Below, piece by piece: positions 1-64,000 of a stretch of DNA of 64,000 bases; within the stretch, counting starts at the first letter, position 1; each line of letters begins with the position of its first letter. The position numbers and the translations under genes were made by a program. The notes beneath the pieces were generated by a model. The model was given only the letters and a program-made list of their open reading frames with translations. It did not search any database and had not been told where the DNA came from. Where the stretch lies: positions 2,790,001 to 2,854,000 of the forward strand of contig NZ_OY726397.1 in assembly GCF_963378095.1 (NCBI RefSeq), given 5' to 3'. Origin of the DNA: Mycolicibacterium sp. MU0053. Its GTDB lineage: Bacteria > Actinomycetota > Actinomycetes > Mycobacteriales > Mycobacteriaceae.

Positions 1-22
1 GCGCGGTGTTGTCCTCAGCCAC
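1..22 (-). CDS. Probable response regulator, first seven codons only (cut by window start)
   Basis: A GTG at 22-20 overlaps the histidine kinase stop codon (17-15) and reads V-A-E-D-N-T-A up to the window edge. Sensor kinases of the upstream gene's type are almost always followed by a NarL/LuxR-family response regulator, and these often start with a short polar stretch like this one. The identity is inferred from position only; no receiver-domain residue is visible. Confidence 0.3.
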
Positions 23-1181
23 GCTGTTGTCCCGGTTCCGATTGACTCCTGGGTACGGTCAGTTCCCATTCGACGCCGTCGCCCACCTCCGTGGCCAATC
101 GGGCCGATCCGCCCAACGCAGTGAGCCGGCCGACGATCGACTGGGAGATCCCCATCCTGCCCTCGGCTTCGGCCCGAGCCAGGCGATCCGGCGCGATACC
201 TACGCCGTCGTCACGGATGCTGATCGTCACGGCGTCGCCGAGATCCTCGAGCAGCACATACGCCCGAGCCTGCTCCCCAGCATGCGCGCGCACGTTGTCC
301 AGCACATTGCCGACGGCCGCATCCAGCTCGCTCACCACGATCGAATCGAGCAGCACCGGCGTTCCCGGCACACTGATCACCACCCCGTCCTCGGCCCGCC
401 GGTTCAGCCACTCCCGCAGGTCGACCGCCTGCGGGTCAATGTCCTGCCCGGCGGTATCGACGCTGACCAACCTGCGCAGCGCGCGTTCCTGTTCCCCGGC
501 CAGCTGGGCGAGTTCTGTTGTCGGCCCACCGATCTCATTCCCGCGCTTGGCCACCAGCGCCAACACTTGCATGACCCCGTCGTGGACCTGACGGGCCAGG
601 CGTTCACGCTCGGCCACCGCGGCCGAGATCCGCACCGCGCGTTCCAACTCGGCGTGGGCACGGCGCGCGGTCTGGGCGGCCATCCCCACCGCCAACCCAA
701 CCGCGAGTTCGATGATGATCGTCGCGTTACGGGTGAAGTCGAAGCTCACCGACCCCTTCAGCGCGGCGTAGACGGCCATGACGCCCACCCCGGCACCCAT
801 CCCGGCCACGGGGCCGAGCAGAATCGCCGCGGAGATCGGCGCGTTGGTGGCCCACAGGGTCGTCGGCCAGGACTGGTTGGCGGCGATCCATTCCGGTGCG
901 GCCACCAGGTGCGTTGACCAGATCAGCAGGATCACGACCAGGAACTCGGCGGTCACCCAGGCCGGTCGACGCCCGAAGCCGTGCAGATAGGCCACCGCGC
1001 AGGCCAACGTCCAGCCGGACAGGACCGCGAACAGCACCCATCCCCGCATCGGGTGTTCGATGTCGTCCATGCCGGCGATCTGGAACCCCGCCGCGTACAG
1101 ATAGCTCAGCAGCCGGAACACCTGCGCCGCCCGCCACAATGGGGCCGCGGGATCGTACGCGGTTGGACGCGGGGCGCTCAC
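15..1181 (-). CDS. Sensor histidine kinase, HisKA_3/NarL-partner type
   Basis: This 388-residue membrane sensor kinase has about five or six hydrophobic segments in residues 15-170, with little extracellular loop. A HisKA_3 dimerisation helix follows, with phospho-acceptor H200 in the motif Q-V-H-D-G-V. The C-terminal ATPase domain shows an N-box (D-N-V near residue 300) and G-box (D-D-G-V-G-I). The layout resembles the MacS-type mycobacterial kinases that pair with LuxR-type regulators. GTG 1181 is chosen because it forms a 4-base GTGA overlap with the stop codon of the upstream kinase gene, which implies coupled translation. A longer upstream reading in this frame runs through the kinase gene and is not credible. 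The signal is unknown; with so little extracytoplasmic sequence it may read the membrane or a partner receptor. Confidence 0.85.
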   Translation of the reverse strand: MSAPRPTAYDPAAPLWRAAQVFRLLSYLYAAGFQIAGMDDIEHPMRGWVLFAVLSGWTLACAVAYLHGFGRRPAWVTAEFLVVILLIWSTHLVAAPEWIAANQSWPTTLWATNAPISAAILLGPVAGMGAGVGVMAVYAALKGSVSFDFTRNATIIIELAVGLAVGMAAQTARRAHAELERAVRISAAVAERERLARQVHDGVMQVLALVAKRGNEIGGPTTELAQLAGEQERALRRLVSVDTAGQDIDPQAVDLREWLNRRAEDGVVISVPGTPVLLDSIVVSELDAAVGNVLDNVRAHAGEQARAYVLLEDLGDAVTISIRDDGVGIAPDRLARAEAEGRMGISQSIVGRLTALGGSARLATEVGDGVEWELTVPRSQSEPGQQRG

Positions 1182-3001
1182 CTGGTGGCGCCGTTGATCT
1201 GCGGCTGATCGATCATCCCGAGTTCGACGCCCCACATGGTCGCGATGGTGCGGTACTCGCCGGTGCTCATCACGTGTTCGAGCGCCAGCCGCAGGGCCTC
1301 GCCCAGCTCGGAACCCTTGGGCACCGGCCAGCCGTAGAGGCCCGCGTCGAACACCTCCCCCGCGGTTTCGAGCGCACCCCCGCTGGTCTTGACCGCGAAG
1401 CCGGTCACCGGAGAGTCGGCCGACATCGCGTCGACGTCGCCGGCGATCAATGCGGCGGTGAGATCGTCCTGGCGCGTGAAGGCCACCTTCTCGATCGGGG
1501 GCCTGCCGGCAGCCAGGCATGCCTGGTTCTTGGCGGGGATCTCCTCGGTCTCCTGAATCACGCCGTAGGCCACTCCGACTCGCAGCCCGCAGGCGTCGTC
1601 CGGGTCGATTCCGGCGCCCGGGCGCTGCGCCCACAGCGTGCCCGCGGAGAAGTAGTTCACGAAGTCCACCATGCGTTCGCGGGCCTTGGTGTCGGTCACC
1701 GACGACATCCCGACGTTGAAGCTGCCGCCCACCACCGAGGACATGATGGCGTCGAACGCCGTCTCCCGGTAATCCGGTGTCAGGCCCAATGTCCGGGCCA
1801 CCGCGTCCATCAGATCGACGTCGAATCCCACCAGTTCGCCGTAGGAGTCCCGAAACTCGTTGGGCGCGTATGGAACGTTGACCCCGATGACCAGCCGGCC
1901 GGTCGCGCGGATGTCGGCGGGCACGGTCTCGGCAATCGCGGCCACCGCACCGTCGGGCAGCTCGACCGCGACCGGTGCGGTGCTTTCGGCGACGTTGGCG
2001 GCCCGGGTCCGCTCGTCGGAGACGCCCCGCAACTGCCAGGCGCCGAAGGTGCACACCGATGCCACCAACACTCCGGTGACGGCCGCGACGAGCACCCGGC
2101 GCCGGGACAGCGGGCGGGGTCGAGACGCCCGGTGCGTGGACCGCTCCGTCCGGCGCGTGGGTCGAATCTTGGGTTGGTTCACCGCGCGTCGGGCCGCGAC
2201 GGCCAGGGCCGAGACACTTGCGTAGCGGTCAGCCGGATCCTTGGCCATGCCCTTGGCGATCACCTCGTCGAACGCGGCCAGGGCGGGGTCGGCGTCCGAG
2301 GGACGGGGCGGCGGAGCGACCATGTGGCCGGCGATCTGCTGCTCCAGGCTGTCGCTGGGGTAGGGCCGGTTGCCGGTCAGACACTCATAGAGCACGCACG
2401 TCAGGGCGTAGACGTCGGAGCGCGGGTCGCTGGGACCGCCGTGGAACCGTTCCGGCGCCATGTAGGCCAGCGTGCCCAGCGTGTTGCCGGCGGTGGTGAC
2501 GCCGGGTTCGGTGGTGGTACGCGCGAGTCCGAAGTCGATCAGGTAGACGAATTCACGCTCGGAGATCAGGATGTTGGACGGTTTGACGTCGCGGTGGACC
2601 AGACCGACCTGATGCGCGGCGTCGAGCGCCGACCCCACCTGCTCGACCACCACCGTCGCCAACTCGGAACCCAGCGGAGCGGCACGTCTGCTCAGGATCG
2701 CGGCCAGGGTCAGTCCCTCGATTAACCGCATGTCGAGATAGAGCCGGCCATCGATTTCGCCGTACCCGTGGATCGGGACGACATGCGGGTCGTTGACCCC
2801 GGCCGCGGCCTGCGCCTCCCGCCGGAACCGCCGCTGAAACACGGCGTCGCGGGCGAGATGCAGGGGCAGCAGCTTCAGCGCGACTATCCGGTCGGTCTTG
2901 GAGTCGCGGGCGCGGTACACCTCCCCCATACCGCCACGGCCGAGCAGCTCCAGCAGCTCGTAGTGGCCAAAGTGCTCAGGCTCAGCAGACGTGGTATCCA
3001 C
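1178..3001 (-). CDS. Ser/Thr protein kinase fused to an extracellular amino-acid-binding domain
   Basis: This 607-residue transmembrane receptor kinase has an N-terminal PknB-like kinase (about 12-272) with glycine loop G21-R-G-G-M-G, K43, catalytic H136-R-D138, D156-F-G and A-P-E-R near 182. The activation segment contains Thr169, Thr170 and Thr174. A basic linker (275-302) leads to a single membrane helix (about 302-325). Residues 365-600 form a bacterial family 3 solute-binding domain. That domain is about 70% identical by hand count, over about 110 residues, to the free lipoprotein receptor encoded at 4740-5663, and both end in a shared G-M-I-D-x-P motif. Inferred role: sensing the imported solute outside the cell and phosphorylating cytoplasmic targets. 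It starts 45 bases after the ATPase gene and overlaps the histidine kinase gene. Similar fusions are annotated in other mycobacteria, but I know of no established function. Confidence 0.9.
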   Translation of the reverse strand: MDTTSAEPEHFGHYELLELLGRGGMGEVYRARDSKTDRIVALKLLPLHLARDAVFQRRFRREAQAAAGVNDPHVVPIHGYGEIDGRLYLDMRLIEGLTLAAILSRRAAPLGSELATVVVEQVGSALDAAHQVGLVHRDVKPSNILISEREFVYLIDFGLARTTTEPGVTTAGNTLGTLAYMAPERFHGGPSDPRSDVYALTCVLYECLTGNRPYPSDSLEQQIAGHMVAPPPRPSDADPALAAFDEVIAKGMAKDPADRYASVSALAVAARRAVNQPKIRPTRRTERSTHRASRPRPLSRRRVLVAAVTGVLVASVCTFGAWQLRGVSDERTRAANVAESTAPVAVELPDGAVAAIAETVPADIRATGRLVIGVNVPYAPNEFRDSYGELVGFDVDLMDAVARTLGLTPDYRETAFDAIMSSVVGGSFNVGMSSVTDTKARERMVDFVNYFSAGTLWAQRPGAGIDPDDACGLRVGVAYGVIQETEEIPAKNQACLAAGRPPIEKVAFTRQDDLTAALIAGDVDAMSADSPVTGFAVKTSGGALETAGEVFDAGLYGWPVPKGSELGEALRLALEHVMSTGEYRTIATMWGVELGMIDQPQINGATR

Positions 3002-3046
3002 CGTTCATCCCTGGGCGTCAACGCCCCCCGACGAAGTTGACTGAAT

Positions 3047-3814
3047 TTACATCACCTTCGACAGGAATGCCTTCGTGCGGTCGTGTTGCGGGTTGCTCAG
3101 GACCTCGCGCGGATGTCCACTTTCGACGATCACGCCCGCGTCCATGAACACCAGCCGATCGGCGACCTCCCGGGCGAAGCCCATCTCGTGCGTGACCACC
3201 ACCATCGTCATCCCCTCCGCAGCAAGCTTTTTCATCACGCTGAGCACCTCCCCGACCAGTTCCGGGTCCAGCGCCGAGGTGGGTTCGTCGAACAGCATCA
3301 GCTTCGGGCTCATCGCCAACGCCCGGGCAATGGCCACCCGCTGCTGCTGGCCGCCGGAGAGTTGCGCCGGATAGGCGTTGGCCTTGGCCGACAGGCCCAC
3401 CTGCTCGAGCAGGTCCTTGGCCCGTGCCGTCGCCTCGGCCTTCTTCACCTTCTTGACGTGGATCGGGGCTTCCATGATGTTTTGCAGGGCGGTGCGATGC
3501 GGGAACAGATTGAAGTGCTGGAACACCATCCCGACATCGCGACGCTGCTTGGCCGCCTCCCGGGGTGGCAATTCGTGCAGTTTGCCTCCGCGTTCGCGAT
3601 AGCCGACGAGTTGGCCGTCGACGTAGAGCCGGCCGGCGGTGACCTCCTCGAGGTGATTGATGCAGCGCAGGAAGGTGGACTTGCCCGAACCCGACGGGCC
3701 GACCAGGACGAGCACCTGCCCCTTGTCGACCTCCAACGTCACGCCCTTGAGCACCTGTAGGGCACCGAAGTCCTTGCAGACCAATTCGGCCTTGACCATC
3801 GGAGTTCCGGTCAT
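3047..3814 (-). CDS. Polar amino-acid ABC transporter ATP-binding protein (GlnQ type)
   Basis: This 255-residue ATPase energises solute import through the adjacent permease on the cytoplasmic face. It has Walker A G-P-S-G-S-G-K-S (39-46), Q-loop M-V-F-Q, signature L-S-G-G-Q, Walker B L-M-L-F-D-E-P and the switch His in V-V-T-H-E. The length and the T-H-E-M-G-F-A motif match the polar amino-acid uptake family. ATG 3814 overlaps the permease stop as ATGA, so the longer reading that extends into the permease gene is rejected. It is the third gene of the cluster, followed 45 bases later by the fused receptor kinase. Confidence 0.95.
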
Positions 3815-4728
3815 GGCTGCGGCCCACCGATCTGTTCTCGGGCCAGCGCCTCGAGTTGTTTGGTGGTCAGCTTCCGCGACGCCCCGCGGGAGAAGTACCG
3901 CTCGAGGTAGAACTGGCCGACCATCAACAGGCTGGTGGCGGCCAGATACCAGGTGGCGGCGACCAGCAGCAGCGGGATCGGTTCGAAGATGCGCGCGGCG
4001 ATCTCGCGCGACGTGATGCCGTACAACTCCAGCGTGTAAGGCACGGCCGTCACCAGCGAGGTGGTCTTCAGCATGCTGATCACCTCGTTGCCGGTGGGCG
4101 GGATGATCACCCGCATCGCCTGCGGCAGGATGGTTCGGCGCATCGTCATCGCCCACGACATGCCCAGCGCGGTCGAGGCTTCGGTCTGTCCTTCCGGCAC
4201 CGAACTGATTCCGGCGCGGATGATTTCGGCCATGTACGCCGCCTCGTTCAGGGCCAGGCCGATGAGCGCCAACAGAAACGGGAACGACACGTTCTGCAGG
4301 TCCAGGTGCAGCAGCGACGGCCCGAACGGGACGCCGAGTTGGACATTCTGATAGATGGTCGGGAACAGGCCCCAGAACACCAGCTGCACGTAAACCGGCG
4401 TGCCGCGGAAGATCCACAGATACACCCAGGCCACCCAGCGGAACACCGGGTTCGGCGAGAGCCGCATGACCGCCAGCACCACACCGAGGATGACCGCGAG
4501 CACCATCGCATACACCGTCAGCTGCAGGGTGTTCCAGACACCTTGCAGCACACGCTCATTGAACAGGTATTCGCGATAGGTGGCCCAGCCGTACGCCGGG
4601 TTGGTGGCGGCGCCCCACAGGAACAGCCCGGCGACGACGAGAATGGCCGCCGCGGTCACCCATCGCCACGGGTGCCGCAGCGGCACGGCATCGATGGGCG
4701 CCGGTGACGATGCCGAGTCAACACTCAT
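3811..4728 (-). CDS. Polar amino-acid ABC transporter permease
   Basis: This 305-residue inner-membrane permease has a hydrophilic N-terminus, a first membrane helix at about 25-42 and four or five more from about 65 onward. The His/Glu/Gln/Arg-type EAA loop starts at N-E-A-A (161-164) and continues to G-x-x-x-x-G-Q near 180, the docking site for the ATPase. ATG 4728 lies 11 bases after the receptor stop codon. A single permease gene suggests a homodimeric channel. The exact substrate (Gln, Glu, Arg, Cys or similar) cannot be read from the sequence. Confidence 0.93.
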
Positions 4729-4739
4729 CCGCGAACCGT

Positions 4740-5663
4740 TCAGTTGACCGCGCCGTTGATCACAGGCTTGTCGATCATCCCCTGTTCCACACCCCAATTG
4801 GTCGCGATCGTCTCATAGTCACCGGTCTCGATCAGATGCTCGAGGGCCTTTTGCAGCGCCGCGGCCAACGCGGAACCCTTGGCGACGGGCCAGCCGTAGG
4901 GTGCGGAATCGAACACCTCACCGATCTGTTCGAGCTTGCCGTTGCTCTGCTTGATCGCATAGAGCACCACCGGGGAGTCCGCCGACACCGCATCGGCCTG
5001 CCCGAGGACGACGGCGTTGGTCGCGGCGTCCTGACCGTCGAAGGCCATGATCTCGATCGCGGGTTTGCCCGCGTCGGTGCACGCCTTGCTCTTGGCCGGT
5101 AGTTCGGTGGTGTCCTGATGGGTGGTCGCCTGCACCGCGACCTTCTTGCCGCAGGCATCGGTGGGATCGATGCCAGCACCCGGCCGCTGCGCCCACAACG
5201 TGCCCGCGGAGAAGTACGTCACGAAGTCCACCGAGGCTTCCCGCTCCTTGGTATCGGTGAACGACGACATGCCCACGTTGTAGGTGCCGCCCTGGATGGC
5301 CGGGATGATCTTTCCGAAGTCGGATTCCCGGTACTCCGGGGTCAGTCCCAGGGTCTCGGCGATCGCGTTCATCAGGTCGACGTCGAAGCCGACGATCTTG
5401 CCGCTGGGGTCCTTGAACTCGTTGGGCGGGTAGGGAATGTTCACGCCGATGACGAGCTTGCCGGAAGCCTTGATGTCCTCGGGGACCGTCGCCGCGATCT
5501 CTTCCACCACGCTCGCGGCCACCGGCGAGGACTCCGGGGACTCGCCGGCGGAGTCAGTGCTGCTCGAGCACCCCGAGAGCGCGAGCGCGCCCGAGGCCAC
5601 CAGAATCGTTGTCCAACGCCACCATCGCGCACCGCTCCGACGTCCTTGTAGTGCTGATTTCAC
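4740..5663 (-). CDS. Lipoprotein amino-acid-binding receptor of the ABC transporter
   Basis: This 307-residue family 3 solute-binding protein has a signal peptide with hydrophobic core at about 18-30 and lipobox L-S-G-C, giving a lipidated Cys32. The mature domain contains G-x-D-V-D-L-M and a conserved central segment typical of polar amino-acid receptors. GTG 5663 is preferred to upstream starts because an AAGGTGG ribosome site lies about 7 bases upstream and it gives a normal lipoprotein signal. It is first in the cluster. It is a close paralogue of the extracellular half of the receptor kinase at 1178-3001, so both probably bind the same or a related ligand. Confidence 0.93.
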   Translation of the reverse strand: MKSALQGRRSGARWWRWTTILVASGALALSGCSSSTDSAGESPESSPVAASVVEEIAATVPEDIKASGKLVIGVNIPYPPNEFKDPSGKIVGFDVDLMNAIAETLGLTPEYRESDFGKIIPAIQGGTYNVGMSSFTDTKEREASVDFVTYFSAGTLWAQRPGAGIDPTDACGKKVAVQATTHQDTTELPAKSKACTDAGKPAIEIMAFDGQDAATNAVVLGQADAVSADSPVVLYAIKQSNGKLEQIGEVFDSAPYGWPVAKGSALAAALQKALEHLIETGDYETIATNWGVEQGMIDKPVINGAVN

Positions 5664-5885
5664 GGTTTCCACCTTCTCGTACTCGTCCACTCGGAGTGCG
5701 TCCGCGCTACCTCGTCGAGGCGACGTCAATGACCGTAAACCCCAGGCTGCACTGCCGCTCACCGAACATTAACGATCGCATCGGCCGTCCACGGTCACAT
5801 TGCACGTTCTCATGGCGTGCGGTAGCGGACCCGCGCCGCACCCTAAACGTGACCCACGGGCCCGGGAATGTGTCAGACTTCGGCA

Positions 5886-6482
5886 ATGGTGACGCCAGCC
5901 GACCAGGGTCCAGCAGCGACCACTCAATCCACCACCGTTCCAAGCCTGTTGCCGCACCTGTGGCGGACCACCCTGCTCTCGGGTCTCGCCGCGATCATTC
6001 TGGGTGTGCTGATGTTGGCCTGGCCGGGCACCACGATTTTGGTGGCCGCCATCATCTTCGGCGTCTACCTGCTGGTCAGCGGAATCACGCAGGTCGTCTT
6101 CGCCTTCACGTTGCATGTCTCGGCCGGCGGCCGGGTGCTGCTGTTCATCAGTGGCGCTGCGGCACTGGTACTGGCCGTGTTGTGTTTCCGCAGCCTGCAG
6201 GAGTCGATCCTGTTGTTGGCGATCTGGATTGGCATCGGGTTCATCTTCCGCGGGGTGGCGACGGCGGTGTCGGCGATCAGTGATCCGACCCTGCCCGGGC
6301 GCGGCTGGGAGATTTTCTTCGGTGTCGTGAGCCTGCTCGCCGGTCTGGTCATGTTGGCCACGCCGTTCGGTTCCCTGGGTGTATTGGCGCTGGTGGTCGG
6401 CATCTGGCTGATCGTGCTCGGTGTCTTCGAGGTCATCACGGCATTCGGCATCCGGAAGGCCGTCAAAACCCTGACCTTGTAG
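5886..6482 (+). CDS. HdeD-family (DUF308) membrane protein
   Basis: This 198-residue protein is mostly hydrophobic, with about six membrane helices in two or three repeated hairpins. Recurring G-x-x-x-L-x-W-P-G and L-G-V-x-x-L motifs are typical of DUF308/HdeD proteins, whose enterobacterial members are linked to acid stress. An in-frame ATG at 5868 is also possible; neither start has a strong ribosome site. In mycobacteria a related gene lies next to cydA (the Rv1624c position), as here, but no direct role in respiration is shown. Confidence 0.8.
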   Translation: MVTPADQGPAATTQSTTVPSLLPHLWRTTLLSGLAAIILGVLMLAWPGTTILVAAIIFGVYLLVSGITQVVFAFTLHVSAGGRVLLFISGAAALVLAVLCFRSLQESILLLAIWIGIGFIFRGVATAVSAISDPTLPGRGWEIFFGVVSLLAGLVMLATPFGSLGVLALVVGIWLIVLGVFEVITAFGIRKAVKTLTL

Positions 6483-6529
6483 CCGTCGGCGCTCTGCGGG
6501 GAGAATCACACCCGGCCTCGCCGAATTTT

Positions 6530-6546
6530 TACTACTCTCCGTAGTA
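6530..6546. promoter_or_regulatory. Perfect inverted repeat upstream of cydA, likely operator
   Basis: TACTAC, five bases, GTAGTA: 6-bp perfect arms in the 95-base gap before cydA, ending 31 bases before its ATG. The TAC/GTA dyad looks like a dimeric repressor site; BlaI/MecI-type operators use similar TAC...GTA arms. The regulator assignment is inference. Confidence 0.5.
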
Positions 6547-6577
6547 GCTACAGGCTTGCAGCCCGGGAGATGTACGC

Positions 6578-8074
6578 ATGGATGCTTTGGACGTATCACG
6601 GTGGCAGTTCGGGATCACCACGGTCTACCACTTCATATTTGTTCCCCTGACCATCGGTCTGGCACCGTTGATCGCGGTGATGCAGACGATCTGGCACGTC
6701 ACCGGGCGTCCCGAGTGGTACCGCCTCACGCGGTTCTTCGGGAAGTTGTTCCTCATCAACTTCGCCATCGGGGTGGCCACCGGCATCGTCCAGGAATTCC
6801 AGTTCGGGATGAACTGGAGCGAGTACTCCCGGTTCGTCGGCGACGTATTCGGCGCCCCCCTCGCGATGGAAGGGCTGGCCGCCTTCTTCTTCGAATCAAC
6901 CTTCATCGGACTGTGGATCTTCGGGTGGTCGCGACTGCCCCGCATCGTGCACTTGGCGTGTATCTGGATCGTGGCGATCGCGGTCAACATGTCGGCCTTC
7001 TTCATCATCAGCGCCAACTCGTTCATGCAGCACCCCGTTGGGGCAACCTTTAATCCGGAGACCGGACGCGCCGAGTTGCACAGCATTCTCGAGTTGTTCA
7101 CCAACAACACCGCGATCTGGGCATTCCTGCACGCGGTGGCGGGGTCGTTCCTGACCGCCGGCACGTTTGTCGCCGCCGTGTGCGCATGGTGGATGGTGCG
7201 GAGCCGAAAATCGGTGCCGGCCAATCACACCGACGTTGAAGACGACGCCAAGCGGGTGGCCTCCGATGGCGGCACGCTGTTCCGCCCAGCGGCGATCCTT
7301 GGCTCCTGGGTGACCCTCGTGGCGGCCGTCGCCCTGATCTTCACCGGCGACATCCAGGGCAAGCTGATGTTCGAGCAGCAGCCCATGAAGATGGCCTCTG
7401 CAGAATCGTTGTGCCACACCGAAACCGATCCGATGTTCTCGATCCTCACGGTCGGCACCCACAACAACTGCGACAGCATCGTCCGAGTGCTCGAGGTGCC
7501 CTGGGTGCTGCCGCTGCTGGCAGAGGGCCAGCTTTCGGGGGTGACGCTGGAGGGCATCGAGAACCTGCAGGTCGAGGCCGAAGAGGCGTTCGGTCCCGGC
7601 AACTACCGGCCGAACCTGTTCGTCACCTACTGGTCGTTCCGGGCGATGATCGGACTGCTGCTGGTGCCGGTGGTCTTCGCGCTCGCCGTCCTGTGGTTGA
7701 CGCGGCGCAAGGCCGTCCCGGACCACCACTGGTTGTCCTGGTTCGCCCTGATCACCCTCCCGACCCCGTTCCTGGCCAACAGCGCCGGTTGGATTTTCAC
7801 CGAGATGGGCCGACAACCGTGGGTCGTGGTGCCCAACCGGGACGGCGACCAGCTGATCCGGCTCACCGTGCAGGACGGCGTGTCCAACCATTCGGCGGGC
7901 ATGGTGTGGGTTTCGCTGACCACGCTGACGCTGACCTATGCGGTGCTGGCGGTCATCTGGTTCTACCTGCTGCGACGTTATGTGGTCGTCGGGCCCCAGG
8001 AACACGACTCGGAACCCGCGCCGCCCACGCCACCCGGTGACGACGACGTGGCTCCACTATCCTTCGCGTACTAA
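6578..8074 (+). CDS. cydA: Cytochrome bd oxidase subunit I
   Basis: This 498-residue quinol oxidase subunit carries the b and d haems in the inner membrane and oxidises menaquinol while reducing oxygen. It begins M-D-A-L-D-V-S-R-W-Q-F-G; His18 is the expected axial haem ligand. The family segments G-I-V-Q-E-F-Q-F-G-M-N-W and F-F-E-S-T-F are present, with about nine membrane helices. A GGGAGA ribosome site lies 8 bases before ATG 6578. It is first in a cydA-cydB-cydD-cydC run. Cytochrome bd supports respiration at low oxygen or when the bcc-aa3 branch is blocked. Confidence 0.97.
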   Translation: MDALDVSRWQFGITTVYHFIFVPLTIGLAPLIAVMQTIWHVTGRPEWYRLTRFFGKLFLINFAIGVATGIVQEFQFGMNWSEYSRFVGDVFGAPLAMEGLAAFFFESTFIGLWIFGWSRLPRIVHLACIWIVAIAVNMSAFFIISANSFMQHPVGATFNPETGRAELHSILELFTNNTAIWAFLHAVAGSFLTAGTFVAAVCAWWMVRSRKSVPANHTDVEDDAKRVASDGGTLFRPAAILGSWVTLVAAVALIFTGDIQGKLMFEQQPMKMASAESLCHTETDPMFSILTVGTHNNCDSIVRVLEVPWVLPLLAEGQLSGVTLEGIENLQVEAEEAFGPGNYRPNLFVTYWSFRAMIGLLLVPVVFALAVLWLTRRKAVPDHHWLSWFALITLPTPFLANSAGWIFTEMGRQPWVVVPNRDGDQLIRLTVQDGVSNHSAGMVWVSLTTLTLTYAVLAVIWFYLLRRYVVVGPQEHDSEPAPPTPPGDDDVAPLSFAY

Positions 8075-8087
8075 GGATTTGATCGAG

Positions 8088-9146
8088 ATGGGATTACCGG
8101 AACTCTGGTTCATTCTGGTCGCGGTGCTCTTCTTGGGATTTTTCATGCTGGAGGGCTTCGACTTCGGCGCCGGCATGCTGATGGCACCGCTGGGGCGGAT
8201 GGCGGGCCGGGCCGGTGGCCCGGAAGCCGCCGACAACCATCGCCGGGCGGTCCTCAACACCATCGGACCGGTCTGGGACGGCAACGAGGTATGGCTGATC
8301 ACCGCCGGCGGCGCCATGTTCGCCGCCTTCCCGGGCTGGTACGCGACAGTGTTCTCCGGGCTCTTTCTGCCGCTGCTGGCGATCCTGTTCGGGATGATTC
8401 TGCGCGTCGTCGCCATCGAATGGCGCGGCAAGATCGATGACCCGAAATGGCGGCACCGGGCCGACCTCGGGATCGCGATCGGATCCTGGTTGCCCGCGAT
8501 CCTGTGGGGTGCGGCGTTCGCGATCCTGCTCCGCGGGTTGCCCGTGGGCGCCGATCAGCAGGTGAGCAACCTGGCGTTCACCGACGTGATCAACCCGTAC
8601 ACGTTGCTCGGCGGGCTCACCACCTGCGGCATCTTCTTGCTGCACGGCGTGGCGTTCCTGGCTCTCAAGACTGCCGGCGAGGTCCGCGACAACACGCTGA
8701 AGGTCGGCCGCTGGTTGGCGCTGCCAGTGCTGGCACTGGCCGGGACGTTCGGGCTGTGGACCCAGATTGACCATGGCAAGACCGGCTCCTGGGTGGCCTT
8801 CGGGATTGCGGTACTGGCGTTGCTCGGCGCCGTCATGCTGCTGCGCGCCGGGACCCGGGACGGCTGGGCATTCGTGCTGACCACCGTCACCGTCCTCGCC
8901 GTGGTCACGATGCTCTTCGTGAACCTCTACCCCAATGTGCTGCCGTCCACGCTGAACCCGGACTGGAACCTCACCATCTACAACACCGCCTCCAACCCGT
9001 ACACGCTCAAGGTGATGACCTGGGCCGCCGCCATTTTCACCCCGCTGGTGATCGGCTACCAGTCCTGGACGTACTGGGTGTTTCGGCAACGCATCTCGGC
9101 CGACCGTATCCCGGCCTCCATCGGCCTGGCGGGGCGTCGACGCTGA
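8088..9146 (+). CDS. cydB: Cytochrome bd oxidase subunit II
   Basis: This 352-residue membrane partner of CydA starts M-G-L-P-E-L-W-F, with the characteristic F-M-L-E-G-F-D-F-G segment in the first helix (Glu22, Asp25) and P-V-W-D-G-N-E-V-W near residue 65. About eight membrane helices are seen, the usual size and topology. ATG 8088 lies 13 bases after the cydA stop; the longer reading from 7938 runs inside cydA and is a shadow. It forms the heterodimeric oxidase with CydA. Confidence 0.97.
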   Translation: MGLPELWFILVAVLFLGFFMLEGFDFGAGMLMAPLGRMAGRAGGPEAADNHRRAVLNTIGPVWDGNEVWLITAGGAMFAAFPGWYATVFSGLFLPLLAILFGMILRVVAIEWRGKIDDPKWRHRADLGIAIGSWLPAILWGAAFAILLRGLPVGADQQVSNLAFTDVINPYTLLGGLTTCGIFLLHGVAFLALKTAGEVRDNTLKVGRWLALPVLALAGTFGLWTQIDHGKTGSWVAFGIAVLALLGAVMLLRAGTRDGWAFVLTTVTVLAVVTMLFVNLYPNVLPSTLNPDWNLTIYNTASNPYTLKVMTWAAAIFTPLVIGYQSWTYWVFRQRISADRIPASIGLAGRRR

Positions 9147-9181
9147 GTCCCGGGAGAACCACCCAGTCCGGCCGGGCGCAG

Positions 9182-10810
9182 TTGTCCCGCCTGGTCACCG
9201 CGTCTGCCTCGGTGCGGCGATTCCTCGTCGGCACTGTGGGATGCGGTGTGGTCACCGCGGTGTGCGCGATCAGCTCCGCGATCGTGCTGGCTCATCTGGT
9301 GGCCGCGCTGATCACCGACCCGGACAGCCGAAGCCTTGCGCAACAAGCCATCCCGCTGATGCTGCTCGCGCTGATCTGGACGGTGCGCACGGTGGCGCAG
9401 TGGGCGCAGGCGCGGATCAGCCAGCACGAAGCCAGCGCGGTCATCGCCGACCTCAGCGGGCAGGTGCTGCGGGCGGTCACGGCCGGCAGCCCGCGCGCGC
9501 TGGCCGCACACCGCGATGATGCGGCCGCGGTGGTGCTACGTGGACTCGACGGCCTGCGGCCCTACTTCACGTCGTATCTGCCCGCGCTGCTGCTCGCCGC
9601 GGTCCTTACCCCCGCGGCGCTGATCGCGATGGCCACCTTCGATCTGCAGGCCGCGGCGATCGTGCTGGTGGCCCTGCCGCTGGTCCCGCTGTTCATGGTG
9701 CTGATCGGACTGGTCACCGCCGACCGTTCGGCGGCCGCCCTGGCGGCGATGACCTCACTGCAATCGCGGCTGCTGGACCTGATCGCCGGGATCCCGACCC
9801 TGCGCGCCCTGGGGCGGGCCGACGGCCCAGGCGCGCGCATCGCCGAACTCAATGCGGCCCACCGCCGTTCGGCGATGGCGACGCTGCGGATCACCTTCAT
9901 GTCGAGCCTGGTGCTGGAATTGCTGGCGACGCTCGGGGTGGCGCTGGTAGCGGTCAGCGTCGGCCTGCGCCTGGTCTACGGCGATGTTGGTCTGGCCGCG
10001 GCTTTGACCGTGCTGCTGCTGGCTCCCGACGTGTTCTGGCCGCTACGCCGCGTCGGCGTGGCCTATCACGCCGCTGATGATGGAAAGACCGCCGCGGCAA
10101 AGGCCTTCGAACTCATCGAGATGGGCGTCGGACCGTCCGGCGGGTCCCGGACCGTAACCGCTGCCGGCGCACCGATTCGCATCGAGGCCGTGACCGTCAG
10201 CGGTCGGGACGGTCCCCGGCCCGCCGATCTCTGGGCGATCGTCGAACCCGGCGCGATCACCGTCCTCACCGGACCCAACGGCGCAGGCAAATCGACGACG
10301 TTGCAGGTGATCGCGGGCCTGACCGCGCCGAGCGCCGGTCGGGTCACGATCGGCGGGGTCGAAATCGGGGATCTCGACCGCCGGTTGTGGTGGCGCCAAC
10401 TGTCCTGGTTGCCGCAGCGCCCGGTGCTGGTCCCGGGCACCGTAGCCGAGAACCTGGCGTTGTTCGGACCGCTGAACGACCCGGATGCCGCCTGCGCGGC
10501 ATCCGGTTTCGACGCCGTCCTGCGCGAGCTCCCCGACGGCATCGCGACACCGATCGGCCGCGGGGGTGTCGGACTGTCGCTGGGTCAGCGTCAACGGCTC
10601 GGACTGGCGCGTGCGCTGGGGTCGAGTGCGCCGGTACTGCTGCTCGACGAGCCCACCGCCCATCTCGACGCCGGAACCGAGGCGCGGGTGCTCGGCGCAC
10701 TGCGGGCCCGGGGGCGCGACGGCGACACGGTGGTGATCGTGGGACACCGCCCGCCGGTGTTGGCCATCGCGGACCGCATTGTGGAGGTCGGTGCTCATGT
10801 GGCGGCATGA
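9182..10810 (+). CDS. cydD: Thiol reductant ABC exporter subunit CydD
   Basis: This roughly 542-residue half-exporter has six membrane helices in about residues 15-300 and a nucleotide-binding domain with Walker A G-P-N-G-A-G-K-S (about 364), signature L-S-L-G-Q and Walker B L-L-L-D-E-P. The CydDC heterodimer exports cysteine or glutathione-like thiols in E. coli and is needed for cytochrome bd assembly. The best available start is TTG 9182, 35 bases after cydB; no ATG or GTG fits better, so the true start could differ by a few codons. It overlaps cydC by 14 bases. Confidence 0.93.
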   Translation: MSRLVTASASVRRFLVGTVGCGVVTAVCAISSAIVLAHLVAALITDPDSRSLAQQAIPLMLLALIWTVRTVAQWAQARISQHEASAVIADLSGQVLRAVTAGSPRALAAHRDDAAAVVLRGLDGLRPYFTSYLPALLLAAVLTPAALIAMATFDLQAAAIVLVALPLVPLFMVLIGLVTADRSAAALAAMTSLQSRLLDLIAGIPTLRALGRADGPGARIAELNAAHRRSAMATLRITFMSSLVLELLATLGVALVAVSVGLRLVYGDVGLAAALTVLLLAPDVFWPLRRVGVAYHAADDGKTAAAKAFELIEMGVGPSGGSRTVTAAGAPIRIEAVTVSGRDGPRPADLWAIVEPGAITVLTGPNGAGKSTTLQVIAGLTAPSAGRVTIGGVEIGDLDRRLWWRQLSWLPQRPVLVPGTVAENLALFGPLNDPDAACAASGFDAVLRELPDGIATPIGRGGVGLSLGQRQRLGLARALGSSAPVLLLDEPTAHLDAGTEARVLGALRARGRDGDTVVIVGHRPPVLAIADRIVEVGAHVAA

Positions 10811-12518
10811 CCCACTGCTACGCGCGCTGATACTGCTGCGTCCGCGACTGCCGCGACTGGGGCTCGCGGTGCTCTGTGGCGTGCTGTCCTTGGGTAGTGC
10901 CCTGGCCCTGGCCGCGGTTTCGGCGTGGCTGATCACGCGCGCCTGGCAGATGCCGCCCATCCTGGATCTGTCGGTGGCCGTCGTGGCGGTACGGGCGTTC
11001 GGCATCTCCCGCGGCGTCTTGCATTACTGCGAACGGCTGGCCTCCCACGACAGCGCGCTGCGGGCCGCCGGGTCGGCACGGGAACAAATCTACCACCAAC
11101 TCGCGCACGGACGCCCAGAAGTTACCGCACGGCTGCACGAGGGTGAGCTGATCGGCCGAGTCGGCCATGATGTCGACGAACTGTCCGATGCCCTGGTGCG
11201 CGCCGTGTTGCCGATTGCCGTGGCCACCGTGCTCTCGGTGGCGGCCATCGGTGTCATCGCCGTGATCTCGGTGCCGGCCGCCGTCGTGCTGGCCGGCTGC
11301 CTGCTGGTCGCCGGGGTGCTGGCGCCGTGGCTCTCGGCTCGCGGCGCCGCCGCCCAGGAGGAACTGGCCCGCGGTCATCACGCGGAGCGCGACATCGCCG
11401 CCATGACCGCCCTGGAACACGGCCCGGAGCTGCAGGTCAGCGGGCGCCTTCCGGGCGTAATCGCCGATTCCGAACGCCACCAACGCGATTGGGGCGCCGC
11501 GCTGGATCGTGCGGCCCGCCCGTCGGCGTTCGGTGCGGCAATGCCCACGGCGGCTATCGGCGTCAGCGTCCTGGGCGCCGTCGTCGTCGGGATCGGGATA
11601 GCCTCCGCGGTCGCTCCCACCACGCTGGCCATCCTGATGCTGCTGCCGCTGTCGTCGTTCGAAGCCACGACCGCGTTGCCGGCGGCCGCGGTGCAGCTGA
11701 CCCGGTCGCGGATCGCGGCCCGAGGCCTGTTCCAGCTCGTTGGCGGCGACGTCGAATCCACCTCCGTACCAACGACGTCGCCCGCCTCCCTCGATCTCAC
11801 GCTGCGCGCAACTGCGGTTACCGGGCATCCGGGGACGGCGCGGCCGGTACCAGTGGACGTCACGCTGCCCCCGGGTGCACGCCTGGCGATCACCGGACCG
11901 AGCGGCTGTGGCAAGACCACCGCGCTGATGACGCTGGCCGGCTTGATGCCCGCCCTCGACGGGACGGTCACCCTCGGCGGTTATCCGCTGGCGTGTCTCG
12001 CCGAGGACGAACTGCGGAGCAAGATAACGTTTTTCGCCGAGGACGCGCACCTGTTCGCCACGACAGTGCGCGACAACCTGCTGGTGGTGCGGGGCGACTG
12101 CACCGACGCTGAGATCGAAGCCGCCTTGGCCCGAGTCGGATTGGGCGGGTGGCGCGCAGGGCTGCCCGACGGCCTCGCTACCGTCCTGGTCGGTGGCGCC
12201 GCAGCGGTGTCAGCGGGTCAGCGTCGTCGCTTGCTGTTGGCCCGCGCGTTGTTGTCCACGTCCCCGATCCTGTTGCTGGACGAGCCCACCGAACACCTCG
12301 ACGCGGCGGATTCCGATGCGCTGCTGCGCGACTTGCTGACACCCGAGGGCGGACTGTTCGGCCCGGACCGGACCGTGGTGCTCGCGACCCACCACCTGCC
12401 TGCCGAGTTGGCCCGACGCGTCGATGGTCTGCATCTGCAAATGGACTGCGGCAGGTCCGCGGCAGGTATCGTGGCGAGCGGTCGTTCAATTCCTCTTGAC
12501 CAGGAGCGCAATTCATGA
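10797..12518 (+). CDS. cydC: Thiol reductant ABC exporter subunit CydC
   Basis: This 573-residue partner of CydD has six predicted membrane helices followed by an ATPase domain with Walker A G-P-S-G-C-G-K-T (about 367) and Walker B L-L-L-D-E-P-T-E-H-L-D. The ABC signature is degenerate, V-S-A-G-Q in place of L-S-G-G-Q, so the two ATP sites of the heterodimer are probably unequal. ATG 10797 is chosen because GGAGG at 10782-10786 is 10 bases upstream; GTG 10791 is the alternative. It shares an ATGA overlap with the next gene. Confidence 0.93.
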   Translation: MWRHDPLLRALILLRPRLPRLGLAVLCGVLSLGSALALAAVSAWLITRAWQMPPILDLSVAVVAVRAFGISRGVLHYCERLASHDSALRAAGSAREQIYHQLAHGRPEVTARLHEGELIGRVGHDVDELSDALVRAVLPIAVATVLSVAAIGVIAVISVPAAVVLAGCLLVAGVLAPWLSARGAAAQEELARGHHAERDIAAMTALEHGPELQVSGRLPGVIADSERHQRDWGAALDRAARPSAFGAAMPTAAIGVSVLGAVVVGIGIASAVAPTTLAILMLLPLSSFEATTALPAAAVQLTRSRIAARGLFQLVGGDVESTSVPTTSPASLDLTLRATAVTGHPGTARPVPVDVTLPPGARLAITGPSGCGKTTALMTLAGLMPALDGTVTLGGYPLACLAEDELRSKITFFAEDAHLFATTVRDNLLVVRGDCTDAEIEAALARVGLGGWRAGLPDGLATVLVGGAAAVSAGQRRRLLLARALLSTSPILLLDEPTEHLDAADSDALLRDLLTPEGGLFGPDRTVVLATHHLPAELARRVDGLHLQMDCGRSAAGIVASGRSIPLDQERNS

Positions 12519-13081
12519 CCTTGCCACCGCCCCCGGAGTCCACCGGGGGATCCGATGAACCGACCGGCACCACCGGTTCCGGCGCCCCACCGCCGTACCC
12601 CCCGCCGGTCGGTCCCGGAGGTTATGGCGGTGGCTACCCACCGCCACCGCCGCAGCCGTACTCGGGATATACCCCGCCCCCGCAACTGATGCGCAACGGC
12701 CTCGGGATCGCCGCGCTGGTGGTGGCGCTGCTGTCGTTGCCCGCGGCACTGACCATCGTCGGGGGCCTGATCCTCGGCATCACCGCGATCGTGCTCGGCG
12801 TCATGGGGCGCGGCCGGGTCTCCCGGGGCGAGGCCGACAACGGCGGCGTCGCCGTGGCCGGGATCGTGCTCGGCGGCCTCGGTGTGGCGTTGAGTCTGGT
12901 CATGATCCTCGTCGCGGTGGTCGCGGGCCGGTGGTTCATGGATTGGGGCGGCCGGGACTACTTCGACTGCATGCAGGAGGCCGGCAACGACCGGACCTCG
13001 CAGGAGCAGTGCGAGGACGAGTTCCGCGGCAAGCTCGAAGAGAAGTTCGGTATGACGGTCACGCCGTCGACATTGCCCTGA
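12515..13081 (+). CDS. DUF4190-type membrane protein with Pro/Gly-rich N-terminus
   Basis: This 188-residue protein has about 65 residues of Pro/Gly/Tyr-rich disordered N-terminus, then two membrane helices (about 68-95 and 110-140) flanking a short basic loop G-R-G-R-V-S-R-G, the usual DUF4190 arrangement. A roughly 45-residue acidic tail follows, with two Cys (C-M-Q and E-Q-C-E). The start codon overlaps the cydC stop as ATGA, so it is probably co-expressed with the oxidase operon. Function unknown; the two tail cysteines are a possible link to the thiol export theme. Confidence 0.8.
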   Translation: MTLPPPPESTGGSDEPTGTTGSGAPPPYPPPVGPGGYGGGYPPPPPQPYSGYTPPPQLMRNGLGIAALVVALLSLPAALTIVGGLILGITAIVLGVMGRGRVSRGEADNGGVAVAGIVLGGLGVALSLVMILVAVVAGRWFMDWGGRDYFDCMQEAGNDRTSQEQCEDEFRGKLEEKFGMTVTPSTLP

Positions 13082-13087
13082 TCGGCA

Positions 13088-13975
13088 CTATTTGCGGCTC
13101 GGGAAGTGTTTGACGATGCCTTCCTGCACCACGGTGGCCAGGAGCAGGCCGCTGCGATCGAAGAAGTGCCCGGTGCCCAGCCCGCGGGACTCGGCAGCCA
13201 CCGGTGACATCGTCGAGTAGAGCACCCATTCGTCGAACCGCACCGGCCGGTGGAACCACACCGAATGGTCGATGGTGACGGCGAAAATCCGGTCGTGTCC
13301 CCAGGACAGTCCGTGGGTGGTGATGATCGAGTCCAAAATGGTGGTGTCCGACGAGTAGACCAGGGCGGCTTGGTGCAGTACCGGATCGTCGGGCATCGGC
13401 CCCTCGGCGGTCATCCAGACCCGGTTGTGGTCCAGCGCAGCGCCCTTGTCGCGCATGATCCATGCCGGGTCGTTGGTGTAGCGCCACTCGATGGGCCTGG
13501 AAGCGTTGACGAACAGCGGGACGGTCTCCTCGTAACCCGCGAGCAGTTCGTCGATCTTGGGCAGATCCTCAGGTGCGGGCACTTCGGGCGCGGAGATGTT
13601 GTGCTCGAGCCCACGTCCGCCGGCGAGATAGGAGATCAGCGCCGTGCCCAGCAGCACACCGTTCTGGGTGACGTCGACGCGACGGTTGGCGAAGCGGCGC
13701 TCGTCGCGCAACCGCACCACCGTGAACTCCAGATCCTCGGCGGGGTCCCCGCCCGCGATGAAATGCATCGACAGCGCACTCGGCGGCAGGTTGGCCGGCA
13801 CGGTCCGGCTCCCGGCCACGAAGGCCTGAGCTGTCATCTGGCCACCAAAGGTGCGAACCGGATTCTTGCTCGGGTGTGAACCGAAGAAGGTTTCCGGACC
13901 GTCACCGGCCTCGCCGCGTCGCAGGTCGAGGATCGCCAACAGCTCTTCGAAATCAGTTCCGGCTGATGGTCTCAT
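13088..13975 (-). CDS. tesB: Acyl-CoA thioesterase II
   Basis: This 295-residue double-hotdog thioesterase hydrolyses acyl-CoA to free acid and CoA. The N-terminal hotdog includes G-G-Q-M-T-A-Q-A, and the C-terminal hotdog includes W-x-x-D-x-G-A-A-L-D and S-x-D-T-T-I-L-D, ending with the Q-E-G segment. Length and order match TesB. An AGGAGG ribosome site lies upstream of ATG 13975. It follows pyk on the same strand after 45 bases, an order also seen in M. tuberculosis (pykA-tesB1). Confidence 0.93.
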   Translation of the reverse strand: MRPSAGTDFEELLAILDLRRGEAGDGPETFFGSHPSKNPVRTFGGQMTAQAFVAGSRTVPANLPPSALSMHFIAGGDPAEDLEFTVVRLRDERRFANRRVDVTQNGVLLGTALISYLAGGRGLEHNISAPEVPAPEDLPKIDELLAGYEETVPLFVNASRPIEWRYTNDPAWIMRDKGAALDHNRVWMTAEGPMPDDPVLHQAALVYSSDTTILDSIITTHGLSWGHDRIFAVTIDHSVWFHRPVRFDEWVLYSTMSPVAAESRGLGTGHFFDRSGLLLATVVQEGIVKHFPSRK

Positions 13976-14020
13976 CTGTGGATCGAGCCTCCTGTTGGCC
14001 TGCCGGTCTGATCACGGGTG

Positions 14021-15439
14021 CTAGTGGTCGTCCTCTCCGATGCGGTGGACATGAATCAGATTCGTCGAGCCTACTGTGCCCGGCGGAGCGCCTGCGACGA
14101 TGATCACCAGATCGCCGCGCTTGTACCGACCGAGGTCCAGCAGCGACTTGTCGACCTCGCGGATCATGTCGTCGGTGGCTGCCATCTGGGGCACGATGAA
14201 GGTTTCGGTGCCCCAGGTCAGGGCCAACTGGCTACGGACCTCCGGCAGCGCCGTGAACGCCAGCAGCGGCAGCCGGGTGTGCAGCCGTGCCAGGCGCTTG
14301 ACCGTGTCCCCGGATTGAGTGAAGGCCACCAGCGCCTTGGCCTCGAGGCGCTCACCGATGTCGCGGGCCGCGTACGAGATGACGCCACGCTTGGTCCGCG
14401 GCAGATGCGTCAGCGGCGGGGCGTCGATCGAATTCTCTTCGACTGCACTGATGATGCGGGCCATCGTGCGCACCGCCTCCAGCGGGTACTTGCCCACCGA
14501 GGTCTCCCCCGACAGCATCACCGCGTCGGCACCGTCGAGGACGGCGTTGGCCACGTCGGAGGCCTCGGCACGAGTCGGACGCGAATTCTCGATCATCGAT
14601 TCGAGCATCTGGGTCGCGACGATGACCGGTTTGGCGTTCTCACGGGCCATCTGGATCGCCCGCTTCTGCACCAGCGGCACCTCCTCGAGCGGAAGCTCGA
14701 CACCGAGGTCTCCGCGGGCCACCATCACCGCGTCGAAGGCCAGCACGACGGCCTCGAGATTGTCGATGGCTTCCGGCTTTTCGAGTTTGGCGATGACCGG
14801 GACGCGGCGACCCACCCGGTCCATGATCTCGTGCACGATTTCGACGTCGGCCGGCGACCGCACGAACGACAACGCCACGAGGTCAACACCGAGGTGCAAC
14901 GCGAATTCCAGGTCTTCGATGTCTTTTTCGCTCAGTGCCGGCACCGACACGTTCATCCCGGGCAGCGACAGACCCTTGTTGTTGCTGACCGGCCCGCCCT
15001 CGGTCACGGTGCACACCACGTCGGAACCATCGATGTGCTCGACCACCAGTGCGACCTTGCCGTCGTCGACGAGGCAGCGGTCCCCCGGCTGGGCGTCGGC
15101 GGCGAGCTGTTTGTACGTGGTCGAGACCCGGTCGTGGGTGCCCTCGACATCCTGGGTGGTGATCCGCACCGTCTCGCCGGTGGCCCAGTAGGTCGGCCCG
15201 TCAGCGAACCTGCCGAGCCGGATCTTGGGGCCCTGGAGGTCGGCCAGGACGCCCACGGCGCGCCCGGTCGCGTCGGAGGCCTTGCGTACCCGCTCGTAGT
15301 TTTCTTTGTGGTCCACATAGTCACCGTGGCTGAAGTTCAGCCGGGCCACGTCCATGCCGGCCTCGACAAGCGCCCGGGTCTTGTCGTCGGTCGCGGTGGC
15401 GGGGCCCAAGGTGCAAACGATCTTGGCGCGTCTACTCAC
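14021..15439 (-). CDS. pyk: Pyruvate kinase
   Basis: This 472-residue glycolytic enzyme converts phosphoenolpyruvate and ADP to pyruvate and ATP. It starts S-R-R-A-K-I-V-C-T-L-G-P-A, with N-F-S-H-G-D, substrate lysine region V-I-A-K-L-E-K-P-E-A, metal-binding G-D-L-G-V-E-L-P and A-T-Q-M-L-E-S-M. Length equals the family norm. The start is GTG 15439. A weak stem-loop (15499-15536) and a 15-base palindrome (15544-15558) lie upstream. Confidence 0.97.
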   Translation of the reverse strand: MSRRAKIVCTLGPATATDDKTRALVEAGMDVARLNFSHGDYVDHKENYERVRKASDATGRAVGVLADLQGPKIRLGRFADGPTYWATGETVRITTQDVEGTHDRVSTTYKQLAADAQPGDRCLVDDGKVALVVEHIDGSDVVCTVTEGGPVSNNKGLSLPGMNVSVPALSEKDIEDLEFALHLGVDLVALSFVRSPADVEIVHEIMDRVGRRVPVIAKLEKPEAIDNLEAVVLAFDAVMVARGDLGVELPLEEVPLVQKRAIQMARENAKPVIVATQMLESMIENSRPTRAEASDVANAVLDGADAVMLSGETSVGKYPLEAVRTMARIISAVEENSIDAPPLTHLPRTKRGVISYAARDIGERLEAKALVAFTQSGDTVKRLARLHTRLPLLAFTALPEVRSQLALTWGTETFIVPQMAATDDMIREVDKSLLDLGRYKRGDLVIIVAGAPPGTVGSTNLIHVHRIGEDDH

Positions 15440-15498
15440 GTTGAGCCAGCTTAGTCGCAGTCAGACGGCATCTCGACCGATACAGATGGCGGCCGGTT

Positions 15499-15558
15499 TC
15501 GGGCAGGCACACGTAGCTGTTTGGTCATCTGCCCGACCGCCTACGGCAACCGTTGCCG
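15499..15558. promoter_or_regulatory. Two inverted repeats between DUF2752 gene and pyk
   Basis: Within the 129-base gap, TCGGGCAG (15499-15506) pairs with CTGCCCGA (15529-15536) across a 22-base loop. CGGCAAC and GTTGCCG (15544-15558) form a 7-bp dyad around one base. Neither is followed by a T tract on either strand, so an operator is likelier than a terminator. Function not determined. Confidence 0.25.
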
Positions 15559-15568
15559 GTGCGTCGGT

Positions 15569-15982
15569 TCAGCCGCTGAGAAGGGTCGGAACCAATGGAA
15601 ACCCGGGCAGATTCCGCACCACGGTCCAGCCCACCGTGGCGCTCAACACCGTGGCCCCGGCCCACCACGTGACGAGCGGTCGCCCGACCCGGAGGCGCCA
15701 TACCCCCCACAACAGCAGCAAAGGTATGCCGACCAACAGGAACACGTTGTCCGTGACCGCTGCGGCCATGTCACCATGCAAGACGCCGTGGGTCATCCGC
15801 AGGCCGCCGCACGCCGGGCAATCCCAACCGGTGATCATCTTGAAGGGGCACGGCGGGAACAAGGATCCGGGCCGGTGCGGGTCGACGAGACCCACATACG
15901 CGAGGCCACCGGCGACGGCGGCGCCGGTTCCCAGCGCCGCAATAACTCCGGCGCGTCCCGAGGTGGTGCCGTTAGGTCCCAT
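15569..15982 (-). CDS. DUF2752 membrane protein
   Basis: This 137-residue protein has a short N-terminal helix, then the DUF2752 signature C-P-F-K...C-P-A-C-G-G-L-R-M-T-H at about residues 43-63, then two membrane helices. The Cys-rich motif sits close to the membrane and could bind a metal or form disulphides, but the family has no firm function. It overlaps the TM2-domain gene start-to-stop by 11 bases, so the two are probably made together. Confidence 0.8.
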   Translation of the reverse strand: MGPNGTTSGRAGVIAALGTGAAVAGGLAYVGLVDPHRPGSLFPPCPFKMITGWDCPACGGLRMTHGVLHGDMAAAVTDNVFLLVGIPLLLLWGVWRLRVGRPLVTWWAGATVLSATVGWTVVRNLPGFPLVPTLLSG

Positions 15983-16379
15983 CGCGCAGCGGACGACCCT
16001 GCGTATCGCGCACCTTGTCCGTGAGAATCATCACCGCGTCGATGAGACCCCAAATCACCGCGCCGATTCCGCAGGTCACGATTCCGACGATGAGTTGGGT
16101 GATGGCCAGACCGGTGTCACCGAGATAGAACCGTCCGATGCCGCAGATCCCGACCAGTCCCACGAGTTGCAGCAGGCCGGCGACCACCTTCGATTTATCG
16201 GAGAACGGCTCGCCGGTGACCGGGTGGCGGCCCCACGGCGCGCTCGGGTCGTAGTAGGCGCCCGGCGGCGGCGGGTACTGCCCCGGGCTGGGATACTGCG
16301 GCGGCACCGGCGGTGGGTACTCGTAGGAATGCTGCGGCGGGGTCGTATCGCCGTCTGCTGGGCCGGGCGAAGAAGTCAT
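15972..16379 (-). CDS. TM2-domain membrane protein with Pro/Tyr-rich N-terminus
   Basis: This 135-residue protein has a roughly 55-residue Pro/Tyr/Gly-rich disordered N-terminus and then a TM2 domain. The second half has two membrane helices with the conserved G-R-F-Y-L-G-D turn between them, and W-G-L-I-D near the end. ATG 16379 is chosen because the longer reading runs into the lgt 3' end without similarity. TM2 proteins are widespread and mostly uncharacterised. It lies 32 bases after lgt on the same strand. Confidence 0.82.
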   Translation of the reverse strand: MTSSPGPADGDTTPPQHSYEYPPPVPPQYPSPGQYPPPPGAYYDPSAPWGRHPVTGEPFSDKSKVVAGLLQLVGLVGICGIGRFYLGDTGLAITQLIVGIVTCGIGAVIWGLIDAVMILTDKVRDTQGRPLRDGT

Positions 16380-16411
16380 GCGTTCAGGATGCCAGACACA
16401 GCACACCCAAG

Positions 16412-18496
16412 TCAGCGACGACGCCGCCACCAGCGGCGCTTGGTGCCAGACTGCGACGGTGCAGGCTCGGCAACCGTCGCGTCCGCAGCGGCGGTGTCCT
16501 CGTCGGCCGCAACCGTTTCCGTGGTGGCTTCGATCGATTTCTGAGCAGTCTCGGTATCGAGCTCACCCACGGCCGGCGCATCCGAATCCTCGACGTCGGT
16601 GGCGGATTCGTCTGCAACAGACTCCTGGGCCGCCTCGGCGTCGACCTCACCGACGGCAGCGACATCCGCATCCTCCGACGACACAACCGACTCAACAGAC
16701 TCCGCGACGGCACCCTCGGCCTCAGCGGCTGAATCAGGTTCGTCGGCGGCTACTTCCTCGGCAGATTCGGCAGATTCGGACTCGGCGCCCTCGACCTCGT
16801 CACCGGCAGGCTCGTCTGCAACAGACTCTTGCGCGGCCTCGGCGTCGACCTCACCGACGGCGGCGACATCCGCATCCTCCGACGACGCATCCGGCTCAAC
16901 AGACTCCGCGACGACACCCTCGGCCTCAACGACTGAATCAGGTTCGTCGGCGGCTACTTCCTCGACATCCTCGGCCTCGTCATCGGCAGGCTCGTCTGCA
17001 ACAGACTCTTGCGCGGCCACGGCGTCGACCTCACCCACGGCAGCGACATCCGCATCCTCGACAGCCTCAGCAGATTCAGACTCGACATCCTCGGCCTCGT
17101 CATCGGCAGGCTCGTCTGCAACCGACTCCTGGGCGGCCTCGGCGTCGACCTCACCGACGGCAGCGACATCCGCATCCTCCGACGACGCAACCGACTCCGC
17201 AGACTCCGCGACGGCACCCTCGGCCTCAGCGGCTGAATCAGGTTCGTCGGCGGCTACTTCCTCGACATCCTCGACATCCTCGGCAGATTCGGACTCGGTG
17301 TCCTCGGCCTCGTCATCGGCAGGCTCGTCTGCGACAGACTCCTGGGCGGCCTCGGCGTCGACCTCACCGACGGCGGCGACATCCGCATCCGCGACAGCCT
17401 CAGCAGATTCAGACTCGACATCCTCAGCCGCGTCATCGGCAGGCTCGTCTGCAACAGACTCTTCGGCAGCCTCGGTAACGAGCTCACCCACGTCCGCTGC
17501 GTCCGCATTCTCATCAGCGTCGTCCAAGGCATCCTCACGGCCGGCCACGGTTGCCGCGGCTACCACCCCCGTGGTCGCGGCCACGGCCGAGAGATCCTCG
17601 ACGAACTCCTCGACCAGCGGCTCTCGTTCCCGACCGCGCAGCGTCTCGGGTTCCTCGCGGCCCTTGGTCGCCAGGATGAAGTAGACGATGGCACCGATGA
17701 AGACGAACGTGGCCGTAAACGAGTTGATGCGGATCCCCGCGATCTCGGTCGCATAGTCGTCGCGGAGCAGTTCGACGCAGAACCTGCCGACGCAGTAGCC
17801 GGCGACATAGAGCGCGAACAACCGGCCGTGGCCGATTCGGAACCGCCGATCGAGGTAGATCAGCGCGGCGAAGACCAGCAGGTTCCACAGCAGTTCATAC
17901 AGAAAGGTCGGGTGCACCACAGCCGCGACCTGACCGGTGGATATGCCGTTGAGGGAGTGGACATCGACAATCCCGGACGGATCCCGCCGATAGAACACCT
18001 CCATGCCCCACGGCACGGTGGTCTCGCGACCATAAAGTTCTTGGTTGAAGTAGTTGCCCAACCGACCGATGGCCTGCGCCAACACGATTCCGGGTGCGAC
18101 GGCATCACCGAACGCCGGCAACGGGATGCCGCGGCGCCGACACGCGAGCCAGGCTCCCAAGCCGCCGAACGCCACCGCCCCCCAGATACCGAGACCACCG
18201 TCCCAGATGCGCAGGGCGGCCATCGCACCCGCGCCGCCACTGCCGAAGTAGGTCTGCCAGTCGGTCATCACGTGATAGATCCGGCCGCCGATCAGGCCGA
18301 ACGGCACCGCCCACAGGGCGATGTCGTAGATCACGCCTTGTTCGCCGCCGCGCGCCACCCAGCGCCTGTCACCGATGACAAGCGCGGCGATGATGCCGAT
18401 GATGATGCACAGCGCGTAGGCCCGGATCGGGAACGGGCCCAGGAACCACACCCCCTGCGGAGGGCTCGGAAAAGAAGCCAGTGTGGTGGTGATCAC
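16412..18496 (-). CDS. lgt: Prolipoprotein diacylglyceryl transferase with giant acidic repeat tail
   Basis: Lgt transfers diacylglycerol from phosphatidylglycerol to the lipobox Cys of prolipoproteins. Residues 1-280 form the seven-helix catalytic core, with D-G-G-L-G-I-W-G at 99-106 and the signature G-R-L-G-N-Y-F-N-Q-E at 144-153. Residues 281-694 (60% of the protein) are a low-complexity Asp/Glu/Ala/Val/Ser tail with about seven copies of a V-G-E-V-D-A-E-A-A-Q-E-S motif. It closes with a basic-aromatic cap K-R-R-W-W-R-R-R-R. Known topology puts the tail in the cytoplasm. M. tuberculosis Lgt also has a tail, but a shorter one. GTG 18496 overlaps the trpA stop as GTGA. No stop or frameshift interrupts the repeats. 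Confidence 0.95.
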   Translation of the reverse strand: MITTTLASFPSPPQGVWFLGPFPIRAYALCIIIGIIAALVIGDRRWVARGGEQGVIYDIALWAVPFGLIGGRIYHVMTDWQTYFGSGGAGAMAALRIWDGGLGIWGAVAFGGLGAWLACRRRGIPLPAFGDAVAPGIVLAQAIGRLGNYFNQELYGRETTVPWGMEVFYRRDPSGIVDVHSLNGISTGQVAAVVHPTFLYELLWNLLVFAALIYLDRRFRIGHGRLFALYVAGYCVGRFCVELLRDDYATEIAGIRINSFTATFVFIGAIVYFILATKGREEPETLRGREREPLVEEFVEDLSAVAATTGVVAAATVAGREDALDDADENADAADVGELVTEAAEESVADEPADDAAEDVESESAEAVADADVAAVGEVDAEAAQESVADEPADDEAEDTESESAEDVEDVEEVAADEPDSAAEAEGAVAESAESVASSEDADVAAVGEVDAEAAQESVADEPADDEAEDVESESAEAVEDADVAAVGEVDAVAAQESVADEPADDEAEDVEEVAADEPDSVVEAEGVVAESVEPDASSEDADVAAVGEVDAEAAQESVADEPAGDEVEGAESESAESAEEVAADEPDSAAEAEGAVAESVESVVSSEDADVAAVGEVDAEAAQESVADESATDVEDSDAPAVGELDTETAQKSIEATTETVAADEDTAAADATVAEPAPSQSGTKRRWWRRRR
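16600..17510 (-). repeat. Degenerate repeat array coding the Lgt acidic tail
   Basis: Blocks of near-identical DNA recur at about 16605, 16806, 16990, 17113, 17327 and 17450 (plus-strand coordinates), spaced roughly 120-215 bases. Each encodes the motif V-G-E-V-D-A-E-A-A-Q-E-S-V-A-D-E followed by variable acidic spacers. Irregular spacing and scattered substitutions suggest expansion by recombination with later divergence. Copy number could vary between strains. Confidence 0.8.
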
Positions 18497-19299
18497 CCAG
18501 AAACCCCAGTTACCTTCTGTCGTACACCCGCCACCAACTCGTCGGTGAGAGCGCGCATCGCGTTCAGATCCTGGCCCAGCGCGGACACCAGCGCCGAACC
18601 CACGATGACACCGTCTGCGTAGGAACCGATTTCGGCCGCCTGCTCGCGTGAGCGCACACCGAGTCCGATCCCGATCGGGATGTCGGAAATCGTCTTGATT
18701 CGCGCCACCAGTTCCGGAGCGGCATTGGACACCGCGTCGCGGACTCCGGTGACCCCCATCGTCGAGGCTGCGTAGACGAAACCGCGGCACGCTGCGACGG
18801 TCGTGGCGAGTCGTTCCGGCGTCGACGACGGCGCCACCAGGAAGATGCGATCCAGATCGTGGTCGTCCGAGGCGGCGAACCAGTCGTCGGCCTCATCCGG
18901 GATCAGGTCCGGGGTGATGACCCCGAATCCGCCCGCGGCCGCCAGGTCTCGGGCGAACGCGTCAACCCCGTAGCGCAACACCAGGTTCCAGTACGTCATC
19001 ACCACGGCGCGGCCGCCGGCGTCGCTGATCGCCTCCACCGCGGTGATCGCGTCGCGCACCCGTACGCCGCCGCGCAGCGCAATCTCGGTGGCAGCGGCGA
19101 TCGTCGGCCCGTCCATGCCCGGATCGGAATATGGGATACCGACTTCGACGATGTCGCAGCCGGATTCGATCAACGTGGTCATCGCCTCGATCGAGGTCGG
19201 CACATCCGGATAGCCCACCGGGAGGTAACCGATCAGCGCCGAGCGGTTCTCGCTACGGCAGGTGTTGAACAACGGTCCGAGCCGACTCGGTGTGCTCAT
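18493..19299 (-). CDS. trpA: Tryptophan synthase alpha chain
   Basis: This 268-residue TIM barrel cleaves indole-3-glycerol phosphate to indole and glyceraldehyde 3-phosphate. Catalytic Glu lies in D-I-V-E-V-G-I-P and catalytic Asp in D-G-P-T-I. The family segment P-Y-S-D-P-x-M-D-G-P has Gly where Val is more usual. Phosphate loop residues G-I-G-L-G-V are present. ATG 19299 overlaps the trpB stop as ATGA, and its own stop overlaps the lgt start, so trpB-trpA-lgt are translationally linked. Confidence 0.97.
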
Positions 19300-20564
19300 G
19301 ACTGCACCGCCGACTGGTCGAGCAAATCGAACCACTTTGCCGCAGTCTCGACGTCCTTGTCGCCACGGCCGGACAGGTTCACCAGCACAATCGAACCCGC
19401 ACCCAACTCGGGACCGAGTTTGAGCGCACCCGCCACGGCGTGTGCGGACTCGATGGCCGGAATGATGCCCTCGGTCCGGCACAGCAGCCGGAAGGCGTCC
19501 ATGGCCTCGGCGTCGGTGATCGGCAGGTACTCGGCGCGGCCGATGTCACGCAGATGCGCATGCTCGGGGCCCACCCCGGGATAGTCCAAACCTGCTGAGA
19601 TGGAATGTGATTCGATGGTCTGGCCGTCCTCGTCCTGCAGCAGGTAGGAATACGAACCCTGGAACGCGCCCGGCGACCCGCCGGTGATCGTGGCCGCATG
19701 CCGGCCGGTCTCCACCCCGTCTCCGGCGGCTTCGTACCCGATCAGTCGGACGGCCGGATCGTCGATGAAGGCGTGGAAGATCCCGATGGCGTTGGAGCCG
19801 CCACCCACGCATGCGGTGACCGCGTCGGGCAGGCGGCCGGCCTGAGCCTGGATCTGACCGCGGGCCTCCAGTCCGATGATGCGTTGGAAGTCGCGAACCA
19901 TGGCGGGAAATGGATGTGGTCCGGCCGCGGTGCCGAAGCAGTAGTAGGTGGTGTCGGCGTTGGTCACCCAATCCCGAAACGCCTCGTTGATCGCGTCTTT
20001 GAGCGTCTTCGAACCGGCTTCTACGGACACCACCTCGGCGCCCAGCAGTCGCATGCGGGCAACGTTGAGCGCCTGTCGGGCGGTGTCGACCGCACCCATA
20101 TAGATGACGCATTCGAGATCCAGCAGCGCACAGGCGGTGGCCGTGGCGACGCCGTGCTGACCGGCACCGGTCTCGGCGATCACCCGCTTCTTGCCCATCT
20201 GGCGCGCCAGCAGTGCCTGGCCCAGCACGTTGTTGATCTTGTGCGAACCGGTGTGGTTGAGGTCCTCGCGCTTGAGGAACAACCGCGCGCCGCCCGCGTG
20301 CTCAGACAGCCGGGTGGCCTCGTACAGCGGCGAGGGCCGCCCGGTGTAGTGCGTCTGCAGCCGGTCGAGTTCATCGAGGAACTCCCGGTCGATGCGCACC
20401 TTGTCGTAGGCGGCGGTCACCTCTTCGATCACCGCCATGAGTGCCTCGGCGACGTAACGACCGCCGTAGACGCCGAAGTGGCCGCGTTGATCGGGTTCGT
20501 GCGCGGTGGGCTCGGACACTGCGGAGCTCATGCGCGGAAGGTTGGGAAGTGTGAAATCAGCCAT
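19296..20564 (-). CDS. trpB: Tryptophan synthase beta chain
   Basis: This 422-residue PLP enzyme condenses indole with serine to give tryptophan, in an alpha2-beta2 complex with TrpA. The PLP lysine lies in H-T-G-S-H-K-I-N-N, the phosphate-binding loop is G-G-G-S-N-A, and the G-R-Y-V-A-E N-terminal motif is present. An N-terminal extension of about 25 residues precedes the G-H-F-G-V-Y-G-G core; a second Met at residue 12 could be the real start. It follows trpC after 36 bases. Confidence 0.97.
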
Positions 20565-20600
20565 GGCTCAAGCCCCTTCGCACACCGGGTGCATCGCGAA

Positions 20601-21419
20601 CTAGCGGGCCGGCTTCGGACAGGACGGGTGGGTTCCGGCGGTCACCAGGTCGGCGACGGCGCTGCGCGGGTCGCCGCTGGTGACCAGGCCCTCGCCCACG
20701 AGGACGGCGTCGGCACCGGCACCGGCGTAGGCCAACAGGTCGGCGGTGTCACGCACCCCCGACTCGGCCACCTTGATGACATTGCTGGGCAGTCCCGGCG
20801 CAATCCGGGCAAAGCAGTCACGGTCCACGTTGAGGGTCTTGAGGTCGCGGGCGTTGACGCCGATGACGGTCGCGCCGGCCTGCAGCGCCCGGTCGGCCTC
20901 TTCCTCGGTGTGCACTTCCACCAGCGCGGTCATGCCCAGCGACTCGGTGCGCTCGAGCATCGACTCCAGCGCCGGTTGTTCGAGCGCGGCGACGATGAGC
21001 AGCAGCATGTCCGCACCATGGGCCCGAGCCTCATGAATCTGGTACGGCCGAACCACGAAGTCCTTGCGCAGGACCGGGATGGACACCGCGGCGCGTACCG
21101 AATCCAGATCGGCCAGCGATCCCTGGAAGCGGCGCTCCTCGGTGAGCACGCTGATGATCCGCGCGCCGCCACTCTCGTAGGCCCGAGCCAGGTCGGCCGG
21201 ATCAGGAATGTTGGCCAACTCGCCGCGCGACGGGCTGGCGCGCTTCACCTCCGCGATCACCCCGATGCCGGGCGCACGCAGGGCGGCCAGCACATCCAGA
21301 GGCGGGGGCGCCGCGTTGGCCGCGGCCTTGATCTGCTCCAAGCTGACGACGGCCTCTCGAGCGGCTACATCAGCTCGAACCCCTTCGATGATGGAGTCGA
21401 GGACGGTCGGCGCACTCAT
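20601..21419 (-). CDS. trpC: Indole-3-glycerol phosphate synthase
   Basis: This 272-residue TIM-barrel enzyme closes the indole ring of CdRP. Catalytic residues lie in [11 protein letters not shown], in V-L-R-K-D-F and in the V-A-E-S-G segment; the N-x-R-D-L-K-T strand is conserved. An AAGGA ribosome site lies upstream of ATG 21419. No trpF gene is present in the operon; the required isomerase activity is expected from the HisA/PriA enzyme at 27746-28492. Confidence 0.96.
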
Positions 21420-21460
21420 GCCAGTCGTTCCTTCCTACACGTGACCAAACGCTCGTCAGA

Positions 21461-21476
21461 AACGGTTCCTACCGTT
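21461..21476. promoter_or_regulatory. Perfect 6-bp inverted repeat upstream of trpC
   Basis: AACGGT, four bases, ACCGTT lies in the 101-base gap between the Trp-associated membrane protein gene and trpC, 42 bases before the trpC start. It could be an operator or a short RNA hairpin. There is no run of Trp codons nearby, so a classical attenuator is not supported here. Confidence 0.3.
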
Positions 21477-21520
21477 CCGTCGCGTTCCAAAAAGGGTAGC
21501 CGCTCGCCAGCCATTGAGTT

Positions 21521-22189
21521 TCACCGACCCTCCGGCGACGGGCCCGAATCCGGTTCGGTCGGGTCACGCCCCTCGTCCAGGGCGTCCCAGATCGTCCGTT
21601 CCGACATCGGCTCGGATGTTTGCCCTAGTGAAGCCCCCTCGGCAGCGGTCGCACTCTGCTCCCGCACCGCCGCACGCCGCGCCGCCGGTGTGGCATACCG
21701 CGGCGCCGTCGAGGCCGCCCGGGACGCCGCCCGCATCAGCAGCGCCGCCGCGGCCAGCGTCGCCACGGCCGCGGCCAGCGCCGTCCCCGCGCCCAGATAC
21801 TCCCGCTCGCTACCGACCAAGGTGGTCAGCGACACCTCCGCGAGGTCGGCAGCCCGCGCCGACACATCCGGCACCACCCACTGGCTGATCGCCAGGTAGG
21901 CGATCGCGGCGCTGACCGCCGCCAGCAGCAGCGCCAGCGCGCGCAGCGCCCAACCCCGCACCGCGAGCGTCGCCACCACCGCCGCGGCCAGCAGCAGCGC
22001 AACCGGCAGCAATGCCGTCGACCACGTCGAACCGGACAGCGCGATGGTCTTCGGCGGCCCCAGGCCGTCGAAGCTCTCCAGCTGCACCCACGTCAACCGG
22101 CTCGCCACCCACAGGCACAGTGCGCCGAGGATCAGCAGCAGCTGCGCGATCCGCATCGGGGCCGGCCCGCGGCGTGCGTCGTTAGCCAT
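21521..22189 (-). CDS. Trp biosynthesis-associated membrane protein (TIGR02234 family)
   Basis: This 222-residue protein has four membrane helices. The motif S-R-L-T-W-V lies after the first helix, and a short extracytoplasmic segment has L-S-G-S-T-W; the C-terminus is polar and acidic. This family occurs almost only inside actinobacterial trp operons, between trpE and trpC, as here. Its 5' end overlaps the trpE stop by 8 bases. Transport or sensing of a Trp-pathway compound has been suggested by context only; no biochemical role is established. Confidence 0.88.
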
Positions 22190-23729
22190 GACTGCCCGGC
22201 ACTGTCAGGGTCTCGGCCGCGGCGATTGCGCTGAGCACCGCCTTGGCCTTGTTTGCCGCCTCGTTGAATTCGTAGGGGCCGTTGGAGTCCGCGACCACCC
22301 CGCCGCCCGACTGGACGTAGGCGGTTCCGGCCCGCATCAGCGCGGTGCGGATGGCGATGGCGAAGTCGGCGTTCCCCGCGAAATCCAGATAGCCCACGAC
22401 ACCGCCGTAGAGGCCGCGACGGGTCAACTCGACCTCCTCGATGAGCTCCATCGCCCGCACCTTCGGCGCCCCGGACAGGGTGCCGGCCGGAAAGCATGCG
22501 GTCACGGCGTCGAGCGCGGTGTGGTCGTCGGCGAGCAAACCGGTGACGGTGGACACCAGGTGCATGACGTGGCTGTAGCGCTCGATGTGGCTGTAGTCCT
22601 CGACCCGCACGGTGCCGGGGACACACACCCGGCCCAGGTCGTTGCGGCCCAGATCGACGAGCATCAAGTGCTCGGCCCGCTCCTTCTCGTCGGCCAGCAG
22701 GTCCTTCTCCAGCAGCTGGTCCTCCTCCTCGGTGGCCCCGCGCCAGCGGGTCCCCGCGATGGGGTGGGTGGTCGCCCAGCCCTCCTGCACGGTGACCAAT
22801 GCTTCCGGACTCGAGCCCACGATCGAAAAGGCCGTGCCGCCGGTCTCATCCGGGACGTGCATCAGATACATGTAGGGGCTCGGGTTCGACACTCGCAGCA
22901 TCCGGTAGACGTCGATCGGGTCGACCGCGGTGTCCATTTCGAACCGTTGCGACGGCACCACTTGGAAGGCCTCACCGGCCTCGATGTCGCCGACGAGCTT
23001 GTCGACGATGGCGCTGTACTCCTGCACCGTGCGTTGGGACCGGTGCTCGGGCTGGGGGCGGCTGAACGCCGCGACCGCCGAGGACAGCGGCTGTCCGAGG
23101 GCCGCGGTCATCACGTCGAGACGCGCCAGGGCGTCGTCGTAGGCCTCATCCACGCGTTCGTCGGTGCCGTTCCAGTTGACGGCGTTGGCGATCAGCGTGA
23201 TGGTGCCCTCGTGGTGGTCGACCGCGGCGATGTCGGTGGCCAACATCATCACCAGATCGGGCAGATGCAGGTCGTCGACGGCGATTTCGGGCAGTCGTTC
23301 CAGCCGCCGGACCAGGTCATAGGCGAAGTAGCCGACCATGCCACCCGAGAGCGGCGGCAGGCCCGGCATCGCCGCAGTGCGCAGCACATCCAGGGTGGCC
23401 TGCAGCACCTGCAGCGGGTCCCCGCCGCTGGGCGCGTCCCGTGGTGGGGACCCCAGCCACACCGCCTCGCCGTCGCGCACCGTCAACGCCGAGGGCGCCC
23501 CGGCACCGATGAACGACCATCGCGACCACGAGCGCCCGTTCTCGGCGGACTCCAGCAGAAAGGTTCCGGGCCGGTTCGCCGCGAGTTTCCGGTACGCCGA
23601 CAGCGGCGTCTCGCTGTCGGCGAGCACCTTTCGAGTGACCGGAACAACGCGGTGTTCGGCCGCCAGCACGCGGAAATCGTCCCGGGTGGTGGTCAGTGCG
23701 ATGTTGAGGTCGGCGGGCACGGACGCCAT
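22182..23729 (-). CDS. trpE: Anthranilate synthase component I
   Basis: This 515-residue enzyme makes anthranilate from chorismate using ammonia from a TrpG partner, which is not in the window. The N-terminal feedback site L-L-E-S (in T-F-L-L-E-S) is intact, so Trp inhibition is expected. The catalytic domain has [19 protein letters not shown] and G-A-P-K-V-R-A-M-E near the C-terminus. ATG 23729 is chosen because the longer in-frame reading runs back through the divergent bcp gene. It is divergent from bcp across 42 bases. Confidence 0.97.
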
Positions 23730-23771
23730 TGTCCCAGACGATCGCGGGTCCCCCGGCGTACCGTGGCCCAC

Positions 23772-24236
23772 ATGAAACGCGGTGATGTCGTCGACGACTT
23801 CGTACTCCCCGACCAGACCGGCACCGAGCGTCGGCTCAGCGAGTTGCTCACCGACGGCCCGGTGGTGTTGTTCTTCTACCCGGCGGCGATGACCCCGGGG
23901 TGCACCAAGGAGGCCTGCCACTTCCGGGATCTCGCGGCCGAATTCGCCGCGGTCGGGGCGCAGCGCGTCGGGATCAGTACCGACAGCGTGGACAAGCAGG
24001 CCCAGTTCGCCGGCAAGGAGAACTTCGACTATCCGCTGCTCTCGGACGCCGACGGCACCGTGGCAGCGGCCTTCGGCGTCAAGCGAGGGTTGCTCGGCAA
24101 ACTCATGCCGGTCAAACGCACCACCTTCGTCATCGGCACCGATCGGCGCGTGCTCGAGGTGATCGCCAGCGAGTTCAGCATGGACACCCATGCCGACAAG
24201 GCCCTCGACGCGCTGCGGGCGGGATCGTCGGCCTGA
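23772..24236 (+). CDS. bcp: Bcp/PrxQ-type peroxiredoxin
   Basis: This 154-residue thiol peroxidase reduces hydroperoxides using thioredoxin-like donors. The active site T-P-G-C-T-K-E-A-C places peroxidatic and resolving cysteines five residues apart, the standard Bcp arrangement, with F-Y-P-A-A-M-T-P upstream. R-x-T-F-V-I-G-T-D completes the fold. It corresponds by position and family to mycobacterial BcpB beside trpE. The long upstream in-frame extension is antisense to trpE and rejected. Confidence 0.94.
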
Positions 24237-24246
24237 TCGGGGGCTG

Positions 24247-25779
24247 ATGGTGATCACCAAAGCGGGCCGCACGCCGCGGATCATGCCGTTCGACATGGCG
24301 GGCGTGGCCCGTGGCGCCGACGGAGTGCTCCGCTACACCACACTGGCCCCCTCGCTGCTGGAGATGTTCCACGCGTCAGTGCGCCGCCACCCCGACCGCG
24401 AATGCATAGCCGTACTCGACGTTGAACGGCTGAGCTACCAGGAGACCTGGACTCGCGCCGCTCGGGTCGCCGGCGGCCTACGCGCCGGTGGAGTGCGGCC
24501 CGGGGATCGGGTGGCGATTCGCTATGGCAACGGTCTGCAGTGGTGCCTGAGTTTCTGGGGCGCCCTGATGAGCGGTGCGGTGGCGGTTCCGGTGAACACC
24601 CGCTTCGCCGAAACCGAAGTCGACTACGTCCTCGATGACTCCGGCGCGACGACGGTACTCGGCCCCGCCGGCCCCCTGCCCGACGGTGCGCCGTTTGTCG
24701 CCGCCGACGTCGGGCACGACACGCTGGCGGCGCTGATGTACACCAGCGGCACGACCGGATTCCCCAAGGGGGCCATGGTCACTCATGAGAACTTCCTGTC
24801 CAACTGCGAAACCGCCCGTCGAGTGCTGTCGCTTCCCGCGGACATGCCGATCCGCAATCTGATCGCCGTCCCGCTGTTCCATGCCACCGGGTGCAACAGC
24901 CAACTGCTGTCCACCCTGCAGCTCGGCGGGACCGCGGTGATCATGCCCGCCTATGAACCGCAGGCGTTTCTGCGTGCGGCCGTCGAGGAAAGCATCACGA
25001 TCCTCACCGCGGCCCCTGCCCTGTTCTGGCTGGCAATGGCCCAGCCCAACTTCGCCGAATTCGATCTCGGCGGGGTCGGCTGGGTCACTTACGGCGGGGC
25101 ACCAACCTCACCGGAGATGATCGCGCGGCTGCGGGCAGCGTTTCCCAACGCACTGCTGGCCAACGGATTCGGCCTGACCGAGACCTCGTCGATCGCGACC
25201 TGTCTGCCCGATGCGTACACCGAAACCCGCCCGGAGACCGTGGGATTCGCCGCTCCCCCGGTGGAGGTGGATCTGGCCGACGTCGACCCCGACACCGGAG
25301 TCGGCGAGCTGCTGATCCGCGGCCAGAACATCGTCGCCGGATACTGGAACAAGCCCGACAAAACCGCCGAATCCTTTGTCGACGGCTGGTTGCACACCGG
25401 TGACCTGGCCCGGATCGACGACGACGGGTTCGTCCAGGTCGTGGATCGGGTCAAGGACATGATCAACCGGGGTGGCGAGAACGTGTACTGCGTCGAAGTG
25501 GAGAACGTGCTGATCCAGCACCCGGCGGTGTTCGACGCCGCGGTAGTGGGTGTACCCGACGAGATGATGGGTGAGAAGGTCGGCGCGGTGGTGGTTCCTC
25601 GCCCCGGGAGCACTGTCGAGGCGAAGGATATCCACGATTTCGTGGCGGCTCGAATCGCCGACTACAAGGCCCCGCAGTATGTCGCCGTCCGCGACGAGCA
25701 GCTACCGCGCAACCCCGCGGGTAAGGTGCTGAAGTCCCTGCTGCGCAGCGAAACCCGTTGGGGCGAGCAGATTCGCTAA
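24247..25779 (+). CDS. AMP-dependent acyl-CoA synthetase (FadD-like)
   Basis: This 510-residue ANL-superfamily enzyme should activate a carboxylic acid as acyl-AMP and then acyl-CoA. P-loop [12 protein letters not shown]5 motif G-F-G-L-T-E-T, A7 G-W-L-H-T-G-D and the C-terminal lysine motif N-P-A-G-K-V-L-K are all intact. The stretch before the P-loop is shorter than in typical FadD proteins. ATG 24247 is preceded by a G-rich GGGGG site, 10 bases after bcp. In M. tuberculosis this slot holds chaA, so this gene is a lineage-specific occupant. Its TAA interlocks with the TAG of hisI on the opposite strand. Substrate unknown. Confidence 0.9.
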
Positions 25780-26123
25780 CTCTCCTCCGGCAGCAGTACG
25801 TCGGCGTCGAAGCAGCTGTGGTCGCCGGTATGACAGGCCCCGCCGACCTGATCGACCACGAGCAGCACGGCATCCCCGTCGCAGTCCAGCCGCACCGAGT
25901 GCACGTGCTGGGTGTGCCCGGAAGTGGCGCCCTTGATCCACTGCTCGCCGCGTGAACGCGAATAGTAGGTGGCCTCACGGGTTTCCAGGGTGCGAGCCAG
26001 CGCGTCGTCGTCCATCCACGCCACCATCAGCACGTCGCCGCTGCTGCGTTCCTGAACCACAGCGGTGAACAGGCCCTCGGCATTGCGCTTCAGGCGGGCC
26101 GCGATCTTCTGGTCCAGTGTCAT
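25776..26123 (-). CDS. hisI: Phosphoribosyl-AMP cyclohydrolase
   Basis: This 115-residue enzyme opens the adenine ring of PR-AMP in histidine synthesis. Zinc and magnesium ligands lie in D-C-D-G-D-A and in H-T-G-D-H-S-C-F; the W-M-D-D-D-A-L segment is conserved. It is the monofunctional form; the HisE pyrophosphatase domain is absent. It is last in the his run and overlaps hisF by 4 bases. Confidence 0.96.
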
Positions 26124-26914
26124 CGCACGCAGATCCCCGCTGCGGCCATGGCTTCCTTAACCTCGCGGATGGTCAGTTCCCGGAAGTGGAACACGCTGGC
26201 GGCCAGCACCGCATCGGCCCCGGCCGCCACCGCCGGTGCGAAATGCTCGACCGCACCCGCGCCGCCGCTGGCGATCACCGGCACCCCCACCGCGGCGCGC
26301 ACCGCGCGCAGCATGGGGAGGTCGAAGCCGGCCTTGGTGCCGTCGGCGTCCATCGAGTTGAGCAGGATCTCCCCCACCCCCAGTTCGGCGCCGCGCGCGG
26401 CCCACTCGACCGCGTCGAGGCCGGTCCCCTGGCGCCCGCCATGGGTGGTGACCTCCCAGCCCGAACTGGTGGCGTGGCCACCGGCGGGCACGGTGCGCGC
26501 ATCGACCGACAGCACGATGCACTGGGACCCGAACTGCCGGGCCATCTCCGCGACTAGTTCCGGACGTCCGATCGCCGCGGTGTTCACCGACACCTTGTCG
26601 GCGCCCGCGCGTAGCAACACGTCGACATCCTCCACCGAGCGCACTCCGCCCCCGACGGTCAACGGGATGAAGACCTGCTCGGCGGTGCGACGGACCACCT
26701 CGAGCATGGTGGCGCGCCCGGACGAGGATGCGGTGACGTCGAGGAACGTCAGTTCGTCGGCGCCCTCGGCGTCGTAGCGTGCCGCCAGTTCCACCGGATC
26801 GCCTGCGTCCCGGAGGTTCTCGAAGTTGACGCCCTTGACCACCCGGCCCGCGTCGACATCGAGGCACGGGATCACCCGCGTCGCCAGTCCCGACCGTGTC
26901 GTAACGGCACTCAT
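26120..26914 (-). CDS. hisF: Imidazole glycerol phosphate synthase, cyclase subunit
   Basis: This 264-residue TIM barrel uses ammonia from HisH to convert PRFAR to imidazole glycerol phosphate and AICAR. It starts with [14 protein letters not shown], placing the first catalytic Asp; S-V-D-A carries the second. Phosphate loops G-G-G-V and A-S-G-G-A-G are intact. ATG 26914 overlaps the impA stop as ATGA; the longer reading through impA is rejected. Confidence 0.97.
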
Positions 26915-27738
26915 CGGTAGTCCTTCCGACTTCCGGCCGCCCGCACGAGTGCGAGCATCTGTTCGTGCACGCCCGGAGCGCCCGCGAGCGCGGACCGTGA
27001 AGCAGGGGTCCACGGCTGGCCCTCGAGGTCGGTGACGATCCCGCCGGCGGCCCGAACGAGTGCCACACCGGCCGCGTGATCCCACACGTGGTGTCCGAAA
27101 CTGATTGCCCCGCCCAGGATTCCGGCCGCGACGTAGGCCAGGTCGATCCCGGTGGCGCCGTGCATCCGCATCCGTGAGCACACCCGGCTCAGATTCTCCA
27201 GTACCGCGGACCGGTACCGGCCGGGGAAGTAGCCGCGGGAGTCGATGTTGAAGGTGCCGACTCCCACGATGGATTCCGCCAGGGCTGAGGGTTGCAGGGG
27301 CTCCAACTGTTCCCCGTTGCAGCGCACCGGGGTACCGACCAGGCTGGTGAACCGCTGCCCGACGAAGGGCAGCCACGTCAACCCCAGCACGGGCTCGCCC
27401 CGCCAGAGCAGCCCCAGCAGCATCGCGGCCATCGGTGACCCCGCCGCGTAGTTGAACGTGCCGTCGATGGGGTCGAGCACCCACACCAGCTCCGAATCCA
27501 GCGGCTCGCCCCCGAACTCCTCGCCGTGCACCCCGATTCCGGTCAGCCGCTGCAACTCGGCGACCACACGTCGTTCGATCGCCAGATCCACCTCGGTGGC
27601 GAAGTCGTCACCCTTCTTGGCCACCGCACTCTCGGCCCGGTGTCCGGCGATGAACTGCGCGGACGCGCCGTCGAGGACGTCGGCGGCGATGGACAACCAC
27701 TCGGACAGCTTGGCCGGATCGAGTTCTGCGACAGGCAT
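26911..27738 (-). CDS. impA: Inositol-monophosphatase-family phosphatase (ImpA)
   Basis: This 275-residue Mg-dependent phosphatase has metal-binding motifs [15 protein letters not shown] and W-D-H-A-A-G. Phe replaces the usual Thr in D-P-I-D-G-T-T-N. M. tuberculosis impA has the same place between hisA and hisF. Family members hydrolyse inositol phosphate, but some actinobacterial members act as histidinol-phosphate phosphatase, the step otherwise missing from this operon; which applies is not decided by sequence. ATG 27738 is 7 bases after hisA. Confidence 0.88.
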
Positions 27739-27745
27739 CAGCAGA

Positions 27746-28492
27746 TCAACCGCTGACCGCGGCCAGCGCCTGCGGCAAGGTGAAGCGCTCGGCATAGAGC
27801 GCCTTGCCCACGATGGCTCCCTCGACACCGCGGTCGGTCAGGGTCGCGATGGCCCGCAGGTCATCCAGGCTCGACACCCCACCGGAGGCGATGATCGGCG
27901 CATCGGTTCGCCTGGCGACCTCGGTGAGCAACTCGAGGTTCGGTCCGGTCAGCATGCCGTCCTTGGTGACGTCGGTGACTACGAAGCGCGAACAGCCTTC
28001 GGAATCAAGCCGTTCCAGCACCTCCCACAGGTCGCCGCCGTCGGTCTCCCAGCCGCGGCCACGCAGGCGGTGATCACCGTTGATGATCTGTACGTCCAGG
28101 CCGACCGCCACCCGGTCACCGTGCTCGGCGATCGCTGCGGCGCACCAGGTCGGATTCTCCAGCGCCGCGGTGCCGAGATTGACCCGCGCGCAACCGGTGG
28201 CCAGTGCGGCGGTCAGCGATTCGTCATCGCGGATGCCGCCGGACAATTCGACGGCGACGTCGAGCTTGCCCACCAGCTCGGCGAGCAGTTCGCGGTTGGA
28301 GCCGCGGCCGAAGGCGGCGTCGAGGTCGACCAGGTGGATCCATTCCGCGCCGTCGCGCTGCCAGGTCTCGGCGGCTTCGAGCGCCGACCCGTAGTCGGTC
28401 TCGCTGCCGGCCTTGCCCTGCACCAGGCGCACGGCCTTGCCGTCGACCACGTCGACGGCAGGCAACAGAATCAATGGCGGTTTTGAAGTCAC
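27746..28492 (-). CDS. hisA: Phosphoribosyl isomerase (HisA/PriA, dual His and Trp activity)
   Basis: This 248-residue TIM barrel isomerises ProFAR in histidine synthesis. In actinobacteria the same enzyme (PriA) also performs the TrpF reaction. Catalytic Asp lies in L-P-A-V-D-V and the second Asp in V-T-D-V-T-K-D-G, with phosphate loops L-S-G-G and A-S-G-G-V. R-L-V-Q-G and its flanking K-A-G-S segment match PriA. The absence of trpF from the nearby trp genes fits the dual role. It shares a 4-base overlap with hisH. Confidence 0.95.
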
Positions 28493-29105
28493 AGTCCCTC
28501 AACCCAATTCGCGAGCAGTTCCGCACCAGCGTCGCCGCTCTTCTCCGGATGAAATTGCGTGGCGGCCAACGGGCCGTCCTCGACGGCTGCCAGGAACGGC
28601 ACGTGATGTGTCGACCAGGTCAGCAACGTCTCGGGGTTACCTTCCCAGCGTTGTGCTGCGTAGGAATGCACGAAATAAAACCGTGCGTCGGCTCCGAGTC
28701 CTTTGAACAGCCCGCTGGACGGCGCCGCCTCGACGACGTTCCAGCCCATGTGCGGGACCACCGGGGCGTCCAGTCGGGTCACCGCGCCGGGCCACTGGCC
28801 GCAACCGCGGGACTCCACCCCGAACTCCACCCCGCGGGCGAACAGAATCTGCATGCCGACGCACACCCCGAGCACGGGGCGCCCGGCCGACACCCGGTCG
28901 GCGATGATGCGTTCGCCGTCGATCGATCGCAGCCCGGCCATGCACGCTTCGAAGGCACCCACGCCGGGCACCACCAGACCGTCGGCGTTGGCCGCGGCAT
29001 CGGCATCGGCGGTCACCGTGACGTTCGCACCGGTTCGCTCCAACGCCCGCTGCGCTGAGCGCAAGTTGCCGGATCCGTAGTCGAGCACCACCACGGACTT
29101 CGGTG

Positions 29106-29109
<4 letters not shown>
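28489..29109 (-). CDS. hisH: Imidazole glycerol phosphate synthase, glutaminase subunit
   Basis: This 206-residue class I glutamine amidotransferase supplies ammonia to HisF. Nucleophile Cys lies in G-V-C-V-G-M-Q, and the His/Glu pair in [17 protein letters not shown] near the N-terminus is diagnostic for HisH. The start overlaps the hisB stop by 4 bases. Confidence 0.97.
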
Positions 29110-32196
<3,087 letters not shown>

Positions 32197-32228
32197 CCCT
32201 GCAATTGTCCCTGATCAGTCCAGTTGAA

Positions 32229-32254
32229 TAAAATCCGCGGAGCCCAGAGCGGAT
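32229..32254 (-). terminator. Intrinsic terminator between nadC and hisD
   Basis: On the minus strand ATCCGC, ten bases, GCGGAT is followed by TTTTATT, a hairpin with a U tract. A second hairpin, GTCGGC/GCCGAC with an 8-base loop, lies just before it at 32259-32278. The hairpins sit after the nadC stop and before hisD, so they should separate the nad and his transcripts. Confidence 0.5.
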
Positions 32255-32293
32255 ATCAGTCGGCTTTCACCCGCCGACCAGCAGTGCAGCGTT

Positions 32294-33160
32294 CTAGAAA
32301 TCCAATCCGATGTCGAGCACCCGCACCGAATGGGTCAGCGCGCCGACGGCCAGGTAGTCGACCCCGGTGCCGGCATAGGCCGCGGCCTGGTCCAGGGACA
32401 GTCCGCCGGAGGACTCCAACTGGACATCCGGCGCCTTGGCGTCGCGACGTTGCACCGCGATCTGGGTTTCCCACACCGCGAAGTTGTCCAGCAATATCAG
32501 CTGCACGTCCTCGCCCAACACCGCGTCGAGCTGCTCCAGCGAGTCCACCTCGACCTCGCAGGGCAGCTCGGGTGCGGCGGCGCGGACCGCGCGCAACGCG
32601 GCCACCACGGACCCCGCTGCAGCCACGTGGTTGTCCTTGATCAGCGCGGCGTCCCCGAGCCCCATCCGGTGGTTGACTCCGCCGCCGACGCGCACCGCGT
32701 ACTTCTGCAGCGCGCGTAGCCCGGGCAGCGTCTTGCGGGTGTCCCGGATGCGGGCGCCGGTGCCCTCGACCGCCGCGACCCACTGCGCGGTGGCCGAGGC
32801 GATACCCGACAGGTGGCAGATCAGGTTGAGCATGGTTCGTTCGGCGGTCAACAGGCCGCGGGTGTCGGCCTCCAGGGTCAGCAGCGCATCGCCGGCTCGC
32901 AGCCGGTCGCCGTCATCGGCGCGGCCCAGCACCCGGTAGCCGTCGGCTCCGAGCACCTCGTCGAGCACCAGCAGCGCGACATCGAGCCCCGCGATCACCC
33001 CGTCGGCGCGGGTGACCATCGCCGCGGTGGTGCGGGCGTCGGCGGGCACCGTCGCCACGGTGGTGATGTCCGGCCCGTAACGCAGGTCCTCGTCGAGACC
33101 GCGCGCGATGACTGCGCGGGCCTCGGTCAGCTCAGCGGGGCTCAATCCGCGGCCGGTCAT
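32294..33160 (-). CDS. nadC: Nicotinate-nucleotide pyrophosphorylase (quinolinate phosphoribosyltransferase)
   Basis: This 288-residue enzyme converts quinolinate and PRPP to nicotinate mononucleotide. Family residues R-D-T-R-K-T-L-P-G-L-R, K-Y-A-V-R-V-G-G-G, H-R-M-G-L and L-I-K-D-N-H are present. ATG 33160 shares one base with the nadB stop (TGATG). Third gene of nadABC. Confidence 0.97.
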   Translation of the reverse strand: MTGRGLSPAELTEARAVIARGLDEDLRYGPDITTVATVPADARTTAAMVTRADGVIAGLDVALLVLDEVLGADGYRVLGRADDGDRLRAGDALLTLEADTRGLLTAERTMLNLICHLSGIASATAQWVAAVEGTGARIRDTRKTLPGLRALQKYAVRVGGGVNHRMGLGDAALIKDNHVAAAGSVVAALRAVRAAAPELPCEVEVDSLEQLDAVLGEDVQLILLDNFAVWETQIAVQRRDAKAPDVQLESSGGLSLDQAAAYAGTGVDYLAVGALTHSVRVLDIGLDF

Positions 33161-34755
33161 CAGGCCACCACCGGAGCGTCGACGACCAAGTGCCCGTCGA
33201 GCAGTCGCACTGCCGTGCTGCGGCCCCGTGCGCCGTCGGTCAACGGATGATCGCCGCGGTGGTGGCAACCGCGGCTTTCGGTGCGCTCGGCGGCCGCGGC
33301 GGCCACCGCGCGCGCGGTCAGGGTCAGCGCCGCATCCTCGAACCGGTTGCGGGTGTTGACGGGTCGGGGTTGCGCGGCCGAGAGCGCCTCGGTGAGCCGA
33401 TGCAGCCCGTCGCCGTCGCGGACCACCGACGCGTCCCGAGACATGGCGTGCTGCAGGTCGGTGCGCTCGACGATGTCGTGCTCGACTCGGGCCGGCGCGC
33501 CGGCCATCGGCGGCGCGACGGATGCCACGTGCTCGGCGGCGGCGCGGCCCGCTCGACCGCCGACCACGAGGCCCTCGAGCAGGCTGTTGGAGGCCAGCCG
33601 GTTGGCGCCGTGCATGCCGGTTCTGGCGACCTCGCCGGCGGCATAGAGCCCCGGCACGCCGGTCCGGCCCGTCACGTCGGTGACAACGCCACCGCAGCTG
33701 TAGTGCGCACCCGGCACCACCGGGATCGGCTGCCGGGTGGGGTCGATCCCCGCCGCGTGGCAGGAGGCCGTCACGGTCGGGAACCGCGCCGCGAATCCGG
33801 CGATCCGTCGCGCGTCGAGGTATACGCACGGCGAACCGGTCTCCCGCAGGCGGGCGTCGATCGCGGCAGCCACCACGTCGCGGGGCGCCAGATCCCGCAT
33901 CGGGTGGATTCCATCCATCACCGAATCCCCTTGGGCGTCAATGAGAATCGCACCCTCGCCGCGGATGGCCTCGGTGATCAGCGGACGTCGGCCGCCGGTC
34001 CGGCCGTCGAACAGCATGGTCGGGTGGAACTGGATGAACTCGATGTCGCTGATCGCGGCTCCGGCCCGTAACGCCAGCGCGATGCCGTCTCCGGTGGCCC
34101 CGGACGGGTTGGTGGTGGCGGCGTAGAGGTGGCCGAGTCCCCCGGTGGCGAGGATCACCGCGGCGGCGTGCAAGATGCCGGGCCCGTCCGGGCTCAGCAC
34201 GTGCACGCCGGCGACCGCGCCGTCGTCGACCAGCACCTCGAGGGCGATGTGCTGGTAGCGGATGTCGAGCAGTTGCGCGGCGCTGTCGAGTGCGCGTTGG
34301 ACCTCGGCGCCGGTGGCGTCGCCGCCGGCGTGGATGATGCGGCGACGGGTGTGTCCGCCCTCCCGGGTCAACGCCCAGTGGCCGGGCTCGGATTCGTCGA
34401 ATCGCGCTCCGTCGCCGACCAATGCAGCCACGGCGCGATGACCGTCGGCGACGATCGAGGCGACGGCGTCCGCATCGCACAGTCCGCCGCCGGCGGCGAG
34501 CGTGTCGGCGATGTGTGCCGGCACCGAATCGGCGGCGCCGGGCAGGGCCACGGCGATGCCGCCCTGGGCGTAGAAGGTCGCGGTGGTGTCCGCTCGCGGC
34601 GCCGCCTTACTCAGGACGGTGACCTTGCGGCCGGCGCGGTGGGCGGCCAACGCGGCCGTCAGGCCGGCCACACCGGTGCCGATCACCACGACGTCGGTGC
34701 GTTGCTGCCACCAACCGGCACGCGGACCGGAGCCGCCGCAAGCCGGTCCGGTCAT
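33160..34755 (-). CDS. nadB: L-aspartate oxidase
   Basis: This 531-residue FAD enzyme oxidises aspartate to iminoaspartate. The FAD dinucleotide fold [10 protein letters not shown] is at about 23-32, with [13 protein letters not shown] and substrate-site H-Y-S-C-G-G-V, and A-S-N-S-L-L-E-G near the second FAD contact. The C-terminal helical domain is somewhat short but complete. ATG 34755 overlaps the nadA stop as ATGA. Confidence 0.97.
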
Positions 34756-35795
34756 TCGCCGCCGCCGGGCTGGCCGATCTCGATCATCCGGCGGACGCTG
34801 GCCCGGGCCAGGCGCGCCGTCTCGGGATCGACGTGCACCTCGTCGGCGCCGTCGGTCAGGCACCGCAGCATCGCAGCCGGGGTGATCATCTTCATGTACT
34901 TGCAGGAGGCCCGGTCGTTGACCGCCTGGAAATCGATGTCCGGTGCCGCGCGGCGGAGTTGATGCAGCATCCCGACTTCGGTGGCCACCAGCACCTGCCG
35001 GGCGCTGGATTCGCGGGCGGCGTCGAGCATGCCGCCGGTGGACAGGATCTTCACCCGATCCTCGGGGAAGGCGCCCTCGCCCGCCAGGTACAGCGCCGAC
35101 GTCGCGCAGCCGCACTCCGGATGCACGAACAGCTCGGCATCGGGGTGGCTGCGAGCCTGATCGGCCAGTTCATCACCGTTGATGCCGGCGTGCACGTGGC
35201 ACTCGCCGGCCCAGATATGCAGGTTCTTGCGGCCGGTCAGCCGGCGCACGTGGGCACCGAGGAACTGATCCGGGCAGAACAGCACCTCGCGGTCGGGATC
35301 GATGGATTGGACCACCTCGACCGCGTTCGACGAGGTGCAGCAGATGTCGGTCAGCGCCTTGACCGCGGCCGTGGTGTTGACGTAGGAGACCACCACCGCG
35401 TCGGGGTGCTCGTCCTTCCAGGCCCGCAGATCCTCGGCGGTGATCGAGTCCGCCAGCGAGCAACCCGCACGCTGATCCGGGATCAGCACGGTCTTGTCGG
35501 GGGCCAGGATCTTGGCGGTCTCGGCCATGAAGTGCACGCCGGCGAACACGATGGTGTCCTCGGGCGCCGCGGCGGCGATCCGGGACAGCGCCAACGAGTC
35601 ACCGACGTGGTCGGCCACATCCTGGATCTCGGGCAGCTGATAGTTGTGTGCCAGCAGCGTCGCGCCACGCAGTTCTGCCAGTCGGCGGATCTGCGCGGCC
35701 CAGTTCGCGTCGCCCACCACGCCCGAGTAGCCCTCGGGGCTGTCGACTATCTGGTCCACCAACGAAGTGTCCATGTCGCGGTCGGTAAGGGTCAT
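34752..35795 (-). CDS. nadA: Quinolinate synthase A
   Basis: This 347-residue [4Fe-4S] enzyme condenses iminoaspartate and dihydroxyacetone phosphate to quinolinate. [15 protein letters not shown], the Cys-containing segments R-A-G-C-S-L, C-C-T-S-S-N and H-P-E-C-G-C, and S-T-G-G-M are family features. ATG 35795 has AAGGAG 6 bases upstream and faces nrtR across 45 bases that contain the operator. First gene of nadABC. Confidence 0.97.
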
Positions 35796-35817
35796 GACCG
35801 CTCCTTTCGGCGTCGAG

Positions 35818-35840
35818 GTTTTCGACTTACAATCGAAAAC
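35818..35840. promoter_or_regulatory. NrtR-type operator between nadA and nrtR
   Basis: A perfect inverted repeat, GTTTTCGA, seven bases, TCGAAAAC, ends at the base immediately before the nrtR ATG and lies 23 bases upstream of nadA. Position and symmetry fit a dimeric repressor controlling both divergent genes. NrtR is known to repress de novo NAD synthesis genes in mycobacteria. Confidence 0.75.
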
Positions 35841-36533
35841 ATGGGAAATTTTAGCACTGCGCATGAAGTGCTTGCGGTTGTGTTCCAAGTTCGGGGCCTG
35901 GGCAGCCGAAACCCGCAGCTCAGCGTGCTGCTGTGGGAACGGGCCCTGGCACCGGAGCGCGGCGCGTGGTCGCTGCCCGGCGGCGGACTGCGACACGACG
36001 AGGACATGACGAGTTCAGTTCGGCGTCAACTCGCCGAGAAGGTCGACCTCAAGGAGATCGCCCACCTCGAGCAACTGGCGGTGTTCTCCGAACCCGACCG
36101 CGTGCCCGGCTACCGCACCATCGCCTCCACCTTCCTGGGCCTGGTGCCCTCCCCCGCGACCCCTGAATTGCCGCCGGACACCCGCTGGCACCCGGTGGAC
36201 ATGCTGCCGCCGATGGCGTTCGACCACGGCCCGATGATCACCCACGCGCACGCCCGGCTGATCGCGAAGCTGTCTTACACGAATATCGGCTTTGCCTTGG
36301 CCCCAACGGAATTCGTGCTGTCAACGCTGCGGGACATCTATGGTGCCGCCCTCGGTTACCAGGTCGACGCGACCAACCTGCAGCGCGTGTTGGTCCGGCG
36401 CAAGGTGATCACCCCCACCGGCACCACGGCTCAATCCGGGCGCAGCGGCGGGCGCCCCGCCGCGGTGTACCGGTTCACCGACTCGCAGTTACGGGTCACC
36501 GACGAATTCGCGGCCCTGCGCCCACCGACCTGA
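35841..36533 (+). CDS. nrtR: NrtR-type Nudix-domain regulator of NAD biosynthesis
   Basis: This 230-residue protein has an N-terminal Nudix fold (about 1-140). The Nudix box is degenerate: R-R-Q-L-A-E-K replaces the catalytic R-E-x-x-E-E, so hydrolysis is unlikely. A C-terminal winged-helix DNA-binding domain follows (about 150-230, with R-V-L-V-R-R-K). This is the NrtR architecture; ADP-ribose is the usual effector. ATG 35841 directly abuts the operator and has no ribosome site, suggesting a leaderless or very short-leader mRNA and autoregulation. Longer upstream readings run through nadA antisense. Confidence 0.88.
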
Positions 36534-36608
36534 CAGAGTTGATTTTTAAGGGATCTGTAAGAGACACTCATAGGTCGGTGCCGCTCCATGCGGTGCGAAG
36601 GGAGTCCC

Positions 36609-37949
36609 ATGGAGCTTGGCAACGCCGCCGTGGACAGCAGTGCCGCCGAATGGATCGGTGCGCCGCCGCACGAGGAATCGGCGTCACACGCCAGTCCGCT
36701 GCGGCCCTCCCTGGACCCGTTCTACCTGCCGCCTGCCGGATTCGAACACGCCCAACCGGGCACGGTGCTGCGCAGCCGCGACGTTCAACTGGCGTTCCTC
36801 GGGTTGATCCCGCAGCGCATCGTCGCGACCCAACTGCTCTATCGGACCTCCGACCGCAACGGTGCCCCCGAGGCGGCGGCCACCACGGTGATCGTCCCCG
36901 CGGAGCGCGCACCCCACACGCCGACCCCGGTGCTGTCCTACCAATGCGCGATCGACGCGGTCACCGATCGCTGCTTCCCGTCCTATGCGTTGCGGCGCGG
37001 CGCCCACGCCGTCGGATCGCTCGCCCAGCTGGAATTCCTGCTGATCGCCGCCGCGGTCGCCGAGGGCTGGGCCGTCTCGGTCCCCGACCACGAAGGCAGC
37101 CGCGGGATGTGGGGCGCCCCGAATGAGCCCGGCTACCACATTCTCGACGGCGTGCGCGCCGCGGTGTCGGCGCCCCGCCTCGACCTTTCCCCCGCCGCCC
37201 CGGTGGGCCTGTGGGGTTATTCCGGCGGCGGTCTGGCCACCGCCTGGGCCGCCGAGGTCTGCGCCGACTACGCCCCCGAACTCAATGTCGTCGGCGCGGT
37301 GCTCGGTTCCCCGGTCGGCGATCTGGGCAGCACCTTCCGCCGGCTCAACGGCACCTTCTACTCGGGCCTGCCGGCCACAGTGGTGGCCGCGTTGACCCAC
37401 ATCTATCCCGACCTGCACCGGCTCATCGACGAGCACGCCACCCCGGAAGGCAAGGCGATGCTCAAACGCATCGAAAAGCTGACCACCATGCACGCCGTGC
37501 TGAGCCTGGTGCGCATGGACATGGACAAGCTCGTCGACTGCCCGCTCGAGCAGATCCTCGACAGCCCCGAGGTGCAACACGTCTTCGCCGACATCAAGCT
37601 GGGCGGCACCGCGCCCACCCCGCCGGTGCTGGTCGTGCAGGCCGTGCACGACCGGATAGTGTCCGTCGACGACATCGATGAGCTCATCGACGCGTACAGC
37701 ACCGGCGGCGCGCACGTCACCTATCACCGCGACCTGTTCAGCGAACACATGCTGCTGCATCCGATGTCGGCGCCCATGACGTTGCGCTGGCTCATCGACC
37801 GGTTCGAGGGTCGCCCACTGTCGGAGAACTACGTCCGCACGAAGTGGCCCACGTTGCTCAATCCGATGACGTACCAAGGCATGTGGCGTCTCGGCAAGGT
37901 GGCGGCCCGGGTGGTTTCCGGGCGGGTGCTCAACCGCCGTCCGTTGTGA
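36609..37949 (+). CDS. Secretory-lipase-family alpha/beta hydrolase
   Basis: This 446-residue protein has nucleophile motif G-Y-S-G-G-G (Ser near residue 207), a plausible Asp in V-H-D-R-I-V and His in S-E-H-M-L-L, in the correct order for the LIP family (homologue of Rv1592c). There is no clear N-terminal signal peptide. ATG 36609 has AAGGGAG 4 bases upstream. Its 3' end overlaps the convergent DUF2567 gene by 20 bases. Likely ester hydrolysis; substrate unknown. Confidence 0.87.
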
Positions 37950-38565
37950 CCGACGCCGTGCCCACCGGCGTGCCCAGGACCAGTCCCTCGACCGGCGGGT
38001 AGCCGCCGAGGTCGTCGCGCGCCGCCGCCACCGCGCACACCGCGTACACCAGCGCGGCCGTGGCGACCGGGACCAGCAGGGTGGTGGCGATCTGCAGTGG
38101 CGTGGTCCCGAAGAACGCCGCGGGCGCCTCGGCGACGTAGTGCACCCGATGCTCCGGGGACACCGGCGCCCCGTCCAGATCGATCGCGTCGTAGCGCGCG
38201 TTGACCAGCACCGTCCCGAGGGCCGCGGCGGCGGCCGCCGCGGCGCCGACGCCTACGCACAGGGCGGTGAGCATCAGCGGGCCCCGGTGCGCGCGCCACT
38301 GCCAGGCCGCGGTCGAACCGATGACCGCCAGCACGCACAGCATGCCGAGCATCAGGAACGCCGCGACGAAGAAGTGATCGGCCTCGGTGCCCAGGTAGGC
38401 CCGCACCCGCTCACCGCTCTTGGTCAAGGCGATGACGCCGTGCGCCGGCGGCGCCAGCCACGCCCACAGCGCCCCCACCGCGGCACCGCACAGCGTCAGA
38501 CCCAGCGCGAGGATCAGCGCGGCGCGTCCCCGCGAGATGGCCGGCGGCGGGACGGCGCCGGTCAT
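37930..38565 (-). CDS. DUF2567-type four-helix membrane protein
   Basis: This 211-residue protein has membrane helices at about 14-38, 65-88, 95-118 and 155-180, and an extracytoplasmic loop between the first two. It is the positional and family match of Rv1591. ATG 38565 overlaps the bsaP stop as ATGA, making bioB-bsaP-DUF2567 one likely transcript. Function unknown; the conserved link to biotin genes is the only clue. Confidence 0.78.
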
Positions 38566-38813
38566 CGGCGGGTCTCCAGGTCCTCGGAGTCGACGACACC
38601 GTGGCGGGAACACTTGGCCCACCAGCCGTCGGGGCGCACCTGCACGATCATCCGGCGGCCGCACGCCGCGCAGAATCGTGGCGGTTCCAACCCGAGCTGG
38701 GCGGCGGTGGGAATCACCGCAGCGGCAACCGCATCGGTTGCCACTCCCGTGTAGACGTTGAACGCGCCCGCGCTGACCGGAGCGGGCGACGCCGGGAGAT
38801 CTGCGACCATCAC
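38562..38813 (-). CDS. bsaP: Biotin synthase auxiliary protein BsaP
   Basis: This small 83-residue protein has three cysteines in C-A-A-C-G-R-R and W-A-K-C near the middle-to-C-terminal part, suitable for an iron-sulfur cluster. The family (Rv1590) is reported as an accessory protein that mycobacterial BioB needs to make biotin. It starts 6 bases after bioB, which supports the assignment. Two adjacent Met codons make the start uncertain by one residue. Confidence 0.85.
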
Positions 38814-38819
38814 CTGTTT

Positions 38820-40474
<1,655 letters not shown>

Positions 40475-40489
40475 CCCGGGCGCGCCGGT

Positions 40490-41020
40490 TCAAACGCCGC
40501 CGAGCAGGTGCTCGACGCGTTGGTCGCCGTCCCAGTGCCGCAGCGCCACCAGGCGGCCGGTCAGGTCGCGGCCCAACTCCGGCACCGCGGTCAGCGCCCG
40601 GCCCGCCTCCTCGGCACTGAACCGGCGCCCGAGCGTGACGTGCGGCGTCCAGTGGCCGGGCGCGCTGTGCGGTGCCGGACCCGGACGCAGATGCGGGGCG
40701 CAGACGTCGTGGACATCCGCGTGTAGCGCCAACAGGTCCGGCGACGCCACGATCAACCGCGCCAGCACGTAGCTGCGCCGTCCGAACAGCAGGGGCGCGC
40801 CCACCACACCGTCCAGCGGCAACCGGTCCAACAATTGCGCCACCGCCGCATCGGCCGCGGTATCGATGTGCTCGGCGGCCAGCAAGGTCACATGTGGGCG
40901 GTTGGTCGCGGACTGCACGCGGGACTGACTCGGCAACCCCGCGTCGGCCAACTGTCGCCAGCATCGACGCAGCTGCGCGTCGGTGGGTTCGTCGAACAGC
41001 AACTCGATGGAGTGGACCAT
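40490..41020 (-). CDS. 2H phosphoesterase (2'-5' RNA ligase / cyclic phosphodiesterase family)
   Basis: This 176-residue protein carries the two diagnostic H-x-T motifs, R-P-H-V-T-L at about 42-47 and T-P-H-V-T-L at about 125-130. Proteins of this fold act on 2',3'-cyclic phosphates or 2'-5' RNA bonds. It lies 7 bases downstream of bioD on the same strand and may be in the bioFD transcript. No link between this enzyme and biotin is known; real substrate unknown. Confidence 0.85.
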   Translation of the reverse strand: MVHSIELLFDEPTDAQLRRCWRQLADAGLPSQSRVQSATNRPHVTLLAAEHIDTAADAAVAQLLDRLPLDGVVGAPLLFGRRSYVLARLIVASPDLLALHADVHDVCAPHLRPGPAPHSAPGHWTPHVTLGRRFSAEEAGRALTAVPELGRDLTGRLVALRHWDGDQRVEHLLGGV

Positions 41021-41027
41021 CAGGCGC

Positions 41028-41705
41028 TCAGATCAGGCCCGAGAGCCAGTGCCGGTCGAAGACCGATTCGGCCATCTTCGCGAACTCGGTGGCGTCGCGC
41101 GTCGCGGCGCCGGCCGGCAGCACGCCGCGCACCGGGGCCAGCGCCGCCAGCTCCGCCCGGTTGCCCTCCGCGGCGGCATCCGGCTGCGCCGGCCAGGCCC
41201 CGATCACCAGGCCCGCACACGGAATCCCTTGACCAGAAAGCGATTCCAGCGTCAGCGCGGTGTGGTTCAGGGTGCCGAGACCCGGTGCGACCACCACCAA
41301 CACGGCCGCCGACAACTCAGCGGCGATATCGCGCACCGTGACGTCGTCGGCGCCGAGGCGCACCAGCAGGCCGCCCGCCCCCTCGACGAGGGTGAGCCGG
41401 CCCGGGGCATCCGCGGCGCGCACCGCGGCCAGCAGTTCGGCGCGGGTGGGCAGCGCCAACCCGGCCCGCCGTGCCGCCGCCGCCGGCGCCAGCGGTTCCG
41501 GATACCGCCACCCGCCATGCAGACGTTGCACACCCGACAGCCGGCGCACCTCGCCCAGGTCGTCGTCGCCGTCGATCGTTCCGGTCTGCACGGGTTTGCA
41601 CACCGCGACATCGAGGCCGGCCAGCCGGGCCGCACCGGCCAGCGCCGCCGTCGTCACCGTCTTCCCGACACCGGTGTCGGTCCCGGTGACCACCAGAACG
41701 GTCAT
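41028..41705 (-). CDS. bioD: Dethiobiotin synthetase
   Basis: This 225-residue ATP-dependent enzyme forms the ureido ring of dethiobiotin from DAPA and CO2. P-loop G-T-D-T-G-V-G-K-T is at 8-16, C-K-P-V-Q-T-G at about 36-42 and V-E-G-A-G-G-L at about 112. Size matches the family. Its start overlaps the bioF stop by 4 bases (ATGA). Confidence 0.96.
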
Positions 41706-42850
41706 GCGCGGGCGGTGCGTAGCGCTTCGGTCAAGACCCGGCGCGCCAACGCCATCTCATCCTCGGTCAGCGAGGCGCGTGCGGTCAGCCGCAACCTCGA
41801 GGTCCCGGCGGGCACCGTCGGCGGCCGGAAGCAACCCACCCGTACCCCGCGATCCAGACAGGCGGCCGCGGCGGCGACCGCCACCTCGGGGTCGCCGAGG
41901 ATCACCGACACCACCGCCGACTCGGGCCGCTCGGAGCTGCCACAGATCCGCGCCAGTTCGCCCGCGTGGGCCACCACGGCCTGCGCGCGCCGCGGCTCGG
42001 CGATCAGCACCTGCAGCGCCGCCAGCGCGGCCCCGACGGCGGCCGGGGCCAGCCCGGTGTCGAAGATGAAGGGTCGGGCGGCGTCGATCAGATGAGCGCG
42101 GACCGCCGCGGGACCCAGCACCACCCCGCCCTGACTGCCCAGCGCCTTGGACAACGTCGTGGTCGCCACGATGTCGGGCGCGTCCGCGAGGCCGAGTTCG
42201 TGCAGCAGCCCCTGCCCGCCGGCGCCGCGGACCCCGAGCCCGTGCGCCTCATCCACCAACAGCAGCGCGCCGTGTCGGCGACACACGTCGTGGAGTTCCC
42301 GCAGCGGTGCCAGCGCACCATCGGTGGAAAACACCGACTCGGTCACCACGACCGCTCGCTGCTCGGTGCGGCCCGACAGTGCCGCCTCCACCGCGGCCAC
42401 GTCGCGGTGCGGGGTGACCACCACGCGGGCCCGCGACAGTCGGCACGCATCGACCAGCGAGGCGTGCGTCAGGGCGTCGGAGACCAGCAGCGAGTCGGGG
42501 CCCGACAGCGCGACCACCGCGCCGAGATTGGCCGCGTAGCCCGAGGAGAACACCAGCGCCGATTCGGCGCCGACGAAGGCCGCCAACGCGCGCTCGAACT
42601 CCTCATGCAGTTCGGTGTTACCGGTGACGAGCCGGGATCCACCGGCGCCCGCACCCCAGGTCCGCAGCGCCTCGACACCGGCGTCGAGCACCGCCGGATG
42701 CTGCGACAGCCCGAGGTAGTCGTTGGAAGCCAGGTCCAGTTCGGCGCCCACCGGCGGACGGGTGCGCAACACCCGGCGCAGCCCGGCGGCCCGGCGGTCG
42801 CGCTCGACGCCGGCCAACCAGGCCAGCGGGGAAAGGCCGGTTTGGGTCAC
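41702..42850 (-). CDS. bioF: 8-amino-7-oxononanoate synthase
   Basis: This 382-residue PLP enzyme condenses pimeloyl-thioester and alanine. N-D-Y-L-G-L, [16 protein letters not shown] and the PLP lysine in T-L-S-K-A-L-G-S are intact. GTG 42850 has GGAG 6 bases upstream and lies 22 bases after the operator dyad; the longer reading through bioA is rejected. Confidence 0.96.
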
Positions 42851-42872
42851 CCGAAGCTCCTCAGTGCGGTAT

Positions 42873-42885
42873 TGAACACCGTTCA
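42873..42885. promoter_or_regulatory. BioQ-type operator before bioF, overlapping the bioA stop codon
   Basis: TGAAC, three bases, GTTCA, identical arms to the bioB/bioQ site and the same GGTTA right flank. The bioA stop codon (42885-42883) lies inside the right arm, so the operator is partly coding sequence. It should control bioFD separately from bioA. Confidence 0.75.
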
Positions 42886-44205
42886 GGTTAGTGCACGGGC
42901 GACCGCGAGCATCGCCGTGGTGATCTGGCCGATCTCCTCGGCGGTGCAGATGAACGGCGGCATCACGTAGATCAGATTGCGGAACGGCCGCAGCCAGACG
43001 CCATGATCGAGGGCCGCCGCGGTGGCCACCGCCATGTCGACGGGGTGCTGCATCTCGATGACACCGATGGCACCCAGCACCCGGACGTCCGCGACACCGG
43101 GAATCGCGCGCGCCGGCCGCAGACCCGCGGTCAAGCCGGCCTCGATCCCCGACACCTGCGCCCGCCAGTCCTGGCTCAGGAGCAACTCCACGCTGGCCAC
43201 CGAGACCGCACACGCCAGCGCGTTGGCCATGAACGTCGGGCCGTGCATCAACGCGCCGGCCTCGGAAGTGCTGATGACATGCGCGATTTCGGCGCTGCAG
43301 AGGGTCGCCGCCAGCGTGAGGTAGCCGCCGGTGAGCGCCTTGCCGACGCACATGATGTCGGGGGTGACGCCGGCGTGGTCGGCGGCGAACAGTTCGCCGG
43401 TCCGCCCGAACCCGGTGGCGATCTCGTCGAAGATCAGCAGCACGCCGTGGCGGTCGCAGATCGCCCGCAGCTCGCTCAGATAGCGCGGATCGTGAAACCG
43501 CATACCGCCGGCGCCCTGCACCACCGGTTCGACGATCACCGCGGCGAGTTCGTCGAGATTCCGCACCAACTGCTCCTCGAAGGCGCGGCAGTACTGCGCG
43601 TCGAAGTCTCGCGGCACCGCCGGGGCGAACACCTGTTGGGCCAGCAGCGAGTTTCCACCCACGTGCGGCCCGGTCCACAACTCGTGCATGCCGCCGTCGG
43701 GGTCGCAGACGCTCATCGGGGTGAAGGTGTCGCCGTGGTAGCCGCCGCGCCAGGTCATCAGCCGGTGCTTGCCGGCAAACCCGCGCGAGATCTGATACTG
43801 CAACGCCATCTTGACCGCCACCTCGACCGCCACCGAACCCGAGTCGCTGAAGAACACGGTGTCCAACCCCGCGGGGGTGACCTCGACGAGCAGCTGCGCC
43901 AGGCGCGCGGCCGGCTCATGGGTGAGCCCGCCGAACATGACGTGGTTCAGCACCGAAAGCTGATCGCTGATCGCGGCGTCGAGGACCGGGTGGCCATGGC
44001 CGTGCACGGCGGTCCACCACGAGGCCATGGCATCGAGCACCTCGACCTGGTGCCCGTCGCGCGACAGCGTCAGCCACGCACCCCGGGCGGCCAACGCCAC
44101 CACCGGGGGCAGCGTGCCCGGCGCGCCGATCGTGCTGTACGGATGCCAGACGTGGGCGGCGTCGATCGCACTGATCTCTTCGGGCGTCAACGCACACACG
44201 GCCAC
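42883..44205 (-). CDS. bioA: Adenosylmethionine-8-amino-7-oxononanoate aminotransferase
   Basis: This roughly 440-residue PLP aminotransferase makes DAPA using SAM as amino donor. H-V-W-H-P-Y near the N-terminus, [24 protein letters not shown] and the PLP lysine in G-K-A-L-T-G-G-Y are present. GTG 44205 is used; GTG 44199 is nearly equal, and neither has a clear ribosome site. The last codons carry the bioF operator. It is divergent from sucT across 93 bases, where I see no BioQ dyad. Confidence 0.95.
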
Positions 44206-44298
44206 CAACCCTAGTTGGGCCACCGAAGCGCGGACGGCCACCCGCGGGTTACGCCGAAATGAGTTGCGGGCCTCAATTAGGTAGATTGTCGGTCGACC

Positions 44299-46463
44299 AT
44301 GATCGCCCTGCTCCCCACCCGGCCGACGTCTGCAACCGTTCCGGAGCCTGCGTCCCCGACCGCGAAGGGGACCAGGAAGGCGGATTTCTACCGACACGAT
44401 CTCGATGGCCTGCGCGGCGTGGCCATCGCGCTGGTTGCTGTCTTCCACGTGTGGTTCGGCCGGGTTTCCGGTGGCGTCGACGTGTTTCTGGTGCTGTCGG
44501 GGTTCTTCTTCGGCGGCCGGCTGCTTCGCAACTCGCTGACCGCGCAGACCGTGGTGTCCCCCACCCGCGAGGTCATCCGGCTCGTCCGCCGCCTGCTGCC
44601 GGCGCTGGTCGTGGTGTTGGCCGCCTCGGCGGTTCTGACCATCCTGATCCAACCCGAAACCCGCTGGGAGGCCTTTGCCGACCAGAGCCTGGCCAGCCTC
44701 GGGTATTACCAGAACTGGGAACTGTCGAACACCGCCGGCGACTATCTGCGCGCCGGCGAATCGGTCAGCCCCCTCCAGCACATCTGGTCGATGTCCGTGC
44801 AGGGTCAGTTCTACATCGCGTTCCTGGCCCTCGTGCTGCTGTGCACCGCGCTGCTCCGCAAGCCGCTGGGCAGGCACCTGCGGGTGTTCTTCTTGGTACT
44901 TATCAGCGCGCTGACCATCGCCTCGTTCTGCTACGCGATCTTCGCCCACAACGCCGATCAGGCGGCCGCCTACTACAACAGCTTCGCGCGGGGCTGGGAA
45001 CTGCTGGCCGGTGCGCTGGCCGGGGCCGCGGTGGGCTCGCTGCGGCTGCCGATGTGGGTCCGCACGGTGATGGCCGTCGTCGGCCTGGCCGCGATCCTGT
45101 CCTGCGGCATGCTCATCGACGGCGGCGCGGAATTCCCCGGGCCGTGGGCGCTGGTGCCGGTCGGCGCCACCGTCCTGATGATCCTGGCCGCGGCCAACCG
45201 CCAGGCCGATCCGCACACCCGCGGCAAGATGCCCCTGCCCAATCGCGTGCTGGCCTGGGGTCCGCTGTTGACGCTGGGCACCATGGCCTACTCGCTGTAC
45301 CTGTGGCACTGGCCGCTGCTGATCTTCTGGCTGTCCTACAGCGGACGCACCCACGCCACGTTGATCGACGGCGCGGCCATCCTGGCGGTCTCGGGCGTGC
45401 TGGCCTACCTGACCATGCGCTTCATCGAGGAACCGTTGCGAGACCGCGGCGGCGCCACCGCGCTCGGGGCGGTCAAGACGCCGTGGCGGCAACGGCTGCG
45501 TCGTCCCACGATCGTGCTGGGCTCGATCGTCGTGTTGCTCGGTGTCGCGCTGACGGCCACCTCGTTCACCTGGCGCGAGCACGTCATGCTGCAGCGCGCC
45601 GACGGCAAGGACCTCGCGGGCCTGAGCACCCGCGACTATCCGGGTGCCAAGGCACTGCTGCGCGACGCCCGGGTGCCGCGGGTGCCGATGCGCCCGACCG
45701 TGCTCGAGGCGGCCAAGGACCTGCCGGTCTCCACCACCGACGGATGCATCAGCAACTTCAAGAACGACGACGTCATCAAGTGCACCTACGGCGACAAGGA
45801 CGCCACCCGCACCATCGCGGTCGCCGGCGGCTCGCACGCCGAGCATTGGATCACCGCGCTGGACCTGCTGGGCCGGCTGCACAACTTCAAAGTGGTCACC
45901 TACCTGAAGATGGCCTGCCCGCTGTCCACCGAGAAGAACCCGCTGATCATGGGCAGCAATTCGCGCTATCCGCAGTGCTACGACTGGGTGCAGAAGGCGA
46001 TGGCCGAGATCATCGACGACCAACCCGACTACGTGTTCACCACCTCGACCCGGCCCTGGAACATCAAACCCGGGGACGTGATGCCCGGCACCTACGTCGG
46101 GATCTGGGAGCAGTTCGCCGAGCACGATATCGAGGTGCTGGCCATGCGCGACACCCCGTGGATGGTGAAGAACACCAAACCGTTCTTCCCTGCCGACTGC
46201 CTCGCGGATGGCGGCGACTCGGTGTCCTGCGGGGTGAAGCGGTCGGTGGTGCTGGCACCGGAGAACCCGACCCTGGAATTCGTCGAGCGCTTCCCTAATC
46301 TCAAGCCGCTGGACATGAGCGAGGCCGTGTGCCGACCCGACTTCTGTCGCGCGGTGGAGGGAAATGTGTTGATGTACCACGATTCTCACCACTTCACCGC
46401 AACCTACATGCGGACCATGGCACCGGAGTTGGGCCGGCAGATCGCGGCCGTGACCGGATGGTG

Positions 46464-46467
<4 letters not shown>
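44299..46467 (+). CDS. sucT: Membrane acyltransferase 3 with SGNH domain, SucT-type polysaccharide succinyltransferase
   Basis: This 722-residue protein has an N-terminal acyltransferase-3 domain (about 30-400, roughly ten helices, starting D-G-L-R-G-V with the H-V-W-F and G-V-D-V-F motif). A further helix near 415 leads to an SGNH-like extracytoplasmic domain (about 430-720; G-G-S-H-A-E in place of the classical G-D-S block). In M. smegmatis the gene at this place (between bioA and treX) encodes SucT, which succinylates arabinan of arabinogalactan and lipoarabinomannan. Its stop overlaps treX (GTGA), so it is probably in the tre transcript. Confidence 0.8.
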
Positions 46468-48617
<2,150 letters not shown>

Positions 48618-48618
48618 C

Positions 48619-50904
48619 GTGCGACGACCGGTGTTGTCCACCTACCGCCTGCAGATGCGCGGGGATGGGTTCACCCTGGCCGACGCGCTGGAACTCCTCG
48701 ACTACCTCGACGAGCTGGGCGTCACCCACGTATACCTGTCGCCGATCCTGACACCAGTGACCGGCTCGACCCACGGTTATGACGTCACCGACCCCACCGC
48801 GGTCTCCGCCGAACTCGGCGGCCCCGACGCGCTCGCGGCGCTGTCGCGGGCCGCCCGCGAACGCGGGATGGGCCTGGTGGTCGACATCGTGCCCAACCAC
48901 GTCGGGGTCGAACAGCCGGCGCTGAATCCGTGGTGGTGGGACGTGCTCAAGCACGGCCGCCAATCGCAGTTCGCCGACTTCTTCGACATCGACTGGTCGT
49001 TGGATCCCGATGGGCGGATCGTCCTGCCGGTGCTGGGCAGCGACGACGACGTCGATGCCCTCCGGGTCGACGGCGACGCCTTGACCCTGGGGGATTTGCG
49101 CTTCCCGATCGCCCCCGGCACCGCGGCCGGCAGCGGCGCCGAGGTGCACGGTCGGCAGCACTATCGGCTGGTGGGCTGGCGGAACAACGTCTGCGGGTAT
49201 CGCCGGTTCTTCTCGATCACCTCACTGGCCGGCCTCCGGCAGGAGGATCGAAAGGTGTTCGACGCCAGCCACGTTGAGGTCAAGCGTTGGTTCGACGAGG
49301 CGCTGGTCGACGGGGTGCGCATCGACCATCCCGATGGACTCGCCGACCCCGTCGGCTACCTGCGGTGGTTGCGGGAACTCACCGGTCCGCAGGCCTACAT
49401 TGTGATCGAGAAGATCCTCGGGGTCGACGAGGCGCTGGAACCCAGCCTGCCGGTCGACGGCACCACCGGATACGACGTGCTGCGCGAGATCGGCGGGTTG
49501 TTCGTCGATCCGGCGGGTGCGGCGACGCTGACCGAACTGAGCGCATCGGCCGGATTCGAGCATACCGAGGCCCCCCGGTTGGAGGCCGAACTCAAGCTCG
49601 CCGCCGCCACCGAGACCCTGGCTGCCGAACTCGCCCGGCTGCGGCGGGCGGTGGTGGCGGCCACCGGCCACGACCACCCCCGGCTGCCGGATGCGATCGC
49701 CGCGCTGCTGACGCACATCGACGTCTACCGCTGCGACTACCCCGGGTTGGCGGCCATGCTGTCGGCCGCCATCGCCGAAACCGTCGCCGCCGAACCCGAA
49801 CTCGCCGCGCCGCTTCAGGTGCTGGCGGCCGCGCTCGGTTTCGAGGAGCCCGCCACCCGGCTGCAGCAGCTGTGCGGTGCGGTCACCGCCAAGGCCGTCG
49901 AGGATTGCCTGTTCTACCGGGACAACCGGCTGGTGTCGCTCAACGAGGTCGGCGGCAGTCCCCTGCGGTTCGGTGTCAGCGCGGCGGAGTTTCACCACAG
50001 CGCTGCGGTGCGCGCGCAGCGCTGGCCCACCGCGATGACGACGCTGACCACCCACGACACCAAGCGCGGCGAGGACGTCCGCGCCCGCATCGGGGTGCTC
50101 TCGCAGGTGCCCGGGCTGTTTGCCGAGCTGGTCGCCGGCTGGGAGCAGGCCGTGCCCTCCCCCGCCCCGGACAGCGGACTGTTCCTGTGGCAGAACATCT
50201 TCGGGGTGTGGCCCGTGGACGGCACCGTCGATGCGGAGCTGCGCTCCCGGCTGCACGGCTACGCCGAGAAGGCGCTGCGCGAGGCGCAGGTGCACACGTC
50301 CTGGAACGAGCCCGACGAGGCCTTCGAGTCCGCTACGCACGACTGGCTGGACGCCGCGCTCGACGGCCCGGTCGCCGCCGAGCTGACCGCGCTGGTGGCC
50401 CGGCTCGACCGGTATGCCCGCGACGACGCGTTGGCACAGAAGCTGCTGGCCCTGACCGTGCCGGGGGTCCCCGACGTCTACCAGGGCACCGAACTGTGGG
50501 AGGACAGTCTGGTCGATCCGGACAACCGCCGCCCGGTGGACTACGGCGTCCGCCGGGCCGCGCTGGCCGCCGGCGAGCACCCCAAGCTGCAGGTGGTGCG
50601 CAGCGCATTGCGGCTGCGGCGAGACCGACCCGAGACCTTCCTGGCCGGCGGCTACACCCCGGTGCTGGCGACCGGGACCGCCGCTCAGCACCTGGTGGCG
50701 TTTCTGCGCGGCACCGATGTGCTGGTGGCCGTGAGCCGGTGGACGGTGGCGCTGAGCGAATCCGGTTGGCAGGACACCGAACTGGCACTGCCGCCCGGGA
50801 ACTGGGTGGATCGGCTGACCGGGGCCGGCCATTGCGGCGTGATTCCGGTATCCCAATTGTTCACCGGCAATCCGGTGGCGCTGTTGGAGCGCACCGATGG
50901 CTGA
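48619..50904 (+). CDS. treY: Maltooligosyl trehalose synthase
   Basis: This 761-residue GH13 enzyme converts the reducing-end alpha-1,4 bond of glucan chains to alpha-1,1. It starts with S-T-Y-R-L-Q-M; D-I-V-P-N-H-V-G, G-V-R-I-D-H-P-D-G-L, V-I-E-K-I-L and T-H-D-T-K-R-G-E-D are the family signatures, and the large helical insert between about 290 and 480 is present. GTG 48619 lies one base after the treX stop. Confidence 0.96.
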   Translation: MRRPVLSTYRLQMRGDGFTLADALELLDYLDELGVTHVYLSPILTPVTGSTHGYDVTDPTAVSAELGGPDALAALSRAARERGMGLVVDIVPNHVGVEQPALNPWWWDVLKHGRQSQFADFFDIDWSLDPDGRIVLPVLGSDDDVDALRVDGDALTLGDLRFPIAPGTAAGSGAEVHGRQHYRLVGWRNNVCGYRRFFSITSLAGLRQEDRKVFDASHVEVKRWFDEALVDGVRIDHPDGLADPVGYLRWLRELTGPQAYIVIEKILGVDEALEPSLPVDGTTGYDVLREIGGLFVDPAGAATLTELSASAGFEHTEAPRLEAELKLAAATETLAAELARLRRAVVAATGHDHPRLPDAIAALLTHIDVYRCDYPGLAAMLSAAIAETVAAEPELAAPLQVLAAALGFEEPATRLQQLCGAVTAKAVEDCLFYRDNRLVSLNEVGGSPLRFGVSAAEFHHSAAVRAQRWPTAMTTLTTHDTKRGEDVRARIGVLSQVPGLFAELVAGWEQAVPSPAPDSGLFLWQNIFGVWPVDGTVDAELRSRLHGYAEKALREAQVHTSWNEPDEAFESATHDWLDAALDGPVAAELTALVARLDRYARDDALAQKLLALTVPGVPDVYQGTELWEDSLVDPDNRRPVDYGVRRAALAAGEHPKLQVVRSALRLRRDRPETFLAGGYTPVLATGTAAQHLVAFLRGTDVLVAVSRWTVALSESGWQDTELALPPGNWVDRLTGAGHCGVIPVSQLFTGNPVALLERTDG

Positions 50905-52636
50905 GCACCAGTTCGCGGTGTGGGCGCCGCGGCCCGATCTGGTGCGGCTGGATGTGGACGGCGCGCTGTATCCCATGGAGCGCGGCGCCGACGACTGGTG
51001 GCGGGCCACCCTCGACGTCGAACCGGGCGCCCGCTACGGCTTTGTTCTCGACGACGATCCGACGGTGCTGCCGGATCCGCGCTCGGCGCGCCAACCCGAC
51101 GGGGTGCACGCGCGCTCGGCCCTCTGGAGCCCCGCCGGCCCCCCGGCCGCGGACTGGGCGGGCCGATCCGTTGCCGGCGCGGTCGTCTACGAGTTACACG
51201 TGGGAACCTTCACGGCGGCAGGAACTTTGGATTCTGCGATCGAGCGGCTCGACCACCTGGTGCGGCTGGGCGTGGACTTCGTCGAGTTGATGCCGGTCAA
51301 CGCGTTCGCCGGCACTCACGGCTGGGGCTACGACGGGGTGCTGTGGTACGCGGTGCACGAACCCTACGGCGGCCCCGATGCGCTGCTGCGGTTCGTCGAC
51401 GCGTGCCATCGGCGCGGGCTGGGTGTGCTGCTCGACGCGGTGTTCAACCACCTCGGTCCGTCGGGCAACTACCTGCCCCGGTTCGGCCCCTACCTGTCCT
51501 CGGGCAGCAACCCGTGGGGCGAGGGCATCAACATCGCCGATGCGGACTCCGATGAGGTGCGCCGCTACATCATCGAATGTGCGTTGCGCTGGCTGCGGGA
51601 CTTCGGCCTCGACGGGCTGCGGCTGGACGCCGTGCATGCGCTGGTCGACACCACCGCGCTGCACATCCTCGAGGAGCTGTCGGCCGAAACCGACTCGCTG
51701 GCAGAGCAATTGGGTCGGCCACTGTCGTTGATCGCCGAAAGCGACCGCAACGATCCGCGGTTCATCACCGAGCGCTCGGCCGGCGGCTACGGCCTGACGG
51801 CGCAGTGGGACGACGACATCCACCATGCCCTGCATGCGGCGGTATCCGGCGAACAGCACGGCTACTATTCGGATTTCGGTTCCATGGCGGTATTGGCCCA
51901 GACCCTCAAGAGCGGCTTCTACCACGCCGGCTCCTTCTCCTCGTTCCGCAAGCGCAGGCACGGTCGGCCGCTGGACACCGCGACCGTTCCCGGGTGCCGG
52001 CTGTTGGCCTACACCAGCACCCACGATCAGGTCGGTAACCGCGCGCTCGGCGACCGCCCCACCGCCTATCTCACCGACGGACAGCTGGCCGTCAGCGCCG
52101 CGCTGGCGTTGTTGACCCCGTTCACCGCGATGCTGTTCATGGGTGAGGAGTGGGCGGCCACCACGCCCTTTCAGTTCTTCAGCTCGCATCCGGAGCCCGA
52201 ACTGGCCGAGGCGACCCGGCAGGGCCGCAAGGCCGAGTTCGCCGACCACGGCTGGGATGCCGCCGAGGTGCCCGACCCGCAGGACCCCGAGACGTTCCTG
52301 TGCTCCAAGTTGAACTGGGACGAGGCCGGCGCGGGGCGGCATGCCGCCATGCTGGCGCTGTACCGGGAGCTGATCGCGTTGCGCCGGACCGAACCCGACC
52401 TGGCCGACTACTGGCTCGACCACTTGGCGGTCGACTACGACGAGGATGCCCGCTGGATCGTGCTGTACCGCGGCGCCTTGGCGATCGCGTGCAACCTGGG
52501 TGCGGACACCGCGTCGGTGCCGGTGACCGGCGAGGTGGTGTCCGCGTGGGGCACCCCGCGGGTCGGTGCCGCCGCGACCGCGCTGGACGGGCATTCCTTT
52601 GCGGTGCTGCGGGTCTCGGCCCGTCAGGTGAGGTAG
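50897..52636 (+). CDS. treZ: Maltooligosyl trehalose trehalohydrolase
   Basis: This 579-residue GH13 enzyme releases trehalose from the chain end made by TreY. D-A-V-F-N-H-L-G-P-S-G-N, L-R-L-D-A-V-H, A-E-S-D and T-H-D-Q-V-G-N match TreZ, and a short N-terminal E-set domain is present. It overlaps treY by 8 bases and converges on ilvA with a 13-base overlap. Together treX-treY-treZ form the glycogen-to-trehalose route. Confidence 0.96.
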   Translation: MAEHQFAVWAPRPDLVRLDVDGALYPMERGADDWWRATLDVEPGARYGFVLDDDPTVLPDPRSARQPDGVHARSALWSPAGPPAADWAGRSVAGAVVYELHVGTFTAAGTLDSAIERLDHLVRLGVDFVELMPVNAFAGTHGWGYDGVLWYAVHEPYGGPDALLRFVDACHRRGLGVLLDAVFNHLGPSGNYLPRFGPYLSSGSNPWGEGINIADADSDEVRRYIIECALRWLRDFGLDGLRLDAVHALVDTTALHILEELSAETDSLAEQLGRPLSLIAESDRNDPRFITERSAGGYGLTAQWDDDIHHALHAAVSGEQHGYYSDFGSMAVLAQTLKSGFYHAGSFSSFRKRRHGRPLDTATVPGCRLLAYTSTHDQVGNRALGDRPTAYLTDGQLAVSAALALLTPFTAMLFMGEEWAATTPFQFFSSHPEPELAEATRQGRKAEFADHGWDAAEVPDPQDPETFLCSKLNWDEAGAGRHAAMLALYRELIALRRTEPDLADYWLDHLAVDYDEDARWIVLYRGALAIACNLGADTASVPVTGEVVSAWGTPRVGAAATALDGHSFAVLRVSARQVR

Positions 52637-53916
52637 CGGTAGGTCGGCGAGCCCGGTTCGAGCAATTCGACGTGGCACTCGGAGGTCTTCATGCGCTCCA
52701 ACAGGCCATCTAGGTCGCCGGCCGAGGCCAATTCGATGCCGACCAGGGCCTCGCCGGTCTCCCGGTTGTTGCGCTTGACGTATTCGAACAACGTGACGTC
52801 GTCGTTGGGTCCCAGCACCCCGTCGAGGAAGCGCCGCAGCGCGCCGGGTTCCTGCGGGAAGTCGACCAGGAAGTAGTGCTTGAGACCCAGGTGGACCAGC
52901 GAGCGTTCCAGCACCTCGCCGTAGCGGGACACGTCGTTGTTGCCGCCCGAGATCAGGCAGACCACCGTCGACCCCGGCGCGACGTCGGCCTCCAGGAGTC
53001 CGGCCACCGACAACGCCCCGGCGGGCTCGGCGATGATGCCCTCGTTCTGGTACAGGTCCAGCATGGCCGTACAGACCGCGCCCTCGTCGACCGTCGTGAT
53101 CGAGACCATGTCGCCGGCCGAGGACAGCGCCTCGAAAGGTAGCCGGCCCGCGCGGGCCACCGCCGCGCCGTCGACGAACTGGTCGACGTGCTCCAGGGTG
53201 ACCGGCTGCCCCTCCGCCAACGCCGCCAGCAGCGAGGCCGCGCCGGCGGGCTCGATCCCGAGTACCGAGGTCGCGGTCGTCCGGTCGGCGAGGTAGCTGG
53301 TGATACCGCTGATGCAGCCGCCGCCGCCGACGGGCACCACCACCAGGTCGGGCTCGCCGTCGAGTTGGTCGAGGATCTCGACCGCGATGGTGCCTTGACC
53401 CGCCATCGTGCGGAGGTCGTCGTAGGGGTGGACCAGGGTGGCGCCGGTGCGTCGAACATCGGCGAGCGCCGCGTCGGCGGCCATGTCGTAGGTCTTGCCG
53501 CCGACGATCACCTCGACGTACTCGCCGCCGTGGTAGGCGATGCGGTCACGCTTCTGCTTCGGCGTCTTGGCCGGCACGTAGACCCGGCCGTGAATCGCCA
53601 TCGACCGACACGCCAGCGCGAAGCCCTGCGCGTGATTCCCGGCCGACGAGCACACCACGCCGGCCGCCAACTCCTCGGGCGTCAGCTGGAGCAGCAGATT
53701 GTAGGCGCCGCGCACCTTGTAGGAGCGCACGGTCTGCAGGTCCTCGCGCTTGAGGTACACCAGCGCGCCGGTCAGCTGGGACAGCCGATCGCTGTACTGC
53801 AGGGGTGTGGGTGTCACCACACCGGAAATTCGCTGCGCCGCCGCCTCGACATCGGCCCCGGTGAGCAGCGGGGCTGGTGCTGCCATGTGTGGTGCTTGTT
53901 TCAGTTCAGCGGACAC
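52624..53916 (-). CDS. ilvA: Threonine ammonia-lyase (biosynthetic)
   Basis: This 430-residue PLP enzyme deaminates threonine to 2-oxobutyrate, the first step to isoleucine. The PLP lysine lies in R-S-Y-K-V-R-G-A-Y, the phosphate loop is V-G-G-G-G-C, with S-A-G-N-H-A-Q-G. A roughly 85-residue C-terminal ACT-like domain suggests isoleucine control. GTG 53916 matches the M-S-A-E-L start of the M. tuberculosis protein; ATG 53886 is the alternative. Confidence 0.95.
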   Translation of the reverse strand: MSAELKQAPHMAAPAPLLTGADVEAAAQRISGVVTPTPLQYSDRLSQLTGALVYLKREDLQTVRSYKVRGAYNLLLQLTPEELAAGVVCSSAGNHAQGFALACRSMAIHGRVYVPAKTPKQKRDRIAYHGGEYVEVIVGGKTYDMAADAALADVRRTGATLVHPYDDLRTMAGQGTIAVEILDQLDGEPDLVVVPVGGGGCISGITSYLADRTTATSVLGIEPAGAASLLAALAEGQPVTLEHVDQFVDGAAVARAGRLPFEALSSAGDMVSITTVDEGAVCTAMLDLYQNEGIIAEPAGALSVAGLLEADVAPGSTVVCLISGGNNDVSRYGEVLERSLVHLGLKHYFLVDFPQEPGALRRFLDGVLGPNDDVTLFEYVKRNNRETGEALVGIELASAGDLDGLLERMKTSECHVELLEPGSPTYRYLT

Positions 53917-53956
53917 CGACCAATGGTGCCACGCGGCAATTGAGCAGTGAAATCGA

Positions 53957-54391
53957 TTAGACGGGAGTCAACACGAAGACCGGGATTTGCCGATCGGTCT
54001 TTTTCTGATATTCGGCGTAGTCGGGAAACGCCGCGACCGCCCGCTCCCACCACTGCGCACGTTCCTCGCCGGACACCTCGCGGGCTCGGTAGTCGGCGGA
54101 AACGGTGCCATCCTGCAGTTCGACCTGCGGGTTTGCCTTGACGTTGTAGTACCAGACCGGGTTCTTGGGGGCGCCGCCGAGGGAGGCGACGATTGCGTAC
54201 TCACCGTTGTGCTCGACCCGCATCAATGGGGTCTTGCGCAACTTGCCCGTCTTGGCCCCGATCGTGGTCAACAGCACCACCGGCATGCCCCGCAATTCGG
54301 TGCCCTTGGTGCCGCCCGAGTTCATGTATTCCTCGGCGTTTTCCCGGGCCCAATCCGAGGTGCTGGGCTCATACTCTCCTTTAAGCGCCAT
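53957..54391 (-). CDS. Ddn-family deazaflavin (F420)-dependent reductase homologue
   Basis: This 144-residue split-barrel protein of the DUF385/Ddn family has [13 protein letters not shown], the F420-phosphate binding segment, and Y-Y-N-V-K-A-N-P. It is homologous to Rv1558. Members reduce quinones or nitro compounds using F420H2. ATG 54391 is chosen over GTG 54400. It starts downstream of ilvA's neighbours on the opposite side, with 82 bases to the next gene. Confidence 0.85.
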
Positions 54392-54473
54392 GGGGCCCAC
54401 CCTAGCGAAATCACGGGACCGACATCTTGCGTTTCGGGTGGCCGAAACTTTTTGTCAGGTCTATCATGGCGGC

Positions 54474-54713
54474 ATGACCACCGCCGAACAGCTCCGCTCC
54501 GGCCCGGAGGCTGGGACGGCTCGCCACGCGCACCGCGAGTTCGTCATCGCGGGCGTGCCGTGGCCGGCTTACAAGGTGGTGGCCATCCTCCTCGCGCTCC
54601 TGGTGTTCGCGCTCGTCATCCTCGCGACCGCCGATCCGAGTGCCGCGGTGCTGACCGCGACCACCGCCGCCACCACGGTGTGGATCGCCGGCGGCTCCCG
54701 CCACCACCGCTGA
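54474..54713 (+). CDS. Small membrane protein of unknown function
   Basis: This 79-residue protein has a polar N-terminus of about 25 residues, then one strong hydrophobic segment (about 30-52) and a weaker Ala/Thr-rich second one (55-72), ending G-G-S-R-H-H-R. It lies 27 bases before a TetR gene on the same strand. I do not recognise a family; the codon pattern is typical for this genome. It lacks the HGxxPAAW motif of some small actinobacterial membrane proteins. Confidence 0.5.
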   Translation: MTTAEQLRSGPEAGTARHAHREFVIAGVPWPAYKVVAILLALLVFALVILATADPSAAVLTATTAATTVWIAGGSRHHR

Positions 54714-54740
54714 CGTCGGCAGGCGCCGTAACCTTCACGC

Positions 54741-55391
54741 ATGACACAGCCGCCCAAGGTCCGTCGCCGCGATCGACGCGCGGTCGTGACCAGCGCCAAC
54801 ATCCTGGACGCCGCCGAGCGACTGTTCACCGAACGCGGCTTTCACGCCGTGACCATGGATGCGATCGCCGAGGCCGCCGGTCTGGCGGTGGGCTCGATCT
54901 ATCACCATTTCAAGAACAAGGAACGGCTGTACCTGGCCCTGGTCGAGCGGGCACTCGACGTCAACGCGGAGGCCATGGCGGCGGCCTACGGGGGTGGGCG
55001 CACCCCGATCGAGGAATTGCGCGCCGCGAGCGACGCCTACTTCCGGTTTCACCTGGGCAACCCGGGATACTTCCGGATGATTGCGCTGCGCACGCTCGAC
55101 GTGCCGCCGGGCGACGTCGCCAGCGAGGCCGAGCGCCGGATCGCGGACAAGGTCGAACGCCTCGTGGGCGACATCGCCGACACCTTGCGTCGCGCCGATG
55201 CGGCCGGCCAGCTGCACTGCGCCGACCCGCACCGGACGTCGGTGTTCCTGTGGGGCGCATGGAACGGCGTGCTGTCGCTGCGCCTCCGCCCCGATCGCCT
55301 GCAACTCGACGAGGCCGAGCTTCGACGGGTGCTGGAGACCGGACGCGACATCATCGAGCAGGGCCTGGGTCCGAACAAAGTCTTGAAGTAG
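54741..55391 (+). CDS. TetR/AcrR-family transcriptional regulator
   Basis: This 216-residue protein has a helix-turn-helix at about 15-65 (A-N-I-L-D-A-A-E-R-L-F, T-M-D-A-I-A-E-A-A-G, G-S-I-Y-H-H-F-K-N-K) and a Tet_C ligand domain. It lies 28 bases before a nitrilase-fold gene whose promoter contains a small dyad, so it likely controls itself or that gene. Homologous in family and location to Rv1556. Ligand unknown. Confidence 0.85.
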   Translation: MTQPPKVRRRDRRAVVTSANILDAAERLFTERGFHAVTMDAIAEAAGLAVGSIYHHFKNKERLYLALVERALDVNAEAMAAAYGGGRTPIEELRAASDAYFRFHLGNPGYFRMIALRTLDVPPGDVASEAERRIADKVERLVGDIADTLRRADAAGQLHCADPHRTSVFLWGAWNGVLSLRLRPDRLQLDEAELRRVLETGRDIIEQGLGPNKVLK

Positions 55392-55401
55392 CGTTCAGTT
55401 T

Positions 55402-55417
55402 TATAGTACCGTTCGGT
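55402..55417 (+). promoter_or_regulatory. Candidate -10 and dyad before the nitrilase-fold gene
   Basis: TATAGT (55402-55407) resembles a -10 box, and ACCG-TT-CGGT (55408-55417) is a 10-bp dyad two bases before ATG 55420. GTTCAGTT and GTTCGGTT also form a direct repeat. A transcript from this -10 would be nearly leaderless, with a repressor able to sit on the start. Confidence 0.3.
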
Positions 55418-55419
55418 TC

Positions 55420-56373
55420 ATGGTGCTCGCAGCGGCTGTTCAACTCGAGGCGGTCCTGGGCGACGTCGCCGCCAACCTGGCGGCGTGCGAGGCCCTTGCC
55501 GACGAAGCCTGCCGGGCCGGGGCGCGGATCATCGCGCTGCCGGAGTTCTTCTCCACCGGCATCGGATTCGACGACGCGCTCAAGGATGCGGCACTGCCGC
55601 CGGACGGCGCCGCCACCGCCTTGCTCACCAGCCTCGCCCGGCGGCACGACGCCCTGGTCGGCGGGTCCTTTCTGTGCCGCGACCCCGACGGGCATGTGCG
55701 CAACGCCTATCTGGCCGCCACACCCGATGGCGTCCTCGGCCGTCACGACAAAGACCTGCCCACTATGTGGGAGAACTGCTTCTACACCGGCGGGCACGAC
55801 GACGGCGTGATCCCGGCCGGCCAGTATCAACTCGGCGCGGCCGTGTGTTGGGAGTTGATGCGCACTCGCACCGTGACACGTCTGCGGTCCCGTGTCGATC
55901 TCGTCATGACCGGTTCCGGGTGGTGGTCGATCCCGCGGTGGACTCCCCGCGCCGTGTTCGACCGGTGGGAGTACCAGAATTCGGCGACGGCTCGCGCGGT
56001 GGCACCGATGTTCGCGAAGTACGTCGGGGCGCCGGTCATCCATGCCGCGCACGCCGGGGACCTGACCTGCGGGATGCCGTGGCTGCCGATGCCCTACCGG
56101 GGCCGGCTCGAGGGCTCCACCATGATCGTCGATGCCCGTGGCGAGATACTCGCCGAACGCGGCCCCGACGAGGGTCCGGGTGTTGTCCTTGCCGAGATCG
56201 AGATCGGCCGCGCCACACCGCTACTCGAGCCGCCGGACCGATACTGGCTACACCCGCGCGGGCCGCTGCCCAGCGCCGTCTGGCACTACCAACGCTGGCA
56301 CGGTCGGCGGTGGTACCGGCGCCACGTGTTGAGCGCAGGAGCGACGCTTGCGGAGCCTACGTCACCTTGCTGA
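55420..56373 (+). CDS. Carbon-nitrogen hydrolase (nitrilase superfamily)
   Basis: This 317-residue protein has the complete triad E42 (L-P-E-F-F), K111 (H-D-K-D-L-P) and C143 (A-V-C-W-E), the order and spacing of amidases, nitrilases and carbamoylases. A Trp/Arg-rich tail follows residue 280. It follows the TetR gene by 28 bases. Substrate cannot be told from sequence; amide hydrolysis is likelier than nitrile hydrolysis. Confidence 0.85.
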   Translation: MVLAAAVQLEAVLGDVAANLAACEALADEACRAGARIIALPEFFSTGIGFDDALKDAALPPDGAATALLTSLARRHDALVGGSFLCRDPDGHVRNAYLAATPDGVLGRHDKDLPTMWENCFYTGGHDDGVIPAGQYQLGAAVCWELMRTRTVTRLRSRVDLVMTGSGWWSIPRWTPRAVFDRWEYQNSATARAVAPMFAKYVGAPVIHAAHAGDLTCGMPWLPMPYRGRLEGSTMIVDARGEILAERGPDEGPGVVLAEIEIGRATPLLEPPDRYWLHPRGPLPSAVWHYQRWHGRRWYRRHVLSAGATLAEPTSPC

Positions 56374-56518
56374 ACCCGACCCTGTTCCTGCCCTTGGCTT
56401 TCCGGGAGCAGTTCAATGCCTCGGAGTATTCCAATACTGCATCGGCTGCGGTGTAGCTGGTCTGCTGGTCGATTGTCACCACGGCGGCACCCCGGCCAGT
56501 CCTACCGGTCCGCCGTGA
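56357..56518 (-). pseudogene. Possible gene relic directly after dnaE stop
   Basis: After the dnaE TAG, the same frame stays open for 53 codons to TAG at 56359-56357. It contains R-T-G-R-T-G-R-G near its start, similar to DEAD-box helicase motif VI (G-R-T-G-R), followed by A-V-V-T-I-D-Q-Q. Base composition is less GC-rich than flanks around 56415-56460. It could be a helicase 3' remnant or chance; no start codon precedes the motif. It overlaps the nitrilase 3' end. Confidence 0.2.
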
Positions 56519-59500
56519 CTAGCCGCCGAGGCAGCCCGGGCCCAGCAGCGCCTTCAGATCCCCCATCAGCGCCGAGGACGGCGTCACCCGCAGCGACTGG
56601 TCCAACTCCAGCGTGGTGATGCGTTCCCCGCTGATCAACCGCAGATGCACCTGGGACGTGCCGGGGTGGCGCGCCAGCACCTGCTTGAGCGCGGACACCT
56701 TGTCCGTGGTGCATTGGCGGGTCGGCAGGCTGACCGCGAGCGGTCGGTCGGCCTGGGCGTTCGAGAAATCCGGGATCACCAGGTCGTGCGCGATCAACGC
56801 GCGCCGGTCATCACGCACCGAGACCTTGGCCTTGAGCAGCACGACGGTGTCGTCGGCGATGTCGGCGCCGTACACCGAGTAGGTCTGCGGGAAGAACAAC
56901 ACTTCGATGCCGCCGGTGAGATCCTCCAGTTGCGCCGAGGCCCAAGGCAATCCGTTCTTGTTCACCCGCCGGTTGACCGACGCCAGGATGCCGCCGACCT
57001 GGACGAACGCGTCGTGGCCGACATCACCGTCGAGGATCGCCGGGAGTTGGGTGTCGACCTGGCTGTTCAGCAGGTGGGCGATTCCGTCGAGCGGATGCCC
57101 CGAGACGTAGAGGCCCAGCATCTCGCGTTCCAGCGCCAGCTTGTGCTTGTCGTCCCACTCCTCGTCGGGGACCTTGATGGTGAACACCGGGTCGCTTCCG
57201 TCGGTGCCGTCTCCGTCCCCGCCGAACAGGTCGAACTGGCCCATGGCCTCGGCCTTCTTGGTGCCCAGCACGGAATCGACTGCGTCGGTGTGGATCAGGA
57301 ACAACCCCTTGCGGGCATGCTTGAGCGAGTCGAAGGCACCTGCCTTGATCAGCGACTCCGTCACCTTCTTGTTGCAGACCGACACCTCGATCTTGTTCAG
57401 GTAGTCCGAGAAGTCGGTGAAATTCCCCTTCTGCTTGCGGGTTTCGATCAAGGACGACACGACGTTGGCGCCGACGTTGCGCACCGCGCCGAGCCCGAAT
57501 CGGATGTCGGTGCCGACCGAGGTGAAGTGCAGACTCGATTCGTTGACATCCGGCGGCAGCACCGTGATGCCGAGCCGCCGGCAGTCGGCCAGATAGACCG
57601 CCGCCTTGTCCTTGTCGTCACCCACCGAGGTCAGCAGGCCCGCCATGTACTCCGAGGGGTAGTTGGCCTTGAGGTAGGCCGTCCAGTAGGAAACCAGGCC
57701 GTAGCCGGCGGCGTGCGACTTGTTGAACGCGTAGCCGGCGAACGGAAGAATGGTGTCCCACAACGCCTTGACGGCCTTCGCGGAGAACCCGTTGGCGGTC
57801 ATGCCCTCGAGAAAGCCCTTGTACTCGGCCTCGAGCACCTCGAGCTTCTTCTTACCCATGGCCTTGCGGAGCGCATCGGCCTTACCCATGGAGTAGGAGG
57901 CGACCTTCTGCGCGATCAGCATGATCTGCTCTTGGTAGACGATCAGGCCGTAGGTCTCGGACAGGATCTCGCGCAGCGGATCTTCGAGTTCGGGGTGGAT
58001 GGGTTTGACCTGCTGGCGACTGTTCTTGCGGTCGGCGTAGTCGTTGTGGGCATTCATGCCCATCGGGCCTGGGCGGTACAACGCCAGCACGGCCACGATG
58101 TCGTTGAACTCGGTGGGCTGCATGCGCCGAAGCAGGTCGCGCATCGGCCCACCGTCGAGCTGGAAGACGCCGAGAGTGTCACCGCGGGAAAGCAATTCGT
58201 AGGTCGCGGCGTCGTCGAACGGCAGCGTCTCCAGGTCCAGGTCGATGCCGCGGTTGGCCTTGATGTTCTCCAGGGCGTCGCCGATGATCGTCAGGTTCCG
58301 CAGGCCCAGGAAGTCCATCTTCAGTAGGCCGATGTCCTCACAGGACGGATAATCCCAGCCCGTGATGATGGCGCCGTCCTGCGGCCGCTTCCACAGCGGG
58401 ATCGCGTCGATCAGCGGCTCGGAGCTCATGATCACCGCGCAGGCGTGCACGCCGGCGTTGCGCACCAGCCCCTCGAGGCCCCGCGCGGTTTCGTAGATGG
58501 TGCGCACATCGGGGTCGGTGTCGATCAGGCTCCGCACCTCGGCGGCTTCCTTGTACCGCTCATGGGTCGGATCGGTGATCCCGGACAGCGGGATGTCCTT
58601 GGCCATGATCGGCGGTGGCAGCGCCTTGGTGATCCGGTCGGCGATCGCGTAGCCCGGCTGGCCGTAGTTGACGCGAGCCGAATCCTTGAGCGCGGCTTTG
58701 GTTTTGATGGTGCCGAACGTGATGACCTGGGCGACGCGGTCGCTGCCCCATTTGTCGGCGGCGTAGCGCACCATCTCGCCGCGGCGACGGTCGTCGAAGT
58801 CGATGTCGATGTCGGGAGCCGACGGCCGCTCGGGGTTGAGGAACCGTTCGAACAGCAGACCGTGCGGGATCGGGTCGATGTTGGTGATGCCCAGCGCATA
58901 GGCCACCAACGAACCGGCGGCCGATCCGCGACCGGGACCGACCCGGATGTCGATGGAACGCGCGTAGTTGATCAGGTCCGCGACGATCAGGAAGTACGAC
59001 GGGAAGCCCTTGCCGCAGATCACGTCGATCTCGAACTCGGCGCGGTCGGTGTACTCCTGGGCCACCCCGGCCGGGAAGCGGCGGCGCAGACCCGCGTGCA
59101 CCTCATGGCGCAGCCAGGACCCCTGATCGTGGCCCTCGGGGACCGGGAAGATCGGCATCCGGTCCACCGGCGTCCACACCTCGTCGTACGGGGTGACCCG
59201 TTCGGCGATCAGCAGGGTCGAATCGCAGGCCTCGGGCACCTCGGAATCCCAGATCTGCCGCATCTCGGCGGCCGACTTCAGGTAGTAACCGTCACCGTCG
59301 AACTTGAACCGGTTGGGGTCCGACAGGGTTTTGCCGGTCTGGATGCACAGCAGCGCTTCGTGGTTGCGCGCGGCATCCTTGGTGACGTAGTGGCAGTCGT
59401 TGGTCGCCAGCGGCCGGATGTCGAGCTTGCGGCCGATCTCGAGCAGTCCGTCGCGGACCCGGCGCTCGATGGACAGGCCGTGGTCCATCAACTCCAGGAA

Positions 59501-60064
59501 GAAGTTGTCCGGTCCGAAGATCTCGCGCCACTTGGCGGCGGCCTCCAGGGCCTCCTGGTTGTGCCCGAGCCGCAGCCGGGTCTGCACCTCCCCGGACGGG
59601 CACCCGGTGGTGGCGATGATGCCCTCGGCGTGCTCGGCAATGATCTCGGCATCCATCCGCGGCCACTTGCCGAGCTGCCCCTCGAAGGAGGCCAGCGAGG
59701 ACAGCTTGAACAGGTTGCGCAGCCCCCGGGCGTTCTCCGCGACCATCGTCATGTGCAGATACGCACCGCTGGCCGAGACGTCGTCGGACTTCTGGCTCGG
59801 GTCGCCCCAGGTGATGCGGCGGGTGTCGAACCGGGAGGCCGGGGCGATGTAGGCCTCGACGCCGATGATCGGCGTGATCCCGGCGGATTTGGCCTCGTTG
59901 TAGAACTGGCTCGCGCCGAACATGTTGCCGTGGTCGGTCATGCCGATCGCGGTCATCCCGAGCCGTTGCGCCTCGGCCAGCATCGGCTTGATCTTGGCGG
60001 CGCCGTCCAGCATCGAGTACTCGGTGTGGTTGTGCAGGTGAACGAAGCCATCCGAAGTGCCCAT
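56519..60064 (-). CDS. dnaE: DNA polymerase III alpha subunit
   Basis: This 1181-residue replicative polymerase (DnaE1) has an N-terminal PHP domain starting H-L-H-N-H-T-E-Y-S, whose metal ligands provide proofreading in mycobacteria. The catalytic palm carries P-D-I-D-I-D-F-D, and [10 protein letters not shown] lies upstream. The tandem helix-hairpin-helix region and OB fold occupy about residues 830-1080. No intein is present. Housekeeping gene, essential in mycobacteria. Confidence 0.98.
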
Positions 60065-60076
60065 AGGCCCGTCAGT

Positions 60077-61636
60077 CTAGGACGTATCCCCGACGCGCTC
60101 GGGCGTGTCGGACTGCGTGTCCGCGCGGAGGTCGCGCAACGCGCGCCGCATCACCTTGCCCGACGACGTGGTGGGCAGCGCGTCGACGAAACTGAACAGC
60201 CGGGGCCGCTTGTAGGCGGCCAGCCGGGTGCCGGCGAAATCGGCGAGTTCCGCCTCGGTGACCGTGCTGCCCGGGGCCCGCACGACGTACGCGCAGGGCA
60301 GCTCACCCTTGACCGGATCGGGGACGGGTCCGGCGGCCACCAGGGCCACCCCGGGGTGTGCGGACAGCACCCGTTCGATCTCGGCCGGATAGATGTTGTA
60401 GCCGCCGGAGATGATCATGTCCTTGCGCCGATCCACGATGAAGACGTGTCCGGTGTCGGCCATGGTCGCGATGTCGCCGGTGTGTAACCAACCGTCGGGC
60501 TCGATGGTCTCGGCGGTCGCCGCCGGGTTGTCGTGGTATCCGAGCATCACGACCGGCCCGCGCACCATCAGCTCACCGGGTTCCCCGGCGGGCGCGTCGA
60601 CGGCGCTGTTCTCGAGGTCCGCGATGCGGACCTGCACTCCGGGCAGCGCGACGCCGACCGATCCCGGCACGGCCGGCGCATGGACGGCGTGGGTGAGGCC
60701 GAGGCCGGCGATCTCGGTCATCCCCCACAGTTCGATCAGACGGACCCCCGAAACCGCCTCCCACTTCTCGAGGGTGGCGACCGGAAAGGTCTGCCCGCCC
60801 ACGGTGCAACGGGTCAGCGAGGTGAGATCGGTCCCGGTGAGCGCGGGGTCGGCGAGCATCATCGCGTACATGGCCGGCACGCCCTCGAACATCGTGGCGC
60901 GATGTTGCTCGATCAGTCGCAACGCGGCCGCGGGTTCGAACCGCTGCATCAGCACCACGGTGCCGCCGGTGAGGAACGTGCTGTTGATCGCGACGTTGCC
61001 GTAGACGTGCGGGGCCGGCAGCGCGGTGACGACGATGTCCGCAGCGCTGCGGCCGTGCATCGTCGCGGTCAGTGCGCAGTTGGTCAGCACCGCCCGGTGG
61101 CTCTGGATCGCGCCCTTGGGGTGCCCGGTGGTGCCCGAGGTGTACCCGATGGTGCTCGGGTCGGTAGGCCCGGGCATCGCGACGTCGGGTCGGTCGGGGT
61201 GCGGCGTCAGCAGGGCCTCGAACGGTGTGGTTCCGGCCGGCGCCGCACCGAACGCGACGACCGCGCGGATGCCGGGCAGGTCGCGCGCCAGGTCGCGAAT
61301 CCACTCCGCCTGCTCGCCACCGGCGAACACCGCCGTCGCCGCGCAGTCCCGCAGGACGTAGGCGAGTTCGTCGCGGGTGAGCATCACGTTGACCGGATTC
61401 ACCACGGCGCCGGCCTTCAGCGCGCCGTGATAGGTGACGATCCACTCCCAGCGGTTCGTCGAGTACAGCGACACCGTCTGACCGGGTCGCACGCCGCGCT
61501 CGAGCAGACCGTGCGCGACGCCGTTGGCCGCCTCCTCGAGCTCGCGATAGGACAGCGTGCGCTCGGCGGTGATCAAAGCCGGTTTGTCGCCGAACTTTTC
61601 GGCTGCGTGGGTGAGAATATGCGCGGGACTGTGCAC
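60077..61636 (-). CDS. AMP-dependent acyl-CoA synthetase (FadD-like)
   Basis: This 519-residue ANL enzyme has the P-loop Y-T-S-G-T-T-G-H-P-K-G, A5 L-W-G-M-T-E, A7 G-W-L-H-T-G-D, hinge R-R-K-D-M-I-I-S-G-G and the C-terminal T-S-S-G-K-V-M lysine, so it should be fully active. It lies 28 bases after a Baeyer-Villiger-type monooxygenase on the same strand. The pair could activate the acid formed after ester cleavage. It is not closely similar to the synthetase at 24247-25779. Confidence 0.9.
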   Translation of the reverse strand: MHSPAHILTHAAEKFGDKPALITAERTLSYRELEEAANGVAHGLLERGVRPGQTVSLYSTNRWEWIVTYHGALKAGAVVNPVNVMLTRDELAYVLRDCAATAVFAGGEQAEWIRDLARDLPGIRAVVAFGAAPAGTTPFEALLTPHPDRPDVAMPGPTDPSTIGYTSGTTGHPKGAIQSHRAVLTNCALTATMHGRSAADIVVTALPAPHVYGNVAINSTFLTGGTVVLMQRFEPAAALRLIEQHRATMFEGVPAMYAMMLADPALTGTDLTSLTRCTVGGQTFPVATLEKWEAVSGVRLIELWGMTEIAGLGLTHAVHAPAVPGSVGVALPGVQVRIADLENSAVDAPAGEPGELMVRGPVVMLGYHDNPAATAETIEPDGWLHTGDIATMADTGHVFIVDRRKDMIISGGYNIYPAEIERVLSAHPGVALVAAGPVPDPVKGELPCAYVVRAPGSTVTEAELADFAGTRLAAYKRPRLFSFVDALPTTSSGKVMRRALRDLRADTQSDTPERVGDTS

Positions 61637-61664
61637 CAGGACTCCTCGTGGTGGGGCGGACAGA

Positions 61665-63197
61665 TCAGAGGAACTGCGGGGCCCGCGGCAGCTCGCTCGC
61701 CGACCCCTCGGCGGTGGTCACGTCATAGGCGAGCGCATCGAAATGCCGCAGCCGCCCGGCGATTTCGCTGGTGTTGCCCGGCCACAGGGTGGGGTTGTAT
61801 TTCGTCTCGTGCAGCAGCCAACTGGTGCAGCCACTGGTCCAGACGGTCCCGTCGAGCCGATCCGTCATCTCGGCACCGAATTCGTCCTGCGCATCGGCGC
61901 GGGCCTCGATCACGGCCAGTCCGTGCCGATCCATCTCCTGGACGGTGTTGACGAAGTGGTCGATGACCTGCTCGATGACGAACAGGATCGAGGTGAACAC
62001 CGCGGTATTGGGCCCGACGACATAGAACAGGTTCGGGAATCCGTGCACGGCCCCGCCGAGATAGGACCGGGCGCCGTGTTCGCGCCAGTCGTGGTCGAGC
62101 GTCTTGCCCTCGCGTCCGACCACGCGGGCGGCGTCCACCCACTCGTAGGGCTTGAAGCCGGTGGCCAGCACCAGCGCGTCCACCGGGTGCTCCCGACCGT
62201 CGGCGGTGACGACGGCGTGCGGGCGGACCTCGCTGATCGGGTCGGTGACCAGTTCCACGTTCGCGCGCATGAACGTGCGCAGGTAGTCGCTGGACAGGAT
62301 CGGTCGCTTGCAACCGAACCGATCCTGCGGGGTCAGCTTCGCCCTGATCTTCGCATCGGGCACCTGCATGCGCAGGAACAGGCGCAGCGCCGACTCGATG
62401 ACCGCCAGGTCGCGGCCGGGATTGAGCAACGCCGGGAACAGCAGTTCGCGGGTCCAACGCTGCCGCCAACGACGCGCCCGCAACAGGCCCGGAACGTGCT
62501 TCATCAACAGCTTCTCCAGGCGCGAGACCCGCCAGTCGACGCGCGGCAGCACCCAGCCCGCCGACCGCTGGAAGACCGTCAGGTGCCCGACCTCGGGCGC
62601 GATCGCCGGAATCACCTGCGACGCCGTCGATCCGGTGCCGACCACGGCGACGCGCCGGCACCGCAGGTCGTAGTCGTGATCCCAGTCGGTGGTGTGAAAC
62701 ACCTTGCCCGCGAACGTGTCCAGGCCCGCGATCTCGGGCGTGGACACCCGGTTGAGGATGCCCACCGCCGGCACCAGGAACTGCGCCGAGATCGTGCCGT
62801 CGGAGGTCTCCACGAGCCAACGCCCGCGCTCGTCATCCCACCGCGCGGCCGCCATACCGCGTCCGTAGTACAGCCGTTCGGCGACCGCCGGCGTGGTGGC
62901 GAGTTCTTCCAGATAGGCCTGCAACTCGCCCTGCCGGGCGAAGTTGTGCGACCAGTCGTGCTTGGGCGCGAACGAGTAGGAGTAGTAGGCCGAGGCCACG
63001 TCCACCGCGCAGCCGGGATAGTCGTTGTCCCGCCAGGTCCCCCCGACCCGATCCGCGCGTTCTAGCACGACGAAGTCGTTGATACCCGCCTCGAGCAGCC
63101 GAAACGCCGCCCCGAGGCCGGCCATGCCGGCGCCGACGATGACGATGCGGGTTTCGTCGGGAAGTGTGGCGTTGCTCCGCGCGGTCTGCGTGCTCAT
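61665..63197 (-). CDS. Flavin monooxygenase of Baeyer-Villiger type
   Basis: This 510-residue class B flavoprotein has the FAD fold V-G-A-G-M-A-G-L near residue 22, the NADPH fold V-G-T-G-S-T-A near residue 185 and the fingerprint F-A-G-K-V-F-H-T-T-D-W-D, which fits F-x-G-x-x-x-H-x-x-x-W-(P/D). It should insert oxygen next to a ketone or oxidise a soft nucleophile. ATG 63197 is preferred over TTG 63224. It is divergent from an alpha/beta hydrolase, across 108 bases with two dyads, and is followed by an acyl-CoA synthetase. The layout recalls the mymA locus but is a different place. Confidence 0.9.
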   Translation of the reverse strand: MSTQTARSNATLPDETRIVIVGAGMAGLGAAFRLLEAGINDFVVLERADRVGGTWRDNDYPGCAVDVASAYYSYSFAPKHDWSHNFARQGELQAYLEELATTPAVAERLYYGRGMAAARWDDERGRWLVETSDGTISAQFLVPAVGILNRVSTPEIAGLDTFAGKVFHTTDWDHDYDLRCRRVAVVGTGSTASQVIPAIAPEVGHLTVFQRSAGWVLPRVDWRVSRLEKLLMKHVPGLLRARRWRQRWTRELLFPALLNPGRDLAVIESALRLFLRMQVPDAKIRAKLTPQDRFGCKRPILSSDYLRTFMRANVELVTDPISEVRPHAVVTADGREHPVDALVLATGFKPYEWVDAARVVGREGKTLDHDWREHGARSYLGGAVHGFPNLFYVVGPNTAVFTSILFVIEQVIDHFVNTVQEMDRHGLAVIEARADAQDEFGAEMTDRLDGTVWTSGCTSWLLHETKYNPTLWPGNTSEIAGRLRHFDALAYDVTTAEGSASELPRAPQFL

Positions 63198-63225
63198 GAC
63201 CCGTCCGTTCTTGTTGTGATCCAAC

Positions 63226-63268
63226 TAACGATGTGACATAGTGTTCGTTATAGTTGACGATATGTCAA
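63226..63268. promoter_or_regulatory. Two dyads in the monooxygenase/hydrolase divergent promoter
   Basis: TAACGA, 13 bases, TCGTTA (63226-63250) and TTGAC, 5 bases, GTCAA (63254-63268) lie side by side. The 108-base region is AT-rich compared with the flanks and holds both promoters; TTGACA on the minus strand (63268-63263) fits a -35. Likely site for a TetR or similar regulator not in view. Confidence 0.45.
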
Positions 63269-63305
63269 TTAGCTTCGGATCGGCGAACTTGAACAGGAGA
63301 AGTCC

Positions 63306-64000
63306 GTGAACACTTCCGGGCCTGACGCGTCCCCGATGGTCTTGATCCACGGATTCAGCGGCAGCTGGCGCCACTGGGTACCGATCGTCCCCACGCTCGA
63401 ACAGCACCACCGCGTGTACGTCGCCCGGCTGGCCGGGCATGCCCGCGGGCCGCAGCTGCCCGAGGACGTCCCGGTGTCCGTGACCGCGCTGGCCGATCAG
63501 CTCGAGCGGGACCTCGACCGCGCCGGGATCACGCGGGCCCACCTGGTCGGCAACTCGCTGGGCGGCTGGCTCGCCCTCGAACTGGCCGCGCGCGGGCGCG
63601 CGCTGTCGGTGACCGCGCTGGCCCCGGCGCTGGGCTGGGAACCCGAGGGGCGGCACCTGCTACCGCTGCGGCTCAAGTTGCAGGTGGCCCGCAAGGTATT
63701 CGCCACGGTGGCCCCGTACGCCGAAGTCGTACTGCGCTCGCACCGGATCAGACACCTGCTGCTCAGCGCCGCGATGGCGCACAGCGACCGCATCTCGATC
63801 GTGGAGGCGGCCGCGTTTGTCCGCGACAACCTGCGCTGCGACCTATATTTCGAGTTGATGGAGCCGATCCTCACCACCAACCACGGCCTCGGCAGCATCG
63901 ACTGCCCGGTGACCATCGCCTCCTGCGAAAAAGACGGCCTGATCCCCTACCAGCCCTACGGGCTCCGGTTCCCGAAGCTGGTCCCGCAGGCCGAATTCAT
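63306..64000 (+). CDS. Alpha/beta hydrolase, C-terminus beyond window
   Basis: The frame is open from GTG 63306 to the window end (231 codons visible). The oxyanion motif L-I-H-G-F-S-G-S-W-R-H-W lies at about 13-24 and nucleophile motif V-G-N-S-L-G-G-W at about 82-89. The usual Asp is probably in the C-E-K-D-G-L segment near residue 213; the His should follow after the edge. AGGAGA lies 6-8 bases upstream of the start. It is divergent from the monooxygenase, so an esterase or lactonase acting on its product is plausible, not shown. Confidence 0.85.
   Translation, partial: MNTSGPDASPMVLIHGFSGSWRHWVPIVPTLEQHHRVYVARLAGHARGPQLPEDVPVSVTALADQLERDLDRAGITRAHLVGNSLGGWLALELAARGRALSVTALAPALGWEPEGRHLLPLRLKLQVARKVFATVAPYAEVVLRSHRIRHLLLSAAMAHSDRISIVEAAAFVRDNLRCDLYFELMEPILTTNHGLGSIDCPVTIASCEKDGLIPYQPYGLRFPKLVPQAEF

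Follow-up and report, generated by a model that had tools for sequence, protein, structure and literature searches.

An StpK7-type receptor kinase with a solute-binding sensor in an amino acid-type importer operon of Mycolicibacterium sp. MU0053

The window is the whole stretch of 64,000 nucleotides analysed from Mycolicibacterium sp. MU0053 (contig NZ_OY726397.1, positions 2,790,001 to 2,854,000). At its beginning is a gene cluster on the minus strand, whose genes and domains are as follows.

4740..5663, minus strand: free solute-binding lipoprotein (SBP) of the transporter, 307 amino acid residues, SBP_bac_3 by profile match, with an LSGC lipobox read from the sequence
about 4791–5456, minus strand: SBP domain of the free lipoprotein, by profile match
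3811..4728, minus strand: permease of a polar amino acid type ABC transporter, 305 residues (TIGR01726, HEQRo_perm_3TM, 67.0 bits, cut-off 42.2)
3047..3814, minus strand: ABC transporter ATPase, 255 residues (PF00005, 126.4 bits, cut-off 25)
1178..3001, minus strand: StpK7 ortholog, a serine/threonine receptor kinase of 607 residues (NF052427, 1038.3 bits, cut-off 900)
2219..2962, minus strand: its kinase domain, residues 14–261 (Pfam Pkinase, 150.7 bits; VAxK, HRD, DFG and APE motifs)
2033..2101, minus strand: its single transmembrane helix, residues about 301–323, by hydropathy and also as a helix modelled with low confidence
1229..1894, minus strand: its extracellular SBP_bac_3 sensor, residues 370–591 (80.5 bits)
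15..1181, minus strand: MacS-family sensor histidine kinase, 388 residues (NF047322, 469.3 bits, cut-off 300)
1..22, minus strand: start of the gene for a NarL/LuxR-type response regulator, the remainder of which lies beyond the window (L018:5354-6022)

The genes for a family 3 SBP lipoprotein, a HEQRo-type permease and an ABC ATPase adjoin one another, as in a PAAT ABC importer, and the above-cut-off TIGR01726 match supports a transporter of the polar amino acid type, in line with the amino acid signal that the earlier note took from the transporter type. The longest frame of the free SBP_bac_3 protein spans 4740–5762, but the GTG at 5663, with a purine-rich stretch upstream, is the likelier start. 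The permease and ATPase genes overlap by 4 bp, as do the StpK7-ortholog and histidine kinase genes. The kinase, permease, ATPase and free SBP do lie in one gene cluster, as previously described, and are encoded by four separate open frames. The cluster is larger than that description, with genes for the MacS-family histidine kinase and the NarL-type response regulator following the kinase gene. Receiver and LuxR domains were found in the response regulator, which makes the two a MacRS-type two-component pair.

Similar to GlnHPQ, EhuABCD and HisJQMP of the PAAT family, the operon encodes an SBP, a permease and an ATPase. Different from these systems, it matched substrate-specific models only below cut-off: among the NCBIfam models listed for the transporter, those for lysine/arginine/ornithine, glutamine, cystine and other substrates all fell below cut-off, and so did EhuA and GlnQ, the top specific models for the ATPase among the best 25 of 142 matches.

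The gene at 1178–3001 is an ortholog of StpK7 (MSMEG_1200), an already described family. Residues 7–607 aligned to positions 2–601 of the 601-position NF052427 model, and the kinase motifs, one membrane helix and C-terminal SBP_bac_3 domain of StpK7 were all found in the 607-residue frame, which bears out the proposed membrane receptor kinase. Catalytic motifs were present in 81 of 81 StpK7 orthologs, and a hydrophobic helix was seen as well. The best match among solved kinase folds was PknE of M. tuberculosis (52% identity), which resembles the StpK7 ortholog in its kinase fold; the outside sensor of PknE differs from an SBP sensor. The statement that the sensors of known mycobacterial kinases are of PASTA, propeller or other types misses the SBP kinases: the available part of a paper printed in 2018 describes kinase-SBP fusions with MSMEG_1200 as an example and also names Streptomyces species (PMC6069109).

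The kinase SBP and the adjacent free SBP, both SBP_bac_3, were identical at 177 of 297 positions (60%) in a single pairwise BLASTP comparison, and the E value of 4e-114 rejects chance similarity. In the best window of 110 columns the identity was 72%, close to the approximately 70% over about 110 residues reported earlier, so the ligand-binding fold is indeed shared. What did not hold is the notion of one receptor serving for import as well as signalling. The receptor of the importer and the kinase are separate proteins, and the term transceptor was rejected since import and signalling lie on separate open frames.

Nor was the sensor made by domain duplication inside this cluster, as had been suggested. 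In a tree with 41 free SBPs, the single outgroup sequence among them, the 81 kinase SBPs grouped into one clade (SH-aLRT 100); 81 of 82 extracted kinase rows were used and one, a 25-residue piece, was dropped. The kinase SBP of the window shared 86% identity with that of another genome (G291) and 60% with its free neighbour; together with the tree, these identities rule out a recent duplication or gene conversion within the cluster. Because the fusion SBPs group together, separate from the free SBPs, the sequences place the fusion sensor as an old, single derivative of the SBP family of this transporter.

In a phylum sample, with scoring confined to the best candidates per genome, StpK7 exceeded the cut-off in 3 of 296 genomes, all from the genus of the window. 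A class-wide search of 98 genomes with the kinase SBP gave 20 matches, besides StpK7, in frames of at least 550 residues, and no kinase-domain match was present in the six of these long frames that were examined (L288–L293); further kinase-SBP fusions may thus exist. A 621-residue frame (L175) was rejected as a fusion, being a normal SBP whose N-terminal extension is spurious. A literature search limited to open-licence papers found no description of the operon arrangement.

The genus sample comprised 198 genomes, 92 with StpK7 and 106 without. The fusion was inside the transporter operon in 6 of the 92, that of the window included, and no permease or histidine-kinase homolog was found within about 9 kb of StpK7 in the other 86. 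Thus, the fusions generally lie far from such transporters, a pattern that the earlier note had named as counting against its reading; yet the permease is encoded somewhere in 85 of the 92 genomes (E≤1e-90), versus 21 of the 106 without StpK7, counts that are uncorrected for relatedness. As kinase and transporter genes are widely separated in most of the relatives sampled, the operon neighbourhood is a lineage-specific arrangement. At the locus L194, the neighbours of StpK7, as read from the sequence, resemble lipid-modifying genes.

The eight operon-linked fusions found fell on one side of a branch with support of 89 in the kinase-domain tree and 82 in the full-length tree (46 rows each), and the first four formed a clade with support of 96 and 99.7, respectively. 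In SBP-only trees, the operon-linked kinases were not monophyletic; a single clade of the first four was not rejected (p-AU 0.48, with 46 of the 81 kinases in the tree tested). The operon clade was near the base when kinase paralogs were the outgroup and nested when the outgroup was a second, long-branched fusion type. Wherever an operon without the fusion kinase has both an ATPase gene and a MacS-family histidine kinase gene, the two are direct neighbours (18 of 18 operons); in the window, the fusion gene stands between them. Given this position, the importer, the Ser/Thr kinase and the two-component system are probably co-expressed in this lineage.

The operon neighbourhood suggests, without proving, what the kinase senses. 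We consider it likely that the StpK7 ortholog is an amino-acid-type sensor kinase in an importer/two-component operon, with a sensor derived once from the SBP family of the transporter. Its ligand would most likely be an amino acid resembling the imported one. A polar small amino acid or similar compound would bind the sensor and close its two lobes, and the closure, relayed by the single helix, would alter the dimer state or the activity of the Ser/Thr kinase in the cytoplasm.

A less probable explanation, though one that deserves serious weight, is that the kinase sensor has drifted to another ligand or lost binding, and that its operon position is a lineage accident with no common signal. 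Pocket residues bear on both. N108, P110, Y111, F149, S166, S167, T169, R174, D262, S263 and P264 were invariant among the 40 free SBPs and, depending on the position, were kept in 76 to 81 of the 81 kinases, so most predicted ligand contacts are retained in both groups, as a shared ligand would have it; a difference lies in one loop of the C lobe, close to the ligand site. There, Q211 was found in all 40 free SBPs and in 4 of the 81 kinases, 66 of which have Ala, and T213 in 39 free SBPs and no kinase, as drift would predict. Drift is also consistent with the greater divergence among the kinase SBPs (mean identity 71% versus 79% among free SBPs of the genus, in different samples), with the 86 unlinked fusions and with the role reported for StpK7 in the review passages available, which connect it with susceptibility to phage TM4 and with a lipid-associated gene island rather than with amino acids. 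Against drift stand the co-occurrence of kinase and permease in genomes and the persistence of the operon arrangement within one clade, where at least eight genomes have it. Pocket geometry was not taken from structure models, which used alignments of close relatives only (40 and 31 sequences). Model quality was poor for the free SBP (mean pLDDT 54.0; the 288 residues folded came from a shorter reading frame of this gene); for the kinase (mean pLDDT 70.8), confidence was limited to the kinase domain and some of the sensor's first lobe.

Bce-type sensors dock on a permease and read transport activity. That the kinase sensor likewise docks on the adjacent permease, reading transport rather than free ligand, is very unlikely: the sensor does belong to the fold family of the permease's own partner, and the gene spacing makes co-expression likely, but the permease was not found at E≤1e-90 in 7 of the 92 StpK7 genomes (completeness 95 to 100% in five), and the kinase therefore does not need it. 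Moreover, in four operon genomes the kinase SBP was 56 to 60% identical to the free SBP of the same genome, whereas the 81 kinases averaged 57% against 25 free SBPs of the genus; as operon partners show no excess similarity, nothing points to a preserved docking surface.

The favoured amino-acid-type sensor kinase has several known counterparts. It shares with StpK7 elsewhere a full-length NF052427 match above cut-off and the order of kinase, helix and SBP sensor, and differs in being placed with a paralogous transporter and a MacS/NarL-type two-component pair. Similar to the Venus-flytrap histidine kinases, such as those of the BvgS type with an SBP_bac_3 sensor and the 'Sensor protein' of PDB 3h7m, it reuses a solute-binding domain as an outside sensor; different from them, its output is a Ser/Thr kinase. 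In the same genus, according to the available part of an mBio paper of 2018, the SBP GlnH is proposed to pass amino acid signals to the kinase PknG (PMC6069109), which speaks for the favoured reading. Both systems join a solute-binding lipoprotein or its fold with a Ser/Thr kinase in proposed amino acid sensing; as described there, GlnH, GlnX and PknG are three proteins, of which GlnX provides the membrane part, whereas here sensor and kinase form one membrane protein. The review passages available also report that StpK7 phosphorylates MSMEG_1198.

More speculatively, and with rather low probability, one operon of this clade may hold three responses to one nutrient, namely ABC import, phosphorylation by a receptor-borrowing kinase, possibly of the adjacent response regulator, and the two-component pair, and it may keep the ancestral arrangement behind the dispersed StpK7 genes. 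Together, the clade of operon-linked fusions and the joint presence of kinase and permease in genomes provide a concrete guess for the StpK7 ligand: whatever the neighbouring SBP binds. A nutrient input to the StpK7 phage TM4 pathway would, testably, link nutrition with phage defence.

The feature is real, and the receptor kinase of the window belongs to a known kinase family. It scored 1038.3 bits against the NCBIfam model of StpK7 (MSMEG_1200; cut-off 900), and PknE was top-ranked in a fold search with its kinase domain (52% identity). The VAxK, HRD, DFG and APE motifs were present in all 81 kinase orthologs retained after extraction, in which a hydrophobic stretch lies upstream of the solute-binding protein (SBP) domain. 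The SBP_bac_3 domain common to the kinase and the free SBP was 60% identical across 297 residues in pairwise alignment. The roughly 70% identity over about 110 residues claimed in the earlier note was borne out, as the best 110 columns were 72% identical. The cluster comprises the following genes:

4740-5663, minus strand: SBP lipoprotein, first gene
3811-4728, minus strand: permease, second gene
3047-3814, minus strand: ATPase, third gene
1178-3001, minus strand: receptor kinase, fourth gene
15-1181, minus strand: MacS-family histidine kinase, fifth gene
starts in the window and runs on outside it (5354-6022 of fetched locus L018), minus strand: NarL-type response regulator, sixth gene

These six minus-strand genes look like a single unit that would be transcribed together. 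By the window gene bounds, permease and ATPase as well as kinase and histidine kinase overlap by 4 bp, whereas 45 bp lie between ATPase and kinase. Divergent from the operon, the plus strand at 5868-9146 carries one frame resembling an HdeD/DUF308 membrane protein and others resembling cytochrome bd oxidase (names read from sequence); similar-looking frames also adjoin the operon in loci L049 and L056.

In the genus, 92 of 198 genomes had a StpK7 over the cut-off; the counts were 30 of 401 for the family, each of the 30 belonging to the window's genus, and 3 of 296 for the phylum. The 91 other loci of the genus set were fetched with about 9 kb per side, less at contig ends, and five had one flank shorter than 5 kb. 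The permease was near StpK7 in five of them (6/92 counting the window); in the other 86 of the 92 loci, these flanks held no permease or histidine kinase match at E<=1e-8. Among 80 named loci, which overlap with the 92-locus set and are biased to close relatives because they are the best 80 of 278, two were operon-linked and ten had one flank shorter than 5 kb. In 38 further regions picked around free SBPs, a histidine kinase adjoins the transporter in 19. In the 18 of these that lack StpK7, the histidine kinase gene lies directly next to that of the ATPase (spacing about -15 to 29 bp), and in the remaining one (G291) StpK7 lies between them. No histidine kinase match was found in the other 19 regions, one of which stops at a contig end right past the ATPase.

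The permease was detected at E<=1e-90 in 106 of the 198 genus genomes. Kinase and permease occurred together in 85, kinase only in 7, permease only in 21 and neither in 85 (Fisher p 8e-27, a value not to be read literally because relatedness is uncorrected). Completeness of the seven kinase-only genomes was 95 to 100% in five, and 70 and 73% in the other two, which are drafts.

The operon placement of StpK7 is lineage-specific, and no description of such a StpK7-transporter operon was found in the open-licence literature searched. Across all sets, eight kinases were operon-linked (the window's own, G291, G776, L049, L056, G813, G905 and G835; L049 and G903 are apparently one contig). They formed one side of a branch with support of 89 in the kinase-domain tree and 82 in the full-length tree (46 rows). 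The first four to be found grouped with support of 96 in a kinase-domain tree of 89 rows and 99.7 in a full-length tree of 46 kinases. Trees of the SBP domain only did not group the operon-linked kinases together, and a constrained SBP-only tree grouping the first four was not rejected (p-AU 0.48). The 4-bp overlap of kinase and histidine kinase was kept in four of the eight loci; the gap was about 0.2 kb in one and more than 1.1 kb in three (L056:11776-13109, L275:10800-12136 and, in reverse complement, L279 10764-11959). The L056 gap is mostly filled by a stop-free 448-residue stretch on the opposite strand.

The 81 kinase SBPs formed one clade (SH-aLRT 100) when placed in a tree with 41 free SBPs, including the one used as outgroup. 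Within each of the four operon genomes compared, the free and the kinase SBP shared 56 to 60% identity, and mean identities were 71% among kinases (40 of the 81 compared) and 79% among free SBPs of the genus (25 compared). Judging from these relationships, the SBP duplication is old and not recent in the window cluster, where the earlier note had placed it.

A second kinase-SBP fusion was found at L285:8992-10740 (G837) and L286:8992-10728 (G855), in genomes that each carry StpK7 besides. The SBP domain of L285 was 60% identical to the window StpK7 sensor and its kinase domain only 35% to the window kinase; among the window genome's kinases, L006 was closest to the L285 kinase domain (40%). 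Apparently a StpK7-type sensor was fused to a different kinase. In G844, a StpK7-like copy (L287, about 9001-10781, on the 341-kb contig C2) has its kinase and SBP parts in separate frames, and a full-length StpK7 is on a different contig.

Free and kinase SBPs were aligned to solved SBPs, with contact roles that we take from the GlnBP, LAO and HisJ structures. In the 340-residue numbering of the free SBP, N108, P110, Y111, F149, S166, S167, T169, R174, D262, S263 and P264 were found in 40/40 free SBPs and 76 to 81 of the 81 kinase domains. In a C-lobe loop, however, Q211 was present in 40/40 free SBPs but 4/81 kinases (Ala in 66), and T213 in 39/40 but none of the 81; the window kinase reads AYGVIQ, its free SBP QATTHQ. 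The comparison of pockets suggested in the earlier note is mixed, with most of the predicted contacts retained but not this loop. Amino acid recognition by both SBPs is therefore plausible, with the subsite for the side chain altered in the kinase.

Kinases with SBP sensors, MSMEG_1200 being an example, had been described in a 2018 paper (PMC6069109). According to one review, StpK7 phosphorylates and inhibits MSMEG_1198, stpK7 deletion confers resistance to phage TM4, and the StpK7 gene island is linked to lipid homeostasis (PMC13355554). A second review states that TM4 hijacks StpK7, with the result that MSMEG_1198 is phosphorylated and a BREX-like island silenced (PMC13314858). The StpK7 kinase domain was also compared with a phage protein in another paper (PMC12363180). 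Beside an unlinked StpK7 (L194:423-8994, G831) are P450-, fatty acid desaturase- and ketoacyl synthase-like frames and two mycolate/cyclopropane methyltransferase-like ones (names read from sequence), which fit the lipid-associated island given for MSMEG_1191-1200 in the first review.

In the proposed working, which goes beyond the observed anatomy and history in the ligand, activation and targets of the kinase, ligand would close the outside sensor and so alter how active the kinase is inside. In the operon-linked clade, the transporter would probably be co-produced with the kinase and the two-component system. The name transceptor, used in the earlier note, is unsuited because no single protein both imports and signals. 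The operon placement offers a good ligand hypothesis for StpK7.
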